Origin: Collinsella aerofaciens
Lineage (GTDB): Bacteria; Actinomycetota; Coriobacteriia; Coriobacteriales; Coriobacteriaceae
Length of the DNA stretch: 64,000 bases
Assembly: GCF_015557435.1 (NCBI RefSeq)
Contig: NZ_JADNOH010000057.1
Coordinates: 1-64,000 of the forward strand
Direction of reading: 5' to 3'
Position numbers and translations under genes: made by a program. The notes under the pieces are model-generated. The model had not been told where the DNA came from. It made no database searches and saw only the letters and a list, made by a program, of their open reading frames with translations. Below, piece by piece: positions 1 to 64,000 of the stretch (positions are counted from its first letter, which is position 1; the number at the start of each line of letters is the position of its first letter).

Positions 1-185
1 AACTGCGGGAACGGCCTATCCGCTCAATGTGTTCGGCTGAGATCGGAAATCAACCAAGTGAATTTTTGGCACTAAAATTGAGTATTGCCCTGTTGACCGT
101 GGGTGTTCTTTTTGCTAACACGCCATGAGGACACGCGTGCGCGCCCCGACACTTCAAAACCACAGTCTGTTCGCTTTACAACATG

Positions 186-204
186 CAAACATGCGTTCGA
201 TAAT
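186..204 (+). promoter_or_regulatory. LexA/SOS-box-like site overlapping a -10 element
   Basis: Positions 186-199 read CAAACATGCGTTCG, one mismatch from the Gram-positive/actinobacterial LexA consensus CGAAC-N4-GTTCG. A GATAAT -10-like hexamer (199-204) overlaps its right end, just before the ATG at 211. Overlap with a promoter is what a repressor site needs. This is a motif match by eye; LexA control of the next gene is inference. Confidence 0.4.
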
Positions 205-210
205 AGGGGC

Positions 211-549
211 ATGGAATATCGACAGACAGATGGCAAAACACGGCGCGTGCACAAGCAGTACGTGGACGTCGTGGCCCGCATCCTCGCGGGCGGACAAGTC
301 GTGCCGGTCACCGTCTGCTGGGTCGACGGCCGTTGCTTTACGATTGACGAGATCGTCTCGACCACCGGGTTCGGTCTGACGGTTCACGGCATCCGTACGG
401 CAACATATAAGGTTCGTTTTGGCGGGCATGCGACCGAGTTATATCTGGAGGACCAGGCGCGCGAACGGGCGGATGGCTCGCAGGCGCATGTGATGCGTTG
501 GTGGGTATGGGCGTTCGACCGCACACTCGAGGGGGAGCGCCGTAGGTAA
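211..549 (+). CDS. small hypothetical protein, possibly SOS-linked (DUF6504-like layout)
   Basis: This encodes a basic soluble protein of 112 aa with no signal peptide or membrane segment. A GQVVPVTVCWVDGRCFTIDE stretch is followed by an RTATYKVRFGG segment, a TELYLED segment and a WWVW run near the end. This order of short beta strands ending in Trp residues resembles small actinobacterial proteins (DUF6504 type) often found next to translesion polymerase genes. The family assignment is from memory and weak. An upstream in-frame ATG at 103 exists, but the ATG at 211 lies right after the LexA-like site and -10 element, so it is preferred. No function is claimed. Confidence 0.55.
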   Translation: MEYRQTDGKTRRVHKQYVDVVARILAGGQVVPVTVCWVDGRCFTIDEIVSTTGFGLTVHGIRTATYKVRFGGHATELYLEDQARERADGSQAHVMRWWVWAFDRTLEGERRR

Positions 550-632
550 GAGCACGCAGCATTCGGGTACAATGGCAGAAATCTTGTCATCTACGGCGCC
601 GTCATTCGCGGCGCTTTTTGAAAGGACGAAGT

Positions 633-1328
633 ATGAACGATATTCAGGGTTATCAGAACGGCCCCATCGAGACCGGTGCAAGCCGCGCTAAAGAGATGTC
701 GCCGCGTGCGTACAACCTTGCCATGTCCGCCCTCATCTTCTTGGGCTTTTGCGTCATGGGCGCCGGCGCCTACTTTACGAGCACCATGTCGTTTGCCCGC
801 ATGATGATGAGCGGCGCCGCTCTGCCGCTGGTCTTTGGCTCGTTTATCCTGACCATTGTCGGCATCGTCATGATGTCGGCCGCTGCTAGCAAGCAGTCGG
901 TGGGCCTGTCCCTTGTGGGCTACGTGGTCTTTGCGAGCACCTTTGGCCTGACGGCGTCGTTTGGTCTTGCCAACTACGACCTGCCCACCATCAACACCGC
1001 CTTTATCGCCACTGCTGCCATCACCTTTGTCTTTGGCGCGCTGGGCGTAACATTCCCCAAGTTCTTCCGACGCGTATATGGCATTGGTTTTGGCATTCTG
1101 CTCGCCACCATTCTGGTCGAGATCGTGCTCATGTTCATGGGCGTTTCGCAGACCATCACCGATCTGATCGTGATTGTGGTGTTCGCCGGCTTTATTGGCT
1201 ACGACACCTATGTTGCCACGACGGTGCCGCCCACGCTGCCCAATGCGGTGCTTATGGCGTCCAACCTGTTCGTGGATATCATCAACGTGTTCCTGCGTGT
1301 TCTGAATATCCTCGGTCGTCGCGACTAG
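633..1328 (+). CDS. Bax inhibitor-1 (BI-1/YccA, UPF0005) family membrane protein
   Basis: A 231-aa integral membrane protein with about seven hydrophobic segments starting near residue 30 after a short polar N-terminus. The run of small and hydrophobic helices with few charges, the size and the FVDIINVFLRVLNILG tail fit bacterial BI-1/YccA proteins. Characterised members are membrane proteins linked to FtsH interaction or pH-dependent calcium leak; the role here is unknown. The start is set by the GAAAGGACG ribosome site at 619-627, eight bases or fewer before the ATG at 633; an in-frame TTG at 618 overlaps this site and is rejected. The gene is monocistronic, followed by a terminator at 1374-1402. 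Confidence 0.85.
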   Translation: MNDIQGYQNGPIETGASRAKEMSPRAYNLAMSALIFLGFCVMGAGAYFTSTMSFARMMMSGAALPLVFGSFILTIVGIVMMSAAASKQSVGLSLVGYVVFASTFGLTASFGLANYDLPTINTAFIATAAITFVFGALGVTFPKFFRRVYGIGFGILLATILVEIVLMFMGVSQTITDLIVIVVFAGFIGYDTYVATTVPPTLPNAVLMASNLFVDIINVFLRVLNILGRRD

Positions 1329-1373
1329 TGCGATGCCTTGCGTTGCTCTTATCGGGCGCGGTAAAACGATGCG

Positions 1374-1402
1374 AAAGGCGGTCCTTCGGGGCCGCCTTTT
1401 TT
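1374..1402 (+). terminator. rho-independent terminator of the BI-1 gene
   Basis: AAAGGCGG and CCGCCTTT arms close a small loop and run directly into six T residues, 45 bases after the stop codon. Confidence 0.85.
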
Positions 1403-1467
1403 ATGCGTGGCGGGGTATCATGGATGGAAAAAGCCGATAGCGGCAGCGACAGGAAAGGTGACCACTT

Positions 1468-2604
1468 ATGGCAGACGTCGACAACAGGAACCGTAACCGC
1501 AGGCCCAACCGCGCGGGGCAGCCGAACCCTAAGCGTGAGGCTCGCGCCAAGGCTGCCGAGCGTCATGTGGCGGCTGTGTCCGAGGCCTGCGCCAAGGATA
1601 TCGAGCGCTCGCTTGCCGGCGTTCGCGAGTTCGACGGCATGCCCGCCGGCTTTGTCGCGGCGATGAAGGCCAAGGCCCAGGCGGTCGTGGCTGCTGAGGA
1701 GGCGGTTGTCGAGGAGACGAAGGCCGCCGAGACCGTTGAGGTCGACGCCGCCGAGGTCGAAGCTGCGGTTGAGGCCGAGCCTGCGCCCGCCGAGGATACC
1801 GCCGAGGATGCCGCCGAGCCTGCGCCTGCCGAGGAGCCCGCTCCGGTCCTGCCCGAGGTCACCGTGCTCGATGCTTCGGCCACGCAGGCCATCCTAGACA
1901 ACGGCCGTGGCTATGCGCAGTTCTGCGATATGGCCGTGCTCGCCTTTGCCTCGTTTACCAATCCGGGCGGCGGCTATATCCAGGGTTATCTGGGCCAGGA
2001 GGCGACGCTCTGCGCCGATTCGTACCTGTACAACGTGCTCGACAAGCAGCGTAAATGGTATGGCGAGAACCGCCGTCGCAACATCAACTGCGAGCTCTAC
2101 CGTAACCGCGCCCTGGTGGTGCCCGCCGTGCGCTTCGACCGCAACCACGTGCATGCGTATGCCGACGTGATCGTGGCCGCAGCGCCCAACGTCAAGCGTG
2201 CCCGTCAGGAGTACCGCGTGAGCGACGACGCCCTGCTGGACGCCCTGCGCGACCGTATCCGCTTTGTCCTCGCCATCTGCGACGAGCTGGGTCGCGAGAA
2301 ACTCGTGCTGGGAGCTTGGGGCTGCGACAACAACGGCTTTGACGCCGAGGCTGTGGCAGAGCTCTTCCGCAAGGAGCTCGCGTCGGGCGACTTTAAGGTC
2401 AAGCAGGTCTTCTTCGCCGTGCCTTCCACGCGCTGGGACGAGGACTTCGCTAAGTTCGAGCACGTGCTGGCAAACTTCCCCGAGCGCAACGAGGAGTCCT
2501 ATGCCCAGGTTGCCGCCCGCGCCGCGGCTGCCCGTGCTGCCGAGCAGGCGAAGTCTGCTGCTGAGGATGATGAGGACGAAGACGATTGGCGCAAGTACCT
2601 GTAG
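1468..2604 (+). CDS. TIGR02452/DUF2263 microbial PARG-like macrodomain protein
   Basis: A 378-aa protein with three parts. Residues 1-75 are basic and probably helical. Residues about 76-130 are low-complexity Ala/Glu/Pro/Val. From about 135 there is a macrodomain-like core. The core carries FASFTNPGGGYIQGYLGQE, in which GGG at 167-169 is followed seven residues later by QE at 177-178: the GGG-X6-8-QE signature of poly(ADP-ribose) glycohydrolases and of the TIGR02452 family. The family predicts removal of ADP-ribose from proteins or nucleic acids in the cytoplasm; the substrate is unknown. The C-terminus is again acidic and Ala-rich. The ATG at 1468 follows GACAGGAAAGG with good spacing. No PARP or DarT-like partner was recognised beside it. 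A terminator follows at 2631-2664. Confidence 0.85.
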   Translation: MADVDNRNRNRRPNRAGQPNPKREARAKAAERHVAAVSEACAKDIERSLAGVREFDGMPAGFVAAMKAKAQAVVAAEEAVVEETKAAETVEVDAAEVEAAVEAEPAPAEDTAEDAAEPAPAEEPAPVLPEVTVLDASATQAILDNGRGYAQFCDMAVLAFASFTNPGGGYIQGYLGQEATLCADSYLYNVLDKQRKWYGENRRRNINCELYRNRALVVPAVRFDRNHVHAYADVIVAAAPNVKRARQEYRVSDDALLDALRDRIRFVLAICDELGREKLVLGAWGCDNNGFDAEAVAELFRKELASGDFKVKQVFFAVPSTRWDEDFAKFEHVLANFPERNEESYAQVAARAAAARAAEQAKSAAEDDEDEDDWRKYL

Positions 2605-2630
2605 GGCGACGCGCGCGATGTGACATGCCA

Positions 2631-2664
2631 AGCCGGCGGGAGGAGCTGCTCCTGACGGCTTTTT
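2631..2664 (+). terminator. rho-independent terminator after the PARG-like gene
   Basis: Outer AGCCG/CGGCT arms enclose an inner GGAGC/GCTCC helix and are followed by TTTTT, 20 bases before the next start codon. Confidence 0.75.
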
Positions 2665-2683
2665 ACTGAGTGAGGAGCTCAAG

Positions 2684-3343
2684 ATGAAAAACGTTCTGTG
2701 CTTTGGCGACAGCAACACGTATGGCTACGATCCGGCGGGTATGCGCGACGGCACCGCGGTGCGCTATGCGCAAGATGTGCGCTGGTGCGGTGTGGCCCAG
2801 CGCGATCTGGGCGAGGGCTGGCATGTGATCGAGGAGGGCCTGAACGGTCGCACGACGGTGCGCGACGATATGTACCATCTGGACACCAACCTCAACGGCA
2901 TTCGCGCGCTGCCGATGCTGCTGGAGTCGCATAAGCCGCTGGATGCCATTGTGATTATGCTGGGCACTAACGACTGCAAGACCGCTTTTAACGTAACGGC
3001 CACCGATATCGCTGACGGTGCCATGGCACTCGTTCGCACGGTCCGCGTGTTTCCGTGGACTGATGCCGCACCCTGCCCGCGCATTCTGCTGGTGGCTCCC
3101 ATCAAGATTAAGCCGCAGATTGCCGATGTGTATATGACCGAGTTTGGCGAGCATGCCGTGGAGGCGTCGGAGCATTTTGCCGAGTACTACGCGTGGGTGG
3201 CCGAGCAGCTCGGCTGCGACTTTATGAATGCCGCCGACTTTGCCGAGGCGGGGGATATTGACTATCTGCACATGATGCCCGAGGGTCACGAGAGCCTGGG
3301 CCACGCCGTGGCGGCCAAGCTCCAAGAGATGCTCGGTGAGTAG
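2684..3343 (+). CDS. SGNH/GDSL-family hydrolase (arylesterase-like)
   Basis: A 219-aa soluble esterase-type protein. Block I is LCFGDSNTYG with the nucleophile Ser10 in GDSN. GLNGRTT supplies the block II glycine, MLGTNDCK the block III Asn, and DIDYLHMMPEGHESLG near the C-terminus the Asp/His pair. The length and block order match small cytoplasmic SGNH hydrolases related to arylesterases and lysophospholipase/thioesterase I; there is no signal peptide. The substrate cannot be told from sequence. The start follows GAGGAGCTCAAG. The gene is flanked by terminators on both sides, so it is probably transcribed alone. Confidence 0.85.
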   Translation: MKNVLCFGDSNTYGYDPAGMRDGTAVRYAQDVRWCGVAQRDLGEGWHVIEEGLNGRTTVRDDMYHLDTNLNGIRALPMLLESHKPLDAIVIMLGTNDCKTAFNVTATDIADGAMALVRTVRVFPWTDAAPCPRILLVAPIKIKPQIADVYMTEFGEHAVEASEHFAEYYAWVAEQLGCDFMNAADFAEAGDIDYLHMMPEGHESLGHAVAAKLQEMLGE

Positions 3344-3348
3344 TCCGA

Positions 3349-3395
3349 CCCCAAACCACCACAGCCATCTTTGCGGTGGTTTGGGGCGTTTGTTT
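3349..3395 (+). terminator. terminator of the GDSL gene
   Basis: CCCCAAACCACC (3349-3360) pairs with GGTGGTTTGGGG (3375-3386), followed by the T-rich CGTTTGTTT. Confidence 0.75.
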
Positions 3396-3396
3396 G

Positions 3397-3533
3397 TCTC
3401 GATCTGTAACATCTGGGGTTGATTTTGCCGAGTAATTGTTACAGATTGAGATAAATAAAAGGGTGCGAATAAAAAATCTCGATCTGTAACAGGTAGACCT
3501 AGAAATGGACTCTAACTGTTACAGATTGAGATA
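3397..3533. repeat. two tandem copies of a hairpin repeat, 80-bp period (family D)
   Basis: TCTCGATCTGTAAC occurs at 3397 and 3477, and its near complement GTTACAGATTGAGAT at 3438 and 3518. Each copy forms an inverted repeat around about 27 bases, and both arms recur at exactly 80 bp. The stretch is AT-richer than the surrounding genes and lies between the convergent GDSL and thiD genes. Confidence 0.85.
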
Positions 3534-3541
3534 TTTGCGGG

Positions 3542-3578
3542 AACCACCACGAAGGTGCCTGTCCCCTTTGTGGTGGTT
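3542..3578. repeat. hairpin between convergent genes (possible terminator)
   Basis: AACCACCACGAAGG (3542-3555) pairs with CCTTTGTGGTGGTT (3565-3578) with one G-T pair. The loop carries a CTGTCC core also seen in the family B repeats. It lies just beyond the thiD stop. T residues follow only on the plus strand, so its value as a thiD terminator is uncertain. Confidence 0.6.
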
Positions 3579-3591
3579 TTGACTGTGGGTT

Positions 3592-4422
3592 TTAGTACTG
3601 CCACATGTGGTTGACGGGGCCGGAACCTTTGCCCATGTCCAGGCCGGCGGCGAGGGCGCCTGTTAGGTAGGCTTTGCCGGCATTGATGGCGTCGGCGAGG
3701 TCCATGCCCTGGGCCAGCGCGCAGGCGATAGCGGACGAGAGCGTGCAGCCAGTGCCATGCGTGTTGCTGGTCTCGATGCGCTTGTGACGGAACCACGTGG
3801 TGAGCGGATCACCCAGGTGGTTTCCCTCGTCATCGAGCGGCGCGGGCTCGGCCAGCACGTCGTTGGCCTCATTGACAAAATGCCCGCCCTTAACGAGGGC
3901 CGCGCAGCCAAAGCGGCGGGTGAGGAGCATGGCGGCATTTTGCTGCGTACGCTCGGAATCGACCTCATAGTCGAGCAGCGCCATGGCCTCGGGAATGTTG
4001 GGCGTGATAACCGTCGCCAACGGGAATAGGCGGCGGGTGAGCGCCTCGGCGGCATCTTCGGCAATCAGCCGTGCGCCCGAGGTGGCTACCATGACGGGGT
4101 CGACTACCACGTTTGTCGCGTTCCAGGCGCTCAGGCGGTCGGCGATAACATCGATAATCTCGGCAGCCGAAACCATGCCAATCTTGACGGCGCTCGGGCG
4201 GATGTCGTCAAAGACCGCATCGATTTGCGCAGCGACGATATCAGGGGAGATATTCTGCACGGCGGTGACACCGAGCGTGTTTTGTGCGGTGATGGCGGTG
4301 ATGGCCGTCTCGGCATACAGGCGGTGCGCCGTGATGGTCTTGATGTCGGCCTGAATGCCGGCGCCACCGCTGGAATCGGATCCTGCGATGGACAGGACGG
4401 CAGGTACCTTACTGCGATCCAT
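3592..4422 (-). CDS. thiD: hydroxymethylpyrimidine/phosphomethylpyrimidine kinase
   Basis: A 276-aa ribokinase-fold kinase that phosphorylates HMP and HMP-P to the pyrophosphate used in thiamine synthesis. The N-terminal LSIAGSDSSGGAGIQADIKT is the ThiD substrate-binding signature, and HGTGCTLSSAIACALAQG near residue 220 is the anion-hole/catalytic segment with the conserved Cys. VVVDPVMVATSGARL is also typical. Length is normal. It lies 178 bases downstream of thiC on the same strand, so it is probably in the TPP-riboswitch operon; a hairpin at 4480-4509 between the two could reduce read-through. Confidence 0.95.
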   Translation of the reverse strand: MDRSKVPAVLSIAGSDSSGGAGIQADIKTITAHRLYAETAITAITAQNTLGVTAVQNISPDIVAAQIDAVFDDIRPSAVKIGMVSAAEIIDVIADRLSAWNATNVVVDPVMVATSGARLIAEDAAEALTRRLFPLATVITPNIPEAMALLDYEVDSERTQQNAAMLLTRRFGCAALVKGGHFVNEANDVLAEPAPLDDEGNHLGDPLTTWFRHKRIETSNTHGTGCTLSSAIACALAQGMDLADAINAGKAYLTGALAAGLDMGKGSGPVNHMWQY

Positions 4423-4479
4423 GTTTGCTCCCTTGTTCGGTCGGAATCAAATGGGTCTTTAAGCCAGCATTATAAAGAT

Positions 4480-4509
4480 GCCCGGGCCGACTCTATGTCG
4501 AACCCGGGC
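4480..4509 (-). other. hairpin in the thiC-thiD spacer
   Basis: GCCCGGG (4480-4486) pairs with CCCGGGC (4503-4509). Read on the minus strand it is followed by ATCTTTAT, a poor T run, so it is an attenuating or mRNA-processing hairpin at best. A second palindrome, CGTCAACAATTGACG, lies at 4551-4565. Confidence 0.45.
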
Positions 4510-4600
4510 GGGCGATGCAATCTTTACGCAAGTGTAAGCAAATGTTCACACGTCAACAATTGACGAACACCATGTTACCGATTGTGGCTCCGGTGACGAG

Positions 4601-5935
4601 TTAGTCCTCCATGCCGAGGTCGATCGTCGTGCCTTCGAACACCTTGTTAACGGTGCGGACGGCGCACATCTTGCCGCACATGGTGCAGGTGCCCTCGGTG
4701 GCGGCGGGGGATTCTTCGTAGCGTTTCTTGCCGGTGACCGGGTCGAGAGCACACTTCCACATGGCATCCCAGTCGAGCTTGCGGCGTGCCTGGCCCATCT
4801 TGTCGTCCATGTCGCGGGCGTGCGGCACCTTCTTGGCGATATCGGCGGCGTGCGCGGCAATCTTAGTGGCCATGAGGCCATCGAGCACGTCCTGGGCGTT
4901 GGGCAGGCACAGGTGCTCGGCCGGCGTCACGTAGCACAGGAAGTCGGCACCGGAGCTGGCGGAGATGGCGCCGCCGATGGCAGCGGTGATGTGGTCGTAA
5001 CCCACGCCGATATCGGTCACCAGCGGCCCGAGCACATAGAACGGGGCATTGTGGCACAGGCGCTTCTGCAGTTTCATGTTGGCGGCGATCTCGTCGAGCG
5101 CCATGTGACCCGGGCCCTCGACCATGACCTGGACGCCGGCGGCCCAAGCGCGCTTGCACAGCTTGCCCAGCTCGATCATCTCAGCGGTCTCGGTGGCATC
5201 GTTGGAGTCGTAGAGGCAGCCCGGACGGCAGGAGTCGCCGAGCGAAATCGTCACGTCGTACTCGTGGCAAATCTCGAGCAGCTCGTCAAAGTACTCGTAG
5301 AAGGGGTTTTCGTTGCCGGTGACCTCCATCCAGCCAAACAGCAGCGAGCCGCCGCGACTGACGATGTTCATCAGGCGGCCGGTCTCCTTAAAGGTCTTGG
5401 TGACCGACTTGTTGATGCCGCAGTGGATGGTCATAAAGTCCACGCCGTCCTCGGCGTGCGCGCGCACGACCTCGAACAGGTCGTCCTTGGTCAGCTTGAC
5501 CAGCGGCTTTTCCATGTAGCCGATGGCGTCGTACATGGGGACGGTGCCCACCATGAGCGGCGTCTCGTCGATGAGCTGCTGGCGGAACTGGCGCGTCTTG
5601 CCCGAGTTGGAAAGGTCCATGATGGCGTCGGCGCCAAAGTCCTCGGCGATCTTGACCTTCTTCCATTCCTCGGCGGCATCGGCTTTATCGCCCGAGATGC
5701 CCAGGTTGACGTTGACCTTAGTAGACAGGCCCTCGCCGACACCAAAGGCGCGCATGCCTTTTTTGATGTGCACGATGTTGGCGGGAATGGCGATGCGGCC
5801 GTCGGCCACGCGCTCGCGGATGTACTCGGGGTCGCGATGCTCGCGCTCGGCGACTTCCTTCATCTGCGGCGTGATCTGCCCGGCGCGGGCGAAGTCGATT
5901 TGCGTGACGAGCTTGGGCTCGGTCTGTGTGCTCAT
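4601..5935 (-). CDS. thiC: phosphomethylpyrimidine synthase
   Basis: A 444-aa radical-SAM enzyme that rearranges aminoimidazole ribotide to HMP-P, the first pyrimidine step in thiamine synthesis. Recognisable segments are MEVTGNENPFYEYFD, SLGDSCRPGCLYD, MVEGPGHMALDEI and PFYVLGPLVTDIGVGYDHIT. The cluster Cys residues sit near the end at 417, 420 and 424 (CTMCGKMC). It is the short form of ThiC, lacking the long N-terminal domain of the E. coli enzyme. The start at 5935 is chosen because the riboswitch ends immediately upstream; an in-frame ATG at 5959 falls inside the riboswitch. thiD follows on the same strand. Confidence 0.96.
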   Translation of the reverse strand: MSTQTEPKLVTQIDFARAGQITPQMKEVAEREHRDPEYIRERVADGRIAIPANIVHIKKGMRAFGVGEGLSTKVNVNLGISGDKADAAEEWKKVKIAEDFGADAIMDLSNSGKTRQFRQQLIDETPLMVGTVPMYDAIGYMEKPLVKLTKDDLFEVVRAHAEDGVDFMTIHCGINKSVTKTFKETGRLMNIVSRGGSLLFGWMEVTGNENPFYEYFDELLEICHEYDVTISLGDSCRPGCLYDSNDATETAEMIELGKLCKRAWAAGVQVMVEGPGHMALDEIAANMKLQKRLCHNAPFYVLGPLVTDIGVGYDHITAAIGGAISASSGADFLCYVTPAEHLCLPNAQDVLDGLMATKIAAHAADIAKKVPHARDMDDKMGQARRKLDWDAMWKCALDPVTGKKRYEESPAATEGTCTMCGKMCAVRTVNKVFEGTTIDLGMED

Positions 5936-5943
5936 TGGCACGG

Positions 5944-6040
5944 CTCCCTTCGTTGGCATTACCCATATCAGGTTTGCGGGTCAGGGCGGGCGCGCCCAGT
6001 CTCAGCCTGCCGTCTTGTCCTGCAAGCTCCCCGTTTATGT
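5944..6040 (-). ncRNA. TPP (THI-box) riboswitch
   Basis: Read on the minus strand, this leader contains the hallmark pieces in order: a GGGGAGCT 5' arm, GCTGAGA, then ACCTGATATGGGTAATGCCA and ACGAAGGGA. These form the pyrimidine- and pyrophosphate-sensing helices of the TPP riboswitch. It ends about ten bases before the thiC ATG, which favours translational control by hiding the ribosome site; no separate terminator hairpin is seen. Confidence 0.95.
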
Positions 6041-6106
6041 AATGGGCTCAAGTATAGCTCGAATGGGTACGATTGGCCTAACGAGCGTGCCTGTGGGGAG
6101 GCGAAC

Positions 6107-6622
6107 ATGGAAGACAAGCATCTATATCGAGAGACGCAATGGGATGTATCGGCCGAGGAAAGCCGTGCGCACCATGGCCTTGTCGCGATTGGTTTTGCGG
6201 TGCTTGCCGTGCTGGTGATTGCCTTTTGTATCTGGACGTTTGGCGGTCACGGCGGCGCTGCATGGGAGTTCGAGGCCGACGATGCCCTGCCGATCATGAC
6301 AGTGAAGGTTACGGGCGGCAATACCGTTGCCGCGCCGGGCGACTATTGGTATCCGCGCGACGAGTTTGTGCAGCTGCAGTTGAGCGGCGGGTCTATTCCG
6401 GGCGAAGAAATCGAACGCGTGACGTATGATGCGGCGCTCAAAACGCTGACGGTGAAGCTCAAGAATCAGGGCGACGTGCCTACGACTATGGATATCGCGC
6501 TGACGGAATGGCGCTTGGAGCCCCCATCGGGTGTTGCGGTGTCCGAGGTAGAGCACGTTAAGATTACCTACCAAGATGGCTCGACAAACGAAGTTGCCAA
6601 AGCCGACGGCTTGGCGGAATAG
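6107..6622 (+). CDS. single-pass membrane protein of unknown function
   Basis: A 171-aa protein. Residues 1-24 are charged and cytoplasmic, residues about 25-46 form one strong hydrophobic helix (LVAIGFAVLAVLVIAFCIWT), and the rest is an extracytoplasmic beta-rich domain rich in Asp, Glu and Thr. It could be a signal-anchor protein; no lipobox is present. The ATG at 6107 follows GGGGAGG at 6096-6102. It is divergent from thiC and convergent with yaaA, so it is probably its own transcription unit. I do not recognise the family. Confidence 0.75.
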   Translation: MEDKHLYRETQWDVSAEESRAHHGLVAIGFAVLAVLVIAFCIWTFGGHGGAAWEFEADDALPIMTVKVTGGNTVAAPGDYWYPRDEFVQLQLSGGSIPGEEIERVTYDAALKTLTVKLKNQGDVPTTMDIALTEWRLEPPSGVAVSEVEHVKITYQDGSTNEVAKADGLAE

Positions 6623-6662
6623 ACGCCGTGCCTAGGCAGCACATTCAAAAGTAGCGGTGGTC

Positions 6663-7472
6663 CTACAAGGTCTGTTCGTTCAGGAAGACCAAAGTGTTCT
6701 TATTTGAAAGCTCGGGAAAGTGACGATAACCAACATCAAACGCGGTGAGCCCGCTTACATCCTCGAGCTTGTTTTCTGCCATCCAGCGCACCATGGAACC
6801 ACGTGCCTTTTTGCTGGCGGTCGAGCGCTGGATGGGCTTGCCGTTGCGGATGCCTTCGCCAAAGAGGCACGTGACGACCGTGGCGTCGCCCGCGAGATGG
6901 GGCAGAACGGCTTTGGCGTACTCTACGCTGGCGAGGTTGACGATCGTGGTGTTTGAGCCTGCCGGGGCGATAGTCCGCGCGAGCTTGTCGCTCCAAAACG
7001 CATAGAGGTCTCGGGCATCGTCAACGGCGAGCTTTGCGCCCATTTCCAGCCGATATGGTTCGACGGCATGAAAGGGGCGAACGCACCCGTAAAGGCCCGA
7101 GAGGATCCACAGATGGTCTTGCAGCCATGCGAGCTGCGCGGAATCCATCACCTCGGGCGCCATGCTCTGGTATTGAATGCCGTGGTAGGACATGACGGCA
7201 GGGGAGAGGTGACAGGCGAGTGCGGGATTGTCGAGATCGCCGTTTTTCAGGATGGGCCCGAACTCATGCAGGGTGTTGAGGCAAGGCCCCAGCAGTTTGT
7301 CACTCACGTTCCATAGCGCCTGCAGGCTGTCGCTGCCTTCATTCCGCTCGATATCTAGCAGTGCGCGGTGGAGGCGAGCCGTCTCGCGCGCAAAGGGTGG
7401 AATGCCCAGGACTTCAAAAGCATCTTGGGCCGCGCGCATCTGCTTGGCGGGCGAAATGACGACCTGCAGCAT
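6663..7472 (-). CDS. yaaA: peroxide-stress protein YaaA (DUF328/UPF0246)
   Basis: A 269-aa protein starting MLQVVISPAKQMR and containing PAVMSYHGIQYQSM, LSGLYGCVRPFHAVEPYRLEMG and LASVEYAKAV, the conserved blocks of the YaaA family. E. coli YaaA limits damage during hydrogen peroxide stress, probably by lowering free iron, and has a DNA-binding fold. Length fits (E. coli 258 aa). The ATG at 7472 sits behind GGCAGAGGAGAGTCC on the minus strand; longer in-frame extensions upstream run through a hairpin repeat and are rejected. Confidence 0.92.
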   Translation of the reverse strand: MLQVVISPAKQMRAAQDAFEVLGIPPFARETARLHRALLDIERNEGSDSLQALWNVSDKLLGPCLNTLHEFGPILKNGDLDNPALACHLSPAVMSYHGIQYQSMAPEVMDSAQLAWLQDHLWILSGLYGCVRPFHAVEPYRLEMGAKLAVDDARDLYAFWSDKLARTIAPAGSNTTIVNLASVEYAKAVLPHLAGDATVVTCLFGEGIRNGKPIQRSTASKKARGSMVRWMAENKLEDVSGLTAFDVGYRHFPELSNKNTLVFLNEQTL

Positions 7473-7493
7473 GGACTCTCCTCTGCCAAAAAG

Positions 7494-7562
7494 GAAGTTG
7501 CGGTGGAATACGGTCTGTTTTGGCCGTTTATGGGCCAGTTTAGTCTGTATTTCACCGCAACT
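7494..7562. repeat. dispersed inverted repeat, family A, copy 1
   Basis: The left arm AAGTTGCGGTGGAATAC (7494-7510) and the right arm GTATTTCACCGCAACT (7547-7562) pair with one G-T mismatch, and inner bases pair further around GGCC. It fills the gap between the M18 peptidase stop and yaaA. Related copies are at 28142-28212 and 46932-47000, with a lone arm at 46565. Confidence 0.85.
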
Positions 7563-7575
7563 GATGAAGGGTTGG

Positions 7576-8973
7576 TTACGCGCGCTCGATGAAGGCCTTG
7601 TAGCCGCGATAGGCCTCGTAGATATCGGCCTTGTTAGCGACCTCCCACAGGGCGTGCATGGACAGGACGGCAACGCCAGAGTCGATGACGTTCATGCCGT
7701 ACTTAGCCATGATGTATGCGATGGTGCCGCCGCCGCCCGCGTTGACGCGACCGAGCTCGCAGGTCTGGAAGTCCACGCCGGCCTCGTCCATGATGTCGCG
7801 GATGAGGGCCACATACTCGGCGTCGGCGTCGTTAGAGCCGCCCTTGCCGCGGCTGCCCGTGTACTTGTTAAAGCACAGGCCGCGACCCATAAAGGCTGCG
7901 TTCTTGGTTTCGAACTTGCCGGCGTAGCCCGGGTCGAAGCCGGCGGACACGTCGGAGGAGAGCATGCGGCTGCGGGCGAGCGCGCGGCGCAGGGCCAGCG
8001 GGCTATCCTCGCCGGCGAGCGTCATGATCTCGGCGACGGTGTTCTCGAAGAAGCGGCTCGTCATGCCGGTGGCACCCACGGAACCGATCTCCTCCTTGTC
8101 GACGATGAGTGTGATGCTCGTGCGCTCCACGTTGGCGACGTTGATCTGGGCGAGCATGGACGGATAGGCGCAGACACGGTCGTCGTGGCCATAGCCCAGA
8201 ATCATGGAGCGGTCGAGGCCCATGTCACGGGCGGGGCCGGCGGGCACGACCTCGATCTCGGCGGAAAGGAAGTCCTCCTCCTCGACGTCGTACTGCTCCT
8301 TGAGGATATCCAGGAACATCTGCTTGACGGGCTCCTTGGGAGCGTCCTTGTCGTCCTCGTCAAACTTGACGGGGCGGCCGCCCACGATCACGTCGAGGAT
8401 CTCGGCGTCGACGGCGTCCTTGGCGGGCTTGGCCATCTGCTCGCTCGAGAGGTGGATCAGCAGGTCGGAGATGGTAAAGACCGGGTCGTCGGCCTTGTCA
8501 CCGATGTTGATGTCGACGGTGGTGCCGTCCTTTTTGCAGATGACGCCCACGAGTGCGAGCGGGGAAGCGACCCAGTGGTAGCTCTTGACGCCGCCATAGT
8601 AGTGCGTGTCGAGATAAGCCATGTCGCCGGCCTCGAAGGCGGGGTTCTGCTTGAGGTCCAGGCGCGGCGAGTCCACGTGGGCGCCCAGGATGTTAAAGCC
8701 CTGCTCGAGCGGGGCGGTGCCCAGGTTGACGAGCATGAGGTCCTTGCCGTGGTTGGCGGCGTACACCTTGTCGCCGGCCTTGAGCGCGCGGCCCTCGGCG
8801 ATCACGGTCTCCAGATTGACGTATCCCGCCTCCTCGGCCATCTTGATGCCGGCCTTGACGCACAGGCGCTCGGTCTTGTTCTCACTCAAAAACTGCTTAT
8901 AGCCGCGGCAAAGCTCCTCGAGCTCCTCGATTTGCTGTGGCGTGTACTTTTTCCATGCGCAGGGACGCTCCAT
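7576..8973 (-). CDS. M18 family aminopeptidase
   Basis: A 465-aa cytoplasmic metallo-aminopeptidase of the aspartyl aminopeptidase family. Metal ligands lie in GAHVDSPRLDLKQ (His and Asp), DDRVCAY (bridging Asp), LIVDKEEIGSVGATG (catalytic Glu pair) and SSDVSAGFDP; the last His is in VAVLSMHA. The family removes N-terminal residues from peptides with two zinc ions and forms large tetrahedral dodecamers. Length is normal. The ATG at 8973 follows GAAAGGAGCC. It is divergently transcribed from polA. Confidence 0.93.
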   Translation of the reverse strand: MERPCAWKKYTPQQIEELEELCRGYKQFLSENKTERLCVKAGIKMAEEAGYVNLETVIAEGRALKAGDKVYAANHGKDLMLVNLGTAPLEQGFNILGAHVDSPRLDLKQNPAFEAGDMAYLDTHYYGGVKSYHWVASPLALVGVICKKDGTTVDINIGDKADDPVFTISDLLIHLSSEQMAKPAKDAVDAEILDVIVGGRPVKFDEDDKDAPKEPVKQMFLDILKEQYDVEEEDFLSAEIEVVPAGPARDMGLDRSMILGYGHDDRVCAYPSMLAQINVANVERTSITLIVDKEEIGSVGATGMTSRFFENTVAEIMTLAGEDSPLALRRALARSRMLSSDVSAGFDPGYAGKFETKNAAFMGRGLCFNKYTGSRGKGGSNDADAEYVALIRDIMDEAGVDFQTCELGRVNAGGGGTIAYIMAKYGMNVIDSGVAVLSMHALWEVANKADIYEAYRGYKAFIERA

Positions 8974-9139
8974 GACGCAGGCTCCTTTCGGATCGATCGT
9001 GCTGGTTGATGTACCGTGAGCCATCGTATCACGCGCGGGCCCGCGGCGGCAGGGAAGCCTGATGTGCGGTGGCCGCGGGGCGGGGAGCGTGTAAACTGGT
9101 GTGAGCAAACCGTGCCCAGCCCAAAGCGAGGTATTCAAT

Positions 9140-11884
9140 ATGTCTGAAAAGCGCCGTACCTTTGCCGTCATCGACGGCAACTCGCTCATGCATCGCGCCT
9201 TCCACGCCGTGCCGCCGACCATGAACGCGCCGGACGGTCGCCCCACCAACGCGATCTTTGGTTTTCTGAACATGTTCCTCAAGATGATCGATGCCTTTAA
9301 TCCCGACGGCGTTGTCGTGGCGTTTGACAAGGGCAAGCCGCGCGTGCGTATGGAGATGCTGCCGCAGTACAAGGCGCAGCGCCCGCCCATGGACCCCGAC
9401 CTGCACGCGCAGTTCCCCATGATCAAGGAGCTGCTCGCCGCGCTCAACGTGCCCATTTTGCAGTCCGAGGGCTGGGAAGGCGACGATATCCTGGGAACCA
9501 TGGCGCGCCTGGGCGAGGAGGCCGGCTGCGACATGCTGCTGGTGACCGGCGACCGCGACATGTATCAGCTCGTGACCGAGCACGTCAACGTGGTCTCGAC
9601 TCGCAAGGGCCTGTCCGACGTGGCGATCATGACGCCCGAGAGCGTGGACGACCTGTATCACGGCATCACGCCGGCGCTCGTGCCCGATTTTTACGGTCTG
9701 AAGGGCGATACGTCGGACAACATTCCCGGCGTACCGGGCATCGGCCCCAAAAAGGCGAGTGCGCTCATCGCGCAGTACGGCAGCCTTGACGAGGTCATCG
9801 CGCATGCTGACGAGGTCAAGGGCAAGATGGGAGAAAACCTGCGCGCACACATCGACGACGCGCTGCTGAGCCGTAAGGTGGCGACCATCCGCACCGATGC
9901 ACCCGTTGAGCTCGATTTTGAGGCGACGTCCTTCCCGGCGTTTTCCGCCGATGAGGTTTCCGCGGCGCTGGGCACGCTTGGTATCACCGCCATGCAGAAC
10001 CGTTTCTTGGCGCTGATCGGCGGCGAGGGCGGGGCAGCTGCCAGCACGTTTGAGATTCCCGCCGTTTTGCGCGCAGCCGCCGGCGATGCTGGCGCGCTTG
10101 GTGCCGTTGCGGCTGAGGTCTCCCGCGTGATTGATGCCGGCGAGTGGGTCGCCGCCGTGGTGGACGATGACAAGGAAGAGGGCGCGCTCTTTGGGCTGAC
10201 GCGCACGCTGTGGTTGGCGACGTCCAAGGGCCTGTTTGCGCTCGAGGAGGGCGACAGCGGTGCGGCGGCTGAGGTTGAGGGCTTCAACTTCGCCCACGGC
10301 GTAATTGCCGGCGTGCTCGCGCGTCTGTTTATGGAAGGCCGTGTGGCGAGCCCGGATATGAAGGCGCTTCTGCATGAGCTTTCGCCCATCGATTCTTCTG
10401 AGCTCGAGCTCATGGATCCGCTGGCAGTCGATTCCACGCGCATCTTCGATACCGTTGTTGCCGCCTACCTGTTGGATTCCGACCGCTCCGAGTTTGACGA
10501 GGTGTATCTGGCCGATACGTATCTGCAGATGGCGCTGCCTGCGGCGCGCGGCGCAGAGGGTGCTGGCGAGGACGCTCCTGCGCCCGCCGCTCGCACGGCG
10601 GCCTTGACGCTGGCGCTGGTTGCACCGCTGCGCGAGCGCATGGCGCGCGAGAACGCCGCCAACGTGTTCGACGGCATCGAGATGCCGCTCGTGCCGGTGC
10701 TCGCCAAGATGGAGCGCGCAGGCATGCTCGTGGACCCCGACCGCCTGCACAGTCTGTCCGAGGGCCTGGCGACCCAGATTGCCGATGTCGAGCGCAGCAT
10801 TCGCGACCTGGCCGGCGACGAGACCTTTAACATCGGCAGCCCCATGCAACTCTCGCACGTGCTGTTTGATGTTATGGGACTTCCGACCAAGGGCCTCAAA
10901 AAGACCAAGCGCGGCTACTATTCGACCAACGCCAAGGTGCTGAGCGACCTTGCCCGCGACCACGAGATCGTGCGCCTGATTTTGGACTGGCGTGAGAAGT
11001 CCAAGATTAAGTCGACCTATCTGGACACGCTGGGCCCGCTGCGCCGTGGTGACGGGCGTGTGCACACCACGTACAACCAGACCATCACCGCGACGGGGCG
11101 TTTGTCTTCGAGCGACCCCAATCTGCAAAACATTCCGACGCGCTCGGAGCTGGGGCGTACCGTCAAGACGGCGTTCTCGGCGGGCGAGGGCAGCGTCTTT
11201 TTGGCGGTGGACTACTCGCAGATCGAGCTGCGCCTGCTCGCGCATCTTTCGGGTGACGAGCACCTGGTGCGCGCCTTCAACGAGGGCGAGGACTTCCATG
11301 CCGAGACGGCCGCGCGCGTATTTGGCGTGCCGGTGTCCGAGGTGACACCCGACCTGCGTAGCCGCGCCAAGGCCGTGAACTTTGGCATCGTGTACGGCCA
11401 GCAGGCCTATGGACTGTCGCAGTCGCTGCACATCTCGATGGCCGAGGCGCGCGATATGATCGATCGCTACTACGAGGCCTACCCGGGCGTGCGCACGTTC
11501 CTCGACAATGTGGTGGCGCGAGCCAAGCAGACGGGCTATGCCGAGACCATGTATGGCCGCAGACGCCATATTCCCGAGCTCAAGGCCAAAAACCCACAGC
11601 TCCGCGGCTTTGGTGAGCGCACGGCCATGAACCACCCCATGCAGGGCACCGCCGCCGACATCATCAAGATCGCCATGGCCCGCGTAAGCCGTCGCTTGGA
11701 AGAAGAAGGCTTTGCCGCCCACATGATCCTGCAGGTACACGACGAACTGGACTTTGAGTGCCCCGTCGACGAAGTCGAGCGCCTCACCGCCATGGTCCGC
11801 GACGTCATGGAACACGTAGTAGACCTCCGCGTACCGTTGATCGCCGAAGCCAGCACCGGCATAACCTGGGCCGACGCGAAATAG
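9140..11884 (+). CDS. polA: DNA polymerase I
   Basis: A 914-aa repair/replication polymerase. Residues 1-300 form the 5'-3' nuclease (VIDGNSLMHRAFHAVP, EGWEGDDILG, LVTGDRDMYQLV, GLKGDTSDNIPGVPGIGPKKA). The middle segment (about 310-530) has the exonuclease-domain position but lacks an FDTET-type Asp/Glu motif, so proofreading is probably lost, as in many actinobacteria. The polymerase domain has motif A (DYSQIELRLLAHLSGDE), motif B (RSRAKAVNFGIVYG) and motif C (LQVHDELDFE). The ATG at 9140 is chosen over an earlier in-frame start at 9101 because GCGAGG lies just upstream. It appears monocistronic. Confidence 0.97.
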   Translation: MSEKRRTFAVIDGNSLMHRAFHAVPPTMNAPDGRPTNAIFGFLNMFLKMIDAFNPDGVVVAFDKGKPRVRMEMLPQYKAQRPPMDPDLHAQFPMIKELLAALNVPILQSEGWEGDDILGTMARLGEEAGCDMLLVTGDRDMYQLVTEHVNVVSTRKGLSDVAIMTPESVDDLYHGITPALVPDFYGLKGDTSDNIPGVPGIGPKKASALIAQYGSLDEVIAHADEVKGKMGENLRAHIDDALLSRKVATIRTDAPVELDFEATSFPAFSADEVSAALGTLGITAMQNRFLALIGGEGGAAASTFEIPAVLRAAAGDAGALGAVAAEVSRVIDAGEWVAAVVDDDKEEGALFGLTRTLWLATSKGLFALEEGDSGAAAEVEGFNFAHGVIAGVLARLFMEGRVASPDMKALLHELSPIDSSELELMDPLAVDSTRIFDTVVAAYLLDSDRSEFDEVYLADTYLQMALPAARGAEGAGEDAPAPAARTAALTLALVAPLRERMARENAANVFDGIEMPLVPVLAKMERAGMLVDPDRLHSLSEGLATQIADVERSIRDLAGDETFNIGSPMQLSHVLFDVMGLPTKGLKKTKRGYYSTNAKVLSDLARDHEIVRLILDWREKSKIKSTYLDTLGPLRRGDGRVHTTYNQTITATGRLSSSDPNLQNIPTRSELGRTVKTAFSAGEGSVFLAVDYSQIELRLLAHLSGDEHLVRAFNEGEDFHAETAARVFGVPVSEVTPDLRSRAKAVNFGIVYGQQAYGLSQSLHISMAEARDMIDRYYEAYPGVRTFLDNVVARAKQTGYAETMYGRRRHIPELKAKNPQLRGFGERTAMNHPMQGTAADIIKIAMARVSRRLEEEGFAAHMILQVHDELDFECPVDEVERLTAMVRDVMEHVVDLRVPLIAEASTGITWADAK

Positions 11885-11932
11885 GGAAGCACTCCGTAAG
11901 GCAAGCTCGCCCAAGACGCAAGCCCCCACATA

Positions 11933-11972
11933 CTTAAGATTTGGGACAAACACTACTGATTAATTTGTCCCA
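11933..11972. repeat. 40-bp hairpin repeat, family C, copy 1
   Basis: Begins CTTAAGATTTGGGACAAA and ends CTGATTAATTTGTCCCA, with TGGGACAAA/TTTGTCCCA arms. A copy of the same 40-bp length and near-identical ends lies at 24075-24114. The hairpin is followed only by CAGTAACC, so it is a poor polA terminator. Confidence 0.85.
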
Positions 11973-11985
11973 CAGTAACCAAAAC

Positions 11986-12024
11986 AGAGGGGAGCCCCTC
12001 CCAACAAGGAGCTCCCCTCTGCTC
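11986..12024. terminator. hairpin terminator between polA and the convergent Cof phosphatase
   Basis: AGAGGGGAGC (11986-11995) pairs with GCTCCCCTCT (12011-12020). On the minus strand it is followed by GTTTTGGTT, a fair T run for ending the phosphatase transcript; on the plus strand the T run is weak. Confidence 0.6.
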
Positions 12025-12056
12025 AAATCATTTCAGCTAAGTATCTAGACACTCAA

Positions 12057-12119
12057 GACGCCATCTTGGCGCCCGGCCGGGTCCGACGAGCTCCGTTAAC
12101 GGGCCGCCAAGATGGCGTC
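12057..12119. repeat. 15-bp perfect inverted repeat containing a stop codon
   Basis: GACGCCATCTTGGCG (12057-12071) is the exact complement of CGCCAAGATGGCGTC (12105-12119). The right arm lies inside the last codons of the Cof phosphatase and the left arm in its 3' untranslated region, so the stop codon sits in the loop. Confidence 0.85.
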
Positions 12120-12923
12120 GATGAGCGTCAGTACGCCCCCGTCGTTGTTGCTCGGAATGCGCCATTTGGCATGCGCGTTCATGTGCTCCTCGGCATTGTC
12201 CACGATAAAGCTATGCCCGACGTGCTCCAGCATGGGGATGTCGTTGTACGTATCGCCCACGGCAGCGGCGTCGGCGATATCGATGCCCAGGCGCTCGCAG
12301 AGATGTGCTACGCCCGACCCCTTGTCGACGCCCAGGTTCATGAAGTCGATCCACTCGCGCCCGGCGTTGGTGACGTAGAGCTTGTCCGAGAACTCGGGGC
12401 TGTAGTCCTCGCGAAACGCTGGCTCGGCATCGTAGGCGGGGAAGAAGATCGAAATCTTGTTGGACTCGATATCAAGGCCCTCAAAGCTATCGACGTAGTT
12501 GATCGTGTTGTAGTACACGCTGATCTCGTCGTGGTACTGATGGTCGCGGGCGAGCACATAGAACTCGTCGTAGCAGCACAAGACGGGAACGGCACGCGGG
12601 TCCTCCGAGGCACGGGCGAGCACCTGCTGATACAGCGCCACATCGATGTTGCTCTTATAGATATAGCTGCCGCGATAGATGACGCAGGCTCCGTTGTCGG
12701 GACAAAAAGCAAGGCGGTTCTTAATGCTCTCGAACATTTCCTCGAGTTTGGGGGCGGGGCGTCCGCTGGCGGGGCAGAATACAATGCCTGCGTCGGCGAG
12801 CTTGTCCAGGCGCTCATCAAGACCCTGCGGCAGTACGCGCTCGTCGGTGAGCAGCGTCTTGTCCATGTCGACGGCGATGAGTTTGATGTTGCCGATGTTG
12901 GCGTCTGATTCATAAGTCTGCAT
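12096..12923 (-). CDS. HAD-superfamily Cof-type phosphatase
   Basis: A 275-aa cytoplasmic HAD IIB phosphatase. Motif I is LIAVDMDKTLLTD (nucleophile Asp in DMDKT), motif II lies in FCPASGRP, and motifs III/IV are GVDKGSGVAHL and AAAVGDTYNDIPML. This is the Cof/YbiV type acting on sugar phosphates or other phosphorylated metabolites; the substrate cannot be predicted. The start at 12923 follows GGAAAGGCGC on the minus strand. The last codons overlap an inverted repeat (12057-12119). Confidence 0.9.
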   Translation of the reverse strand: MQTYESDANIGNIKLIAVDMDKTLLTDERVLPQGLDERLDKLADAGIVFCPASGRPAPKLEEMFESIKNRLAFCPDNGACVIYRGSYIYKSNIDVALYQQVLARASEDPRAVPVLCCYDEFYVLARDHQYHDEISVYYNTINYVDSFEGLDIESNKISIFFPAYDAEPAFREDYSPEFSDKLYVTNAGREWIDFMNLGVDKGSGVAHLCERLGIDIADAAAVGDTYNDIPMLEHVGHSFIVDNAEEHMNAHAKWRIPSNNDGGVLTLIDAILAAR

Positions 12924-13066
12924 AAATGCGCCTTTCCGTTTCCAGATTGTTTCGGGCGTAATGACCCTCTGCTATGTAATCGAGCGTATTTTCGCAGGAA
13001 TGGTGCGTACTTGCACTGCAATTCACAAACTAATGAAAAAACTTTTCAGAAATTTGAATTTGTCGC

Positions 13067-13094
13067 TTGTACAGCAGGCACTTTAGCGTAATAT
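13067..13094 (+). promoter_or_regulatory. sigma-70-type promoter of the argG leader
   Basis: TTGTAC (13067-13072) and TAATAT (13089-13094) are separated by 16 bases in AT-rich DNA. Transcription would start near 13101, giving a leader of about 375 bases before argG. No ArgR operator was recognised around it. Confidence 0.6.
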
Positions 13095-13197
13095 AGCAAC
13101 CATCGAAAACGGAGACGGCAAAAGCACCGCTTACCGAGGAAAAGGTACCGTTTGCGATATTAGAATTGCGCCCGGCGATAGGTGAAAGGAGAGGCAG

Positions 13198-13272
13198 ATG
13201 CAGTTCGTAAAGATCATCACTACTGCAGACAATGCCATCCGACGCCAGCGCGCAATTTCCCGACGACGATAA
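13198..13272 (+). CDS. arginine-rich leader peptide upstream of argG
   Basis: A 24-codon open frame begins at the ATG at 13198 behind a strong GGTGAAAGGAGAGG ribosome site and ends at TAA 13270-13272. Six of the last ten residues are Arg (15, 16, 18, 22, 23, 24), and the peptide ends in three consecutive CGA codons; four of the six Arg codons are CGA, a codon rarely used in the neighbouring genes. It sits between a good promoter and argG, before a terminator-like hairpin at 13337-13382. This is the layout of an attenuation leader peptide that senses charged tRNA-Arg. The frame and composition are seen directly; the regulatory role is inferred. Confidence 0.75.
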   Translation: MQFVKIITTADNAIRRQRAISRRR

Positions 13273-13382
13273 CAATCGTCTCTGTCCGTATGGGGCGAAT
13301 TGCCTCAACAGAGTCATTTTGAGGTCGTTGGGTTTTAGCACGACATTGCTGCATGTTTCTAGGGCATGTTGTGCTGCTTTTT
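13264..13382 (+). promoter_or_regulatory. putative argG attenuator (pause hairpin plus terminator)
   Basis: GACGAT/ATCGTC arms with an AACA loop (13265-13280) overlap the leader peptide stop codon. Further on, AGCACGACAT (13337-13346) pairs over ten positions (one G-U) with ATGTTGTGCT (13366-13375), followed by GCTTTTTG: an intrinsic terminator about 100 bases before argG. Ribosome stalling at the terminal Arg codons would block the first hairpin. I could not define a convincing antiterminator by eye. The terminator lies inside the larger inverted repeat 13312-13426. Confidence 0.6.
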
Positions 13383-13426
13383 GCTATTTAACCTGATATT
13401 GCACGGTTTTTGACCTCGAAATGACT
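13312..13426. repeat. nested inverted repeat in the argG leader
   Basis: AGTCATTTTGAGGTC (13312-13326) and GACCTCGAAATGACT (13412-13426) are complementary with one mismatch and enclose the attenuator terminator. It may be a mobile hairpin element that supplied the terminator, or a stabilising outer helix. Confidence 0.75.
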
Positions 13427-13476
13427 TGCAACTGACCGATGTTCTAACTAGCTACCAAGGGCGAAAGGAAACAGCC

Positions 13477-14703
13477 ATGAGCAAGGAAAAAGTCGTTCTC
13501 GCATATTCCGGTGGTCTTGATACATCCGTATGTGTCAAGTGGCTCCAGGACGAGAAGAATCTCGATGTTGTTTGTGTCTGCGGCAACGTGGGCCAGGAGG
13601 AGACCGGCTTGGATGCCAAGAAGCAGAAGGCGCTTGACCTGGGCGTTCTCGATTGCCAGGTGCTCGACCTGCGCGACGAGTTCTCCGATGAGTTCCTGAC
13701 TAAGGCCATCGCCGCAAACTCCATGTACGAGAACAAGTACCCGCTGCTCTCCGCGCTGTCTCGCCCGCTGCTCGCCAAGAAGCTTGTCGAGGTCGCCCAC
13801 GAGTTTGGCGCGACCTATGTCGCCCACGGCTGCACCGGCAAGGGTAACGACCAGGTCCGTTTTGAGGCCGCCGTCAAGGCCCTCGACCCCGAGCTCAAGG
13901 TTATCGCCCCGGTTCGCGAGTGGGACCTGAAGTGCCGTCCCGACGAGGTCGCCTATGCCCACGCCCACAACGTGCCGGTTCCCGAGGGTGCCAACGACAA
14001 CCCCTACTCCATCGACGACAACCTGTGGGGTCGTGCCATTGAGTGCGGTCACCTGGAGGATCCCTGGAACGAGCCGCTCGACGACGCTTGGGTTATGACC
14101 AAGAATCCCGAGGACACGCCCGACACCCCGACCTACACCGAGATTGAGTTTGAGGCCGGCAAGCCCGTCGCCGTCGATGGCAAGAAGATGAAGCTCTCCG
14201 AGATCGTCATCGCCCTCAACAAGATTTCGGGTGACACCGGCTTTGGCCGTCTCGACCTGGTCGAGGATCGTCTGGTGGGCCTCAAGAGTCGCGAGTGCTA
14301 CGAGGTTCCTGGCGCCCTGACGCTCATCACCGCCCACAAGGCGCTCGAGGACATCTGCGTCGAGGGCGACCTGCTCAAGACCAAGATTAAGCTCGAGCAG
14401 GATTGGGCCACCGCCGTGTACAACGGTCAGTGGTACAGCCCGCTCAAAAACGCGCTCGATGCCTTTATGGCCGACACCCAGAAGTTCGTGACCGGCACCG
14501 TCCGTCTGAAGTTCTTTAAGGGCAACTGCCATGTCGTCGGCCGCAAGAGCCCGTTTAGCCTGTATGACTACGGTCTGGCTACCTACGACCGCGACACTAC
14601 GTTTGACGAGAAGGCCAGCGCCGGCTTTATCGAGATCGATACGCTGTCGCTCAAGACGTGGGCTAAGGTCCAGGGCCCTAGCTCTGCTGCCGCCCAGGCC
14701 TAG
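13477..14703 (+). CDS. argG: argininosuccinate synthase
   Basis: A 408-aa enzyme joining citrulline and aspartate with ATP to give argininosuccinate, the penultimate step of arginine synthesis. The PP-loop ATP site is VLAYSGGLDTSVC (residues 7-19). THGCTGKGNDQVRFE (here AHGCTGKGNDQVRFE), NPYSIDDNLWGRAIE and KSPFSLYDYGLATYD are class signatures. Length matches the family. The start follows GAAAGGAAACAGCC. The upstream leader carries a likely Arg-tRNA-sensing attenuator, and argH lies about 520 bases downstream on the same strand. Confidence 0.97.
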   Translation: MSKEKVVLAYSGGLDTSVCVKWLQDEKNLDVVCVCGNVGQEETGLDAKKQKALDLGVLDCQVLDLRDEFSDEFLTKAIAANSMYENKYPLLSALSRPLLAKKLVEVAHEFGATYVAHGCTGKGNDQVRFEAAVKALDPELKVIAPVREWDLKCRPDEVAYAHAHNVPVPEGANDNPYSIDDNLWGRAIECGHLEDPWNEPLDDAWVMTKNPEDTPDTPTYTEIEFEAGKPVAVDGKKMKLSEIVIALNKISGDTGFGRLDLVEDRLVGLKSRECYEVPGALTLITAHKALEDICVEGDLLKTKIKLEQDWATAVYNGQWYSPLKNALDAFMADTQKFVTGTVRLKFFKGNCHVVGRKSPFSLYDYGLATYDRDTTFDEKASAGFIEIDTLSLKTWAKVQGPSSAAAQA

Positions 14704-14856
14704 CGCCTCCTTCCTTTGGTATCCGCGCGGCCCATCCGCGTGATACATAACGGGCACATGGGGTCCCTACCTTTCGTTATGCTTGCTGACACTTCTTAAC
14801 ATCGGTGGCCCCTACGTTCCGCCCGCATATATGATGCCGCGTCTGCGGCTGAGTCC

Positions 14857-14886
14857 GAGCCCCGCCGGGGTTGTCCGGCGGGGCTC
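14857..14886 (+). other. perfect 12-bp GC-rich hairpin between argG and argH
   Basis: GAGCCCCGCCGG (14857-14868) pairs perfectly with CCGGCGGGGCTC (14875-14886) around GGTTGT. It is followed by CTCCTAT, not a clean T run, so it may be a weak argG terminator or an mRNA-stabilising structure. Confidence 0.6.
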
Positions 14887-14936
14887 CTCCTATCAATTTG
14901 ACGGCCCTGCGCCTATATATATGGGGAGTATCCATT

Positions 14937-15107
14937 ATGTTCAATGCTATCGCGCATGCTTTACTTGCCCTCGCGCCCGAGTTCGATGCTGCAAAGGTCG
15001 AGGACGTTCCTATGAGCCTAAAGGCCTGGATCGATGGTTCGCAGGGCAACATTCGGAGGGAGACGTTGGGCGCCAAGTGCATGGCGCGTCACTTCTTTGC
15101 AAATTAG
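14937..15107 (+). CDS. possible 56-aa small protein between argG and argH
   Basis: The frame opens with MFNAIAHALLALAPEFDAA, contains KAWIDGSQGN and ends HFFAN. A GGGGAG ribosome site lies about nine bases before the ATG at 14937. Codon choice is mixed GC-rich and does not exclude a gene. It has a mildly amphipathic N-terminal helix and no membrane segment, metal motif or strong Arg bias, so it does not look like a second arginine leader. I recognise no family; it could be a chance frame. Confidence 0.4.
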   Translation: MFNAIAHALLALAPEFDAAKVEDVPMSLKAWIDGSQGNIRRETLGAKCMARHFFAN

Positions 15108-15225
15108 CTATATGGCCTCGCACATGGTGGGGAATATGCAAAACTAGCGGTTGAGAAATCGCTTTAGCGACAGGGCGCATTGCTTTGGGCGCTTGTTTTG
15201 GGATTTGATGAAAGGGGACGGTTCC

Positions 15226-16656
15226 ATGGCTCTTTGGGGCGGTCGTTTTGAGGCAGGCGTGGCCGAGGTCACGCAGGAGTTTGGCGCATCGTTGCCGGTT
15301 GACAAACATCTCTATAAGCAGGATATCGCCGGATCTAAGGCACATGCCAAGATGCTGGCGGCCCAGGGCATTATCAGCGCCGAGGACGAGCAGGCGATTG
15401 CCGAGGGCCTGACCGGAATCGAACAGGATATCGATGCCGGCAACTTCACCTTTGATATCAACGACGAGGACATTCATATGTCCATCGAAAGCGAGCTGAC
15501 GCGTCGTATCGGCGAGGCTGGCAAGCGCTTGCATACTGGGCGTTCGCGCAACGACCAGGTGGCGACCGATACGCGCCTGGGCGTCAAGGCGCTGGCCAAG
15601 GAGCTCATGGAGGCCAATCTTGAGCTGCGCCATGTGCTGGTGGATGCGGCCAAGAAGTACGACAAGGTGATTCTTCCGGGCTACACGCATATGCAGCACG
15701 CTCAGCCCGTGCTGCTCTCGCATCATCTGCTGGCGTATTCCTGGATGTTCGCGCGCGACTTTACGCGCCTGAAGGCCGCCTTTGATGCCGCCGACAACTG
15801 CCCGCTGGGTGCTGCCGCGCTTGCCGGTACGAGCTATCCGCTCGATCGCCAGATGACGGCTGCCGAACTTGGCTTTGCGGGCGTGATTCCCAACTCGCTC
15901 GATGCGGTTTCCGACCGTGATTTCTTGCTCGATCTGCATTACGCCGGATCCGTCATGGCGATGCACCTGTCGCGTCTTTCCGAGGAGATCGTGCTGTGGT
16001 CGAGCTCCGAATTTGGCTTTATCACGCTTTCAGACTCCTACTCCACCGGCTCGTCCATCATGCCGCAGAAGAAGAATCCCGACTTTGCCGAGCTTATCCG
16101 CGGTAAGAGCGGTCGCGTGTACGGCAACCTGGTGCAGCTGCTGGTAACCATGAAGGGCCTGCCGCTCGCTTATAACAAGGACTTGCAGGAGGACAAGGAG
16201 GGCGCGCTCGATACCGCTCGCACGCTCATGCAGTGCCTGTCCGTTATGGCGGGCATGATCTCGACCTGGACTGTCAACGAGGTCGCCATGGCGCGCGAGT
16301 GTGGCGTGGGCCACTTGGCAGCCACTGATGTTGCCGATTACCTGGCAAAGCGCGGCCTGCCGTTCCGTGAGGCGCATGCCGTGGTGGGCCATCTGGTCCT
16401 GATGTGTGAGAAGCGCGGCTGCAATCTTGAGGACCTGCCGTTTGAGGTGTTTCAGGAGGCAAGCCCGCTCTTTGAGCGCGATATTACCGAGGCGCTCGAC
16501 ATCCCGTCGATCGTTGCCGCGCGCACGACCGAGGGCGGCACCGCTCCTGCCGCCGTTGCCGTGCAGTTGGGGCGCGCCGAGACGCAGCTTGCGGCCGATG
16601 AGGGCGTGTTTGGCTCGTTGACCAAGGTCGTCGAGATGGGCCACGGAGCTAATTAG
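15226..16656 (+). CDS. argH: argininosuccinate lyase
   Basis: A 476-aa fumarase-superfamily lyase splitting argininosuccinate to arginine and fumarate. LWGGRFEAGV near the N-terminus, HTGRSRNDQVATDTRL, YTHMQHAQPVLLSHHL and the mobile signature loop GSSIMPQKKNPD (Ser276 is the first loop Ser) are all present. Length is normal. The ATG at 15226 is preceded by AAAGGGGACG; an in-frame ATG at 15208 overlaps that ribosome site. The terminator at 16702-16735 follows. Confidence 0.97.
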   Translation: MALWGGRFEAGVAEVTQEFGASLPVDKHLYKQDIAGSKAHAKMLAAQGIISAEDEQAIAEGLTGIEQDIDAGNFTFDINDEDIHMSIESELTRRIGEAGKRLHTGRSRNDQVATDTRLGVKALAKELMEANLELRHVLVDAAKKYDKVILPGYTHMQHAQPVLLSHHLLAYSWMFARDFTRLKAAFDAADNCPLGAAALAGTSYPLDRQMTAAELGFAGVIPNSLDAVSDRDFLLDLHYAGSVMAMHLSRLSEEIVLWSSSEFGFITLSDSYSTGSSIMPQKKNPDFAELIRGKSGRVYGNLVQLLVTMKGLPLAYNKDLQEDKEGALDTARTLMQCLSVMAGMISTWTVNEVAMARECGVGHLAATDVADYLAKRGLPFREAHAVVGHLVLMCEKRGCNLEDLPFEVFQEASPLFERDITEALDIPSIVAARTTEGGTAPAAVAVQLGRAETQLAADEGVFGSLTKVVEMGHGAN

Positions 16657-17033
16657 CTTATTGGATGCGTCTGTCTGGTGCGTTCATCATATCTTGCCTT
16701 TACGGGTGCCTGCTACGGTGGGCGCCCGTTTTGTTATAGAGAAGGAAGGAGCTTGTCGAAAACTTTTGTAGGACATTTGCGCAGGTTGTGAAGGGGGTAC
16801 GTTCGCGGGTGGCAACCGACCGCCCGCTCTGTTCGATGTGGTTGATGAGCGGTCGGATGGTACTCTAATCGGGCTTCGAAACAGAAGTGACACATATGGA
16901 GCGCTTTAATAAATTGCAGCGTTTCAATAAACAGCTTTTTGTTTAACTGCAGCTAAAACTCTGTTACGATGCAGTCCAGGCGGGTGCCGGAATGGGACTT
17001 GGGCACGCGCGAACCTACTTGAAAGGCTACCTT
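16657..17033 (+). other. argH-ndk intergenic region
   Basis: It holds the argH terminator and then about 300 bases with no convincing gene. The right half is AT-rich and should contain the ndk promoter (TACGAT at about 16965-16970 is a possible -10). A GCGGTCGG/CCGACCGC-like complementarity (about 16827 and 16850) could form a hairpin. Confidence 0.5.
16702..16735 (+). terminator. rho-independent terminator of argH
   Basis: ACGGGTGCC (16702-16710) pairs with GGCGCCCGT (16721-16729), followed by TTTGTT. Confidence 0.85.
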
Positions 17034-17438
17034 ATGGCTATCGAGAAGACCTTCATCATAATTAAGCCCGACGCCGTGCGCGACCGCAAGATCGGCGAGA
17101 TCGTTGCTCGTATTGAGCGCAGCGGCCTTGTCATCGAGCGCATGGAGATGACCACGCTCGAGCGCGCTACCGTCGAGGAGCACTACGCCCATCTGGCCGA
17201 CAAGCCCTTCTTTGGCGGTCTCTGCGACTTTATGACGAGCGGTCCGGTCGTCAAGATGGTTGTTTCCGGTCTTTCCGCTGTCTCCAAGATGCGCACCCTT
17301 ATGGGCTCCACCAACCCGCTTGATGCTGCTCCTGGCACCATCCGCGGCGACTTCGCCGTCGATGTCAACGCCAACGTGATTCACGGCTCCGACTGCCTGG
17401 AGAACGCCGAGATCGAGATCAAGCGCTTCTTTGGCTAA
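17034..17438 (+). CDS. ndk: nucleoside diphosphate kinase
   Basis: A 134-aa enzyme moving the gamma phosphate between nucleoside triphosphates and diphosphates. KTFIIIKPDAVRDRKIGEI at the N-terminus and NVIHGSDCLENAEIEI with the phosphorylated His117 are diagnostic. Length fits, though the STNPLDAAPGTIRGD loop is normal and the C-terminus is slightly short. The ATG at 17034 follows GAAAGGCTACCTT; an upstream in-frame ATG at 16992 lacks a ribosome site. A strong terminator follows. Confidence 0.96.
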   Translation: MAIEKTFIIIKPDAVRDRKIGEIVARIERSGLVIERMEMTTLERATVEEHYAHLADKPFFGGLCDFMTSGPVVKMVVSGLSAVSKMRTLMGSTNPLDAAPGTIRGDFAVDVNANVIHGSDCLENAEIEIKRFFG

Positions 17439-17476
17439 ACCAGCTTTGACTCCTTAAAGCTGTTAGCGTGTGGCTT

Positions 17477-17510
17477 GGGCGCCGCGGAACTCCATCCGCG
17501 GCGCCCTTTT
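17477..17510 (+). terminator. rho-independent terminator of ndk
   Basis: GGGCGCCGCGG (17477-17487) pairs perfectly with CCGCGGCGCCC (17496-17506), followed by TTTT. Confidence 0.9.
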
Positions 17511-17517
17511 ATATTCC

Positions 17518-17550
17518 AGTAGATTTTTGGGACATGCCTAGAAATCTACT
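17518..17550. repeat. small inverted repeat
   Basis: AGTAGATTT and AAATCTACT are perfect 9-bp arms around TTGGGACATGCCTAG. It lies between the ndk and rpiB terminators; the GGGACA core echoes the family B and C repeats. Confidence 0.6.
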
Positions 17551-17554
17551 AAAG

Positions 17555-17594
17555 AGCCCCCGCCTGGAATGTGCGTGCATTCCAGGCGGGGGCT
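17555..17594 (-). terminator. terminator of rpiB
   Basis: AGCCCCCGCCTGGAATG and CATTCCAGGCGGGGGCT form a perfect 17-bp hairpin 28 bases beyond the rpiB stop. On the minus strand it is followed by CTTTAGTAGATTTTT. Confidence 0.8.
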
Positions 17595-17621
17595 GTCGCT
17601 AGCGTATGGCGTTGTAAGTCT

Positions 17622-18089
17622 TTAGGCCTCGTCGACGACCTTGAGACCGCGGGTCTGGTCGATCTCGTTGAGGAGGTTGACGCGACGCTCGTGACGGCCG
17701 CCCTCAAACTCGGCGTCGAGCCACTCGTCGACGATCATCTTGGCGAGCTCGGAGCCAACGACGCGGGCGCCAAAGGCGAGCACGTTGGTGTTATTGTGCA
17801 TGCGCGAGAGCTTGGCGCTGAAGGGCTCGGAGCACACGACGGCGCGTACGCCCTCGACCTTGTTGGCAGCCAGGCTGATCCCGACGCCGGTGCCGCAGAT
17901 CAGGATACCCAGGTCAACGTCGCCGTTGGCAACGGCCTTGCCCACTTTGTAACCGGCGATGGGGTAGTCGAAGCTCTCGGAGGTGTCGGTGCCAAAGTTC
18001 ACGACCTCGCAGCCGCGCTCCTTCAGGTGCTCGGAAATGATGTTCTTGAGCTCGACGGCGGCGTGGTCGTTACCGATACCGATCTTCAT
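17622..18089 (-). CDS. rpiB: ribose-5-phosphate isomerase B
   Basis: A 155-aa RpiB/LacA-LacB family isomerase interconverting ribose 5-phosphate and ribulose 5-phosphate. GIGNDHAAVELKN at the N-terminus supplies the phosphate-site Asp/His, LGILICGTGVGISLAANK carries the catalytic Cys, and LSRMHNNTNVLAFGARVVG is the conserved central block. Length fits. The start at 18089 follows GAGAGGAACC. It is divergent from the cysteine desulfidase gene. Confidence 0.94.
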   Translation of the reverse strand: MKIGIGNDHAAVELKNIISEHLKERGCEVVNFGTDTSESFDYPIAGYKVGKAVANGDVDLGILICGTGVGISLAANKVEGVRAVVCSEPFSAKLSRMHNNTNVLAFGARVVGSELAKMIVDEWLDAEFEGGRHERRVNLLNEIDQTRGLKVVDEA

Positions 18090-18359
18090 GGATGGTTCCT
18101 CTCTGGTCTGTGCGGCGCAAATGCTAAAGGTGTTTACCGCGTTCGACTGCATGATAGCGCGACTTTTGCGTAAACGCTCGGGCGTTTTTTGGTCAAACGC
18201 TTTAGCAGGCAACAAGACCGGCCTCTCATGAATAATGCCGCCAATTTGTGCTTGAGCGCCGTCCGCCGGAACCGTGGTTGCGGTTTTTGATGCATTGTTA
18301 TCAAATAAAGGAGCCAACTTTTTTGAGAGTCCAGCCCGTTATGCAAGTAGGAGATACCT

Positions 18360-19679
18360 ATGCCTACCGATTCCATCCGTGATGCCGCGTTTTGCGATGT
18401 TTTGAACCGCGAGCTTGTCTGTGCACTCGGCTGCACCGAGCCCATTGCCGTTGCCTATGCAGCGGCGCTGGCGAGCCAGACGCTCGGTTGCGAACCCGAT
18501 CATATGGATGTTGCCTGCTCGGGCAACATTATCAAGAACGTTAAGAGCGTGACCGTGCCCAACTCGGGCGGTATGCACGGTATTGAAGCCGCGGCCGTGC
18601 TGGGTGCCGTGGGCGGCGACGCTAAGAGCGCGCTCGAGGTGCTCGAGAGCGTTAACGATGAAGACCGCGCTCGCGTGGCCGAGCTCCTCGCCGACGCCGG
18701 CTACTGCGATGTGTCGCTTGTCGAGGGTGTGCCCAACCTCTACATCAAGGTGACTGCGACGGCCGGGGGCCATACCGCGGTCGTCGAGATTACCGATCAC
18801 CACACTAATGTCACGTGCCATACGCTCGATGGTATTCCGGTATGCGGCAAGTCGGCGGGGGAGTGCGCCGCCTGCGCCGAGCGCGTGGTGGCCGAGCGTG
18901 CGGCAGATAACGCCGATACGCCCATGTCCATTGATTCCATCATCGACTTTATCGAGGACGGTGACATTGAGGGCGCCCGCGCTGCCGTTGAGCGTCAGAT
19001 TGAGCTGAATGGCGCAATCAGTGCCGAGGGCCTTGCGCACGCTTGGGGCGCCGAGGTGGGTCGTACGCTGCTGGGTGCTCGTGCCGATGACGTCGCCTGC
19101 CGTGCCCGTGCCCGTGCGGCCGCCGGGTCCGACGCCCGCATGAACGGTTGCGCGCTGCCGGTCGCCATTGTGTGCGGCTCGGGCAATCAGGGCATTACCT
19201 GCGCACTGCCCGTCATGGAGTATGCCGAGTACCTGCGCTGCGACCACGAGCGCCTGGTGCGTGCCGTGATGCTGTCCGATCTCATTGCCGTGCATATCAA
19301 GAGCTACATTGGTGCGCTCTCGGCGTTTTGCGGCGCTATTTGCGCTGCGTGCGGTGCCGGTGCCGCGATTACCTGGCTGTGCGGTGGCACGCGCGAGCAA
19401 ATCGGTGCGACGGTCTCCAATACGCTCGGCAATGTGGGCGGCATCGTGTGCGATGGCGCCAAGGCGAGCTGTGCCGCCAAGATCTCGGCTGCCGTCGATG
19501 CAGCGATTCTGGGCCATGATATGGCCATGCAGGGTCGCGGCTTCCGCGCCGGCGAGGGCCTGATCCAAGATACCGTTGAGCAGACAATCGCCAGTATGGG
19601 CTACGTAGGCCGTGTGGGCATGAAAGATACCGACGTCGAGATCCTCAACATCATGATCGGCAAAACCCAAGTGTGCTAG
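18360..19679 (+). CDS. cyuA: L-cysteine desulfidase / UPF0597 serine dehydratase-like protein
   Basis: A 439-aa cytoplasmic iron-sulfur lyase of the YhaM/CyuA family. ELVCALGCTEPIAVAYAAA (residues about 17-35) is the family hallmark. Further Cys lie in CGKSAGECAACAE, FCGAICAACGAG and VCDGAKASCAAK, available for a [4Fe-4S] cluster and catalysis. E. coli CyuA degrades cysteine to pyruvate, ammonia and sulfide. The start follows TAGGAGATACCT. The final TAG shares a CTAG palindrome with the stop of the convergent HAD gene. No CyuP-type transporter is adjacent. Confidence 0.85.
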   Translation: MPTDSIRDAAFCDVLNRELVCALGCTEPIAVAYAAALASQTLGCEPDHMDVACSGNIIKNVKSVTVPNSGGMHGIEAAAVLGAVGGDAKSALEVLESVNDEDRARVAELLADAGYCDVSLVEGVPNLYIKVTATAGGHTAVVEITDHHTNVTCHTLDGIPVCGKSAGECAACAERVVAERAADNADTPMSIDSIIDFIEDGDIEGARAAVERQIELNGAISAEGLAHAWGAEVGRTLLGARADDVACRARARAAAGSDARMNGCALPVAIVCGSGNQGITCALPVMEYAEYLRCDHERLVRAVMLSDLIAVHIKSYIGALSAFCGAICAACGAGAAITWLCGGTREQIGATVSNTLGNVGGIVCDGAKASCAAKISAAVDAAILGHDMAMQGRGFRAGEGLIQDTVEQTIASMGYVGRVGMKDTDVEILNIMIGKTQVC

Positions 19680-20434
19680 GACAGTTCGTCGGCTACTTGG
19701 TGTTCGTAGAAGGCTTCTACTACGGCGTTAAAGTCGCGGGCGAAGCCTTCCATGGTTCCGCGCCAGGTGACTCGGTTGGGCTTGCCCTGGCCTACATAGG
19801 CAGTCTGAATGCCGCAGGCGGGGCTGGGGAAGTCGCGTTTGGGATCGTTGCCCACCATAAGGACCTCGTGCGGTTCGAGCCCCATCACCTGAAGCTGCTC
19901 TAGATAGTAGGTGGCATCAGGCTTGCAGCGGGTGGCGTTTCCCATGTGCGTGACGAGCTCAAAGGGGGCGTCGGCCAGGTCGCCCCAACCCATGCGGCAC
20001 TCGATGGCCCCCTGCGGAAAGCTGGGGTTGGTAAAGAGCGCGCAGCGCAGCCCTGCGTCCTGTACGGCCTGAAGCGCGGCGTGTGCGCCCGGCATGGCAT
20101 GGGCGTTGATGAATTCGTCATTCTTGTACGGAAGAACTTCGCGGTCGTAGTAGGTAAACGCCTCGTAGATAAGTGGGTCCGAGAGGCAAATCCCGCATCG
20201 GCGCTCGACCTCTTCTTGGTAAAACTCAAGATTGGTGCGGTTGTCCGTGCCGCTGCGGCGATTGGCGTTGAGGTCGACCAGGATGGTGCCGAGGCGTGCC
20301 ATCGTGCCACCGCGGCTGCGGCGCCCGATATCCGCGAGCATCGAAGAGACATCCTTAAAATAGCGAAGGATGAACGCGTTGAGGTTGATGCTAAGAAGCG
20401 TTTCGTCCATATCGAAAACGACTGCTTTGAGCAC
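19676..20434 (-). CDS. HAD-superfamily hydrolase
   Basis: A 252-aa haloacid-dehalogenase phosphatase: motif I is VVFDMDETLLSIN, motif II FTNPS, motif III around CKPDATYY, and motif IV MVGNDPKRDF. The cap domain sits between about 30 and 110. The substrate is unknown. The start is the GTG at 20434 (complement of CAC 20432-20434), preceded on the minus strand by GAGAAAGG with seven-base spacing and reading straight into LKAVVFDMDE. Upstream in-frame codons lack a ribosome site. The stop overlaps the cyuA stop. Confidence 0.85.
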   Translation of the reverse strand: MLKAVVFDMDETLLSINLNAFILRYFKDVSSMLADIGRRSRGGTMARLGTILVDLNANRRSGTDNRTNLEFYQEEVERRCGICLSDPLIYEAFTYYDREVLPYKNDEFINAHAMPGAHAALQAVQDAGLRCALFTNPSFPQGAIECRMGWGDLADAPFELVTHMGNATRCKPDATYYLEQLQVMGLEPHEVLMVGNDPKRDFPSPACGIQTAYVGQGKPNRVTWRGTMEGFARDFNAVVEAFYEHQVADELS

Positions 20435-20750
20435 GCGGGCACCTTTCTCGAAAAATCGATCTAGAATCGTTGGCTCCGGATACTTTACCCCAAAGCCGAA
20501 TGCCTGGCTGGTTATCGTCAAGTTGCGGAGACGTGTGTTCATAAGATTACGAAAAAGTCTCCACACGAGTAAAAAATCGCAGTTCACGCTTGAAATCGAA
20601 CTCATTTCCCCGTAACCTATACGAACGTGATTGCATAAGCGTCACAATTAGTATCTGTCGGCTCCCGAGTGTTCCTAAACGTTGTGTGCTTGTCGCACCC
20701 TTCTGTAGGTCCTAGCAATCGGGGCCCCGTAGTTCGAAAGGGGTCCACCT
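20435..20750 (+). other. intergenic region upstream of rpsA
   Basis: About 316 bases without a recognisable gene, AT-rich in the first half. It must hold the divergent promoters for the HAD gene and rpsA. I see no strong repeat or riboswitch. Confidence 0.4.
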
Positions 20751-21917
20751 TTGAGTGAGATTCAGAACTCGTCCATTTTCTCTCTTGACGATGTCAACGA
20801 GGAGGAGATGAACAACCTCATCGACGGTACGATTACCGACTTTGATGAGGGCGATCTCGTTAACGGCACTGTCGTTAAGATCGAGCATGACGAGGTGCTC
20901 GTTGACATCGGATTCAAGTCCGAGGGCGTTATCCCGGTCCGCGAGCTGTCCATCCGCAAGGACGCTAACCCTGCAGACATCGTTGCACTCGGTGATCCCA
21001 TCGAGGCTCTGGTTCTCCAGAAGGAGGACAAGGACGGTCGTCTGGTCCTGTCCAAGAAGCGTGCCGAGTACGAGCGTGCTTGGAACCGCATCGAGGAGAA
21101 GTTCAACTCCGGCGAGAACGTCGAGGGCGAGGTTATCGAGGTTGTCAAGGGCGGCCTGATCCTCGACATCGGCCTGCGTGGCTTCCTGCCCGCTTCCCTC
21201 GTCGACCTCCGTCGCGTCAAGGACCTCACCTCCTACATGGGCACCCGCATCGAGGCCCGCGTCATCGAGATGGACCGCAACCGCAACAACGTTGTCCTCT
21301 CCCGTCGCGTCGTGCTCGAGGAGTCCCGTAAGGCCGAGCGCTCCGAGATCCTGTCCAAGCTCAAGTCTGGCATGCGTCTCCAGGGCACCGTTTCCTCCAT
21401 CGTCGACTTCGGCGCCTTCGTCGACCTCGGCGGTATCGACGGCCTCATCCACATCTCCGAGCTCTCCTGGAACCACGTCAACCATCCTTCCGAGGTTGTC
21501 AAGGTCGGCCAGGAGGTCGAGGTCGAGGTTCTCGACGTCGACCTCAACCGCGAGCGCATCTCCCTGGGTCTCAAGCAGACCACCGAGGATCCGTGGCGCG
21601 CACTGGTCAAGAAGTACCCCGTCGGCGCTATCGTCGAGGGCACTGTGACCAAGCTTGTCCCGTTCGGCGCTTTCGTTGACCTGGGCGAGGGCATCGAGGG
21701 CCTGGTGCACATCTCCGAGATGGCCAACAAGCACGTGGACCAGCCTTCTCAGGTCACCCACGTTGGCGACAAGGTTCAGGTCAAGGTCATGGAGATCGAC
21801 CTCGATCGTCGTCGTATCTCCCTGTCCATGAAGTCTGCTGCTGAGACTCTGGGCGTCGAGATCGAGGTTACCCCGCTGCCTTCCGAGAAGAAGGACGAGG
21901 AGACCGACGCCGAGTAA
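20751..21917 (+). CDS. rpsA: 30S ribosomal protein S1
   Basis: A 388-aa RNA-binding protein with four S1 repeats at about residues 32-100, 118-183, 204-272 and 289-357. Repeats three and four show the classic GTVSSIVDFGAFVDLGGIDG and EGTVTKLVPFGAFVDLGEG cores. It helps mRNA bind the 30S subunit. Four repeats rather than six is usual for actinobacteria and other Gram-positives. The start is a TTG with GAAAGGGG eight bases upstream; no ATG in this frame fits before residue 20. Codon use is strongly biased, as in highly expressed genes. Terminator at 21942-21975. Confidence 0.95.
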   Translation: MSEIQNSSIFSLDDVNEEEMNNLIDGTITDFDEGDLVNGTVVKIEHDEVLVDIGFKSEGVIPVRELSIRKDANPADIVALGDPIEALVLQKEDKDGRLVLSKKRAEYERAWNRIEEKFNSGENVEGEVIEVVKGGLILDIGLRGFLPASLVDLRRVKDLTSYMGTRIEARVIEMDRNRNNVVLSRRVVLEESRKAERSEILSKLKSGMRLQGTVSSIVDFGAFVDLGGIDGLIHISELSWNHVNHPSEVVKVGQEVEVEVLDVDLNRERISLGLKQTTEDPWRALVKKYPVGAIVEGTVTKLVPFGAFVDLGEGIEGLVHISEMANKHVDQPSQVTHVGDKVQVKVMEIDLDRRRISLSMKSAAETLGVEIEVTPLPSEKKDEETDAE

Positions 21918-22240
21918 ATCGGTTTGACGATCACTTGTTTTAAGGGATCCGTCCGTAATGGACGGGTCCCTTTTTGCATTTGGCACCGAGATGCGCAATG
22001 CTGCCGGGCTGTCCACAGGCTATTGGATTGTCGGTGCATGAAAAAAGCCGACATCCCGCCTCGGGGAGGAGGCGGGAACACACCGAGTAGACGGAGGGGT
22101 GCGGAGCGCGGTCGCGTCTCGACTGACGACGTTGCCCATCGACAGGATCATTGTAACGCATGGCGGTTCTTGGTTTATCGTGTCGAGCGTTTGCGTTGTG
22201 CCATTGCCTGCGGTAACGGTGTGTTACACTCTTGCACTGC
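21918..22240. other. rpsA-rnpB intergenic region
   Basis: Contains the rpsA terminator, a GCCGACATCCCGCC...GGAGGCGGG hairpin near 22048-22076 that on the minus strand is followed by TTTTTT, and the presumed rnpB promoter at its right end. No gene was found. The minus-strand terminator-like hairpin has no obvious minus-strand gene in front of it. Confidence 0.5.
21942..21975 (+). terminator. rho-independent terminator of rpsA
   Basis: AAGGGA-CCGTCC arms pair with GGACGG-TCCCTT around GTAAT and run into TTTTT. Confidence 0.9.
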
Positions 22241-22598
22241 TGAGTGGGCCAGACGGTCGCGCGATGTGCTGCTTGCAGTACGCGTGAGGAAAGTCCGGGC
22301 TCCAGAGGGCGGGATGCCGGCTAACGGCCGGGCGGAGTGATCCGACGGAAAGCGCCGCAGAAAAGAAGACTCCCACCTGCGCCGCAAGGCGTAAAGGGAA
22401 AAGCTGAAACGGTGGTGTAAGAGACCACCAGCGTCGTGGCAACATGGCGGCTTGGCAAGCCCCATCCGGAGCAAGCGCGAATAGGAACGCTATGGGCCGG
22501 CCCGGTCCGCGTTCGGGTAGCGTGCGTGGAGCTGCACGGTAACGTGCAGACAAGATAAATGACCGTTCACGACAGAACCCGGCTTATCGGCCCACTCG
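22241..22598 (+). ncRNA. rnpB: RNase P RNA (type A)
   Basis: The catalytic RNA of RNase P. The 5' P1 strand GAGTGGGCC (22242-22250) pairs with GGCCCACTC (22589-22597). Conserved cores are visible: GAGGAAAGTCCGGGC near 22287, the AGGGAAAAGCTGAAACGGTG-like region near 22395, and ACAGAACCCGGCTTAT near 22573. The total of about 358 nt is normal for a bacterial type A RNA. The tRNA CCA-interacting GGT loop region was not resolved by eye. Confidence 0.96.
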
Positions 22599-22616
22599 GC
22601 ACTTTGTTGACGCTGC

Positions 22617-22715
22617 GAACCCGTCAGCGCGGCAATCTGCCTTTCAAACCTTCGGGCATGACCATAAGGTCAATGCCCTCGGCTTTCAAGGCACCTTGCT
22701 CGCGCTGACGGGTTC
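22617..22715. repeat. nested inverted repeat downstream of rnpB
   Basis: GAACCCGTCAGCGCG (22617-22631) is exactly complementary to CGCGCTGACGGGTTC (22701-22715). Inside, TGCCTT/AAGGCA and GGGCATGACC/GGTCAATGCCC pair again around ATAA. Three concentric helices in 99 bases suggest a structured RNA tail, a terminator complex or a mobile hairpin element. Confidence 0.8.
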
Positions 22716-22818
22716 TCGCTTTCGTTGACGGAATCATCGGCGTTGCCATTCTTTTTACTAGGGTTATCGTATTATTGAGGCTGTTTGTTGCTGCGCTTTA
22801 TTTTGTTGAGGGGCTTTG

Positions 22819-23454
22819 TTGGACAGCTATTTTACTCTGCAATCGAATATTGAGGCTTCGGGCGAGTTTGTGGACCGCAAGAGCCGGTTTATTGCCCAGC
22901 TGGTCCATATTGAGTCCGAGGACGAGGCGAATGCCTTTATCGAGATGGTTCGCAAGCGTCATTACGACGCTCGACACAATGTTCCCGCGTGGATTTTGGT
23001 CGATGGGCGTGAGCGCCAGAGCGATGATGGTGAGCCGAGCCGTACGAGCGGTATGCCGACACTCGAGGTGCTGCGTGGCGCGGGGCTCAAAAATGTTTGC
23101 TGCGTAGTGACACGCTATTTTGGTGGTACGTTGTTGGGGCCCGGTGGCTTGGTACGCGCCTATACCGCGGCGACGCAGGCGGCGGTGGCCGCGGCTCAGG
23201 AGGCCGGGCAGATCGTCGAGATGACGAGTGTCGTGCCTGTTGACGTGCATGTGGCCTATCCGCAGTATGAGCAGGTGCTTCGCTTGGCCCAGGATTCCGG
23301 TGCCAAGGTTTCGGATACCGAGTACGCGGATGCCGTGACACTTCATTTGGTGTTTAAGGCGGGGGAGCAGGGGTCGTTTTGCGCTAAGATGCGCGAGCTT
23401 ATGGCGGGGCGCGAGGAGATTGAGGTCAGCACTCCCGAATTTGCCGAGTTCTAA
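22819..23454 (+). CDS. IMPACT/YigZ family protein (UPF0029)
   Basis: A 211-aa protein. The N-terminal UPF0029 domain contains EFVDRKSRFIAQLVHI, RHYDARHNVPAWIL, DDGEPSRTSGMPTLEVLRG and VVTRYFGGTLLGPGGLVRAY, the YigZ/IMPACT hallmark; the C-terminal DUF1949-like domain follows. Bacterial members bind nucleic acids or ribosomes, with no settled role. The start is one of two adjacent TTG codons; 22819 is chosen because it leaves a five-base spacing from GAGGGG (22808-22813). Terminator at 23458-23510. Confidence 0.9.
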   Translation: MDSYFTLQSNIEASGEFVDRKSRFIAQLVHIESEDEANAFIEMVRKRHYDARHNVPAWILVDGRERQSDDGEPSRTSGMPTLEVLRGAGLKNVCCVVTRYFGGTLLGPGGLVRAYTAATQAAVAAAQEAGQIVEMTSVVPVDVHVAYPQYEQVLRLAQDSGAKVSDTEYADAVTLHLVFKAGEQGSFCAKMRELMAGREEIEVSTPEFAEF

Positions 23455-23457
23455 CGG

Positions 23458-23510
23458 CGACGGTCGGCGTGCTTTTGGACGGATCCCAAGCACACCGACC
23501 GTCGTTTTAT
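23458..23510 (+). terminator. terminator of the YigZ-family gene
   Basis: CGACGGTCGG-GTGCTT and AAGCAC-CCGACCGTCG arms (17 bp with one mismatch) are followed by TTTTAT. The next gene is convergent. Confidence 0.85.
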
Positions 23511-23521
23511 GTCGCTGCCGT

Positions 23522-23968
23522 TTACTCGGCGAGCTGCTTTAGTACATCACAGGCGATTTCGACGGCATCGTCGATGCAGCCGGGGCAGCTGCGGAGCGGA
23601 CCCTTGTCCGATCCGATGCCCTTGAGCGTGCCGCAGACGGTCGTCGTGTTCTTCTCGCCAAAGCGCTTGGCAATCTCGCGCGACAGTTTGTAGGTCTGGC
23701 CCTTGGTCTTGGGGTTTTCCATGCCATCGCTCATTACAAAGCCCATGATGGCCACGGCGCCCGAGATGGCACCGCAAGTTTCGGTCATGCCGCCCATGCC
23801 GGCGCCAAAGCCCTCGGTGAGGGTAAAGGCGACCTGGGGGTCGAGCCCGACGGCGGGCGCGAGCGTGCAGGCGACGGCCTGCGCGCAGTTAAAGCCGCGG
23901 GCGTGGTATTCGGCAGCCTGAGCCTGGCAGGTGGCAGTGTTGAGCTGAGTGGTATCAATCTGCTTCAT
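23522..23968 (-). CDS. C_GCAxxG_C_C family redox protein
   Basis: A 148-aa protein of the conserved-Cys family named for the C-GCAxxG-C-C pattern. FNCAQAVACTLAPAVG, GFGAGMGGMTETCGAISGAV and SCPGCIDDAVEIACDVL carry the conserved Cys. Members are thought to bind metal or undergo redox chemistry and often accompany oxidoreductases in anaerobes; there is no defined reaction. The start at 23968 follows CAAGGAGACACC; longer in-frame extensions lack this site. Confidence 0.88.
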   Translation of the reverse strand: MKQIDTTQLNTATCQAQAAEYHARGFNCAQAVACTLAPAVGLDPQVAFTLTEGFGAGMGGMTETCGAISGAVAIMGFVMSDGMENPKTKGQTYKLSREIAKRFGEKNTTTVCGTLKGIGSDKGPLRSCPGCIDDAVEIACDVLKQLAE

Positions 23969-24074
23969 CGGTGTCTCCTTGATTGCGGTGTACCCGCCTA
24001 TGGTACCCTTGCTGGCGCATTCGCTTATCGAGACCGCAGTGCATATCTCATTGTTTTTCGCCATCGAACACTTT

Positions 24075-24114
24075 CTTAAGATTTGGGACAAATAAACCTG
24101 ATTAATTTGTCCCA
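24075..24114. repeat. 40-bp hairpin repeat, family C, copy 2
   Basis: Begins CTTAAGATTTGGGACAAA and ends CTGATTAATTTGTCCCA, like the copy at 11933-11972; only the loop differs. It lies in the divergent spacer between the C_GCAxxG gene and metY, so it is not simply a terminator. Confidence 0.85.
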
Positions 24115-24201
24115 TAACCTATCGGCGGGATGGGTTGAGAGGGGTGCGGGGTAGCGGTATTGTGAACCGAATAAAACAAAACCCAAGTAAGGGAGTTGGA
24201 T

Positions 24202-25485
24202 ATGTGCGAGCAGACTATCGGTACCACGTGCGTTCAGGGCGGCTATCATCCGGGCGATGCGGAGCCGCGCCAGGTGCCCATCTACCAGTCCACCACGTGG
24301 AAGTACGACACGTCCGAGCACATGGGCAAGCTGTTTGACCTAGAGGAGTCGGGCTACTTCTACAGCCGTTTGCAGAACCCCACGTGCGATCTGGTTGCCG
24401 CCAAGATCTGCGAGATGGAGGGCGGCACCGCTGCGATGCTCACGAGCTCGGGCATGGCTGCGAATTTCCTCGCGATCTTTAACGTGGTCGGTGCCGGCGA
24501 TCATGTGGTCGCGAGCTCTGCCATTTACGGCGGTACGTATAACCTGCTCGCCCACACCATGGGCCGCATGGGCGTGACCTGCACGTTCGTCGCCCCCGAC
24601 TGCACAGATGAGGAGCTCGAGGCAGCCTTTGAGCCCAATACCAAGCTCGTCTTTGGCGAGACGATCGCAAACCCCGCCCTTGCCGTGCTCGATATTGAGC
24701 GCTTTGCCAAGGCCGCGCATGACCACGGCGTGCCGCTGATGGTCGACAACACCTTCCCGACGCCCGTGATGTGCCGTCCCTTTGAGTGGGGCGCCGACAT
24801 CGTTACGCACTCCACCACCAAGTACATGGATGGACATGCTGCCTACCTGGGCGGCGTGATCGTTGACCACGGCCAGTTTGACTGGATGGCCCATGCGGAT
24901 AAGTTCCCGGGTCTCACCACGCCCGACGAGAGCTACCACGGCGTGACGTATGCCGAGAAGTTCGGTCGCGAGGGTGCCTTCATTACCAAGGCCACCGCGC
25001 AGCTCATGCGCGACCTCGGCCCCATGCAGAACCCGCAGGCGGCCTTCTTCCTGAACAGCTCGCTCGAGAGCCTGCATGTACGCATGCCGCGTCATTGTGA
25101 GAACGGCCTGGCCGTTGCCAAGTTCCTGCAGAGCCATCCCAAGGTACGCTTCGTGAGCTATCCGGGCCTGGAGGGCGATAAGTACTATGACATCGCTCAG
25201 AAGTACATGCCCAACGGTACCTGCGGCGTCGTGAGCTTTGGCTTTAACGGTGGTCGCGCGGCGGCCGAGACCTTTATGAAGAGCCTTAAACTCGCCCAGA
25301 TCGCCACGCATGTGGCCGATGCTCGCACCTGCTGCCTGCATCCCGCTAACGCCACGCACCGTCAGATGAACGATGAGGAGCTCATCGCCTGCGGCATCTC
25401 CGCCGACATGGTGCGCCTGTCGTGCGGCCTCGAGGACACGGCCGATCTGATTGCCGACCTTGAGCAGGCGCTCGAGCAGTGCTAG
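24202..25485 (+). CDS. metY: O-acetylhomoserine sulfhydrylase (aminocarboxypropyltransferase)
   Basis: A 427-aa PLP enzyme of the Cys/Met metabolism family converting O-acetylhomoserine and sulfide to homocysteine. YYSRLQNPTC (here YFYSRLQNPTC), SSGMAANFLAIFNVV, VDNTFPTPVMCRPFEWGAD and the PLP-lysine block HSTTKYMDGH (Lys207) are visible. Length matches MetY (about 430) rather than the shorter cystathionine enzymes. The ATG at 24202 follows AAGGGAGTTGGAT. No SAM riboswitch was recognised upstream. A cystathionine gamma-synthase-like specificity cannot be fully excluded. Confidence 0.88.
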   Translation: MCEQTIGTTCVQGGYHPGDAEPRQVPIYQSTTWKYDTSEHMGKLFDLEESGYFYSRLQNPTCDLVAAKICEMEGGTAAMLTSSGMAANFLAIFNVVGAGDHVVASSAIYGGTYNLLAHTMGRMGVTCTFVAPDCTDEELEAAFEPNTKLVFGETIANPALAVLDIERFAKAAHDHGVPLMVDNTFPTPVMCRPFEWGADIVTHSTTKYMDGHAAYLGGVIVDHGQFDWMAHADKFPGLTTPDESYHGVTYAEKFGREGAFITKATAQLMRDLGPMQNPQAAFFLNSSLESLHVRMPRHCENGLAVAKFLQSHPKVRFVSYPGLEGDKYYDIAQKYMPNGTCGVVSFGFNGGRAAAETFMKSLKLAQIATHVADARTCCLHPANATHRQMNDEELIACGISADMVRLSCGLEDTADLIADLEQALEQC

Positions 25486-25554
25486 GCTAGCTTCTCGTAT
25501 GAAGCGACGGAGCCTCTTGGGGTTCCGGTGACATATAGTTCCGATTCCGTAGGC

Positions 25555-25600
25555 GGGACCCCAATCGCGACTGTTCGCAGGCGATTGGGGCCCCGTTTTT
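25555..25600 (+). terminator. rho-independent terminator of metY
   Basis: GGG-CCCCAATCGC pairs with GCGATTGGGG-CCC and runs into TTTTT. Confidence 0.9.
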
Positions 25601-25626
25601 GCGTTGCACCACTCGAAAGGATGGAT

Positions 25627-26931
25627 ATGGAGAAAACTGCAGAGCAGCTGCGCCGCGAGCACATTGCCCTTGAGGGCGATACCCATGGCAAGAACAAATG
25701 GGCGATTCTGTTTACCGTGCTCATCATGACGTTTATGTCGTGTCTGGATTCGACCGTCGTGACCGTGGCGTTGCCCGTGATGCAAAAGGAGCTGGGCGTG
25801 GGCCTCGATCGCATTCAGCTGGTAAGCTCTGTGTATCTGCTTGCGACGTGCGTGGCTATGTTGCCGTTTGGCCGTCTGGGCGACGTGCGCGGCAAGGTGA
25901 ATGTGTTTCAGCTGGGCGTCACCGTCTTTTCGGTCGGTTCGCTGCTGTGCGGCCTTTCGGCCTCGCTCGAGGTTCTTATCCTGGCACGCATTGTTCAGGG
26001 CGTCGGTTGCGCGGCGGCCATGGCTAACAACATGGGTATCATCACCGAGTCGTTTCCGGCGCGCGAGCGCGGTCGTGCCATGGGTATTCTCGCGACCTTC
26101 GTGGCCCTCGGCATGATGTGTGGCCCCGTGCTGGGCGGCATGCTGGTGGCAAGCTTTCCCTGGGAGAGCATCTTCCTCATCAACCTGCCCATTGGCGTCA
26201 TCTCGTTTATCGTGGGGCTCTATACGCTGCCACATGTTAAGCCGGAGGCTGGCGAGCGCCCCATGTCCCTGATCGAGGCTGCTCGTCGCTGCTTTGCAAA
26301 TTCGGCCTTCACCATCAACCTCGCCTGCATGCTCATCGTGTTCGTTGGTATTGGCGCATCAGAGTTTATCCTGCCGTTCTATTTTCAGGACGCCCACGGC
26401 TTTGGTTCCGACATCTCTGGACTACTCTTTTTGGCGTTGCCGATGGTGAATGCCTTTATCGGCCCGCTTTCGGGTACGGTTTCGGACCGTGTTGGCTGCG
26501 AGGGCCCCACGGCGGTCGGCCTAGGCGTGTACGTATGCGGTCTTTTTGCGGTAAGCACGCTCGACGAGCACTCTTCCATCCCTGTGATCGTGCGTTGCGT
26601 CGCGTTTATGTCGTGTGGCACGTCGATTTTCCAGAGTCCCAACAACTCGCTGTACATGGGTTCGGCCCCGCGCGAGGCGCTCGGTTTTGCGGGCAGCCTG
26701 GGTAGTCTGGCGCGCTATGCGGGTATGGCGCTGGGTATTACGGCAGGTTCGCATATCCTTTATGGGCAGATGAGCGTGGCGATGGGCGAGGCCGTGACCA
26801 GTTTTGTTACAGGCCGTCCGGATGTATTCCTATTCGGCTTTCGCTCGGTGTTCTACGTGCTTATGGCTGTGGCCGCCGTGGGCTTTGCGCTTGCCATGGT
26901 GCGTTTGGTGAAGATGCGCGCCCGCCATTAG
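25627..26931 (+). CDS. MFS transporter (DHA2-like drug/H+ antiporter)
   Basis: A 434-aa polytopic membrane protein with about 12-14 hydrophobic segments. FMSCLDSTVVTVALPVMQKEL is the typical first helix of DHA2/EmrB-like exporters, RLGDVRGKVNVF matches MFS motif A, and FVALGMMCGPVLGGML motif C of antiporters. It probably exports a drug or metabolite using the proton gradient; the substrate is unknown. The ATG at 25627 is chosen over 25621 because GAAAGG (25615-25620) needs spacing. No regulator is adjacent. Confidence 0.88.
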   Translation: MEKTAEQLRREHIALEGDTHGKNKWAILFTVLIMTFMSCLDSTVVTVALPVMQKELGVGLDRIQLVSSVYLLATCVAMLPFGRLGDVRGKVNVFQLGVTVFSVGSLLCGLSASLEVLILARIVQGVGCAAAMANNMGIITESFPARERGRAMGILATFVALGMMCGPVLGGMLVASFPWESIFLINLPIGVISFIVGLYTLPHVKPEAGERPMSLIEAARRCFANSAFTINLACMLIVFVGIGASEFILPFYFQDAHGFGSDISGLLFLALPMVNAFIGPLSGTVSDRVGCEGPTAVGLGVYVCGLFAVSTLDEHSSIPVIVRCVAFMSCGTSIFQSPNNSLYMGSAPREALGFAGSLGSLARYAGMALGITAGSHILYGQMSVAMGEAVTSFVTGRPDVFLFGFRSVFYVLMAVAAVGFALAMVRLVKMRARH

Positions 26932-27088
26932 CGTGTTGGGAGGCTGTCTGCCACGATTCGCGCCGTCCCAAAAAGACTGGTTTGTGGTGCGATGCGGCTT
27001 GTGGGGCGGGCGGGGGTCGGTCCGTGGTAGACTATCGAACAACGTTTATTAATCGCGCGGTATCGTTGCCGCGAGAAGGGGTTGCGCC

Positions 27089-27667
27089 ATGCAGGAGCTT
27101 GAGGATCGTATTCGCCATGACGGCATCGTAAAGGCCGGTAACGTCCTTAAGGTTGATGCCTTCCTCAACCACCAATGCGACGTTGAGCTGTTCGACCACA
27201 TGGGCGCCGAGTGGGCCCGTCTGTTCGAGGGCGTCGAGATCAACAAGATCCTGACGATCGAGGCTTCGGGCATTGGCATGGCTTGTATTGCAGCCCAGCA
27301 TTTTGGCGGCGTGCCGGTGGTCTTTGCCAAGAAGGCGCAGTCCATCAACCTCGACGGCGAGCAGTATGCCACGACCATCTACTCCTTTACCAAGCAGAAG
27401 GAGTACCCGGTCATCGTCGGCAAGCGCTTCCTGTCCGAGGGCGACAAGGTCCTGATCATCGACGACTTCCTGGCCAACGGCTGCGCGCTTGAGGGCCTTA
27501 TTAAGATCTGCGAGGCTGCGGGCGCCGAAGTTGCCGGCATTGGCATCGCCGTTGAGAAGGGCTTCCAGGGCGGCGGCGATAAGCTCCGTAAGCGCGGCTT
27601 CCGCGTTGAGAGCCTGGCCCGTATCGCCGATATGGACTGCGAGAACGGCGAGATCGCCTTCGCCTAA
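27089..27667 (+). CDS. xpt: xanthine phosphoribosyltransferase
   Basis: A 192-aa type I phosphoribosyltransferase salvaging xanthine with [24 protein letters not shown] and [19 protein letters not shown] match the B. subtilis Xpt N-terminus; [16 protein letters not shown] and the PRPP loop [14 protein letters not shown] are diagnostic. Length is normal. No purine riboswitch is present upstream, unlike B. subtilis; a TAGACT -10-like box lies about 60 bases before the start. The family B hairpin at 27697 is its terminator. Confidence 0.95.
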
Positions 27668-27696
27668 GCGCGCAACACAAGCGATTGGTATGCGAT

Positions 27697-27732
27697 GTGA
27701 CAAAGGGACTGTCCCTTTGTCACATTTTTTTG
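27697..27732 (+). terminator. family B palindrome serving as xpt terminator
   Basis: GTGACAAAGGGAC and GTCCCTTTGTCAC are perfect 13-bp arms separated by one base, followed by ATTTTTTT. The same palindrome without the T run occurs at 39352-39382. Confidence 0.85.
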
Positions 27733-27751
27733 TATGAGGGGAGGTGCTGAT

Positions 27752-28132
27752 ATGGACGAGAACAAGATGGAATGGCGCGAGTATGCGCGCTATGCCGAGA
27801 TGTCGGCCGAGGAGTTGGCGCGCGATTGCGAGGTGCAGGTGTTTCGTGCGACGGGTCCGGGCGGGCAGGGCGTGAACACGACGGACTCGGCGGTGCGTAT
27901 GAAGCATGGGCCCACGGGGATTGTTGTGACGGCGCGCGAGAGCCGTAGTCAGTTTCAGAATCGCGCGAGCTGCCTGCGTAAGCTGCGCGCAGAGCTTGAG
28001 CGTCGTGGCCGTCCGCCGCGCCGTCGCGTCAAGACCAAAGTGCCCCAGCGATCGCGCCAGCGCAGGCTCAACGACAAGCACTTCAATGCGATTAAAAAGG
28101 CTAACCGTCGCAAGCCGGGCGGGGAGGAATGA
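27752..28132 (+). CDS. RF-1 domain (GGQ) peptide-release-factor-like protein
   Basis: A 126-aa protein made almost only of the RF-1 catalytic domain: [20 protein letters not shown] carries the GGQ motif that triggers peptidyl-tRNA hydrolysis. The C-terminus is very basic ([20 protein letters not shown]). It lacks codon-recognition domains, like ArfB/YaeJ, ICT1 or PrfH-type rescue factors, so it probably frees peptides from stalled ribosomes or damaged complexes. No RtcB-type ligase partner (expected for PrfH) is nearby. The ATG at 27752 follows AGGGGAGG. Confidence 0.85.
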
Positions 28133-28141
28133 TCTTCTCAA

Positions 28142-28212
28142 TAAGTTGCGGTGAAATAGGGACTGTTTCGCGGCTTTAACTGCATAAACAGTCCCTATTT
28201 CACCGCAACTTA
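28142..28212. repeat. perfect 27-bp inverted repeat, family A, copy 2
   Basis: The left arm at 28142-28168 (starts TAAGTTGCGGTGAAATAGGG) is exactly complementary over 27 bases to the right arm at 28186-28212, around a 17-base loop. It sits between two convergent genes and has no T run. Confidence 0.95.
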
Positions 28213-28219
28213 GGTGGGG

Positions 28220-29182
28220 TTAGCGGGTTGGGTGCCAGACTTGGAGGGCGCCGGGTAGGATGTCGACTTCGATGCGCGAGGCGACGATGGGCTCGCCGTC
28301 GGCCTGGATGGGGTAGTCGGGCTCCTCAAAAGTTAGCTCGGCATGGCGGCAGCGGCGCATGCGAACCGGTGGCAACTTGGTATGGTGGCCGTCCTTGGCC
28401 GAAAGGAACATAGGCAGGGCTACCGCGCGAGGGACGGGGCCGCGGGCGTAGCAGACGTCGAGCATGCCGTCGCAGGGGTCGGCATCGGGGCAGATGCGAT
28501 AGCCCGAGCCATAGGTAGGACCAAGCTGAATCGCCATGATGATCGCCCTCACGCGCTCGGCGGGCGCGCCGTCAAAGCTGACTGTCATGGGGTAGCTGCG
28601 ATAGCGCAGGCCAAACTGCTCAAGTCCCGAAAGGGTGTAGAGCGGCGCGCCCGTCAAGCCGGTCTTTTTGCGCAGCTCGGTGGTGCCAAGGCCGATGGCG
28701 GCATCAATACCGACGGAGAGCGTCTGGTCGTAATACTCGACGATCGCCTCGCCGCTGCCGCTTGCGGGGTTCCATGAGCGAATCCGCCCGATGTCCTGAC
28801 GCTGCAGCTCGCAGGTGAGTAGCGCGCCAAAATCCTTGCCGGAGAAATCTTCGATATCGAGCGTCTGGGCAAAATCGTTGCCGGAGCCCACGGGCAGGAC
28901 GGCAAGAGCGGGGCGGGCGTCCTCCTTTTGCGTCATAAGCCCGTTGACGACTTCGTGGATCACGCCGTCGCCGCCGAGTGCGATAACGGTGCGATAGCCC
29001 TGAGCCTGTGCGGCAAGCTCCTTGGCGTGTCCCATGTGCTCGGTTAGCACCAGGTCAAACTGGGATGCGCGCGCGGTCATATCCAAAAAGCGCTGCAGGC
29101 GCTCGGCAACCTCGCGCGCGGCGCCCGACTGGGCGGCGGGGTTGGCGATGATGAGCGTGCGGCCAAAATCAGTTGCGTGCAT
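28220..29182 (-). CDS. diacylglycerol kinase-family (YegS/LCB5-like) lipid kinase
   Basis: A 320-aa lipid kinase. The catalytic domain shows LIIANPAAQSGAAREVAE, VIALGGDGVIHEVVNGLM (nucleotide-binding GGDG) and LPVGSGNDFAQTL. The C-terminal domain ends IQADGEPIVASRIEVDILPG, typical of the family. The protein would phosphorylate a membrane lipid alcohol such as diacylglycerol at the membrane surface. The start at 29182 is chosen for its CCGGGAG ribosome site; 29254 lacks one. Confidence 0.9.
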   Translation of the reverse strand: MHATDFGRTLIIANPAAQSGAAREVAERLQRFLDMTARASQFDLVLTEHMGHAKELAAQAQGYRTVIALGGDGVIHEVVNGLMTQKEDARPALAVLPVGSGNDFAQTLDIEDFSGKDFGALLTCELQRQDIGRIRSWNPASGSGEAIVEYYDQTLSVGIDAAIGLGTTELRKKTGLTGAPLYTLSGLEQFGLRYRSYPMTVSFDGAPAERVRAIIMAIQLGPTYGSGYRICPDADPCDGMLDVCYARGPVPRAVALPMFLSAKDGHHTKLPPVRMRRCRHAELTFEEPDYPIQADGEPIVASRIEVDILPGALQVWHPTR

Positions 29183-29268
29183 GGGGCGACTCCCGGCGTG
29201 TGGCATGACGGTGCGGTCTCGCTCAGGTCGAATTGCCCCCGATTGTGGCTGCACGGCGATTATTACAT

Positions 29269-30690
29269 CTACTCTATCAGGTCGTTGTGGCGCTCGATAG
29301 CATCCGCTACCGTACCGCCCTCATCCACAATAAGCGAACGGCGCTTGGGTGAGATGATGCGCTGGGCAGGGTACACGCCGCGGTGTCCGCCGGTTAGGTA
29401 GCTGATAAAGGCCACGATGACAAAGAACCCGGCGGCCGTGCCGTGGAACAGGTCGATGGCCATCATGCAGGTGGTGATGGGCACGTTGAGGCCGGCGCAG
29501 AACACGCCGAGCATGCCGAGAGCCGCCAGAAAACTGGGGTCAAGCCCGGTAAGGCAACCGATCCAGCCACCGAGTGCCGCACCGATGCCAAACAGGGGCG
29601 TGACCTCGCCGCCTTGGAAGCCCGCGCCCAGGGTAAGCGCTGTGACGACCAACTTGATGGCTGCGTCCGCCAGGGTGGTGTTGCCTGCAAATCCGGCGCC
29701 GGAAAGCCACGTGGAAAGGCCGGCGTAGTTCCAGGCGTCGAGGGGGGCATAGGCGGCCAAAACCACGAGTGCGCCTATGAGTGCGCGGACGAGGTAATTG
29801 GTGATAAAGCGACTGTACAGGCTTTTGACGGTTCGAACCGACCAGGCAAAGAGGCGTGCCGTCAGGCCGAAAATAATGGCGCTGATAACAACGATGACAA
29901 CCGTCCGTGGTGTCATGTTGGGAACGCTGGCGATGACATTCGCCTCGTACTCGGTTCCCAAGGCAAGCGACGTAAAGTAGCCGGTAAACGAGGCGACCAG
30001 GCAGTAGATGCCCGCGGTGTAGTCGATCTTGCCAATAAAGCACATCTCCATGCCAAAGAAAGCTCCAGCAAGGGGTGAACCGAATACGGCGCCAAAGGCC
30101 GACGAGATGCCGGCGAGCATGAGGTCGTGGTGGTCATGCTTTTTGAGGTGGGCGAGGTTCGAGATGTTGCTGGCGATGGTGCCGCCAATCTGCACCGCGG
30201 CTCCCTCGCGACCGGCCGATCCACCCGTTAGGTGCGTGAGCGTAGAGCAGACGAAGGTGAGGACGGCCATGCGCATATGGATGAGGCGTGTGCCCAGAGC
30301 GGAGTCGATGACCAGGTTGTTGCCTCGTTTGGCAGCAAGGCCGTGGTTTTTGTACACCCATGCGGTGGCAATGCCCACAACGGGGAGCAATGCGTAGACC
30401 CACGCGTGGTGCTCGCGATAGTCGGTCGCGATATTCAGCGAGGCCAAAAACGCCCAAGCGGCAACGCCCATGGCGAGCGAGACGATGACGACGAGCGCGA
30501 GCAACTTGGCGCTCGCGAGTAGGTTGCGGGCGTTGCGGCGAGTGTCGGCAGCCAAGAGATGCTCGGAGCGGGTGAGCTGTTGTCTGCCTGTCATGATGAC
30601 GTCATTAAGGGAGAAAAAGCCGCCGTCGTCGAGCGACTGGGAATGATCCTGCGCCTCGTTTGCGCTTTCGGGTTTGTCGGTAAAAGCCAT
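29269..30690 (-). CDS. ClC-family chloride channel/antiporter
   Basis: A 473-aa polytopic protein of the voltage-gated chloride channel family. The anion-path segments are GSAGREGAAVQIGG (with the gating Glu, and Ala where Pro is usual), AGISSAFGAVFGSPLAGAFFG and GAGFQGGEVTPLFGIGAALG. About ten membrane helices span residues 60-430; the N-terminal 60 residues are polar. It could exchange Cl-/H+ for acid resistance; fluoride selectivity cannot be judged reliably. The start follows AGAGGAACGT. It is divergent from moeA. Confidence 0.9.
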   Translation of the reverse strand: MAFTDKPESANEAQDHSQSLDDGGFFSLNDVIMTGRQQLTRSEHLLAADTRRNARNLLASAKLLALVVIVSLAMGVAAWAFLASLNIATDYREHHAWVYALLPVVGIATAWVYKNHGLAAKRGNNLVIDSALGTRLIHMRMAVLTFVCSTLTHLTGGSAGREGAAVQIGGTIASNISNLAHLKKHDHHDLMLAGISSAFGAVFGSPLAGAFFGMEMCFIGKIDYTAGIYCLVASFTGYFTSLALGTEYEANVIASVPNMTPRTVVIVVISAIIFGLTARLFAWSVRTVKSLYSRFITNYLVRALIGALVVLAAYAPLDAWNYAGLSTWLSGAGFAGNTTLADAAIKLVVTALTLGAGFQGGEVTPLFGIGAALGGWIGCLTGLDPSFLAALGMLGVFCAGLNVPITTCMMAIDLFHGTAAGFFVIVAFISYLTGGHRGVYPAQRIISPKRRSLIVDEGGTVADAIERHNDLIE

Positions 30691-30901
30691 ACGTTCCTCT
30701 TTTGGGTTGCAACACGAGCATTATAGAACGTGCCATACGTGACAAACCGGCAGGTTGGTTTTGGTTTTGTTTCGCGGCTTGCGGCCGACAGATGTATTTG
30801 CGGGTACAGGCCAAGTCGCGGTCGCGCGTCGAGGGATTATACTGAGAGAAACATAAAGAATCGGCGCTTTTGTTGCGCGCCGCAGCATGCTAGAGGTGTA
30901 T

Positions 30902-32164
30902 ATGGCTGAGAAACTCATTCCGTTGGAGGACGCGCAGGCGATCGTCTTGTCGCACGTGAATCGCACCGAAGTCGTCGAGATTCCCGTGTGGCAGGCCGCC
31001 GGTCTTCCCTTGGCAGAGGATGCTGTGGCCGATATCGACATCTCGCCGTTTGCCAACAGCGCTATGGACGGATATGCCGTGCGCTCGGCGGACTTGGCGC
31101 AGGCATCTGGCGAGGCGCCGGTGACGCTCGACGTTATCGGACACGAGGCTGCGGGCCATGTGTTTGAGGGCACAATCGGCGCGGGCGAGACGGTCCGCAT
31201 CATGACGGGCGCGCCGGTACCCGAAGGTGCCGATGCCGTGGTGAAATACGAGATCGTCGACGTGCTCGATGGCGACGGCAACGAGGGCTCGCGTGTGAGG
31301 TTCTCGGCGCCTGCCAAGGTAGGGGAGAACGTTCGCTCTGCCGCCGAGGAGGCCCATGCCGGCGACGTCGTGATGCGTGCCGGCGAGGTTGTGGCCCCGG
31401 CCGGCGCTGGCCTGCTGGCAAGCGCCGGTTACGCGAGCGTGAAGGTCCATGCTTCTCCGCGCGTGGGCATTATCTCGCTGGGGACGGAACTGGTCACGCC
31501 GAGTAAGGTACCGGCGCGCGGTCAGATTCGCGATTCCAACTCGTCGGCGTTGATGGCCGAGGCGCTCGATGCAGGAGCCGAGCCCGTGTTCTACGGCATT
31601 GCGCCCGATGATGAGCAGGCGATTGCCGAGCTGGTGCATCGTGCCGTGCAGGAGTGCGATTTTGTCATTACGAGCGGTGGCGCCTCGGCGGGCGATTACG
31701 ATTTCGTGACGGCGCTCGTCCGGCGCGAGGGCGAGGTGCTGTTTGACCGCATCTCGATGCGTCCGGGCAAGGCCATCACGTTTGGCTTGCTCGGCGGCAA
31801 GCCGTATCTGGGGCTTTCGGGCAATCCCGCGGCGGCGTATGTGGGCTTTGAGATGCTCGCGCGCCCGGCGATTCGCAAGATGCGCGGTTTTGCCGAGGGG
31901 GCGCGTCCCGTGCAGCAGGCGACGCTCACGCACGGCGTGAAAAAGCGACAGCATCGCCGCTTCTTCGATCGCGCCACGGTTTTGCGCGACTCCGAGACCG
32001 GTGAGCTGTTGGTGACCGAGGCCAAGACGCAGAATTCGGCGTTGCTCGGCACGATGCAGCGGGCCAACTGCCTGCTGCGTATTGACGAAGGTCCGTGTGA
32101 GCTCAAGGCGGGCGACGTCGTGGATGTCGTGCGTGTCGACCTGCCTGAGGGCGCCGTGTTGTAG
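30902..32164 (+). CDS. moeA: molybdopterin molybdenumtransferase
   Basis: A 420-aa MoeA inserting molybdate into adenylylated molybdopterin. Conserved blocks are DISPFANSAMDGYAVRS, IMTGAPVPEGADAVV, VGIISLGTELV, QIRDSNSSAL, TSGGASAGDYDF and GLSGNPAAAYVGFE. Length is normal. The ATG at 30902 follows TAGAGGTGTAT. It forms an operon with the MogA/MoaB homologue starting ten bases downstream and precedes modABC, so the block supplies Mo cofactor, presumably for FdhF further along. Confidence 0.95.
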   Translation: MAEKLIPLEDAQAIVLSHVNRTEVVEIPVWQAAGLPLAEDAVADIDISPFANSAMDGYAVRSADLAQASGEAPVTLDVIGHEAAGHVFEGTIGAGETVRIMTGAPVPEGADAVVKYEIVDVLDGDGNEGSRVRFSAPAKVGENVRSAAEEAHAGDVVMRAGEVVAPAGAGLLASAGYASVKVHASPRVGIISLGTELVTPSKVPARGQIRDSNSSALMAEALDAGAEPVFYGIAPDDEQAIAELVHRAVQECDFVITSGGASAGDYDFVTALVRREGEVLFDRISMRPGKAITFGLLGGKPYLGLSGNPAAAYVGFEMLARPAIRKMRGFAEGARPVQQATLTHGVKKRQHRRFFDRATVLRDSETGELLVTEAKTQNSALLGTMQRANCLLRIDEGPCELKAGDVVDVVRVDLPEGAVL

Positions 32165-32174
32165 GAGGAATGCT

Positions 32175-32654
32175 ATGGAGCTGAAGATATCGATCGTGAC
32201 GTGTTCGGATACGCGGGACCTTGCCCAGGACGAGGCTGGAGCCGCACTCGAGGAACTTATCGAGGCGCAGGGCTGGACGGTCGTCTCACATGTGGTCGTG
32301 CGCGACGACGTCAGCGAGATCGGTGATGCTATTGTGGAAGCCGCCGATGAGTGCCACGCCAATGTCGTGCTCACCTGCGGCGGCACGGGGCTTTCGATGC
32401 GCGATGTGACGCCCGAGGCGACGCGTGCCGTCTGCGATCGCGAGGTGCCGGGTATTGCCGAGGCGATCCGTGCGTACTCGATGACCAAGACGCGCCGCGC
32501 TATGCTCTCGCGCGCTATTTGCATGCAACGAGGTCATACACTTGTCGTAAACTTTCCCGGTTCTACTAAGGCCGCCCGCGAAAGCTGGGAGGCCATAGCG
32601 GACCAGCTGGAGCATGCGGCTCAGATGACAGCGGGCGGCGGACATACCAACTAA
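32175..32654 (+). CDS. mog: MogA/MoaB-family molybdopterin adenylyltransferase
   Basis: A 159-aa molybdopterin-binding protein that adenylylates molybdopterin before MoeA acts. ISIVTCSDTRDLAQDEAG at the N-terminus, VVLTCGGTGLSMRDVTPEAT and LVVNFPGSTKAARESWEAI are the family blocks, the second being the MPT-binding TGGTG-type loop (here CGGTG). It starts after GTAGGAGGAATGCT, ten bases behind moeA. A terminator follows. Assignment to MogA rather than MoaB is by context. Confidence 0.9.
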   Translation: MELKISIVTCSDTRDLAQDEAGAALEELIEAQGWTVVSHVVVRDDVSEIGDAIVEAADECHANVVLTCGGTGLSMRDVTPEATRAVCDREVPGIAEAIRAYSMTKTRRAMLSRAICMQRGHTLVVNFPGSTKAARESWEAIADQLEHAAQMTAGGGHTN

Positions 32655-32667
32655 GCGGTTTACCTGC

Positions 32668-32702
32668 GGCGGAGCGACCTGAACGGCTGCTCCGCCTTTT
32701 AT
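32668..32702 (+). terminator. terminator of moeA-mog
   Basis: GGCGGAGC (32668-32675) pairs with GCTCCGCC (32689-32696), followed by TTTTATTT. Confidence 0.85.
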
Positions 32703-32746
32703 TTGCGCCCAAGGGGACGGCATTCTGTAGGCATGCTTGAAACTAT

Positions 32747-32798
32747 ATTCTCAGACGAGAATAATTTCTCATAATCATTATTCGCATCGAAGTATAAT
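32747..32798 (+). promoter_or_regulatory. modA promoter with nested inverted repeats
   Basis: A TATAAT box lies at 32793-32798. Immediately upstream are ATTCTC-AGAC-GAGAAT (32747-32762) and the overlapping GAATAAT (32759-32765)/ATTATTC (32777-32783), in AT-rich DNA. They cover the -35 region, so a molybdate-responsive repressor is plausible; they do not match the E. coli ModE site. Confidence 0.5.
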
Positions 32799-32858
32799 CT
32801 AATTACAGAATAAAGCCCGCGGTGGGGTACCCGGGCACAAGGTCCGAAAGGGTTGAAC

Positions 32859-33731
32859 ATGTTCGATATGGTTTCTCGCCGCGGATTCGTCTCACTCTCC
32901 GCTGTCGCCGCTGCCGGCCTTGGTCTTACCGGCTGCTCCGGAAACAAGGAGCCTGAGTCGACCGGTTCCGATGCCGGCTCCGCCAAGATTTCGTCCAAGA
33001 AGGCTGTCGAGATGCAGGTCTTTGCCGCCAACTCGCTCGAGAAGGCTCTGCCCGAGGTTCAGAAGCTCTACACCGACCAGACCGGCACCGCCTTTGCCGA
33101 CACGCAGTTTAAGGCGTCTGGCGACCTCGTTGAGCAGATGCGTGCTGGCGCCACGGTCGACGTGCTCATCACCGCCTCCAAGGGCACCATGGACGACGCC
33201 GAGGCCGCCGAGCTCGTCGATGCCGACACCCGTGAGGATATGTTCGTCAACGACCTCGTGATCATTCGTGCCGAGGGCTCCGACACCAAGGTCGAGGCCA
33301 TCGCCGACGTCGCGAATCTGGACGGCAAGATCGCCATTGGCGACGCCAAGACCGTTCCTGCCGGCAAGTACGCCAACCAGGCGCTGGCTTCTGTGGGCCT
33401 CTATACCGGCACCGAGGGCGACGACGGCGAGTATGCGCCCGAGATCGCCGACAAGGTCGCACTGGCAGACAAAGTTGGTACCGCCGCCGCCTATGTGTCC
33501 ACAGGCGACTGCGTTGCCGGTTTTGTCTACAGCTCTGACATCTACCGCTACAACGGCATCGAGGAGGCCTTCGTGTGCCCCGAGGACTCGCACAAGCCCA
33601 TCGTGTATCCGGGCGCCGTTGCCGAGAGCTCCGAGCATGCCGACGAGGCTAAGGCGTTCATCGACTTTTGCCTGTCCAACAAGAAGGCTCAGAAGATTTG
33701 GGCTAAGTACGGCTTTGAGCTTTCCGCGTAG
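32859..33731 (+). CDS. modA: molybdate ABC transporter substrate-binding lipoprotein
   Basis: A 290-aa extracellular molybdate receptor. The N-terminus has a twin-arginine-like SRRGFVSLSAVAAAG stretch and a lipobox LTGC (Cys near residue 27), so it is probably a Tat-exported lipoprotein. The mature part shows VFAANSLEKALPEVQKLY, FKASGDLVEQMRAGATVDV, VIIRAEGS and GDAKTVPAGKYANQAL, matching ModA. ATG 32859 follows GAAAGGG (32846-32852). modB starts 68 bases downstream and modC follows, making modABC. Confidence 0.93.
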   Translation: MFDMVSRRGFVSLSAVAAAGLGLTGCSGNKEPESTGSDAGSAKISSKKAVEMQVFAANSLEKALPEVQKLYTDQTGTAFADTQFKASGDLVEQMRAGATVDVLITASKGTMDDAEAAELVDADTREDMFVNDLVIIRAEGSDTKVEAIADVANLDGKIAIGDAKTVPAGKYANQALASVGLYTGTEGDDGEYAPEIADKVALADKVGTAAAYVSTGDCVAGFVYSSDIYRYNGIEEAFVCPEDSHKPIVYPGAVAESSEHADEAKAFIDFCLSNKKAQKIWAKYGFELSA

Positions 33732-33799
33732 TGCGGCTTGGCGCGATAATTCCATCGTTTTGTGTTTCACTCCGTCCTTGTATTCGCTTGGAGCTTTTC

Positions 33800-35242
33800 G
33801 TGCTTAATAGATTCCGCATACTTGTCGCTTGTGCTTTGACCCTCGCGCTTTGCTGGGTGCCGGGATTTGCGGTTGCTGGGGACGCTGAGGACGGGGCTCA
33901 GGTTGCTGCGACCGCTCATGGGCTTTCCTATGGGATCGAGGGTTTTGAGCGGTTGGCCAAGGGGACTGCTCGTGCCATGGAGGGCCAGCCTGAGGGCTAC
34001 CGGTTTCCCGTTGACGAGGACGTGGACCTTGTAGTGGCGCCTGCTGCCGATCGTGTTGTGGTGTGGATATCGCCCAAGGCGGCCGAGAAGTATGGATTGG
34101 ATCCGCAGGACAACGAGTGCGTATCGGGTCTCAAGGCCCTCGTCTGCGAGCTCGACAGCGCAAACTCCATGGGAGGTGCGCAGCTAGGGGACGTTGATCT
34201 TCCTTGGTATGTTACGGCGGAAACAACGTTTGATGCCGGCGGTTATACCTATGGCTTTGACGAGCGCGGTGCGGATGGGGACCGCTATGTGGTGATTGCA
34301 TCGGCCTCGGGTGATGCCAAGGGCGGCGCGCGTTGGCTTGATAGCGCTCAAATGGTAGAGGCATCGTCTGTCGTGTTGCGGGATGAGCAGGGGCCCTTGA
34401 CCTCTCTGGCCTCCTATTTAGGCGGCATCGACTACCGCCCGTTTTGGGTGTCTATCAGAACGAGCGGCCTTGCCCTGGTGATTGCCTTTGCACTGGGCCT
34501 GTTTGCCGCGTGGAAGACTATGGGTACCTCGAGTCGCATCAAGGGCCTGCTCGATTCGGTCTTTACGATTCCTATGGTGCTGCCGCCCACGGTCTGCGGC
34601 TTTCTGCTCCTCATGCTGTTTGGCCGCTCGACCGGGGTGGGCCAATGGCTCATCGCGCACGGCATCTCGATCGTCTTTACCTGGCCCGCGGCGGTCATTT
34701 CGGCTGTCGTTGTGTCGTTTCCGCTGGTCTACCGCACGGCGCTGGGAGCCTTCGATAGCCTCGACACGCAGATGCTCGACGCCGCGCGCACGCTGGGATG
34801 GTCCGAGCGACGCATCTTTGCCAAGCTCATGATGCCGCTTGGCTGGCCCTCAATCGCGGCGGGCACGGTGCTCGCCTTCGCTCGCGCGATGGGCGAGTTT
34901 GGCTGCACGCTGTTCTTTGCGGGCAACTACGCCGGCATTACGCAGACCATTCCCATTGCGATTTACTTTGAGTGGATGGGCGGCAATACGTCGGTGGCTC
35001 TCTTCTGGGTCGTGGTCGTAATAGCGTTCAGCTTCCTGGTCATCCTATTCATCAACATGTACACGGCGCATTCTCAAAAGTATCGCGAGCGGGGCCTTTC
35101 CCGTGCGGAGCGCAAGCAGGCCAAAGAGCTCGCCGGACAGGGCGATTCGCTTGACCCGGTGGGCGGTGATGCCTTGCGTATCGATCGCGAGGCGCTGGCC
35201 GAGCTTATGCGCGATGGCGCGGTCGCAAAGGGAGGTCGATAA
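33800..35242 (+). CDS. modB: molybdate ABC transporter permease with N-terminal extracytoplasmic domain
   Basis: A 480-aa protein about twice the usual ModB length. Residues 1-27 form a signal peptide or first helix (ILVACALTLALCWVPGFAVA). Residues about 28-210 are a hydrophilic domain rich in Asp, Glu and Gly with no family I recognise. Residues about 215-440 are a standard ModB permease: FTIPMVLPPTVCGFLLLMLF, and the ABC-interaction loop DAARTLGWSERRIFAKLMMP. A polar cytoplasmic tail of about 40 residues follows. The GTG at 33800 is chosen for CTTGGAG just upstream; an in-frame GTG at 33731 would add 23 residues. modC begins four bases after the stop. Confidence 0.88.
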   Translation: MLNRFRILVACALTLALCWVPGFAVAGDAEDGAQVAATAHGLSYGIEGFERLAKGTARAMEGQPEGYRFPVDEDVDLVVAPAADRVVVWISPKAAEKYGLDPQDNECVSGLKALVCELDSANSMGGAQLGDVDLPWYVTAETTFDAGGYTYGFDERGADGDRYVVIASASGDAKGGARWLDSAQMVEASSVVLRDEQGPLTSLASYLGGIDYRPFWVSIRTSGLALVIAFALGLFAAWKTMGTSSRIKGLLDSVFTIPMVLPPTVCGFLLLMLFGRSTGVGQWLIAHGISIVFTWPAAVISAVVVSFPLVYRTALGAFDSLDTQMLDAARTLGWSERRIFAKLMMPLGWPSIAAGTVLAFARAMGEFGCTLFFAGNYAGITQTIPIAIYFEWMGGNTSVALFWVVVVIAFSFLVILFINMYTAHSQKYRERGLSRAERKQAKELAGQGDSLDPVGGDALRIDREALAELMRDGAVAKGGR

Positions 35243-35245
35243 GCC

Positions 35246-36316
35246 ATGTCGCTCGTTCTGGATATCAAAAAGCGCTATCCGGGCTTTACCCTCGACATTC
35301 AGCTCGATGCCGGCGAGGAGCGTGTGGCGCTGCTGGGCGCCTCGGGTTGCGGCAAGAGCTGCACGTTGCGCTGCATTGCCGGCGTGGAGACACCCGACGA
35401 GGGCAAGATCGTCGTCAACGGCGTGACCTTTTTTGACTCGGCGGCGGGTATCAACCTGTCGCCCCAGGAGCGAAAATGCGCCCTGCTGTTCCAAAACTAT
35501 CAGCTGTTTCCCAACATGACGGTGGCCGATAACGTTTGCGCCGGTGTTAAGGATGCGGGTGACGCCGCCGCGCGCAAAAAGCTCGCCGAGCGCTATCTGG
35601 GCATTTTCGGTCTGGCCGATTTTGCCGACCGCTACCCCGCGCGCCTCTCGGGCGGCCAGCAGCAGCGTGTGGCGCTTGCTCGCATGGTGGCGGCACACCC
35701 GGGCATTTTTATGTTCGACGAGCCCATGAGCGCGCTCGACGCGTATCTCAAGAGCGCGCTTGAGCAGAACATGCTCGACCTGTTCGACGTCTGTAACCGT
35801 ACCGTGCTCTACGTGAGCCACGATATTGACGAGGCATGCCGCCTGTGCGAGCGCATTTGCGTGATGCATAACGGGCATGTGGAGGAGATCGGCTCCGTCG
35901 AGGACGTGGTCCGCCGGCCGCAAACCTTGGCTGCGCTGCGCCTGACGGGCTGCAAGAATACGAGCTGCGCGCGCAAGATCGGCGACGAAGAAGTTGAGGC
36001 CCTCGACTGGGGCATGACCTTCAACGTGGGCCGTGAGGTTCCCGATAACGTGGCGTACCTGGGTATTCGTGCGAGCTACTTCCATGTTGACAACCGTGCT
36101 GAGCGGGGCCGCAACAGCTATGATTTGCATGTGGCTCGCGTGAGCGATTCGCGTTTTGAGCGCTTGGTGCTGTTGGACGTGCCACGTGTCGATGCGCCGA
36201 CGCGCCTGCAGTGGAAGGTCAACAAAGTGGGCATGCCTGTCGACGAGCTGCCGCAAGCAGGCGAGACGCTGCGCATGCATTTTGATGCCAGCAGGATCCA
36301 TTTGGTTTGTCGATAG
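35246..36316 (+). CDS. modC: molybdate ABC transporter ATP-binding protein
   Basis: A 356-aa ATPase energising molybdate uptake. Walker A is GASGCGKS (31-38), the Q-loop lies in ALLFQNYQLFPNMTV, the signature is LSGGQQQRVALARM, Walker B is IFMFDEPMSALD, and the switch His is in LYVSHDIDEA. The C-terminal 120 residues form a TOBE-type regulatory domain that in ModC binds oxyanions. AAGGGAGGTCGATAAGCC provides its ribosome site, overlapping the end of modB. Confidence 0.95.
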   Translation: MSLVLDIKKRYPGFTLDIQLDAGEERVALLGASGCGKSCTLRCIAGVETPDEGKIVVNGVTFFDSAAGINLSPQERKCALLFQNYQLFPNMTVADNVCAGVKDAGDAAARKKLAERYLGIFGLADFADRYPARLSGGQQQRVALARMVAAHPGIFMFDEPMSALDAYLKSALEQNMLDLFDVCNRTVLYVSHDIDEACRLCERICVMHNGHVEEIGSVEDVVRRPQTLAALRLTGCKNTSCARKIGDEEVEALDWGMTFNVGREVPDNVAYLGIRASYFHVDNRAERGRNSYDLHVARVSDSRFERLVLLDVPRVDAPTRLQWKVNKVGMPVDELPQAGETLRMHFDASRIHLVCR

Positions 36317-36745
36317 CGCCGGGTAATGCCGTCGGGGATATAAGCCTCGGCGGCTTTGTCTTGCCGTTCGCCGAATGAAGGATGACAAACTCTTATCAAT
36401 CAAGATAATTATTTATTAAACGACGGCACACGACGCTGTCGTACGAATGTCAACGGTGTTCGCATGGTCGATGACCGTTGATATAGTTGACCTCAACTTG
36501 TAAAGGAGGGTGCGCACATGCCGCAGACGACATATATTCGCCGCGTTGCCGCGCGCGCCCTGTATATAGCTCGGAGTCGCATATGAGCAGGTATGTTCAC
36601 GGCTCCGGGAGAGACGACGCACAACTAAATAATCGACCGCAAAGCAGGTTCCCTAAAATTCCGGGTTTGAGCACGGTCGGGCAATCGCCGTCCGTCGTGC
36701 ATCGATACCGCTGTTATCCGTTTTTGGTTCGAGAGGGGAACCGTT
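36317..36745 (+). other. leader region upstream of the double-cubane genes
   Basis: A 429-base region. It holds AT-rich DNA (36380-36420), an inverted repeat CAACGGT (36451-36457)/ACCGTTG (36474-36480), a palindrome AGTTGA-CC-TCAACT (36485-36498) directly before a ribosome site, and two small overlapping frames (36518-36586 and 36583-36753). No riboswitch was recognised. Confidence 0.6.
36518..36586 (+). CDS. small Arg-rich leader-type frame
   Basis: A 22-codon frame with the strongest ribosome site in the area (AAAGGAGGG, 7 bases before the ATG). It encodes MPQTTYIRRVAARALYIARS and two more residues; five of the 22 are Arg. Its TGA overlaps the ATG of a second frame (36583-36753), which itself overlaps the start of the next gene at 36746. 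The arrangement suggests a translated leader coupling into the operon. No clear terminator lies between, so an attenuation role is speculative. Confidence 0.45.
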   Translation: MPQTTYIRRVAARALYIARSRI

Positions 36746-38029
36746 ATGGCTGAAGAATTCGATTTTCATCCGATGTGGGAGAGCCTCGGCATGAATCTTG
36801 CCGACCACGACATGCTGCTGGGCGCCGTGGGCCAGATGTACGGCGATATGTTCCTGACGCAGAACAATCGCCCCAAGTCCACGTCCTACCTGGATTTTGT
36901 CGCCACCAACATCCACAGCGGCCGTATTAAGGAGATGCTCGACAAGAAGGAGGCCGGCGAGGCCACCAAGATCGTGGGCAGCTTCTGCGTCTACGTGCCC
37001 GAGGAGATTGTGCTCGCCTGCGACGGTATCCCCGTGGGTCTGTGCTCGGGTGCCGATTGGGCGACCGACAAGGTCGAGGAGCACTTGCCGCGCAACACTT
37101 GTCCGCTCATCAAGAGCTTTGCCGGCTTTAAGCTGGGTGAGGTCTGCCCCTACATTGAGTCGAGTGACTTGGTGGTAGGCGAGAACACCTGCGACGGCAA
37201 GAAGAAAGCCTACGAGTTCTTTGCCACGCAAAAGAACATGTACGTCATGGATATTCCCAACGTACACGACGAGTCGACGCTTGTGACCTGGAAGGCCGAG
37301 GTCAAGAAGCTCGCCGCCAAGATTGAGGAAGAGTGCGGCGTCACGATTACGCCTGAGCGTCTGAAAGCCGCCATCCACGCCGTCAATGAGAAGCGTCGCG
37401 CCCTGCAGCGCCTCGCTGCCACGCGCGCTGCCGACCCAGCGCCCATCAGCGGTCTCGACAGCCTGCTGACCGTTCAGGCCGCCTTTATGGACGACACGCC
37501 GCGTCTGACCGGGGCCATCAACGATATGGCGGCTGAGTGCGAGCAGCGTGTCGAGGCCGGCGAGGGCGTGGCGCCCAAGGGGACCAAGCGCATCCTGTAC
37601 ACCGGCACGCCCATGGCCGTGCCCAACTGGAAGCTGTTCAACCTCATCGAGAAGGCCGGCGGCGTTGTGGTGGGCGAGGAGTCCTGCACGGGTTCGCGCT
37701 ATTACAAGGACTTGGTCGATGAGTCCGGTGAGACGGTTGACGAGATGCTCGATGCTATCGCCGAGCGCTACTTTAAGATCAACTGTGCTGTCTTTACGCC
37801 CAACGACCAGCGTATGAAAGACATTGTCCAGATGGCCAAGAACCTGCATGCCGACGGCATTGTCGACGTGGCCCTGCAGTTCTGCACGCTCTACGAGATG
37901 GAGTCGTTTGCCGTGGAGAAGGCCGCCGAGGAGGCAGGCATTCCATTTATGCACATCACGACCGACTACGCCGGCGAGGATGCAGGCCAACTGCAAACCA
38001 GGATTGAGGCTTTCTTGGAAACCATTTAG
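36746..38029 (+). CDS. double-cubane / 2-hydroxyacyl-CoA dehydratase-like subunit 1
   Basis: A 427-aa HgdB/HgdC-superfamily protein. Cluster Cys lie at 119 (NTCPLIKS), 134, 149 (ENTCDGKKK) and 380, with exact 15-residue steps between the first three. This pattern and the TCDGKKK block are typical of the YjiM/double-cubane [8Fe-9S] ATP-dependent reductases and of 2-hydroxyacyl-CoA dehydratases. Such proteins receive very low-potential electrons from an ATP-hydrolysing activase, present here at 39448. The substrate is unknown. It is paralogous to the next gene, so the complex may be a heterodimer. ATG 36746 follows AGAGGGGAACCGTT. Confidence 0.88.
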
Positions 38030-38079
38030 GACTATTCGTCCCGGCGGCTTCCCCGGGCACCCGATCTTGCTGTTCAAAC

Positions 38080-38107
38080 CGTCGCTTGCGTACCAAAGTA
38101 CGCGACG
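38080..38107 (+). other. hairpin between the two double-cubane subunits
   Basis: CGTCG-GCGTAC pairs with GTACGC-GACG around CAAA, with a three-base CTT bulge. It lies in a 154-base spacer; no T run follows, so it may stabilise or process the mRNA to set subunit ratio. Confidence 0.55.
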
Positions 38108-38183
38108 CTCCTCTTTCACGGCAACCTCGGGCACCTGGGAAAGCCGTTTCCTTGGTTGGTTAAAAGGTTTGTTAAGGAGTTAT

Positions 38184-39347
38184 ATGTCGGAAAATATTGA
38201 GCAGCCGTTGCCGTCCACGTTTGAGGAGTTCAACGAGCAACGCAAGGCGGCGTTTATTCGCGTCAAGGATTATAAGCAGGCGGGTAATCGCCTGGTCGGC
38301 TTTTTGTGCAGCTATACGCCGCTCGAGATTATCGATGCCGCGGGGGCTGCGAGCGTGGCTCTGTGCGGTACGTCCGATGAGGTGATTCCCGAGGCCGAGA
38401 AGGTGCTGCCGGCAAACCTGTGCCCGCTCATCAAGTCGACCTACGGTTTTGCCTACTCGCAAAAGTGCCCGTTTACGTACTTTAGCGACATGATCATCGG
38501 CGAGACCACCTGCGACGGCAAGAAGAAGATGTACGAGCTACTCAACGAGCTCAAGCGCACGCACATTCTGCATCTTCCGCAGGGTCGCGATCGTGCCTAC
38601 GAGCGTGAAGGCTGGTACGAGGAGTGCCGCCTGCTCAAGGAGGAGCTCGAGGGCTTCTACGGCATCACGATTACCGACGATGACCTGCGCGCTGCCGTCC
38701 GTCGTCGCAACCGCTTGCGTGCGGCCCAGCTCGAGATGTTTGCACTGCAGGCTAACCAGCCGGCGGCCATGAGCGGCGTCGACCTGATGAGCACCATGTT
38801 TGCCGGTACGTTCAGCTTCGACATCGAGGCCTATACGCAGCAGCTGGAGCAAAAGGTCGCCAAGCTGCGCGAGGCCTACGACGCGGGCGAGCGCCCGGTC
38901 GCGGTGGATGCCAAGCGCATTCTGATCACCGGCTGCCCGGTGGGCGGCGTGATCAACAAGATCGGTCGCACCATCGAGTCCAACGGCGGTGTGGTCGTGT
39001 GCATGGACGACTGCTCGGGCGAGCGCACGGCGGCCATGATGATCGACCCGGAGGCTCCCGACATCCTGCGCGCCATCGCCGACCGCTACCTGGATATCAA
39101 CTGCTCGGTCATGACGCCCAACGACGGTCGTATGGAAAACACGCTGGCCATGTGCGAGAAGTACCACGTCGATGGCGTGGTGGAGAGCGTGCTGCAGGCC
39201 TGCCACACCTTTAACGTGGAGAGTGCGCGAATGCAGGAGGTTGTCGAGGGTGCGGGTATTCCGTATATGAAGATCGAGACCGACTACAGCAACGGTGACA
39301 TGGGCCAGATCGAGACCCGAATCGCCGCCTTTATCGAGACCTTGTAG
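38184..39347 (+). CDS. double-cubane / 2-hydroxyacyl-CoA dehydratase-like subunit 2
   Basis: A 387-aa paralogue of the preceding protein. Cluster Cys are C80 (NLCPLIKS), C95, C110 (TTCDGKKK) and C340, again with 15-residue steps, so both subunits can hold a cluster. It shares the TPNDxRM and C-terminal [17 protein letters not shown] blocks with subunit 1. The first 30 residues are charged. The start follows TAAGGAGTTAT. Together with subunit 1 and the activase it should form an ATP-driven reductase or dehydratase; placement before selD suggests a link to selenium metabolism, but that is inference. Confidence 0.88.
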
Positions 39348-39351
39348 GAGA

Positions 39352-39382
39352 ATGTGACAAAGGGACTGTCCCTTTGTCACAT
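39352..39382. repeat. family B palindrome, copy 2
   Basis: ATGTGACAAAGGGAC (39352-39366) and GTCCCTTTGTCACAT (39368-39382) are exact complements around one T. It follows the stop of subunit 2 with no T run; it could slow transcription inside the operon or stabilise the upstream mRNA. Confidence 0.9.
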
Positions 39383-39447
39383 GTGAGGGAGGATGCCAAG
39401 GCGCCTGAACGCGCCGCTACCTTTAATGTTTAGATTGGGAGAGAGCC

Positions 39448-40212
39448 ATGATGGGGATCGGGATCGATATCGGGTCGACGGCTGCGAAGGCTGCGGTGGT
39501 GGATGGTGAGGGTGCCATTGCGTGGACTTGCGTTATGCCGACGGGCTATTCGTCGGTCGATGCGGCTGAGCGCCTGCGCGGCGAGCTTGCTGCGTCCGGC
39601 TACGACGTAGCCGCCGACGACGCGCGCGTGATCGCGACCGGCTACGGCCGTGTCGCCGTGCCCTATGCGCACAAGGTCGTGACCGAGATCACCTGCCATG
39701 GCACCGGCGCTGTGGCGCTCTTTGGCGACCACGGCACCGTGATCGACGTGGGCGGCCAGGACACCAAGGTCATCCAACTTAAAGGCGGCCGCGTGGCCAA
39801 GTTTGCCATGAACGACAAGTGCGCTGCCGGTACGGGGCGCTTTTTGGAGATCATGGCCGATCGTCTGGGCATTTCTCAGCAGCAGATGGCAGACCTCGCC
39901 CGCTCTGGTGAGCCAACCAAGATCAGCAGCATGTGTACGGTGTTTGCCGAAAGCGAGGTCATTAGCCTGATCGGTCGTGGCGAGCCGCGCGAGAATATCG
40001 CGCGCGGTGTGATCGAAAGCGTCGTGTCGCGCGTGGCGACTATGGCCGGGCAGGCAGCGGGCGCCCCGTACTACCTGACCGGCGGCCTGTGCGAGAACGC
40101 TTACGTTGTGGAGCGGCTGGGAGCGCTGCTGGGCTCGCCGGTGACCACCTCGCCCCAGGCTCGCTTTGCCGGTGCGATCGGCGCGGCGATTCGCGCGCAG
40201 GCACTCGCGTAA
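39448..40212 (+). CDS. acyl-CoA dehydratase activase (HgdC/YjiL-type ATPase)
   Basis: A 254-aa ASKHA-fold ATPase. GIGIDIGSTAAKAAVVDGEG is the phosphate-1 loop; VIATGYGRVAV, VIDVGGQDTKVIQL and YLTGGLCENAYVVERLG complete the nucleotide site. Cys125 (NDKCAAGTGRF) and Cys163 (SSMCTVFAESEVISL) are the ligands that in dimeric activases hold one [4Fe-4S] cluster between subunits. It would inject electrons into the double-cubane pair upstream at the cost of ATP. The glycosyltransferase gene starts 13 bases after its stop. Confidence 0.93.
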   Translation: MMGIGIDIGSTAAKAAVVDGEGAIAWTCVMPTGYSSVDAAERLRGELAASGYDVAADDARVIATGYGRVAVPYAHKVVTEITCHGTGAVALFGDHGTVIDVGGQDTKVIQLKGGRVAKFAMNDKCAAGTGRFLEIMADRLGISQQQMADLARSGEPTKISSMCTVFAESEVISLIGRGEPRENIARGVIESVVSRVATMAGQAAGAPYYLTGGLCENAYVVERLGALLGSPVTTSPQARFAGAIGAAIRAQALA

Positions 40213-40224
40213 GGGGTCGGGTTC

Positions 40225-41457
40225 ATGCGCATCCTCAACATCTCGGCGCAAAAGCCCGATAGCACGGGAAGCGGTACCTACCTTGCCGCACTGGTGGCTT
40301 CGCAGATCGCGGCGGGCCACGAGGCGGCGGTGCTTTGCGGCGCGGCTCCTGGTGACACACAAGGGGAGCTCGATCCCGCCGCGCATGTGTTTACGGTGCC
40401 GTTCGAGACGCCCGAGCTGCCGTTTCGCATCTGCGGCATGTCGGACGTTATGCCCTATCCCTCGACACGCTACCGCGATCTGACGCCTGCGATGGCGGCG
40501 GCCTTTGAGCGGGCCTTTGGCACGGCAATCGATCGTGCCGTCGCCGCCTTCAATCCCGATGCCATCATCTGCCACCACTTGTACCTGCTGTGCGCCCTGG
40601 TGCGCGAGCGCGTGCGGGGGATTCCCGTGTGCGGCGTGTGCCATTCGACCGATATTCGGCAGATGCTGACCCATGGACTCGCCCATGATCGCATTGTCAC
40701 GGCGGTCCGCTGCCTCGATGCCGTCTTTTCGCTTCATGCCGAGCAAGCCGAGGAAATCGAGCGCGTTTATGGCGTTGACCAGTCGCGTATCCATGTGATT
40801 GGTACGGGCTATGACCACTGGGTGTTTTGCCGTGATGCGCAGGCGGCAAAGGTTACCGGGTCGCTTGTCTTTGTGGGCAAGGTGTGCGTTAAGAAGGGCG
40901 TCGAATCGCTCGTGCGCGCGATGGGGCGCTTTGGCGAGGACTCTGATACGGCGTACAAGGTGCGCCCGAGTCGGCTTTTGCTGGTGGGAGGCCATGGCGA
41001 TACGGATGAGTATGAGCGCATCGCTCGGGCCGCCCGGGATTCTCCCGTGCCGGTGGAGCTCGCCGGTCGTCTGAGTCGCGATGAGCTGGTGCGCGCTTAT
41101 CGCGAGGCCGAGGTGTTTGTACTGCCGTCCTTTTACGAGGGCCTACCGCTGGTGCCGATCGAGGCGATGGCCTGCGGATGCAAGGTCGTTATGACCGATC
41201 TGCCCGGCGTGCGACCGTGGATCGAGGCTACCTTGCCCTGCGCGCCCGTGACGTGGGTGACGCCGCCGCGTATGACGGATGTCGATACGCCCGATGTGCT
41301 CGATTGTCCGCGGTTTGAGCATGCGCTGGCAGATGCCGTGGCTCGGTCGCTCGCGGAACCCATCTCGTCCTTTGACCCATCTGCGGTTTCGTGGGATGCC
41401 TGCTGGGCGCGTATACTGGAGCAGTTGTCAAACTTGAAAGGAGGTATCGATGGATAA
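40225..41457 (+). CDS. GT-B fold glycosyltransferase, family 4-like
   Basis: A 410-aa cytoplasmic glycosyltransferase. The N-terminus MRILNISAQKPDSTGSGTYL is the GT4 acceptor-domain opening; the donor-binding domain has LVFVGKVCVKKGVESLVRAM and the E-x7-E type FVLPSFYEGLPLVPIEAMAC. It sits 12 bases after the activase gene and overlaps selD by eight bases, so it is translationally coupled to selenophosphate synthesis. This recalls the SenB (selenosugar synthase)/SelD pairing of selenoneine clusters, but I cannot show that it belongs to the SenB family. No sugar-polymer genes are nearby. Confidence 0.85.
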   Translation: MRILNISAQKPDSTGSGTYLAALVASQIAAGHEAAVLCGAAPGDTQGELDPAAHVFTVPFETPELPFRICGMSDVMPYPSTRYRDLTPAMAAAFERAFGTAIDRAVAAFNPDAIICHHLYLLCALVRERVRGIPVCGVCHSTDIRQMLTHGLAHDRIVTAVRCLDAVFSLHAEQAEEIERVYGVDQSRIHVIGTGYDHWVFCRDAQAAKVTGSLVFVGKVCVKKGVESLVRAMGRFGEDSDTAYKVRPSRLLLVGGHGDTDEYERIARAARDSPVPVELAGRLSRDELVRAYREAEVFVLPSFYEGLPLVPIEAMACGCKVVMTDLPGVRPWIEATLPCAPVTWVTPPRMTDVDTPDVLDCPRFEHALADAVARSLAEPISSFDPSAVSWDACWARILEQLSNLKGGIDG

Positions 41458-42499
41458 GGATCAGATTAGGCTCACGTCTATGACCGCCGCGAGCGGTTGA
41501 GCCGCTAAGTTGGCTCCTGGAGCCCTCGCCCAGGTCCTGGGCGACTTACCCAATGTGCATAACGACAACCTGCTCGTGGGATTCGATGCCTCCGACGATG
41601 CGAGTGTCTTCCGCGTTGGCGAAAACCTGGGACTCGTGCAGTCCATCGACTTCTTCCCGCCGATGGTCGACGACCCGTTCCTGTTTGGTCAGATCGCCGC
41701 GGCAAACTCGCTGTCGGATATCTATGCCATGGGCGGACGTCCGAGCCATGCCATGAACCTGCTGTGCATTCCCAGCTGCCTGGGCGTTGAGGTCGCGGGG
41801 CAGATCCTGGCGGGTGGCGCCGACAAGTGCGTCGAGGCCGGCTGTTCCATCGCGGGCGGCCACACCATCAACGACGACGAGCCCAAGTACGGTCTGTCCG
41901 TGAGCGGTTTTGTGCCGCTCGATCGCATGCTCGCCAATAGCGGCGCACGCGTGGGCGATGTTCTGCTGCTGACCAAGGCGATCGGCTCGGGCATCATCAC
42001 CACCGCCATTAAGGGCGAGCTCATCGAGCAGGACGAGGCCGCAGTCATGTTTGACTCGATGCGCACCCTCAACGAGGCGCCGATTCGTCTGGCCGAGGGA
42101 CTTGAGCTTCACGGCTGCACCGATGTCACGGGCTTTGGCCTGATCGGGCACGCGTGCGAGATGGCCGAGGGCTCGGGCGTGCAGGTTGAGCTTGCGTCGG
42201 GAGCGGTACCGCTCTTTGATCAGGTGCTCGACATGGCGCGCCTGGGCATTATCCCCGCGGGCTCCTACCGCAACCAGGACTTCTTTGGCCCGCGTGTGGC
42301 TGCCGGCGAGGACCTGGAGCCGGGCATGTTGGATGCGCTGTACGATCCGCAGACCTCGGGCGGCTTGCTCATCGCGGCGCCTGCTGCCGATGTGGATGAG
42401 CTTGCGCGCCGTCTGCATGCCGAAGGACGTATCGCCTCCGTCGTCGGCCGCGTGTGCGAGCCGGTGCCGGGCGGTTCTGCCGTTCGCGTTGTGCATTAA
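41450..42499 (+). CDS. selD: selenophosphate synthase, selenocysteine-containing
   Basis: A 349-aa enzyme making selenophosphate from selenide and ATP. Codon 17 is an in-frame TGA at 41498-41500, aligned with the catalytic Cys17 of E. coli SelD; context is MTAASG-U-AAK with the essential Lys at 20. The remaining glycine-rich ATP-binding blocks (DFFPPMVDDPFLFGQIAAAN, GGHTINDDEPKYGLSVSGFV, TGFGLIGHACEMAEG) are typical. A gene caller stopping at TGA would misplace the start at the TTG at 41510. ATG 41450 follows AAAGGAGGTATCG. Its product serves FdhF and probably other selenium uses. Confidence 0.95.
41498..41543 (+). other. selD selenocysteine codon and candidate bacterial SECIS
   Basis: TGA at 41498-41500 is followed by GGCT-CCTGG-AGCC (41512-41524), a small stem-loop at the distance expected for SelB recognition, then CGCCCAG-GTC-CTGGGCG (41527-41543). 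Which of the two is the functional SECIS is not decided by eye. Confidence 0.7.
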
Positions 42500-42559
42500 G
42501 GAAAACTGTTTATGCGACTGGCTACTGTTCTGGGCGGTCCCTTTTGAAAGGATGTAACT

Positions 42560-43186
42560 ATGTCTACCAAAATTGAAGTCAATGCCATGGGCGATGCCTG
42601 CCCGCTGCCTGTCGTCAAGACGCTCAAGGCTCTGAAGCAGCTCGACGGCGAGGGCGCCGTCGTGACCTCGGTCGATAACGAGACCGCCGTCAAGAACATC
42701 TCCAAGATGGCGCAGGAGAAGGGCTGCGCGGCCTCGGTCGAGAAGGTTTCTGACGCCGAGTGGCACGTGACCGTGGCGACCTCTGGCGCCGTTGCCGTGG
42801 CTGATCCCGAGCAGGATGGCGCTGCCTTCTGTGATGCCAGCGCCGGCAAGGGCAAGCTCGTCATTTCCGTCTACACCGACTGCATGGGCCGTGGCGACGA
42901 CGAGCTGGGTCACAAGCTCATGAAGGCGTTTATCTTCGCCGTGACGCAGCAGGAGGAGCTGCCCGCGACCATGCTGTTCTACAACGGCGGCGCCAAGCTC
43001 ACTGTCGAGGGCTCACCGGTACTCGACGACCTGAAGGGTCTGGCCGAGCAGGGTGTCGAGATCCTTACCTGTGGTACCTGCCTCGACCACTATGGCATTA
43101 AAGACCAGCTTGCTGTGGGCGAGGTCACCAACATGTACGTGATCGTGGAGAAGATGGAGCAGGCCGTGCGCGTCGTGCGCCCGTAG
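42560..43186 (+). CDS. yedF: selenium metabolism protein YedF
   Basis: A 208-aa two-domain protein of the TIGR03527 type. Residues 1-75 are a TusA/SirA-like domain with the sulfur- or selenium-carrying Cys in DACPLPVVKTLKAL. The C-terminal domain (from about 97, KLVISVYTDCMGRGDDELG) is DsrE-like, with GVEILTCGTCLDHYGI near the end. The family co-occurs with selD and selenium-dependent enzymes and is thought to carry persulfide or selenium, though the reaction is not established. It lies 60 bases after selD and starts after GAAAGGATGTAACT. Confidence 0.92.
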   Translation: MSTKIEVNAMGDACPLPVVKTLKALKQLDGEGAVVTSVDNETAVKNISKMAQEKGCAASVEKVSDAEWHVTVATSGAVAVADPEQDGAAFCDASAGKGKLVISVYTDCMGRGDDELGHKLMKAFIFAVTQQEELPATMLFYNGGAKLTVEGSPVLDDLKGLAEQGVEILTCGTCLDHYGIKDQLAVGEVTNMYVIVEKMEQAVRVVRP

Positions 43187-43205
43187 CGTATTGGTTGGAG
43201 TTGCC

Positions 43206-43457
43206 ATGAGGGAGAAGCGCCCGGCGCTTGTCATCACGTTTCCCACCACGGCGGCCGCCATGGGGTGCGAGACCCTATGCATCGAGCGCGGACTTCCCGG
43301 GCGCGCGATTCCCGTGCCCGGGGAGGTCGCTGCCGGCTGCGGCTTGGCGTGGAAGGCGCTGCCTTCGGATGAGGGCCTGCTGCGCGGCGAGCTTTCCGCG
43401 GCGGGCGTCCCCACCGAGGGTTTTACGGTGATCGACATGTGGGAGGTCGTGCGATGA
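43206..43457 (+). CDS. DUF3343 putative sulfur/selenium carrier
   Basis: An 83-aa protein: LVITFPTTAAAMGCETLCIE, PGRAIPVPGEVAAGCGLAWK and IDMWEV match DUF3343, small proteins found beside SelD and YedF and in gut anaerobes. The three Cys (two in GCETLC, one in AAGCGLAW) could take part in carrier chemistry. Its TGA overlaps the ATG of the desulfurase gene (ATGA at 43454-43457). No enzymatic role is known. Confidence 0.88.
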   Translation: MREKRPALVITFPTTAAAMGCETLCIERGLPGRAIPVPGEVAAGCGLAWKALPSDEGLLRGELSAAGVPTEGFTVIDMWEVVR

Positions 43458-44593
43458 TCTACCTGGATAACGCGGCGACGACCATGTATAAGCCGCAAAC
43501 GGTCATCGATGCCGTGACGCAGGCTATGTGCTCGCTCGGCAATGCCGGGCGCGGTGCCACGTCGGGTGCGCTCGATGCGGCGCGTACCATCCACGGCTGC
43601 CGCGCCAAGCTTGCGCGCTTGTTGGGCTGCCCGCGTGCTGACCATGTTTGTTTTACGCCCAACTCCACCGCGGCGCTCAACACCGTCATCAATGGCGTGG
43701 TGCGCCCCGGCGACCGCGTGGTCACGACGGTGCTCGAGCACAACTCCGTGCTGCGCCCGCTCAATCGTCTTGCGGCTGAGCGGGGCGTGACCGTTGAGCA
43801 TGCCGGATGCGACGCCAACGGCGTGCTCGACTATGACGAGCTTGAGCGCTTGATGACGCCGGGTACGCGCGCCGTCGTGGTGACGCAAGCATCCAACGTG
43901 ACCGGCAATGCGGTCGATATCGTGCGCGTGGCGGCTATGGCACACGCCGTCGGCGCGCTGGTGATTGTCGATGCGTCGCAGTCTGCCGGTACGGCGCAGA
44001 TTGACATGCAGGGCATGGGACTCGATATCGTGTGCTTTACCGGCCACAAGGGGCTGATGGGTCCCCAGGGCACCGGTGGCCTGGCTGTGACGGAGGGCGT
44101 CGACGTAGCGCCGTGGGCCATGGGCGGCACGGGCGTGCACAGCTTCGATGCGCTGCAGCCGCATGAGTGGCCGACGCGCCTGGAGGCGGGCACACTTAAC
44201 GGCCATGGTATTGCCGGTCTTTCCGCTGGACTCGATTTTATCGATACCCAGGGAGGGGTCGAGGCGATTGCTGCCCACGAGCGTGCGCTTGCCGATCGCT
44301 TCCTTGCCGGCGTGCGCGAGATTCCGGGGATTAAGCTCTACGGTGCCTTTGACCAGCCGACGCACTCTGCGATTGTGTCGCTCAACGTGGGCGATATCGA
44401 TTCTGCCGAGATCTCGGATGCGCTCATGCAAGGGTGGGGGATTGCGACGCGCCCCGGCGCCCATTGCGCCCCGCTCATGCACCGTGCGCTGGGAACCGAG
44501 CGCCAGGGCGTCGTCCGCTTCTCATTTGGGTATTTCAACACGACCGAAGAAGTCGACACGGCTATCGATGCTCTGTGCGATTTAGCCTGCTAA
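43454..44593 (+). CDS. cysteine desulfurase family protein (EF2568-type)
   Basis: A 379-aa class V PLP enzyme of the TIGR01977 kind linked to selenium clusters. IYLDNAATTMYKPQTV is the N-terminus; PLP contacts are HNSVLRPLNRL and VIVDASQSAGT; the Schiff-base Lys is K199 in FTGHKGLMGPQGTGG; the persulfide Cys is C338 in RPGAHCAPLMH. It would pull sulfur from cysteine or selenium from selenocysteine and pass it to YedF, DUF3343 or SelD. It overlaps DUF3343 by four bases and ends the operon at a strong terminator. Confidence 0.9.
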   Translation: MIYLDNAATTMYKPQTVIDAVTQAMCSLGNAGRGATSGALDAARTIHGCRAKLARLLGCPRADHVCFTPNSTAALNTVINGVVRPGDRVVTTVLEHNSVLRPLNRLAAERGVTVEHAGCDANGVLDYDELERLMTPGTRAVVVTQASNVTGNAVDIVRVAAMAHAVGALVIVDASQSAGTAQIDMQGMGLDIVCFTGHKGLMGPQGTGGLAVTEGVDVAPWAMGGTGVHSFDALQPHEWPTRLEAGTLNGHGIAGLSAGLDFIDTQGGVEAIAAHERALADRFLAGVREIPGIKLYGAFDQPTHSAIVSLNVGDIDSAEISDALMQGWGIATRPGAHCAPLMHRALGTERQGVVRFSFGYFNTTEEVDTAIDALCDLAC

Positions 44594-44616
44594 AGCTGCT
44601 AGAGCGTATATACTTG

Positions 44617-44647
44617 CGGGACGGGTGTTTTTGCCCGTCCCGTTTTT
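44617..44647 (+). terminator. terminator of the selenium operon
   Basis: CGGGACGGG (44617-44625) pairs with CCCGTCCCG (44634-44642), followed by TTTTT. Confidence 0.9.
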
Positions 44648-44670
44648 GTTTCGACCCGAAAGGTGTGTCT

Positions 44671-46029
44671 ATGGCCTCATCCGCGCCGCGCGGTCTGCGC
44701 TCCGACCATGTCGTCACCGTCGGCATCGCCCTGTTCTCGATGCTCTTTGGCGCCGGCAACCTCATTATTCCACCACTGCTGGCGCTGCAGGCAGGTTCTG
44801 CCACGCCGGTCGCCATGCTCGGCTTTCTCATCGCCGCCATCGGCCTGCCCGTCATGGGCTTTATCGCCGTGGCGCTTGCCGGAACGGCGCGCGAGCTTGC
44901 CGGCCGCGTGCACCCCAAGTTCGGTGAGTTCTTTGTCGCGGCGGTCTATTTAGCGATCGGCCCGTGCCTGGCCATTCCGCGTACGAGCTCCACGGCCTTC
45001 GAGATGCTGGTGCCGCTGCTGCCCGAGGGCGTCTCGCTTGGCACGGCTCGCCTGGTGTTTGCCGTTGGCTTCTTTGTCGTCGCGTTTGCGCTCACGCTGC
45101 GTCCGGGCGTCATCACGCGCGTGCTCGGCCGCATTACGGGCCCCGCGCTCATTGCGCTCATCGTGCTGGTTGTGGGTGCTGCCGTAATCTCGCCGCTGGG
45201 ACCGGCTGCTGCGCCTCAGGCTCCCTACGATGCGGGCGCTGCCGTGCAAGGCTTTTTGACCGGGTACCAGACCATGGACCTGCTCGCGTCGCTCGCCTTT
45301 GGCATCATCATCGCCGAGACCATCCATGAGCTTGGTGTTACCGACGATAAGCGCGTGGCCTTCGAGATCTCGCGCTCCGGTGTGATCGCCGGCGTGCTCA
45401 TGGCCATCATCTACTGCGGCCTGGCGCTTGCCGGCATGCAGCTCGGCACGGTTATGCCCGACGCCACCAACGGCGCCGCCATCCTTGCCCGTTCGGCCTC
45501 CATGCACTTTGGCCTAGCCGGCACGGTCGTGGTCTTTGCGATCTTCTTCCTCGCCTGCATGAACGTGTGCATCGGCCTCATCAGCTGCTGCTCGCGTTAC
45601 TTCTGCGAGACGTATGTGGTCGAAGGGGGAGCGGAGGCTTCCGAGGAGGCCATGCGCCGTCCCTTCGCGATTCTCGCCTTTGTGTTCGCGGCGTTTTCGT
45701 GCGTGCTCTCCAACGTGGGCCTCGACGTGATCCTTATGTTCTCGGTGCCCATGCTTAATGCCCTGTATCCCGTTGCCATTGTGCTGGTACTTATGGGCCT
45801 GATGCACGGCTTTTGCGACGCGCATCCGCAGGTGTGGGTCTGGGTCGGCGGTGTTGTCGCGGTGCAGAGTGTGATCACCTCGGTCCGCGATGCGTTCTTT
45901 GCGGGCGCGTGGCTGCCGTTCGATGCGTTGCCGCTGGCAGATATCGGTGCTGCGTGGGCGCCGGTTGCTGTGGTGGCGTTTGTGATCGGTCTGGTTCATA
46001 GCCAGTTTGTCACACATTCGAGGAGCTAG
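44671..46029 (+). CDS. brnQ: branched-chain amino acid carrier (BrnQ/LIVCS family)
   Basis: A 452-aa, roughly 12-helix membrane transporter importing Leu, Ile or Val with Na+ or H+. IALFSMLFGAGNLIIPPLLA is the hallmark first helix; GYQTMDLLASLAFGIIIAETI and CIGLISCCSRYFCE are further family blocks. Length is normal. The start follows GACCCGAAAGGTGTGTCT. It is separated from the selenium operon by a terminator and is probably its own unit. Confidence 0.93.
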   Translation: MASSAPRGLRSDHVVTVGIALFSMLFGAGNLIIPPLLALQAGSATPVAMLGFLIAAIGLPVMGFIAVALAGTARELAGRVHPKFGEFFVAAVYLAIGPCLAIPRTSSTAFEMLVPLLPEGVSLGTARLVFAVGFFVVAFALTLRPGVITRVLGRITGPALIALIVLVVGAAVISPLGPAAAPQAPYDAGAAVQGFLTGYQTMDLLASLAFGIIIAETIHELGVTDDKRVAFEISRSGVIAGVLMAIIYCGLALAGMQLGTVMPDATNGAAILARSASMHFGLAGTVVVFAIFFLACMNVCIGLISCCSRYFCETYVVEGGAEASEEAMRRPFAILAFVFAAFSCVLSNVGLDVILMFSVPMLNALYPVAIVLVLMGLMHGFCDAHPQVWVWVGGVVAVQSVITSVRDAFFAGAWLPFDALPLADIGAAWAPVAVVAFVIGLVHSQFVTHSRS

Positions 46030-46120
46030 GGTTTCTGCGCTTGCACAGGCGGGGAGTCTCCCCTATAATTTCTTTCGCTTTGGGACACGCAAGGTTTATG
46101 CCTTAGCTGCTCAACACCTT

Positions 46121-46197
46121 CGGGACGTGGCGCAGTTTGGTAGCGCGCCTGCTTTGGGAGCAGGATGTCGCAGGTTCAAATCCTGTCGTCCCGACCA
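46121..46197 (+). tRNA. tRNA-Pro (anticodon TGG)
   Basis: Cloverleaf of 77 nt with encoded CCA. The acceptor CGGGACG pairs with CGTCCCG; anticodon stem CCTGC/GCAGG encloses TTTGGGA with anticodon TGG at 46155-46157; the T arm contains GGTTCAAATCC. Confidence 0.97.
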
Positions 46198-46203
46198 TAT
46201 CTT

Positions 46204-46277
46204 GCGGGCGTAGTTCAATGGTAGAACCCCAGCCTTCCAAGCTGATGACGCGGGTTCGATTCCCGTCGCCCGCTCCA
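46204..46277 (+). tRNA. tRNA-Gly (anticodon TCC)
   Basis: Cloverleaf of 74 nt with encoded CCA, six bases after tRNA-Pro. Acceptor GCGGGCG/CGCCCGC, anticodon loop CTTCCAA (TCC at 46236-46238), T arm GGGTTCGATTCCC. The anticodon stem has one C-A mismatch at its outer pair. The 3' end is duplicated at 46461. Confidence 0.96.
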
Positions 46278-46289
46278 TAAGATAGCTTT

Positions 46290-46325
46290 AACGGCTCTGG
46301 CTCCATTTGGTGCCAGAGCCGTTTT
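46290..46325 (+). terminator. terminator after tRNA-Gly
   Basis: AACGGCTCTGG (46290-46300) pairs with CCAGAGCCGTT (46313-46323), followed by TTC. Confidence 0.85.
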
Positions 46326-46336
46326 CATAAGCGTGC

Positions 46337-46473
46337 CGGGCGACGGGAATCGAACCCGGCAGGGTGCGAAGCTGAGAAAATGCGTGAGCATTTTCCAGCG
46401 CAGCACGCAAGGGCCAATGGCCCGCAGCGAAACAAGGGTTTGCGAAGCAAACCCTTGGACTTCCCGTCGCCCG
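46337..46473. other. structured element closed by tRNA-derived arms
   Basis: CGGGCGACGGGAA (46337-46349), part of a reverse-complement copy of the tRNA-Gly T arm/acceptor, pairs with TTCCCGTCGCCCG (46461-46473). Inside are three further hairpins: GAAAATGC-GTGA-GCATTTTC (46376-46395), GGGCC-AAT-GGCCC (46411-46423) and CAAGGGTTTGC-GAA-GCAAACCCTTG (46433-46457). This is a multi-branched fold, either a structured RNA or a DNA hairpin element. Confidence 0.7.
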
Positions 46474-46489
46474 CTCCATAAGATAGATG

Positions 46490-46525
46490 AATGGCTCTAG
46501 TTCCTTTTGGGACCAGAGCCATTTT
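46490..46525 (+). terminator. second, diverged copy of the tRNA-Gly terminator
   Basis: AATGGCTCT and AGAGCCATT arms are followed by TT; sequence and spacing parallel 46290-46325. Confidence 0.75.
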
Positions 46526-46564
46526 CGTAAGTGTACGAGGTGCGGGAATCGATGCCGCCTCACC

Positions 46565-47003
46565 TAAGTTGCGGTGAAATACGGGCTGTCGTTTGGCTTT
46601 TGCGAACCCATTGAAGGCCGGGGTAGCTAATTTGGGACGGGGCTGTTTTGACTACTCTAGCGATAGGCTGGCAAATGTGGTCAAAAAAGCCCTGTCCCTA
46701 AATGACTGGTCCGGTGCTGAGCCACGAAAGCGGCCCATCTACTACGTTTGGCCCGCAGGGGTCGACCATAGCGGCATTTTCGGAAAATCAGCAAGCCGTC
46801 TACCAGCGGTTTTGATATTTCGGATTTCGGTATGGTCGAGGGTAATCGGTTAAACGTAGTAGATAGGCCCATTTCGTGGCGAACAGTAGGATTCGCGGTC
46901 CAAGGCTGTCGGTTTCGGATGGCCAACCTGGAAGTTGCGGTGGAATAGTTCCTAAAAGGCCCGTGGAAGCTTGAAAACAGGAACTATTTCACCGCAACTT
47001 AAG
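46565..47003. repeat. island of nested inverted repeats
   Basis: A lone family A arm (46565-46589) is followed by a TTTGGGACGGGGCTGTTTTG (46631)/GTCAAAAAAGCCCTGTCCC (46679) pair. Next come 29-bp arms at 46721-46749 and 46852-46880 that agree at all but three or four positions and start GCCACGAAA and AAACGTAGTAGAT. Last is a complete family A hairpin (46932-46953 with 46979-47000). No gene is seen in the 440 bp. Confidence 0.8.
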
Positions 47004-47044
47004 AGGGGATGGGCTGAGGGGCGGGCGATGCCGTTGTCTGTCGG

Positions 47045-47500
47045 TTAGTGGCGACCGTGGTGGCGGAGCTTGTCGATGGTGGAGTCGGTGCTTCGGCTGC
47101 GGGCTTCGGCTGCGGTTTGGCGCTTGTGGCGGTAATCGATCATGCCTTGGATGATGGGCTTGCCAAAGCTCACGACATCATCGTTGTAGATGGCGGTTCG
47201 GGCTGCGAGGAGGCAGTCGGTAAAGTCCATATGGGTCTTGCCAAAGAGTTTGACGGCAAGGGCGACAACGGTGGGCTCGTCGACCATAACGTCATCGAGC
47301 AGCCTTTTCATGGCCGCGGCAATCTCAACGCGGGGAACCTTATAGACGTCGCGCAGCGTGACCACGACGCGCGTGATGATTTCGGGGTAGACACGAGCGG
47401 TGCGCGTGGCGATGACCTTGGCGGCGCGCGGTGACAGGACCTCGTCGTCGTTAAGCAGGTAGCGCAGGATGACGGTCTCGTCGATGATGGTGCTACTCAT
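47045..47500 (-). CDS. PIN-domain toxin (VapC-like)
   Basis: A 151-aa protein. The N-terminal STIIDETVILRYLLNDDE block carries the first acidic residue (D7) of a PIN nuclease, and MDFTDCLLAARTA the second. The usual TFDxxF block appears as VVSFGKPI, with Gly where the third acid is expected. The basic C-terminal tail (RHKRQTAAEARSRS) is unusual. It overlaps the antitoxin gene by eight bases, the classic toxin-antitoxin layout. The likely activity is RNA cleavage, but catalytic competence is uncertain. Confidence 0.8.
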   Translation of the reverse strand: MSSTIIDETVILRYLLNDDEVLSPRAAKVIATRTARVYPEIITRVVVTLRDVYKVPRVEIAAAMKRLLDDVMVDEPTVVALAVKLFGKTHMDFTDCLLAARTAIYNDDVVSFGKPIIQGMIDYRHKRQTAAEARSRSTDSTIDKLRHHGRH

Positions 47501-47816
47501 GGATATCTACTTCCTCGGGACCCAAAATCGAATCGTCGCTTTCTGTGGCAAGGTACTCAATCCAGGCATTGCGCTCCTCGGAGCGGCGATTGGGGTCCCC
47601 ATAGGCTTTGAGCGATCCATAGGCGGCGGTGCCATCCTTTGAGCGCACGGCGACCGGCTGAAAGGGGAGCTTGCGCATCAAAATGCTTTGCGCGACAAAT
47701 AGACGGACAGCCTCGGCGAGCGATGTGCCCATGGCGTCGTAGAGACGCTCAGCATGCTGCTTGTCTTCCTCGCGAATGCGCACCTGCAGGATGGCTCGTT
47801 TTTGAGTCGATGACAT
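47493..47816 (-). CDS. RelB/DinJ-like antitoxin
   Basis: A 107-aa protein. KRAILQVRIREEDKQHAERL is a ribbon-helix-helix strand and helix, and MGTSLAEAVRLFVAQSILMRKLPF the typical RelB/DinJ second helix block; an acidic tail follows and would wrap the toxin. ATG 47816 is preceded by AAGGGAGGCCAGTG on the minus strand. Antitoxin first and toxin overlapping implies autoregulation at a promoter in the AT-rich region upstream. Confidence 0.85.
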   Translation of the reverse strand: MSSTQKRAILQVRIREEDKQHAERLYDAMGTSLAEAVRLFVAQSILMRKLPFQPVAVRSKDGTAAYGSLKAYGDPNRRSEERNAWIEYLATESDDSILGPEEVDIHE

Positions 47817-48245
47817 CACTGGCCTCCCTTAATGAGCGTGCAATTTGAATAGTCAAATACAGCAGTGGCTAATAATAGCCAATCTTACAACCACTACTTT
47901 ATTGCACTAGAGTAATTGAGTGTAAACGATATTACAAACGTACTACATCCTTCAGAAATGAGCGTGAAATCTTTCTTGGGCGTACGCGTGTAATACACTC
48001 ACCTTTATATCCTATCGAGAATAATTCCAACCTGCCAAAACCCCTGCAATACACCCGTATTGCAGGGCCTATCCTCAAGTTTGCCACCTGCAACTGCGTA
48101 TATTTAACCTGTATATCGTTGGAGGAATTCTATCGAAGTGCCTGTTTCGCCGCATGCGCTCGATACGCCGATGCCGGACCACGGGCGGTCCGGGGCAACG
48201 TCGACAGGGTCTCTCCGGCATGGGATTCAGGAGGGAGTGAACAAC
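47817..48245. other. AT-rich divergent control region before the formate hydrogenlyase operon
   Basis: 429 bases, much lower in GC than its surroundings. It holds the presumed promoters of the toxin-antitoxin pair (minus) and of the formate operon (plus; TATATT near 48098), plus the palindrome at 48042-48067. A GTG frame starting at 48138 would extend the first ferredoxin gene but lacks typical ferredoxin sequence. No sigma-54 type TGGCAC-N5-TTGC site was found. Confidence 0.6.
48042..48067 (+). promoter_or_regulatory. perfect 11-bp palindrome upstream of the formate operon
   Basis: CCCTGCAATAC (48042-48052) pairs exactly with GTATTGCAGGG (48057-48067) around ACCC. No T run follows, so an operator or an mRNA hairpin is more likely than a terminator. 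Confidence 0.6.
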
Positions 48246-48764
48246 ATGGGCAATAAACGAGTCGTAGCCGATTCTTCGCGCTGCATTGGGTGCCAAACCT
48301 GTATGGCGGCGTGCATCGAGGCACACGATATTCCCGGCAACATCGCCGCACCTCGCTTGCGCGTAACGCGCACCTACGAGATCTCCGCGCCGGTGGCATG
48401 TCACCACTGCGAGGACGCTCCGTGCGCGAAGGCCTGTCCTACGGGCGCCTTGTTCTTTGATCCAAAGAACCATCGTATCGGCGTCAACGAGGACAACTGC
48501 ATCGGCTGCAAGAGCTGCGTCATGGCATGCCCCTTTGGCGCCGTGAGCGTGGCGACCACGCAGGTCCCCGTCTTGATGGGTGACGTGCGCGTGGGTTCGC
48601 AGACCAAGAGCTTCGTGCTCAAGTGCGACCTGTGCGTGGACCGTCCCGGCGGTCCGGCGTGTGCCGAGGCGTGCCCGACCAAGGGCCTCACCCTGGTAGA
48701 CGAGGAGCGCCTGGCAGAACTGACTGCCGAGCGTGCCCGCGCCACCATCGAAAACGAGGCGTAA
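48246..48764 (+). CDS. hydN: 4Fe-4S electron carrier of formate dehydrogenase (HydN/HycB-like)
   Basis: A 172-aa ferredoxin-type subunit with four cluster motifs: CIGCQTCMAAC, CHHCEDAPCAKAC, CIGCKSCVMAC and CDLCVDRPGGPACAEAC. It would pass electrons from FdhF to the hydrogenase arm. It is the first gene of the formate operon. The ATG at 48246 follows CAGGAGGGAGTG; an upstream GTG at 48138 is rejected. Confidence 0.9.
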   Translation: MGNKRVVADSSRCIGCQTCMAACIEAHDIPGNIAAPRLRVTRTYEISAPVACHHCEDAPCAKACPTGALFFDPKNHRIGVNEDNCIGCKSCVMACPFGAVSVATTQVPVLMGDVRVGSQTKSFVLKCDLCVDRPGGPACAEACPTKGLTLVDEERLAELTAERARATIENEA

Positions 48765-48840
48765 ACGGCCGGCCATACAGGCCCAATGATTGTCAAATAA
48801 GAACCGAGTATTCGGTAGCAGAGAAAGGAAGGAGGGTGTC

Positions 48841-51063
48841 ATGGAGAAGCATAAAGTGATCTGCCCGTACTGCGGCGCCGGTTGCCAGTTTAACCTCCTG
48901 GTCCAAAACGGCCAGGTCGTGGGCACCGAACCGCTCAACGGCATCACCAACCAGAGCGAGCTGTGTCTTAAGGGCATGAGCGGCTACGACTTCATCAACG
49001 ACACCAAGATCTTGACTCCTCGCGTACTGCACCCGATGATCCGTCGCACCAAGGGCGCGGATCTTGAGCGCGTAAGCTGGGACGAGGCACTGGATTTCAC
49101 CGCATCTAAGATGCAGGCCATAATTGACGAATATGGTCCTAACGCTGTCATGACCACCGGCTCTTCGCGAGGCGGCGGCAATGAGGCGAATTACGTCATG
49201 CAGAAGTTTACGCGTGCGTGCATCGGCACCCACAGCGTGGACAACTGCGCCCGTACTTGACACGGCCCTACTGTCCTCGGTCTGATGGACACGGTTGGTT
49301 CAGGTTGCATGTCATGCTCCATCCCCGGTATGGAGGATGCGGGCTGCATTTTCCTCTTCGGCTATAACCCTGCCGATTCGCACCCCATCGTCGCAAGGCG
49401 TATCGTGCGAGCCAAAGAAAAGGGTTGCAAGATCATCGTCGCCGACCCGCGCCATATCGAAACCGCGCGTATCGCCGATCTCTACCTTCCGATCAAGAAC
49501 GGTTGCAATGTTGCGTTCCTCAACGCCTTTGCCAACTGCTTGGTCAACGATGGCCTCTACGACAAGGAATTCGTCGCCGAGCACACGAACGGCTTTGACG
49601 AGTGGTGGGAGACCATCAAGAACTACACTCCCGAATCCGTACAGGACATCACGGGTGTCGAGCCCGCGTTGATCCACCAAGCTGCCGAGATGTACGCCAC
49701 GGCGAAGCCCTCTGCCATCATTGGCTGGGGCATGGGCGTATGCCAGCAGAAGCAGAACCTGAAGACGGTGCACACCATCGCCTCCATCGCCTGCGTTGCC
49801 GGCCAGATCGGCAAACCCAACTCCGGCCTCGCGCCCGTGCGTGGCCAGAATAACGTCCAGGGCTCCTGCGATATGGGCATGCTGCCCAACCTGTACCCTG
49901 GCTACCAGAAGGTCACCGACCCGGCAGTGCGTGCCAAGTTTGCCAAGGCTTGGGGCGTGCCCGAGGAAAAGCTCCCGCTCGAGGAGGGCTACAAGCTCAC
50001 CGACCTGGGCCACCTGGTCGACGAGGGCAAGGTGCACTGCTTCTACAACTACGGCGAGGACCCGGTGCAGACCGAGCCCGATTCGGCCGGAATGCGCAAG
50101 ACGCTCTCCGAGCTGGATCTGTTCATTTGCCAGGACATCTTTATGACGCAGACGACCATGCTCGCCGACGTCATCCTGCCTGCCACCTCTTGGGGCGAGC
50201 ACGAGGGTGTCTTTACCGCATCCGACCGTAGCTTCCAGCACTTTGACGCGGCCGTTCCGCCCAAGGGCGAGTGCCGCCACGACTGGGAGATCTTCGCGGA
50301 CCTGTCTACGCGCATGGGCTATCCCATGCACTACGACAACACCGAGCAGATCTGGAACGAGTGCATTAGCCTGTGCCCCAACTTTGTGGGCGCAACCTAC
50401 GAGAAGATGGCTCCCGAGGGCGGTTACGCCCAGTGGCCGGTCAAGAGCACCGATGTGAACGACCACGGTACGCCCGACATGTTCGCTGGTGGCAAGTTCA
50501 CCACCAAGGACGGTCGCGCCAACCTGATGGCGCACGACTGGGAGGCGCCCTCCGAGCTTCCCGACGATGAGTACCCGCTCATTCTGTGCACCGTCCGCGA
50601 GGTCGGCCACTACAGCTGCCGTTCGATGACCGGCAACTGCAAGACGCTGGCGCTGCTCGCCGACGAGCCCGGCTTTGTCCGCATGAATCCCGCGGACGCC
50701 CAGGCGCGCGGCATCAAGAACGGCGACATCGTCTCGATCCACAGCCGCCGCGGCCAGGTATACAGCCGCGCCGACGTGAGCGACCGTATCAACAAGGGCA
50801 CGGTCTATATGACCTACCAGTGGTGGATCGGCAAGTGCAACGAGCTGACCATTCACAAGGTCGACCCGGTCTCGCATACGCCCGAGGACAAGTTCTCTGC
50901 CTGCCAGGTCGACGCTATCGCCGACCAGGTCTGGGCTGAGGGCGAGGTCGAGCGTCAGTACACCGAGCTCAAGCAGGCTCTGGTGGACGCCGCCGCTCCT
51001 CAGGACGTTGAGCCCGGCGCCGCCAAGTTCGACGACGAGACGCACGTGAATCAAATCGTGTAG
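48841..51063 (+). CDS. fdhF: formate dehydrogenase H, selenocysteine-containing
   Basis: A 740-aa molybdopterin enzyme oxidising formate to CO2. The N-terminal [4Fe-4S] Cys are C8, C11, C15 and C42, as in E. coli FDH-H. Codon 140 is an in-frame TGA (49258-49260) in NCART-U-HGPTVLGL, exactly the position of the catalytic Sec in E. coli, followed by the essential His141. Downstream blocks include FLFGYNPADSHPIVARRI, GLAPVRGQNNVQGSCDMG and the C-terminal MGD-binding LTIHKVDPVSHTPE. A caller that stops at TGA would split the gene in two. The start follows AAAGGAAGGAGGGTGTC. Confidence 0.97.
49258..49300 (+). other. fdhF selenocysteine codon with SECIS hairpin
   Basis: Behind TGA, TGTCC (49272-49276) pairs with GGACA (49287-49291) around TCGGTCTGAT. 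The apical GGTCTG is the same as the SelB-binding loop of the E. coli fdhF SECIS, at a similar distance. Confidence 0.88.
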
Positions 51064-51084
51064 TCCCGTTCTCGTTGGCTTTTT

Positions 51085-51127
51085 GGGCCGGGCGTCCCGT
51101 ACGTTCGGGAGCCCGGCCCGTTATTTT
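51085..51127 (+). terminator. terminator-like hairpin inside the operon
   Basis: GGGCCGGGC (51085-51093) pairs with GCCCGGCCC (51111-51119); an inner TCCCG/CGGGA helix fills the loop, and GTTATTTT follows. It ends 14 bases before hyfA and could partially terminate, giving more fdhF than hydrogenase mRNA. Confidence 0.75.
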
Positions 51128-51141
51128 GAAAGGAAGTGGGG

Positions 51142-51759
51142 ATGAACCGCTTCATCGACATCAACCCGGAGAGGTGCATCGGCTGCGGAACATGCCAGTC
51201 CGCCTGTGCCGACGCCCACCGGATGCAGGGTCTTCAGGATACGCCGCGCCTGGCGCTCGTGAAGACCGGCGGTATTTCGGCCGCCCTTGCCTGCCACCAT
51301 TGCGAGGGTGCCCCCTGCGCCGAGGTCTGCCCGGTGAATGCCATCGAGCACGATGGCGACCGCATCCACGTCAAGGAGCAGGAGTGCATCGGGTGCAGGC
51401 TGTGCGCCATCGCGTGCCCCTTCGGTGCCATCCATCCCGATGGCACGTCTATCGCCGGTGTCGCAGGCATGTGCGACCCGACGCCTTCGTATCCTAAGTC
51501 CCTGAGCAGCCTGCTTACGTGGACTCCTGGCCAGTACACCTGCGCTGTCAAGTGCGACCTGTGCGCCTTCGATGCGGACGGCCCGCATTGTGTGGCGGCG
51601 TGCCCCACCAAGGCGCTGACCGTCATGGGCGGCGCGGCCGATCGCGAACTCGACGAGGCCAAGCGCCTGCGCTCGATTGAAAACGGTCCGGTCGTCGACG
51701 TTACCGCTGTGGCCCAGGGCCTGTCCGAGAAAGCAGAAGGGAGCGTAAACAATGGATAG
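51142..51759 (+). CDS. hyfA: hydrogenase-4 iron-sulfur subunit A
   Basis: A 205-aa polyferredoxin with CIGCGTCQSACADAH, CHHCEGAPCAEVCP, CIGCRLCAIACP and CDLCAFDADGPHCVAACP, four [4Fe-4S] sites. It links FdhF to the membrane hydrogenase, like HyfA/HycB. ATG 51142 follows GAAAGGAAGTGGGG (a GTG at 51136 is possible). It overlaps hyfB by eight bases. Confidence 0.9.
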   Translation: MNRFIDINPERCIGCGTCQSACADAHRMQGLQDTPRLALVKTGGISAALACHHCEGAPCAEVCPVNAIEHDGDRIHVKEQECIGCRLCAIACPFGAIHPDGTSIAGVAGMCDPTPSYPKSLSSLLTWTPGQYTCAVKCDLCAFDADGPHCVAACPTKALTVMGGAADRELDEAKRLRSIENGPVVDVTAVAQGLSEKAEGSVNNG

Positions 51760-53770
51760 CATGACGCTGTTTATCGCATCGCTTGCCGTCTCGTGCATCG
51801 GTGCGCTCGCCTCGGTTCTGCTGATCAAGGCCGATAACGCCGCCAAGACCGCCGGCTGCCTAATCGGCGCCGTCGCCGCGGTGCTTTCGTTTGTGGCCGG
51901 TATCCAGGCCGTGCTGGGCGATGTCACGTCGGTCGACACCATCGTGTTCTTCCCGTTTGCCCATTTCCAGCTGCTGCTCAATCAGCTGTCCGGCCTGTTC
52001 GTGGCGCTCATCTCGGTGCTCGCGTTTGCCGGTTCGATCTACGGTCTCAACTATTTTGATGAGTACCCGGGCAAAAAGGGCCGCGCCGGATTCTTCTTTA
52101 ACACCTTCGTGGCGTCCATGATGCTCGTCATCACCGCCGACAACGTGTTTTGGTTCCTGGTCGCCTTTGAGCTCATGTCGCTGACCTCGTACTTCCTCGT
52201 CGTGATCGAGGAGAACGAGAATTCCATCCACGGCGGTTGGCTCTACTTTGTGATCGCGCACGTCGGCTTTGTGCTCATCATGGCGAGCTTCCTCACCATG
52301 ACCAACTTCGCCGGTGGCTCGTTTGCCTTTGCGGATTTCCGCGCCACGCAGTTTAGCCCCGCGGTCGCATCCGTGTGCTTCGTGCTCGCCTTCTTTGGCT
52401 TTGGCGCCAAGGCCGGTATCATCCCGCTGCACGGCTGGCTGCCTAAGGCACATCCCGAGGCGCCGTCCAACGTGTCGGCCCTCATGTCCGGCGGCATGAT
52501 CAAGATTGGTATCTTCGGCATTCTCAAAGTGGGCCTCGACCTGCTCTCCGCTTCGGGCGTTCAGGTTTGGTGGGGCCTTATGGTCATGGTCTTCGGTGCG
52601 ATCTCGTCGGTTCTCGGCGTGGCCTTCGCCCTGCAGGAGCATGACATCAAGCGCCTGCTGGCCTATCACTCCGTCGAGAACATCGGCATCATTCTGCTCG
52701 GCGTCGGTGCCTCCATGGCCGCCATGGCGCTCAACTCGGTCGGTATCGCCGTCCTGGCTCTGATGGCCGCCCTCTACCACACGTTTAACCACGCGATGTT
52801 TAAGGGCGAGCTGTTCTTGGGCGCCGGTGCGCTGCTGTACTCTACGGGTACGCGCAATATGGAGAAGATGGGCGGCCTGTTCCGTCGTATGCCGGCAACG
52901 GCCATCTGCTTCCTCGTTGGCGCGCTTGCCATCTCGGCCATCCCGCCCTTCAACGGCTTTGTGTCCGAGTGGTTTACCTACCAGTCGCTCTTTAACGCCG
53001 CCATGCAGGGCGACAAGGCCGTCATGATCGTGGCCGTGTTCGCTGCCGTCGCGCTTGCCATTACCGGCGCACTGGCTGTCACGTGCTTTGTCAAGGCCTA
53101 TGGCGTCTCCTTTGCCTCCGCGCCTCGCTCCGAGGCCGCGGCAAATGCCAAGGAGGTTCCCGCCCCCATGGTGTTTGCGCAGGGTCTGCTCGCGGCCATC
53201 TGCGTCGTTCTGGGCATTGGCGCTCCCGTGATCGCGCCCGTGCTGGTCGATGTCGCCGCGTCCGTGCTGCATCCGTACGGTGGCGTGTTTGCCGCCGAGG
53301 GCATGGAGCTCATGAACCAGTACTCCGGCGCTGCCACCTCCACGCCCGCGATCGCCATTGCGCTCGTGGTGCTCGTCGGCCTTGCCTGCGGTTATCGCAA
53401 GCTCAAGACCGTCGGCAAGGTGCAGAAGTCCCAGCCGTGGGCATGCGGCTATGCTCCCAACGAGCATATGCCCGTCATGGCCACGACCTTTGCCTCCGAG
53501 GTGTCCTGGTTTATGCAGCCGCTCTACACGCTGCGCGACCGCTGCACGGCCGTCTGCTGGTCCATCGCGCACTTCTTCCAGAAGCTCACCGGTGTGGCCG
53601 AGGCTGTGGAGCCCGTACCCGACAAGGTTCTCGTCGATGCCCCGCATAAGGGTGTCGAGAAGCTCGCCGACCTCGCGACTAAGCTCGAGGGCGGCAACTA
53701 CAGCATCTATATCTGCTATATCGTCGCGGCACTCGTGGTGTTCCTCGTGCTCGCCGTGCAAATGGGTTAA
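51752..53770 (+). CDS. hyfB: hydrogenase-4 membrane subunit B (proton-pump-like)
   Basis: A 672-aa membrane protein of the Nqo12-14/MrpA family with about 15 helices. NVFWFLVAFELMSLTSYFLV, HGWLPKAHPEAPSNVSALMSGGMIKIG and LLAYHSVENIGIILLG are conserved antiporter-like elements with Lys/His for proton transfer. A longer polar C-terminus (from about 560) matches HyfB/HycC. It begins inside the end of hyfA. Confidence 0.94.
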   Translation: MDSMTLFIASLAVSCIGALASVLLIKADNAAKTAGCLIGAVAAVLSFVAGIQAVLGDVTSVDTIVFFPFAHFQLLLNQLSGLFVALISVLAFAGSIYGLNYFDEYPGKKGRAGFFFNTFVASMMLVITADNVFWFLVAFELMSLTSYFLVVIEENENSIHGGWLYFVIAHVGFVLIMASFLTMTNFAGGSFAFADFRATQFSPAVASVCFVLAFFGFGAKAGIIPLHGWLPKAHPEAPSNVSALMSGGMIKIGIFGILKVGLDLLSASGVQVWWGLMVMVFGAISSVLGVAFALQEHDIKRLLAYHSVENIGIILLGVGASMAAMALNSVGIAVLALMAALYHTFNHAMFKGELFLGAGALLYSTGTRNMEKMGGLFRRMPATAICFLVGALAISAIPPFNGFVSEWFTYQSLFNAAMQGDKAVMIVAVFAAVALAITGALAVTCFVKAYGVSFASAPRSEAAANAKEVPAPMVFAQGLLAAICVVLGIGAPVIAPVLVDVAASVLHPYGGVFAAEGMELMNQYSGAATSTPAIAIALVVLVGLACGYRKLKTVGKVQKSQPWACGYAPNEHMPVMATTFASEVSWFMQPLYTLRDRCTAVCWSIAHFFQKLTGVAEAVEPVPDKVLVDAPHKGVEKLADLATKLEGGNYSIYICYIVAALVVFLVLAVQMG

Positions 53771-53782
53771 GGAGGGGAGAGC

Positions 53783-54709
53783 ATGAACAACATCGTACTT
53801 GCCGTTCTGCAGGGCGTGGTCGTCATGGCCGTCGCGCCGTTCTTCTCCGGTCTCGGCCGCGTGATCCGCGCCAAGATGCACAACCGTCGCGGCCCCAGCA
53901 TCATGCAGGACTACCGCGACCTGGCCAAGCTCTTTGCGCGCCCCGAGTCCCAGAGCGAGGACGCGAGCTTTGCGCTGCGCATTATGCCTCCGCTGTTCTT
54001 CGCCGTCGCCTTTATGCTCGCGATGGGCCTGCCGCTCTTTACGGCACAAAGCCCCATCCCGGTCTTTGGTGACGCCATCACCATCATGTACAGCCTGGCG
54101 CTCGCGCGCTTCTTCTTCGCCCTCTGCGGTGTGGATTCGTCCAACGCCTACGCCGGTATCGGCGGCGTTCGCGAGCTGCTTATGAGCGTGCTCATCGAGC
54201 CGTCCATGCTGCTGGCGCTGTTTGCCGCCGCCCTGGTGTGTGGCTCCACCGACATCGCCACTATGGGTCAGCACATCATGACGGGCGCCGTCGACGCGCC
54301 GGTCGCCGTGATCCTCGCCGGCATCGCCTTTGCGATCGCCTGCTACATGGAACTCGGCAAGCTGCCGTTTGATCAGGCCGAGGCCGAGCAGGAGCTTCAG
54401 GAAGGTCCGCTCGCCGAGCTTTCCGGCCCGTCGCTCGCCATGGCCAAGCTCGCCATGTCCATGAAACAGGTCCTGGTCGTCGCTTGGTTCTGCGCAATCT
54501 TCATCCCTTGGGGCGAGCCCGCGACCGTGGGCACCGCCGCCGTTCTGGGTGCCGTCATCTTCCTGGTGAAGTGCCTTATCGACTTTGTCGTATGCGGCGT
54601 GATCGAGAACTCCTGCTCGCGCTCGCGTTTTAAGGTACTCGGTAATCAGACCTGGGCTGTCGTGGGCATCGCCGTTCTGGCGTTTGTCTTCGTGGTCGTC
54701 GGCGTGTAG
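53783..54709 (+). CDS. hyfC: hydrogenase-4 membrane subunit C (NuoH-like)
   Basis: A 308-aa NuoH/HycD-type protein with about eight helices. GLGRVIRAKMHNRRGPSIMQDYRDLAKLF near the start and CYMELGKLPFDQAEAEQELQ match the loops that connect the membrane arm to the hydrogenase module. It begins 13 bases after hyfB behind AAGGAGGGGAGAGC. Confidence 0.94.
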   Translation: MNNIVLAVLQGVVVMAVAPFFSGLGRVIRAKMHNRRGPSIMQDYRDLAKLFARPESQSEDASFALRIMPPLFFAVAFMLAMGLPLFTAQSPIPVFGDAITIMYSLALARFFFALCGVDSSNAYAGIGGVRELLMSVLIEPSMLLALFAAALVCGSTDIATMGQHIMTGAVDAPVAVILAGIAFAIACYMELGKLPFDQAEAEQELQEGPLAELSGPSLAMAKLAMSMKQVLVVAWFCAIFIPWGEPATVGTAAVLGAVIFLVKCLIDFVVCGVIENSCSRSRFKVLGNQTWAVVGIAVLAFVFVVVGV

Positions 54710-54724
54710 GAGAAGGGAGAAACA

Positions 54725-56182
54725 ATGTCATTTGCAGTCAGTCTGTCCCTTCTCGGCTTGGTCGCTATCGCGGCCCCGATGGTGGCCTCGGTGCTCGTCG
54801 CCCTGTTCCCCCGTCCGTACGCCAAGTGGTTCAGCGTTTTGGGTGCCGCCGTCTCGACGGTCTGCACCATCGCCCTCGCCGCGAATTTCGCTGGCGCCGG
54901 CATGCCCGACACGCAGGTCCCCCTGATCTCGTTTGGGCAGACCCTCGTCATGGGATTCACCTTCGATCGCATGAGCACGCTGCTCGCGCCCGCCTTTGTG
55001 GGTATCGGCCTGCTTGTCGTGATCTATTCGATCCCCTATATGAGCGAGAACAACCGTGAGCATCCCGACGCGCCGCGTCGTCGCTTCTACGCGTACCTCG
55101 CGACCTTCATCGGCGCCATGGCCGGCCTCGTGTACAGCTCGACCCTTTTGGGCCAGCTCGTGTTCTTTGAGATCACGGGCGCGTGCTCTTGGGGCCTCAT
55201 TAGCTACTACATGACGCCTACGGCCAAGAAGGCCGGCATGAAGGCCCTGATCATCACGCATATCGGTGCGCTCGGCCTGTATCTGGGCGCTGCCATCGTG
55301 TTTGCCCACACCGGCACCTTCGCCATTACCGCGATTGCCGGCCTCGATGCCAAGCTCAAGGCTATCGTCCTTTTGCTCGTGCTGTTTGCGGCCTGGGCCA
55401 AGTCCGCACAGGTTCCCATGTACATGTGGCTGCCTTCGGCCATGGAGGCACCGACGCCTGTTTCGGCCTACCTGCATGGTGCCTCGATGGTTAAGGTCGG
55501 CGTGTGCGTGTTCGCGCGTGCACTCGTCTCTGCCGGCGAGATTCCCGAGATCGTGGGCTGGGTCGCCATTATCGACGCCATGGTCACCATGCTCTTTGGT
55601 TTCCTTATGTACCTGCCGCAAAAGGACATGAAGCGTCTGCTGGCCTTCTCCACGATCGCCCAGCTCTCCTATGTGTTCTTTGGTCTGGGCCTTTCGGTCT
55701 TTGGCAGCCAGCTGGCCTTTGATGGCGCCGTGTGCCACATCTTTAACCACGCTTTCGCCAAGACGCTGTTCTTCCTGATCGCCGGTTCGTTCTCCTTCAC
55801 GCTCGGCACGCGTATGCTGCCCAAGCTTCGCGGCATCGTAAAGAAGTACCCGATCTCGGGCGTGGGCTTTGGTGTCGCCGCGCTCGCCATTGCCGGCGTG
55901 CCGCCCATGAACACGTTCTTCTCGAAGTTCCAGATCATCGCCGGCGGCTTCTCTGTTGGTGCCGGCAACGTTGCGATCCTGGTGCTCGTGTGCATCATGG
56001 TTGCCGAGACCGTCGCCACCTTCGCCTGGTTCCTCAAGTGGATGGGCTATTGCCTGCCCGGCGAGCCGAGCGAGGAAGTCGCCGCTGGTGCACCGCTCCC
56101 CAAGGCAATGGCATTCGTGTTCATCGTACTCATCATCATGGTCATCGTCAGCGGCCCGCTTTCGGCCAGCTGGATCGGTTAG
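54725..56182 (+). CDS. hyfD: hydrogenase-4 membrane subunit D (NuoL/M/N-like)
   Basis: A 485-aa antiporter-like membrane protein with about 14 helices. MYMWLPSAMEAPTPVSAYLH and LLAFSTIAQLSYVFFGLGLS are the conserved proton-channel segments. Having this third NuoL/M/N-like protein (with HyfB and HyfF) marks the cluster as Hyf-type (FHL-2-like) rather than Hyc-type. Confidence 0.92.
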   Translation: MSFAVSLSLLGLVAIAAPMVASVLVALFPRPYAKWFSVLGAAVSTVCTIALAANFAGAGMPDTQVPLISFGQTLVMGFTFDRMSTLLAPAFVGIGLLVVIYSIPYMSENNREHPDAPRRRFYAYLATFIGAMAGLVYSSTLLGQLVFFEITGACSWGLISYYMTPTAKKAGMKALIITHIGALGLYLGAAIVFAHTGTFAITAIAGLDAKLKAIVLLLVLFAAWAKSAQVPMYMWLPSAMEAPTPVSAYLHGASMVKVGVCVFARALVSAGEIPEIVGWVAIIDAMVTMLFGFLMYLPQKDMKRLLAFSTIAQLSYVFFGLGLSVFGSQLAFDGAVCHIFNHAFAKTLFFLIAGSFSFTLGTRMLPKLRGIVKKYPISGVGFGVAALAIAGVPPMNTFFSKFQIIAGGFSVGAGNVAILVLVCIMVAETVATFAWFLKWMGYCLPGEPSEEVAAGAPLPKAMAFVFIVLIIMVIVSGPLSASWIG

Positions 56183-56195
56183 GAGGTAGAACGAC

Positions 56196-56849
56196 ATGGG
56201 TTATTCGATCGTCAACATCCTTGGCGGCCTTCTGATCGTCACGTCCACCATGGTGGTCGTCTCAAAGAACATCAAGCACGCCATCAGCTGGTATGCGGTG
56301 CAGTCGCTGGTGCTTGTGGGGTTGCTCGCCACGCTCGGTGCCACTACCGGTGCGCAGGAGCTGCTTATGTGGGCCGGATCCGCCTTTATCACCAAGGTCG
56401 TCCTGGTCCCTTACATCCTCAACCGCGCATACAAGAAGATGGGCGAGCCGAGCGACGCATCGCTCAAGGCCGGCCTTAAGCCCGCGTGGGCCATCTGCAT
56501 CATCGCCGTCGAGGTCGCGATTTGCTTTGCCGTCGTGACGCAGATCAGCCTGCCCACGGCCGAGGTCGCAACGCCTGCGCTCGCTATTAGCTTCGCTCAC
56601 TTCTTTGTGGGCCTCACCTGCATCATCTCGCAGCGCAACATCATGAAGCAGATCTTTGGATACTGCCTCATGGAAAACGGCAGCCACGTGACGCTCGCGC
56701 TTTTGGCCCCCACCGCTCCCGAGATCATCGAGATCGGTATCGCCACCGACGCCATCTTTGCCGTCATCATCATGTCCATCGTCGTGCGTCGCATTTGGGA
56801 CGACTCCCACTCGCTCGATGCGCGCGACCTGTCCGAGCTGAGGGGGTAG
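56196..56849 (+). CDS. hyfE: hydrogenase-4 membrane subunit E
   Basis: A 217-aa membrane protein with six or seven helices, including a NuoK-like part (ISQRNIMKQIFGYCLMENGSHV). Size and position between hyfD and hyfF match HyfE. The start follows TTAGGAGGTAGAACGAC, 13 bases after hyfD. Confidence 0.92.
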   Translation: MGYSIVNILGGLLIVTSTMVVVSKNIKHAISWYAVQSLVLVGLLATLGATTGAQELLMWAGSAFITKVVLVPYILNRAYKKMGEPSDASLKAGLKPAWAICIIAVEVAICFAVVTQISLPTAEVATPALAISFAHFFVGLTCIISQRNIMKQIFGYCLMENGSHVTLALLAPTAPEIIEIGIATDAIFAVIIMSIVVRRIWDDSHSLDARDLSELRG

Positions 56850-56852
56850 TCC

Positions 56853-58412
56853 ATGGAAACGTTGATTCTCGCCCTGCTCGCGACTCCTTTGGTGTTCTCG
56901 CTGATCATGGCATTTTTGCCCAAGAACACGTCCTATAACGTGTTTGCCGGTCTCAACCTGGTCTCCGTCGCAGCCGTCCTGGTGCTGTCGATTATGACGG
57001 CCGGTGACGTCCTTATGAGCGGCGACACCGCGAGCGCTCTTGGCCTGTGGTTTCACCTCGATTCGCTGGGCGCCATCTTTGTGCTGCTCATCGGCTTTAT
57101 CGGTTTTCTTACGGGGCTGTTCTCGCTGCCCTATGTAAAGGCCGATATCGAGGAGGGCTCCATGCCCGCCGAGCGCGCCAAGCAGTATTTTGCGCTGTTT
57201 AGCCTGTTCGTGTTCACCATGCTGCTCGCGTGCCTGTCCAACAACATGATCCTCACGTGGGCCGCCGTGGAGGCAACCACGCTTTCCACCGTGTTCCTCG
57301 TGGGTATCTACAAGAACAAGACGGCCCTCGAGGCTTCTTGGAAGTATGCGATGGTCTGCACCGCCGGCGTGGCCTTTGGCCTGTTCGGTACGCTGCTGAT
57401 CTACGCCAACGCCGCCGACGTGATTCCCAACGCCCACGAGGCCGCATTCCTGTCGTGCGTGCTGCCGTATGCCGACCAGTTCGACCCGACGCTCATGCGC
57501 CTCGCCTTTGCGTTTATCGTGATCGGCTTTGGCACCAAGGCCGGCCTGTTCCCCATGCACACTTGGCTGCCCGATGCCCACTCCCAGGCCCCGAGCCCTG
57601 TTTCGGCCCTGCTCTCGGGCGTGCTGCTTAAGTGCGCCATGCTTGTGATCATGCGCTTCTACGGCTTTACCATCCAGGCCGTGGGCGCCGAGTATCCGCA
57701 ACTTTTGCTGCTGATCGTCGGCACGCTGTCCATTTTGGTGGCGGCACTTTCGATGTTTCGCCAGGACGACCTCAAGCGCCGCTTTGCGTACTCGTCTGTG
57801 GAGAACGTGGGCGTTATCGCCCTGTGCCTGGGTATCGGTGGCCCGCTGGGTATCGCCGCGGCCCTGCTGCACTGCGTGTTCCACGGCTTTACCAAGACGC
57901 TTGCCTTCTGCGTGTCCGGCAACATCCAGCACGCCTTTGGCACGCGTAGCCTGGCTAAGATTCAGGGTGTCGTCGAGGTTGCCCCCGCAACCGCCGCGCT
58001 CGCCATCCTGGCGCTGCTCGGTCTTGGTGCCTTCCCGCCCTTTGGCATGTTTATCTCCGAGTTCCTGACTTTTGTCGCCGGTGTCACTGCCGGTCCCATG
58101 TGGCTGGTCGTCGTGGTCGCCCTCGGTCTTACCGTGGCCATCTCCGCGCTCACCCGCATCGCACTCAAGTCGGTGTTCGGCCATGCGCCCCAGGGCATGG
58201 GCAAGCATGAGGCCCCGGCGCTCATGCTTATCCCCGAAATCATCCTGGCCGTCATGATCTTGTGGTTTGGCATCGCCACCCCGCTGCCTCTCGTGCACGG
58301 TGTGGAGACCGCGACCGGCATCGTGCTCGAGCAGAGCACCGAGGAACTTCACGCGACGCCGATGTACCGCGCTGTGTTCGGTACCGAGACCGCTCAGAGC
58401 GAGGTGGAGTAA
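56853..58412 (+). CDS. hyfF: hydrogenase-4 membrane subunit F (NuoL/M/N-like)
   Basis: A 519-aa antiporter-like subunit with about 14 helices. ILTWAAVEATTLSTVFLVGI, FPMHTWLPDAHSQAPSPVSA and RFAYSSVENVGVIALCLGIG are characteristic. It starts three bases after hyfE, suggesting coupled translation. Confidence 0.93.
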   Translation: METLILALLATPLVFSLIMAFLPKNTSYNVFAGLNLVSVAAVLVLSIMTAGDVLMSGDTASALGLWFHLDSLGAIFVLLIGFIGFLTGLFSLPYVKADIEEGSMPAERAKQYFALFSLFVFTMLLACLSNNMILTWAAVEATTLSTVFLVGIYKNKTALEASWKYAMVCTAGVAFGLFGTLLIYANAADVIPNAHEAAFLSCVLPYADQFDPTLMRLAFAFIVIGFGTKAGLFPMHTWLPDAHSQAPSPVSALLSGVLLKCAMLVIMRFYGFTIQAVGAEYPQLLLLIVGTLSILVAALSMFRQDDLKRRFAYSSVENVGVIALCLGIGGPLGIAAALLHCVFHGFTKTLAFCVSGNIQHAFGTRSLAKIQGVVEVAPATAALAILALLGLGAFPPFGMFISEFLTFVAGVTAGPMWLVVVVALGLTVAISALTRIALKSVFGHAPQGMGKHEAPALMLIPEIILAVMILWFGIATPLPLVHGVETATGIVLEQSTEELHATPMYRAVFGTETAQSEVE

Positions 58413-58415
58413 CGA

Positions 58416-60188
58416 ATGATTGAAACTGAGAACAAGGTGTATGCCCGTCGCTGCGAGAGCCATGTCGAGGCCCTGCGCCGCGCCGTTCCGGGCTGCATCG
58501 AGAAGGTCGAGTGGCAGTGCGAGGACCAGCTGACGATTACCGTCAAGCAGGACAAGCTGCCCGAGGCCGTCCACTACCTGTATTACGAGCGCTACGGCTG
58601 GATTCCCGTGATTATCGGCAACGATGAGCGCAGCCTGTGCGGCCGTTACGCCGTGTACTACGTCATCTCCATGGAGGGGGAGGATCCCGGCTGGGTGACC
58701 GTGCGTACCGAGATCGATCCCGCCAAGATGACGTTCCCGTCCGTGACGCCGTTCGTCCCCGCCTGCGTGTGGGGCGAGCGCGAGCTGCGCGACATGTTCG
58801 GCCTGATCCCCGAGGGCCTGCCCGATCGCCGTCGCCTGGTGCTGCCCGATGACTGGCCCAGCGGCCTGTACCCGCTGCGTAAGGACTCCATGGACTACCG
58901 CTTCCGTCCCGCTCCCGCGAGCGATATGGAAAACTACGAGTTCTTGGCCGATACCAAGGGCAAGGAGACCACGCTCGTCCCCATGGGCCCGTTGCACATT
59001 ACCTCCGACGAGCCCGGCCACTTCCGCCTGTTCGTTGAGGGCGAGACGATCGTGGACGCCGACTATCGTCTGTTCTACGTGCACCGCGGCATGGAGAAGG
59101 TTGCCGAGACGCGCCTGAACTATGACGCCGTGACGTTCCTCGCCGACCGCATCTGCGGCATCTGCGGCTGCGCCCACTCGGTGGCCTACGCCGAGGCCGT
59201 CGAGCGCGCCCAGGGTATCCATGTCCCGCCGCGCGCCCAGTACATCCGCGCCATCATGCTCGAGGTCGAGCGCCTGCACTCGCATCTGCTCAACATTGGC
59301 CTGGCGTCGCACTACACGGGCTTCGACTCCGGCTTCCAGCAGTTCTTCCGCGTCCGCGAGAAGTCCATGGACCTGGCCGAGAAGCTCTCCGGTCACCGCA
59401 AGACCTACGGCCTCAACGTGATCGGCGGCGTGCGTCGCGACATTTTGGCCGAGCAGAAGCTCTCCACCCTCACGACCATCCACCAGCTGCGCTCCGAGGT
59501 TCAGGAGCTCGTCGACGTCTTGCTCTCGACGCCCAACTTTATTGAGCGTACGAGTGGCATCGGCATCTTGGACCGCAAGATCGCACGCGATTTCTCGCCG
59601 GTCGGCCCGCTCATGCGTGGCTCGGGCTATGCCCGCGACGTGCGCTTTGACCATCCCTTCGACGGCTACGCCGATCCGGACGTCCAGAAGATGCACGCCG
59701 CCACGGCCGACACCTGCGATGCCTTCGGCCGTACCGCCGTTCGCATCCAGGAGGTCTACGATTCGATCGACATGATCGAGACCATGCTCGAGAACTGCCC
59801 GTCGGGTCCCATCCTCACCACGGATTGGGAGTACACCCCGCACAAGTACGCCATCGGTGCCACCGAGGCGCCGCGCGGCGAGGACGTGCATTGGGCCATG
59901 CTCGGCAACAACCAGAAGTGCTACCGCTGGCGCGCCAAGGCCGCCACGTACAGCAACTGGCCGGTCCTGCGCTACATGTTCCGCGGCAACACCGTGGGCG
60001 ACGCGGCGCTGATCGTCGGCTCGCTCGACCCGTGCTACTCCTGCACCGACCGCGTGACGGTGACCGATGTCGCCGCCAAGCGCGACCACGTGCTCGATAA
60101 GGAGCAGTTCGAGAACGTCTGGCGCGACAAGTCGCCGCTTGCGGGCGAGGGCACTATGGCCGCTCCGCTCGATGAGGAGGCGCTCTAA
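58416..60188 (+). CDS. hyfG: [NiFe]-hydrogenase large subunit (fused 30-kDa domain)
   Basis: A 590-aa catalytic subunit of a group 4a hydrogenase. Residues 1-170 are the NuoC/30-kDa-like domain (FGLIPEGLPDRRRLVLPDDW). The rest is NuoD-like. Ni ligands are C247 and C250 (DRICGICGCAHS) and C540 and C543 (DPCYSCTDR). The protein continues about 44 residues past R546; this tail is the probable target of the HycI protease encoded at 62273. The start is three bases after hyfF. Confidence 0.96.
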   Translation: MIETENKVYARRCESHVEALRRAVPGCIEKVEWQCEDQLTITVKQDKLPEAVHYLYYERYGWIPVIIGNDERSLCGRYAVYYVISMEGEDPGWVTVRTEIDPAKMTFPSVTPFVPACVWGERELRDMFGLIPEGLPDRRRLVLPDDWPSGLYPLRKDSMDYRFRPAPASDMENYEFLADTKGKETTLVPMGPLHITSDEPGHFRLFVEGETIVDADYRLFYVHRGMEKVAETRLNYDAVTFLADRICGICGCAHSVAYAEAVERAQGIHVPPRAQYIRAIMLEVERLHSHLLNIGLASHYTGFDSGFQQFFRVREKSMDLAEKLSGHRKTYGLNVIGGVRRDILAEQKLSTLTTIHQLRSEVQELVDVLLSTPNFIERTSGIGILDRKIARDFSPVGPLMRGSGYARDVRFDHPFDGYADPDVQKMHAATADTCDAFGRTAVRIQEVYDSIDMIETMLENCPSGPILTTDWEYTPHKYAIGATEAPRGEDVHWAMLGNNQKCYRWRAKAATYSNWPVLRYMFRGNTVGDAALIVGSLDPCYSCTDRVTVTDVAAKRDHVLDKEQFENVWRDKSPLAGEGTMAAPLDEEAL

Positions 60189-60189
60189 T

Positions 60190-60906
60190 ATGCTGAAGCT
60201 TTGGAAGGTAAACGCCAAGGCCGGCGACGCGACGGTCAAGTACCCGTTTGCGCCGTTCCCCACCAACAAGGACATGCGCGGCAAGCCCGAGCACAATGCC
60301 GAGCTCTGCATCGCCTGCGGTGCCTGCGGCGTGGCGTGCCCGGCCGATGCCATTCGCATGGACACCGACCTTGCGGCCGATACCATTACCTGGTCGATCG
60401 ACTACGGCCGCTGCATCTTCTGCGGCCGCTGCGAGGAGGCCTGCCCCATGGAGGCCATCAAGCTCACCGAGGAGTTTGAGCTGGCCGTCATGAGCAAGGA
60501 CGACCTCACCAGCAAGAGCGTCTACACGCTCGAGCACTGCTCGCGTTGCGGCAAGCCGTTTGCCCCGCACAAGGAGATCGACTACGCCAAGCGCCTGCTG
60601 CAAAAGACCGGCGGCATGGAGGCCATCCAGGCCGCCCGTACCGTCGGTATGTGCCAGGAGTGCAAGCGCGAGCTCGACGCCCTGCGCGCCGCATCGGCCG
60701 TAAAGACCGGCAACGCGCACGGCATGGCTGCCAACGAGACGCTTGCGTCCGGTGAGCCCCAGGGCCCCGGCATGGAGTATCTGGGCGGCCACGGCGTGAA
60801 CCCGGAGTATATCGACCGCGAGCTCAACCCCGATGCGCCCGAGATTCCCGCCGGTCCGGCGCCGGTCGAGGGCATCATCATGGATTTTGAAACGAAGGAG
60901 GAGTAA
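60190..60906 (+). CDS. hyfH: hydrogenase-4 8Fe-8S ferredoxin subunit H
   Basis: A 238-aa NuoI/HycF-like subunit with CIACGACGVACP and CIFCGRCEEACP, the two clusters that feed the small subunit. Beyond residue 110, CSRCGKPF and CQEC form a possible zinc-type site, and the acidic C-terminal 60 residues are longer than in E. coli HycF. ATG 60190 lies just after the hyfG stop. Confidence 0.92.
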   Translation: MLKLWKVNAKAGDATVKYPFAPFPTNKDMRGKPEHNAELCIACGACGVACPADAIRMDTDLAADTITWSIDYGRCIFCGRCEEACPMEAIKLTEEFELAVMSKDDLTSKSVYTLEHCSRCGKPFAPHKEIDYAKRLLQKTGGMEAIQAARTVGMCQECKRELDALRAASAVKTGNAHGMAANETLASGEPQGPGMEYLGGHGVNPEYIDRELNPDAPEIPAGPAPVEGIIMDFETKEE

Positions 60907-60908
60907 CC

Positions 60909-61691
60909 ATGGCCGAACCCACGCTTTTGCCCGAGCGGCTCCAGTACCGCCCGACCAAGATCGAGCTCGACGAGAGCATCGAGAAGGCCAAGGCGACCCT
61001 TCTTAAGAAGATCAAGCGCTCGGTGTACGTCTACCGCGTTGACTGCGGCGGCTGCAACGGCTGCGAGATCGAGATCTTCGGTTCCATCACGCCCGTCTTC
61101 GACGTCGAGCGCTTTGGCATCAAGGTCGTGCCTTCGCCCCGTCACGCCGATGTGCTGCTGTACACCGGTGCCGTGACGCGTGCCATGCGCATGCCGGCCC
61201 TGCGCGCCTTTGAGGCTGCACCCGATCCCAAGATCGTGGTGTCCTATGGCGCGTGCGGCTGCACCGGCGGCATCTTCTACGACAACTACTGCGTCTGGGG
61301 CGGCACGGATAAGATTCTTCCGGTCGATGTCTACATCCCCGGCTGCCCGCCCAGCCCCGCGCAGACCATCTACGGCTTTGCCATGGCGCTCGGTCTGCTG
61401 GACCAAAAGCTCCATGCCGAGACCACGGTGGAGGCCGCCGGCGAGCAGGCCGATATCCTGCACCCCGGCGTGCCGTACAAGCTGCGCGTTGCCATCGAGC
61501 GCGAGGCTCGCGCCATGAGCGGCTACCGTTACGGCCGCGACCTGGCCAACGAGTTTATGGACACGCTCGAGGGTGCGCCCAAGGGCGATATCCGCGGTGC
61601 CATGGCGCTGCTCATCGACAAGCAGGACGATCCGCGTCGCGTCGAGGTGTACTCGGCGCTGCAGGATCTAGTGCTGGCCGGAGGTCGCTAG
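60909..61691 (+). CDS. hyfI: [NiFe]-hydrogenase small subunit
   Basis: A 260-aa NuoB-like subunit carrying the proximal [4Fe-4S] cluster: VDCGGCNGCEIEIFG, SYGACGCTGGIFYDNYCV and IPGCPPSPAQTIYGFAMAL contain the ligand Cys. It pairs with HyfG. The start follows AAGGAGGAGTAACC, overlapping the hyfH end. Confidence 0.95.
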   Translation: MAEPTLLPERLQYRPTKIELDESIEKAKATLLKKIKRSVYVYRVDCGGCNGCEIEIFGSITPVFDVERFGIKVVPSPRHADVLLYTGAVTRAMRMPALRAFEAAPDPKIVVSYGACGCTGGIFYDNYCVWGGTDKILPVDVYIPGCPPSPAQTIYGFAMALGLLDQKLHAETTVEAAGEQADILHPGVPYKLRVAIEREARAMSGYRYGRDLANEFMDTLEGAPKGDIRGAMALLIDKQDDPRRVEVYSALQDLVLAGGR

Positions 61692-62273
61692 ATGGAGCTC
61701 ACGGACCGCTCTGGTTACTTTGCGGGCCCCGGCATGCTCGGCGGCTCTTTTGGCGATGCCTCGCGCGCAAGCGACGAGGCCGCCGAGGGCGTCGCCGACC
61801 CCTGCCTGGGCCATGCGCCCGACCAGGTGGTCTTCTACGAGCTCACGCGTAAGTTTGTGGAGACCGAGGAAGACGTTCCCCAGGAGGCCTGCGACGTGCT
61901 GTACTACACGCTCGCCGTGGGCCACCACACCGGCGTGCTCGATTGCTTTGAGCCGCGCCTGTCGGTGCCGGTGGATGTGTTCTATTCGCTCGTCGACGCT
62001 CTGCCTGAGGGGGAGGCCAAGACCAAGTTCGAGGCCATCCGCTCCTTTGGCGAGTGCCAGCTCGACAAGGCGGCGGTGCCGTCGCTGCTCGAGGCCTGCG
62101 ATGCGCTGCTCGAAGAACGCGGTTTTCGTGGGTCGGCCAAGGCCGGCATCTCGGTGTTCGACGACGACTTTGGCCTGCATGCCCAGCAGGTCGCGTTTCT
62201 GATGAAGTTCCGCGATCTGGTTGAGCGCGTGCGCGATGTGTCGGGCGTGTATCTGACGGGGAGGTTGCAGTAA
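61692..62273 (+). CDS. hycH: formate hydrogenlyase maturation protein (HycH/HyfJ-like)
   Basis: A 193-aa soluble protein. VVFYELTRKFVETEEDVPQE, VLYYTLAVGHHTGVLDCFEP and VFDDDFGLHAQQVAFL resemble HycH/HyfJ, needed to assemble the hydrogenase large subunit. The first 40 residues are poorly conserved. It starts directly after hyfI and its TAA overlaps the next ATG (TAATG). Confidence 0.85.
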   Translation: MELTDRSGYFAGPGMLGGSFGDASRASDEAAEGVADPCLGHAPDQVVFYELTRKFVETEEDVPQEACDVLYYTLAVGHHTGVLDCFEPRLSVPVDVFYSLVDALPEGEAKTKFEAIRSFGECQLDKAAVPSLLEACDALLEERGFRGSAKAGISVFDDDFGLHAQQVAFLMKFRDLVERVRDVSGVYLTGRLQ

Positions 62274-62776
62274 TGGGTCGCGTTGTGGATGGACGTGTGA
62301 ACGGCGCCCCGTTTGCGGGTATCGTGCTCACGGCGGGAAGCGTGCTGCGTGCCGACGATGCCGCCGGCCCCGTGCTTTCCAAAAAGATGGAGGACGCGCC
62401 GCTTGCCGGTTGGTACACCATCGACGGCGGCCAAACGCCCGAGGACGACATCATCGAGGTCAAGCGCGAGCGTCCGCCGCGTCTGGTCTTGGTTGATGCC
62501 GCCGACATGGCACTGCCCGTCGGGTCCATCCGTTTGCTCGACAAGCGCGATGTGGCCCGCAAGTCGATGTTCACCACGCATTCGCTCCCTTTGTCGATTC
62601 TGATCGAGGAAATCGAGCAATCGTGTGATGATATCGTCTTCGTTGGGATTCAACCGGGCGACACGGAGTTCTACAACCCCATGTCCCCGGAAGTCTTTGA
62701 CGCCGTCGACGCCGTGTATAACGCCGTGGCTGCCAACGACTTTTCCCACTTTGTCCGCTTGGGGCAAGAGCAATAG
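62273..62776 (+). CDS. hycI: hydrogenase maturation protease (HycI-like)
   Basis: A 167-aa endopeptidase that removes the C-terminal tail of the large subunit after nickel insertion. SVLRADDAAGPVLSKKM holds the metal-binding Asp (usual GNxxxxDDxxG is here AGSVLRADDAAG), RLVLVDAADMALPVGSIRL the second acid, and TTHSLPLSILIEEI the His ligand. It has the HycI size. The partner cleavage site is seen in HyfG after DPCYSCTDR. Confidence 0.9.
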   Translation: MGRVVDGRVNGAPFAGIVLTAGSVLRADDAAGPVLSKKMEDAPLAGWYTIDGGQTPEDDIIEVKRERPPRLVLVDAADMALPVGSIRLLDKRDVARKSMFTTHSLPLSILIEEIEQSCDDIVFVGIQPGDTEFYNPMSPEVFDAVDAVYNAVAANDFSHFVRLGQEQ

Positions 62777-62815
62777 GTGCGCTTGTCCCTGCTGATTAGG
62801 AAAGAAGTGATTGAC

Positions 62816-63655
62816 ATGGCAGATTCCAAGGTGGAGTATCCCGCTCCCGATTGCCTGGCGCCCGCCGCGATCGAGGCCAAAACCGAGGCCGCCGGCGTAA
62901 CCAAGGCCAACCTGCCGGTCGCAAAGGCCTTTGTTTTGGCGATGTTCGCCGGCGCGTTCATTGCCTTCGGTGGCCTGTTCTTTACCGTGTTCTTGAGCGA
63001 TAGCACGCTGGGCTGGGGCGCCCAGCGCGTCGTGGGCGGCCTGTGCTTTTGCCTGGGCCTGGTGCTGGTGCTGGTGTGTGGCGCCGAGTTGTTCACCGGC
63101 AACTCGCTCATGGTCTGCGCGCTCAAGAGCAAAAAGATCACCCTGGCTCAGATGCTCAAGGCATGGCTCGTCGTGTGGCTTGGTAACTTTGTCGGTGCCC
63201 TGTTCATCGTCTTTTTGGTGTACATGGCCGGCATTTACAAGCTCAACGGCGAGGCGGTCGCCAATTCCATGGTGAGCGTCGCCGCCGGCAAGGTGACGGT
63301 CGACTGGGTGACGATCTTCTTCCGCGGCATCCTGTGCAACATCTTTGTGTGCCTGGCCGTGTGGATCGGTACCGCCGGCAAGACCGTGGTCGATAAGGTC
63401 GTGGGCATTCTTCTGCCCATCGCCGCCTTTGTGGCCTGCGGTTTTGAGCACTGCGTCGCCAACATGTACTTTTTGCCCATGGGTGCCGTGATGCACGCGT
63501 GCGGCTATGGTGCCAAGGTCGCCGGCGCCGATGCGCTCAACGCCGCGGGCATTGCGTTTAACCTGTCCGCCGCCACGCTGGGCAACATCGTGGGCGGTGC
63601 GGTTCTGATCGCGCTCGGCTACTGGTTTATCTACGCCAAGAAGTCCGAGGCGTAA
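62816..63655 (+). CDS. focA: formate/nitrite transporter (FocA-like)
   Basis: A 279-aa six-helix pentameric channel moving formate across the membrane. FIAFGGLFFTVFLSD, GAELFTGNSLMVCALKSKKI and ACGFEHCVANMYFLPMG, with the selectivity His in the last, are diagnostic of the FNT family. ATG 62816 follows AAAGAAGTGATTGAC. Placement directly after hycI ties it to formate delivery to FdhF. Confidence 0.93.
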   Translation: MADSKVEYPAPDCLAPAAIEAKTEAAGVTKANLPVAKAFVLAMFAGAFIAFGGLFFTVFLSDSTLGWGAQRVVGGLCFCLGLVLVLVCGAELFTGNSLMVCALKSKKITLAQMLKAWLVVWLGNFVGALFIVFLVYMAGIYKLNGEAVANSMVSVAAGKVTVDWVTIFFRGILCNIFVCLAVWIGTAGKTVVDKVVGILLPIAAFVACGFEHCVANMYFLPMGAVMHACGYGAKVAGADALNAAGIAFNLSAATLGNIVGGAVLIALGYWFIYAKKSEA

Positions 63656-63677
63656 GGTACCGTCTGTTTGACGTTGG

Positions 63678-63713
63678 GCCTCCCGCGGGGCGTTGCCGTG
63701 CGGGAGGCTTTTT
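63678..63713 (+). terminator. terminator of the formate operon
   Basis: GCCTCCCGC (63678-63686) pairs with GCGGGAGGC (63700-63708), followed by TTTTT. Confidence 0.9.
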
Positions 63714-63777
63714 GGGTCCGGGACTCGTTGCCGGGCTTTTGGCCTGTTGTGTTTGGCTGATGAAAGGGGTAATCGAG

Positions 63778-64000
63778 ATGGCATCTGCTGTGAAGCGTGA
63801 CGGTCGCGCCGTGGTGACCACATGCGGGGGATGCTATGCCGATTGCGCCTTTGCGGCCCATGTTGAGGATGGACGTGTGGTGGCTGAGCTGCCGGTTGCG
63901 GGGCATCCGTGCGCGGCGCGAGCCCTGTGTGCCCGCGGACGGCATCGCCTGGCAATGCCGTTTGACGAGCGTGACCGGATTTTGCATCCCATGCGCCGAC
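63778..64000 (+). CDS. molybdopterin oxidoreductase, N-terminus (cut by window end)
   Basis: The first 74 codons of a bis-MGD enzyme. C16, C19, C23 (VTTCGGCYADCAF) and C51 (CARGRH) fit the C-X2-C-X3-C-X27-C [4Fe-4S] motif of formate dehydrogenase/DMSO reductase family catalytic subunits. No Tat signal precedes it, so it is probably cytoplasmic. ATG 63778 follows GAAAGGGGTAATCGAG. The substrate is not determinable from this fragment. Confidence 0.85.
   Translation, partial: MASAVKRDGRAVVTTCGGCYADCAFAAHVEDGRVVAELPVAGHPCAARALCARGRHRLAMPFDERDRILHPMRR

Follow-up and report, generated by a model that had tools for sequence, protein, structure and literature searches.

The window, a stretch of 64,000 nucleotides of Collinsella aerofaciens DNA, lies on contig C28 of a draft genome of 2.37 Mb. 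On its forward strand, the frame at 13477-14703 had been named argG, coding for argininosuccinate synthase, in an earlier sequence-only reading, and its counterparts in relatives were located genome by genome. Upstream of argG, on the same strand, lies a leader peptide gene of 24 codons, MQFVKIITTADNAIRRQRAISRRR followed by a stop (13198-13272, with the ATG at 13198 and the TAA at 13270-13272), whose frame is kept in the 48 leader-bearing loci fetched from the family. Its Arg codons start at 13240, 13243, 13249, 13261, 13264 and 13267. The frame was found as the sequence-only reading had described it, apart from small corrections, with Arg at six of the last ten codons and CGA CGA CGA at its end. 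CGA, four of the six Arg codons, is indeed rare here: when 11 genes of the window genome are counted, it makes up 5.3% of their Arg codons. On composition alone, at least six Arg in ten codons would occur with a p of about 1e-5, and at least four CGA among six Arg with a p of about 1e-4. The first cluster, CGA CGC CAG CGC (RRQR, 13240-13251), contains the proposed stall codons. The frame is preceded by a Shine-Dalgarno-like sequence, AAAGGAGAGG (13185-13194), which had also been pointed out and is invariant among near relatives, and on sequence grounds the frame is predicted to be translated. The promoter had been called good, which is an overstatement: TTGTAC (13067) matches three and TAATAT (13089) four of the six consensus positions, so that the element at 13067-13094 (forward strand, 16-nt spacer) is at most a weak sigma-70-like promoter with a start inferred near 13101, and a consensus scan of the window region called no promoter. 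The ribosome binding site of argG (13463-13476, forward strand) is predicted by RNA folding to be open in all states. Downstream, between argG and argH, a 56-codon frame (MFNAIAHALLALAPEFDAAKVEDVPMSLKAWIDGSQGNIRRETLGAKCMARHFFAN, 14937-15107, forward strand) is kept in the near relatives L002, L005 and L021 and, judging from its sequence, could possibly encode a small protein of the arginine locus.

The conservation of the leader was examined in 62 argG upstream regions from Coriobacteriaceae, 48 of which carry a frame ending in R-x-R-[AT]-x-x-R-R-R-stop before argG (23 near-identical loci of aerofaciens type and 25 diverged ones). The N-termini of these leaders diverge, and their lengths range from 24 codons in the window group to mostly 36-37 elsewhere in the family. 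The 3' codons are shared by all 48 loci as CGA CGC (CAG/CGC) CGY (GCN/ACG) ATY (TCN/ACC/GCT) CGA CGA CGA TAR, where the third base drifts at the Ala, Ile, Ser and fourth Arg codons while four CGA and one CGC, including the opening CGA CGC of the core, remain unchanged. Thus, the Arg run is kept despite synonymous variation around it, as the sequence-only reading had proposed to check by alignment. At the DNA level, 299 genomes of the order were scanned for the pattern of the leader end. It is present in 49 of them, a single time in each, and these belong without exception to three genera of one family; a reversed control pattern gave no match in the same 299 genomes. Across 85,000 species, the pattern occurs in 43 contigs of this clade and in four others; in the collection with species names, loci of window type belong to Collinsella, for the most part C. 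aerofaciens. The four matches outside the order were rejected as leaders, as L115 lacks a reading of the core and the Arg-rich frames of L102, L116 and L134 appear to be accidental. Within the same genus, one genome (G014, locus L024) has an argG that is 85% identical to that of the window yet no leader, which was either lost or removed by replacement of the upstream region. In another genus of Coriobacteriaceae, the loci L056 and L270 (genomes G053 and G054) have a leader-like frame of similar length before argG that ends in RICALPRRR-stop, with the final codons CCC CGA CGA CGA TAG, possibly a degenerate or early form of the leader.

The leader had appeared as an oddity of Collinsella, a view that was dropped once the argG upstream regions of other families were read. 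Eighty such regions were considered, together with L270 of Coriobacteriaceae, and 39 of them contain an Arg leader core that is homologous or analogous to that of Coriobacteriaceae. It takes the form RRQ[NDASM]RR[ITV][ST] in the family f5, and RRQ[DG]RR or DRRRRxxxLRRRRA-stop in f2, two families that we infer to be Atopobiaceae-like and Eggerthellaceae-like, respectively. The core of L280, LLRRVSRRRLF-stop, shares the letters CGACGC...TTTCCCGACGACGA. The cores of other families mostly open with CGA CGY, and CGA makes up 58% of their Arg codons. One criterion for all groups (a frame 10-60 codons long with three or more CGA and, within twelve codons, five or more Arg) was then applied before argG, with results to be read as counts and not as p-values because related genomes are not independent: such a frame is present in 43 of 45 upstream regions of Collinsella-type genera, in 37 of 79 from other families of the order, in none of 13 from other Coriobacteriaceae genera and in none of 20 from elsewhere in the phylum outside the order. 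The same frames were counted 3, 0, 3 and 1 times, respectively, on the reverse strands, and in 0.7-2.3% of shuffled sequences. Loss of the Arg run in relatives, which had been named as the observation that would speak against the attenuator, was looked for, and the run was instead found to be kept across three families of the order. Apparent leaders ending in RLRRR in another family were excluded as the C-terminus of a longer upstream protein: at L273, L274, L278, L279, L283, L284 and L289, a frame ending in AGDNTIMIAAES...RAIDRLRRR sits immediately before argG in place of the Arg leader, and its end reads by eye as the C-terminus of ArgR.

CGA represents 58-65% of Arg codons in the leaders versus 5% in genes. 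In the closed genome of a relative (G002), a covariance model typed Arg tRNAs with the anticodons ACG (three copies), CCG, TCT and CCT, and a tRNA-Arg with the anticodon TCG was not found among the subset of that genome's tRNA matches that was typed. Decoding of CGA would then fall to the inosine-modified ACG tRNA alone, which pairs with it slowly.

On the RNA side, the leader region can form a set of helices that involve the Arg codons themselves. A hairpin over the leader stop, GACGAT-AACA-ATCGTC (13265-13280), is present as had been noted. Its 5' strand belongs to P1 (CCCGACGACGAT, 13259-13270), a segment that spans the last three Arg codons, leaves out the first Arg cluster and can pair alternatively with P2 at 13275-13280 or with P3b at 13324-13332. 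The stop-codon hairpin (P1:P2) follows, in some version, from the sequence of every relative examined, with a register that slides. It is followed by the stem-loop H2 (13280-13313, CTCTGT...ACAGAG with an inner GGGGC/GCCTC, -14.1 kcal/mol), in which changes on both sides are kept. Two further pairings had been missed: the Arg codons at 13259-13267 pair over 9 bp with P3b at 13324-13332 (CCCGACGAC:GTCGTTGGG), and a 15-nt inverted repeat forms a long-range helix between P3a (AGTCATTTTGAGGTC, 13312-13326) and P4 (GACCTCGAAATGACT, 13412-13426), after which there is no T-run. All of these elements are on the forward strand. The helices were evaluated by a swap test, in which native duplexes are compared with partners exchanged between species among 27 Collinsella-type leaders. 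Both P1:P3b and P3a:P4 are more stable than the swapped duplexes (z -5.3 each, 0/2000), and the stop-codon hairpin has no stability excess over swapped pairs in these 27 leaders; it cannot covary because P1 is constant. In parallel, 25 leaders were aligned with MAFFT, and RNAalifold recovered P1:P3b unprompted from the alignment. At the outer end of this helix, the Ser codon covaries through its third base with the distal base (column 6:89, C-G in 12 and U-A in 5). In a count of pairs, 80.6% of cells pair versus 78.0% upon shuffling (0/500) and at most 48.8% when the strands are slid; up to 4 pairs have changed on both sides, a value reached in 18 of 500 shuffles. P1:P3b and P3a:P4 are mutually exclusive unless pseudoknotted, and P1:P2, P1:P3b and P3:P4 share strands or cross one another, so that the region contains exclusive helices that include the control codons. 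The free energies of two forced states (I and II) hinge on enforced suboptimal pairs and were discarded as evidence.

The second hairpin with a T-run reported by the sequence-only reading is also there. It consists of a terminator-like stem (AGCACGACAT...ATGTTGTGCT, 13337-13375, forward strand, -16.6 kcal/mol) followed by GC and T5 at 13378-13382, and a consensus scan did not call it. The T-run is gone in the near relatives L002 and L013, and about half of the diverged Coriobacteriaceae leaders yielded no intrinsic terminator. Where a leader has a terminator-like hairpin followed by a T-run, a ribosome was placed at the first or second Arg codon (R1/R2) or at the stop, the RNA from its leading edge onwards was folded to obtain the probability of the terminator at equilibrium, and this was compared with 60 dinucleotide shuffles of the intervening RNA; the calculation covers equilibrium folding, leaving out kinetics, pseudoknots and RNA polymerase. 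The probability at R1/R2 versus the stop is 0.01/0.98 in L282, 0.23/1.00 in L291, 0.21/0.98 in L296, 0.00/0.98 in L305, 0.03/0.98 in L306 and 0.65/0.99 in L329, and 0.00/0.96 in L034, a leader of the Collinsella family. In these seven relatives, none of the 60 shuffles reaches the observed switch, which points to a ribosome-dependent terminator at the family level. Over the 18 leaders tested, the mean difference between stall and stop is 0.33 versus 0.006 in shuffled sequences (standard deviation of replicate means 0.03), and 11 of the 18, including the window, display little or no switch. In particular, the terminator of the window (L001) has a probability of 0.99 in every ribosome state, a difference of 0. 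In several relatives, the terminator competes with the helix between the Arg codons and the distal arm, or shares its sequence. The predicted direction of the switch, from starvation to readthrough, fits a biosynthetic gene. In folds without a ribosome, the terminator is predicted to be absent in L305 and L340, which would be antiterminated, unlike the other leaders; in these two, repression may need translation. All in all, the proposal of an arginine attenuator stands as far as the conserved Arg run and the switchable terminator predicted in several relatives are concerned, and does not extend to the window's own T-run hairpin, which is insensitive to the position of the ribosome and whose T-run is lost in close relatives.

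These results suggest that the element upstream of argG is likely a ribosome-mediated attenuator that senses charged tRNA-Arg, as modelled from the folds above, and ribosome-mediated arginine attenuation is probable at the level of the family. Indeed, a conserved short frame with a Shine-Dalgarno sequence is found upstream of argG, and it contains a cluster of codons for the end product of the pathway. When arginine is low, the ribosome would stop at the first Arg pair, leaving P1, with the last Arg codons, outside its footprint; free P1 would pair with P3b, no terminator would form and argG would be transcribed. When arginine is ample, the ribosome would proceed to the stop codon and cover P1, and P3b would be released to the terminator, switching argG off. 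By analogy with relatives, P3b would act as the antiterminator strand in the window. On the sequence data, species of C. aerofaciens type keep the sensor and the P1:P3b helix, and the candidates for their output would be the weak T-run hairpin, the long P3a:P4 helix or Rho; it is possible that the output in the window is a different step, which may be kinetic, Rho-dependent or based on decay. The window element is classed as working like an attenuator, rather than as a proven member, because a ribosome-dependent terminator was tested there and was not found.

Several other explanations have been weighed against codon-based attenuation. The first is that the leader is translated and acts through mRNA decay or termination by Rho, with the helices doing no more than adjusting access. 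In its favour, a conserved intrinsic terminator is missing from the window group and from roughly half of the relatives, and in Salmonella the Arg codons of speF ORF34 operate via Rho and RNase G (PMC6386406). Against it, clear intrinsic terminators are wired to the leader in several relatives, and we regard this explanation as improbable. Alternatively, the nascent peptide RRQRAISRRR could stall the ribosome at or near the stop in response to free arginine, similarly to TnaC and tryptophan, rather than by codon sensing. In Coriobacteriaceae the residues Q, A, I and S are nearly fixed despite third-base drift, which is suggestive only, the core ends exactly at the stop, and other families keep RRQxRRI[ST]. 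Against such an arrest peptide, one group of f2 retains the Arg codons alone (DRRRRSRGLRRRRA), the position of the stop varies in f5 and the frozen CGA favours codon reading; moreover, in L034 and others a ribosome stalled at the stop would mask P1 and so promote termination, the opposite of what is expected of a biosynthetic gene. We give this reading little credence. The same applies to translational attenuation, in which alternative helices would hide or expose the ribosome binding site of argG. Although the P3a:P4 helix covaries and ends near argG, segments that could pair with the Shine-Dalgarno sequence (for example, CGTCC/GGACG) occur in many relatives and many leaders are devoid of an intrinsic terminator, the accessibility of this site is independent of ribosome position in almost all relatives and always open in the window group, and its pairing is no better than that of swapped pairs (z -0.9). 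Sequestration of the Shine-Dalgarno sequence was thus rejected as the output, showing neither dependence on ribosome position nor covariation. Finally, a chance Arg-rich frame in non-coding DNA, a notion nourished by an incidence of short frames with Arg runs of about 1% per upstream region in shuffles and by the four chance-like distant matches, is already refuted by the conservation of the leader, present in 43 of 45 and 37 of 79 upstream regions with codon-specific conservation.

The repressor ArgR, named in the sequence-only reading as the usual control of arginine synthesis, was found in all but one of the 67 family genomes examined (66 of 67), and in the window genome argC-J-B-D (argJ named by a family model, the rest by order and content) is preceded by TGCATGAATATGCA. 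An AT-rich ARG box occurs in 6 of 9 argC and in 5 of 14 leaderless argG upstream regions, but in none of the 44 distinct leader-bearing ones (0.3 expected), which gives no sign of their membership in the ArgR regulon; this evidence is to be taken as a contrast and not as an absolute count because the box was partly defined from the same sequences. At argG, the leader seems to occupy the place in which ArgR would otherwise control the gene. Since ArgR is present and a box precedes argC, attenuation would complement ArgR without replacing it genome-wide. The palindrome TGAAAAAACTTTTCA at 13033 was considered as an ARG box and rejected, being 15 rather than 14 long and not matching the derived box. 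Four genomes (G016, G018, G028 and G029) have no argJ match and keep the leader-bearing argG, consistent with the salvage of citrulline to arginine as the regulated step; G023 has neither gene.

Textbooks present trp, his, leu, thr and ilv as the examples of attenuation by leader peptides, and arginine synthesis as that of a repressor protein, ArgR. In fungi, the arginine attenuator peptide (CPA1/arg-2) undergoes arginine-dependent arrest at its own stop codon, affecting initiation and mRNA decay; like the argG leader it controls an arginine-synthesis gene, but in eukaryotes. The argG leader has in common with the trp, his, leu and thr attenuators a cluster of end-product codons in a short frame, alternative helices, a position before a biosynthetic gene and, in several members, a terminator. 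It differs from them in that the amino acid is arginine, usually the province of ArgR or T-boxes, and in that the rare CGA supplies most of the control codons, of which the last also serve as the antiterminator strand. A search with the Rfam T-box covariance model gave no match at the gathering score or at E<=1, hence no T-box for tRNA-Arg, and no other Rfam family matched beyond irrelevant low-score ones. A survey of Actinobacteria, which gives leader-peptide candidates for trp, ilvB and leuS, saw no conserved regulatory RNA ahead of arginine operons (PMC1262725), and arginine is not mentioned in a wide survey of terminators (PMC2965389). In Salmonella, consecutive Arg codons of the speF leader ORF34 (DUF2618) sense arginine by ribosome pausing and control ornithine decarboxylase via Rho termination, access to the ribosome binding site and RNase G (PMC6386406); ORF34 shares with the argG leader the sensing of arginine by Arg codons, and differs in not serving arginine synthesis, in having no intrinsic-terminator route and in showing no apparent sequence relation. 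Rare Arg codons in the S. aureus leader rbfL also sense arginine limitation, and pausing blocks the ribosome binding site of a biofilm regulator, so that, unlike at argG, the gene is not biosynthetic and starvation represses (PMC13009471). A full-text search of open-licence papers found no earlier description of an argG Arg leader, and transcription attenuation of this ribosome-mediated kind has, as far as we found, no prior report for an arginine-synthesis gene.

A broader and more speculative scenario, to which we assign a rather low likelihood, is an attenuator common to the Coriobacteriales in which the rare CGA serves both as arginine sensor and as antiterminator strand, argG having been taken from ArgR and argCJBD kept by it, and the peptide of the Collinsella branch also aiding the stall. 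If the attenuator is confirmed as conserved across the order, whose members are abundant in the human gut and mouth, arginine would join the amino acids under leader attenuation. It would also exemplify the substitution of one control mechanism for another at just one gene in a pathway, and offer a natural sensor of tRNA-Arg charging in vivo in Collinsella.
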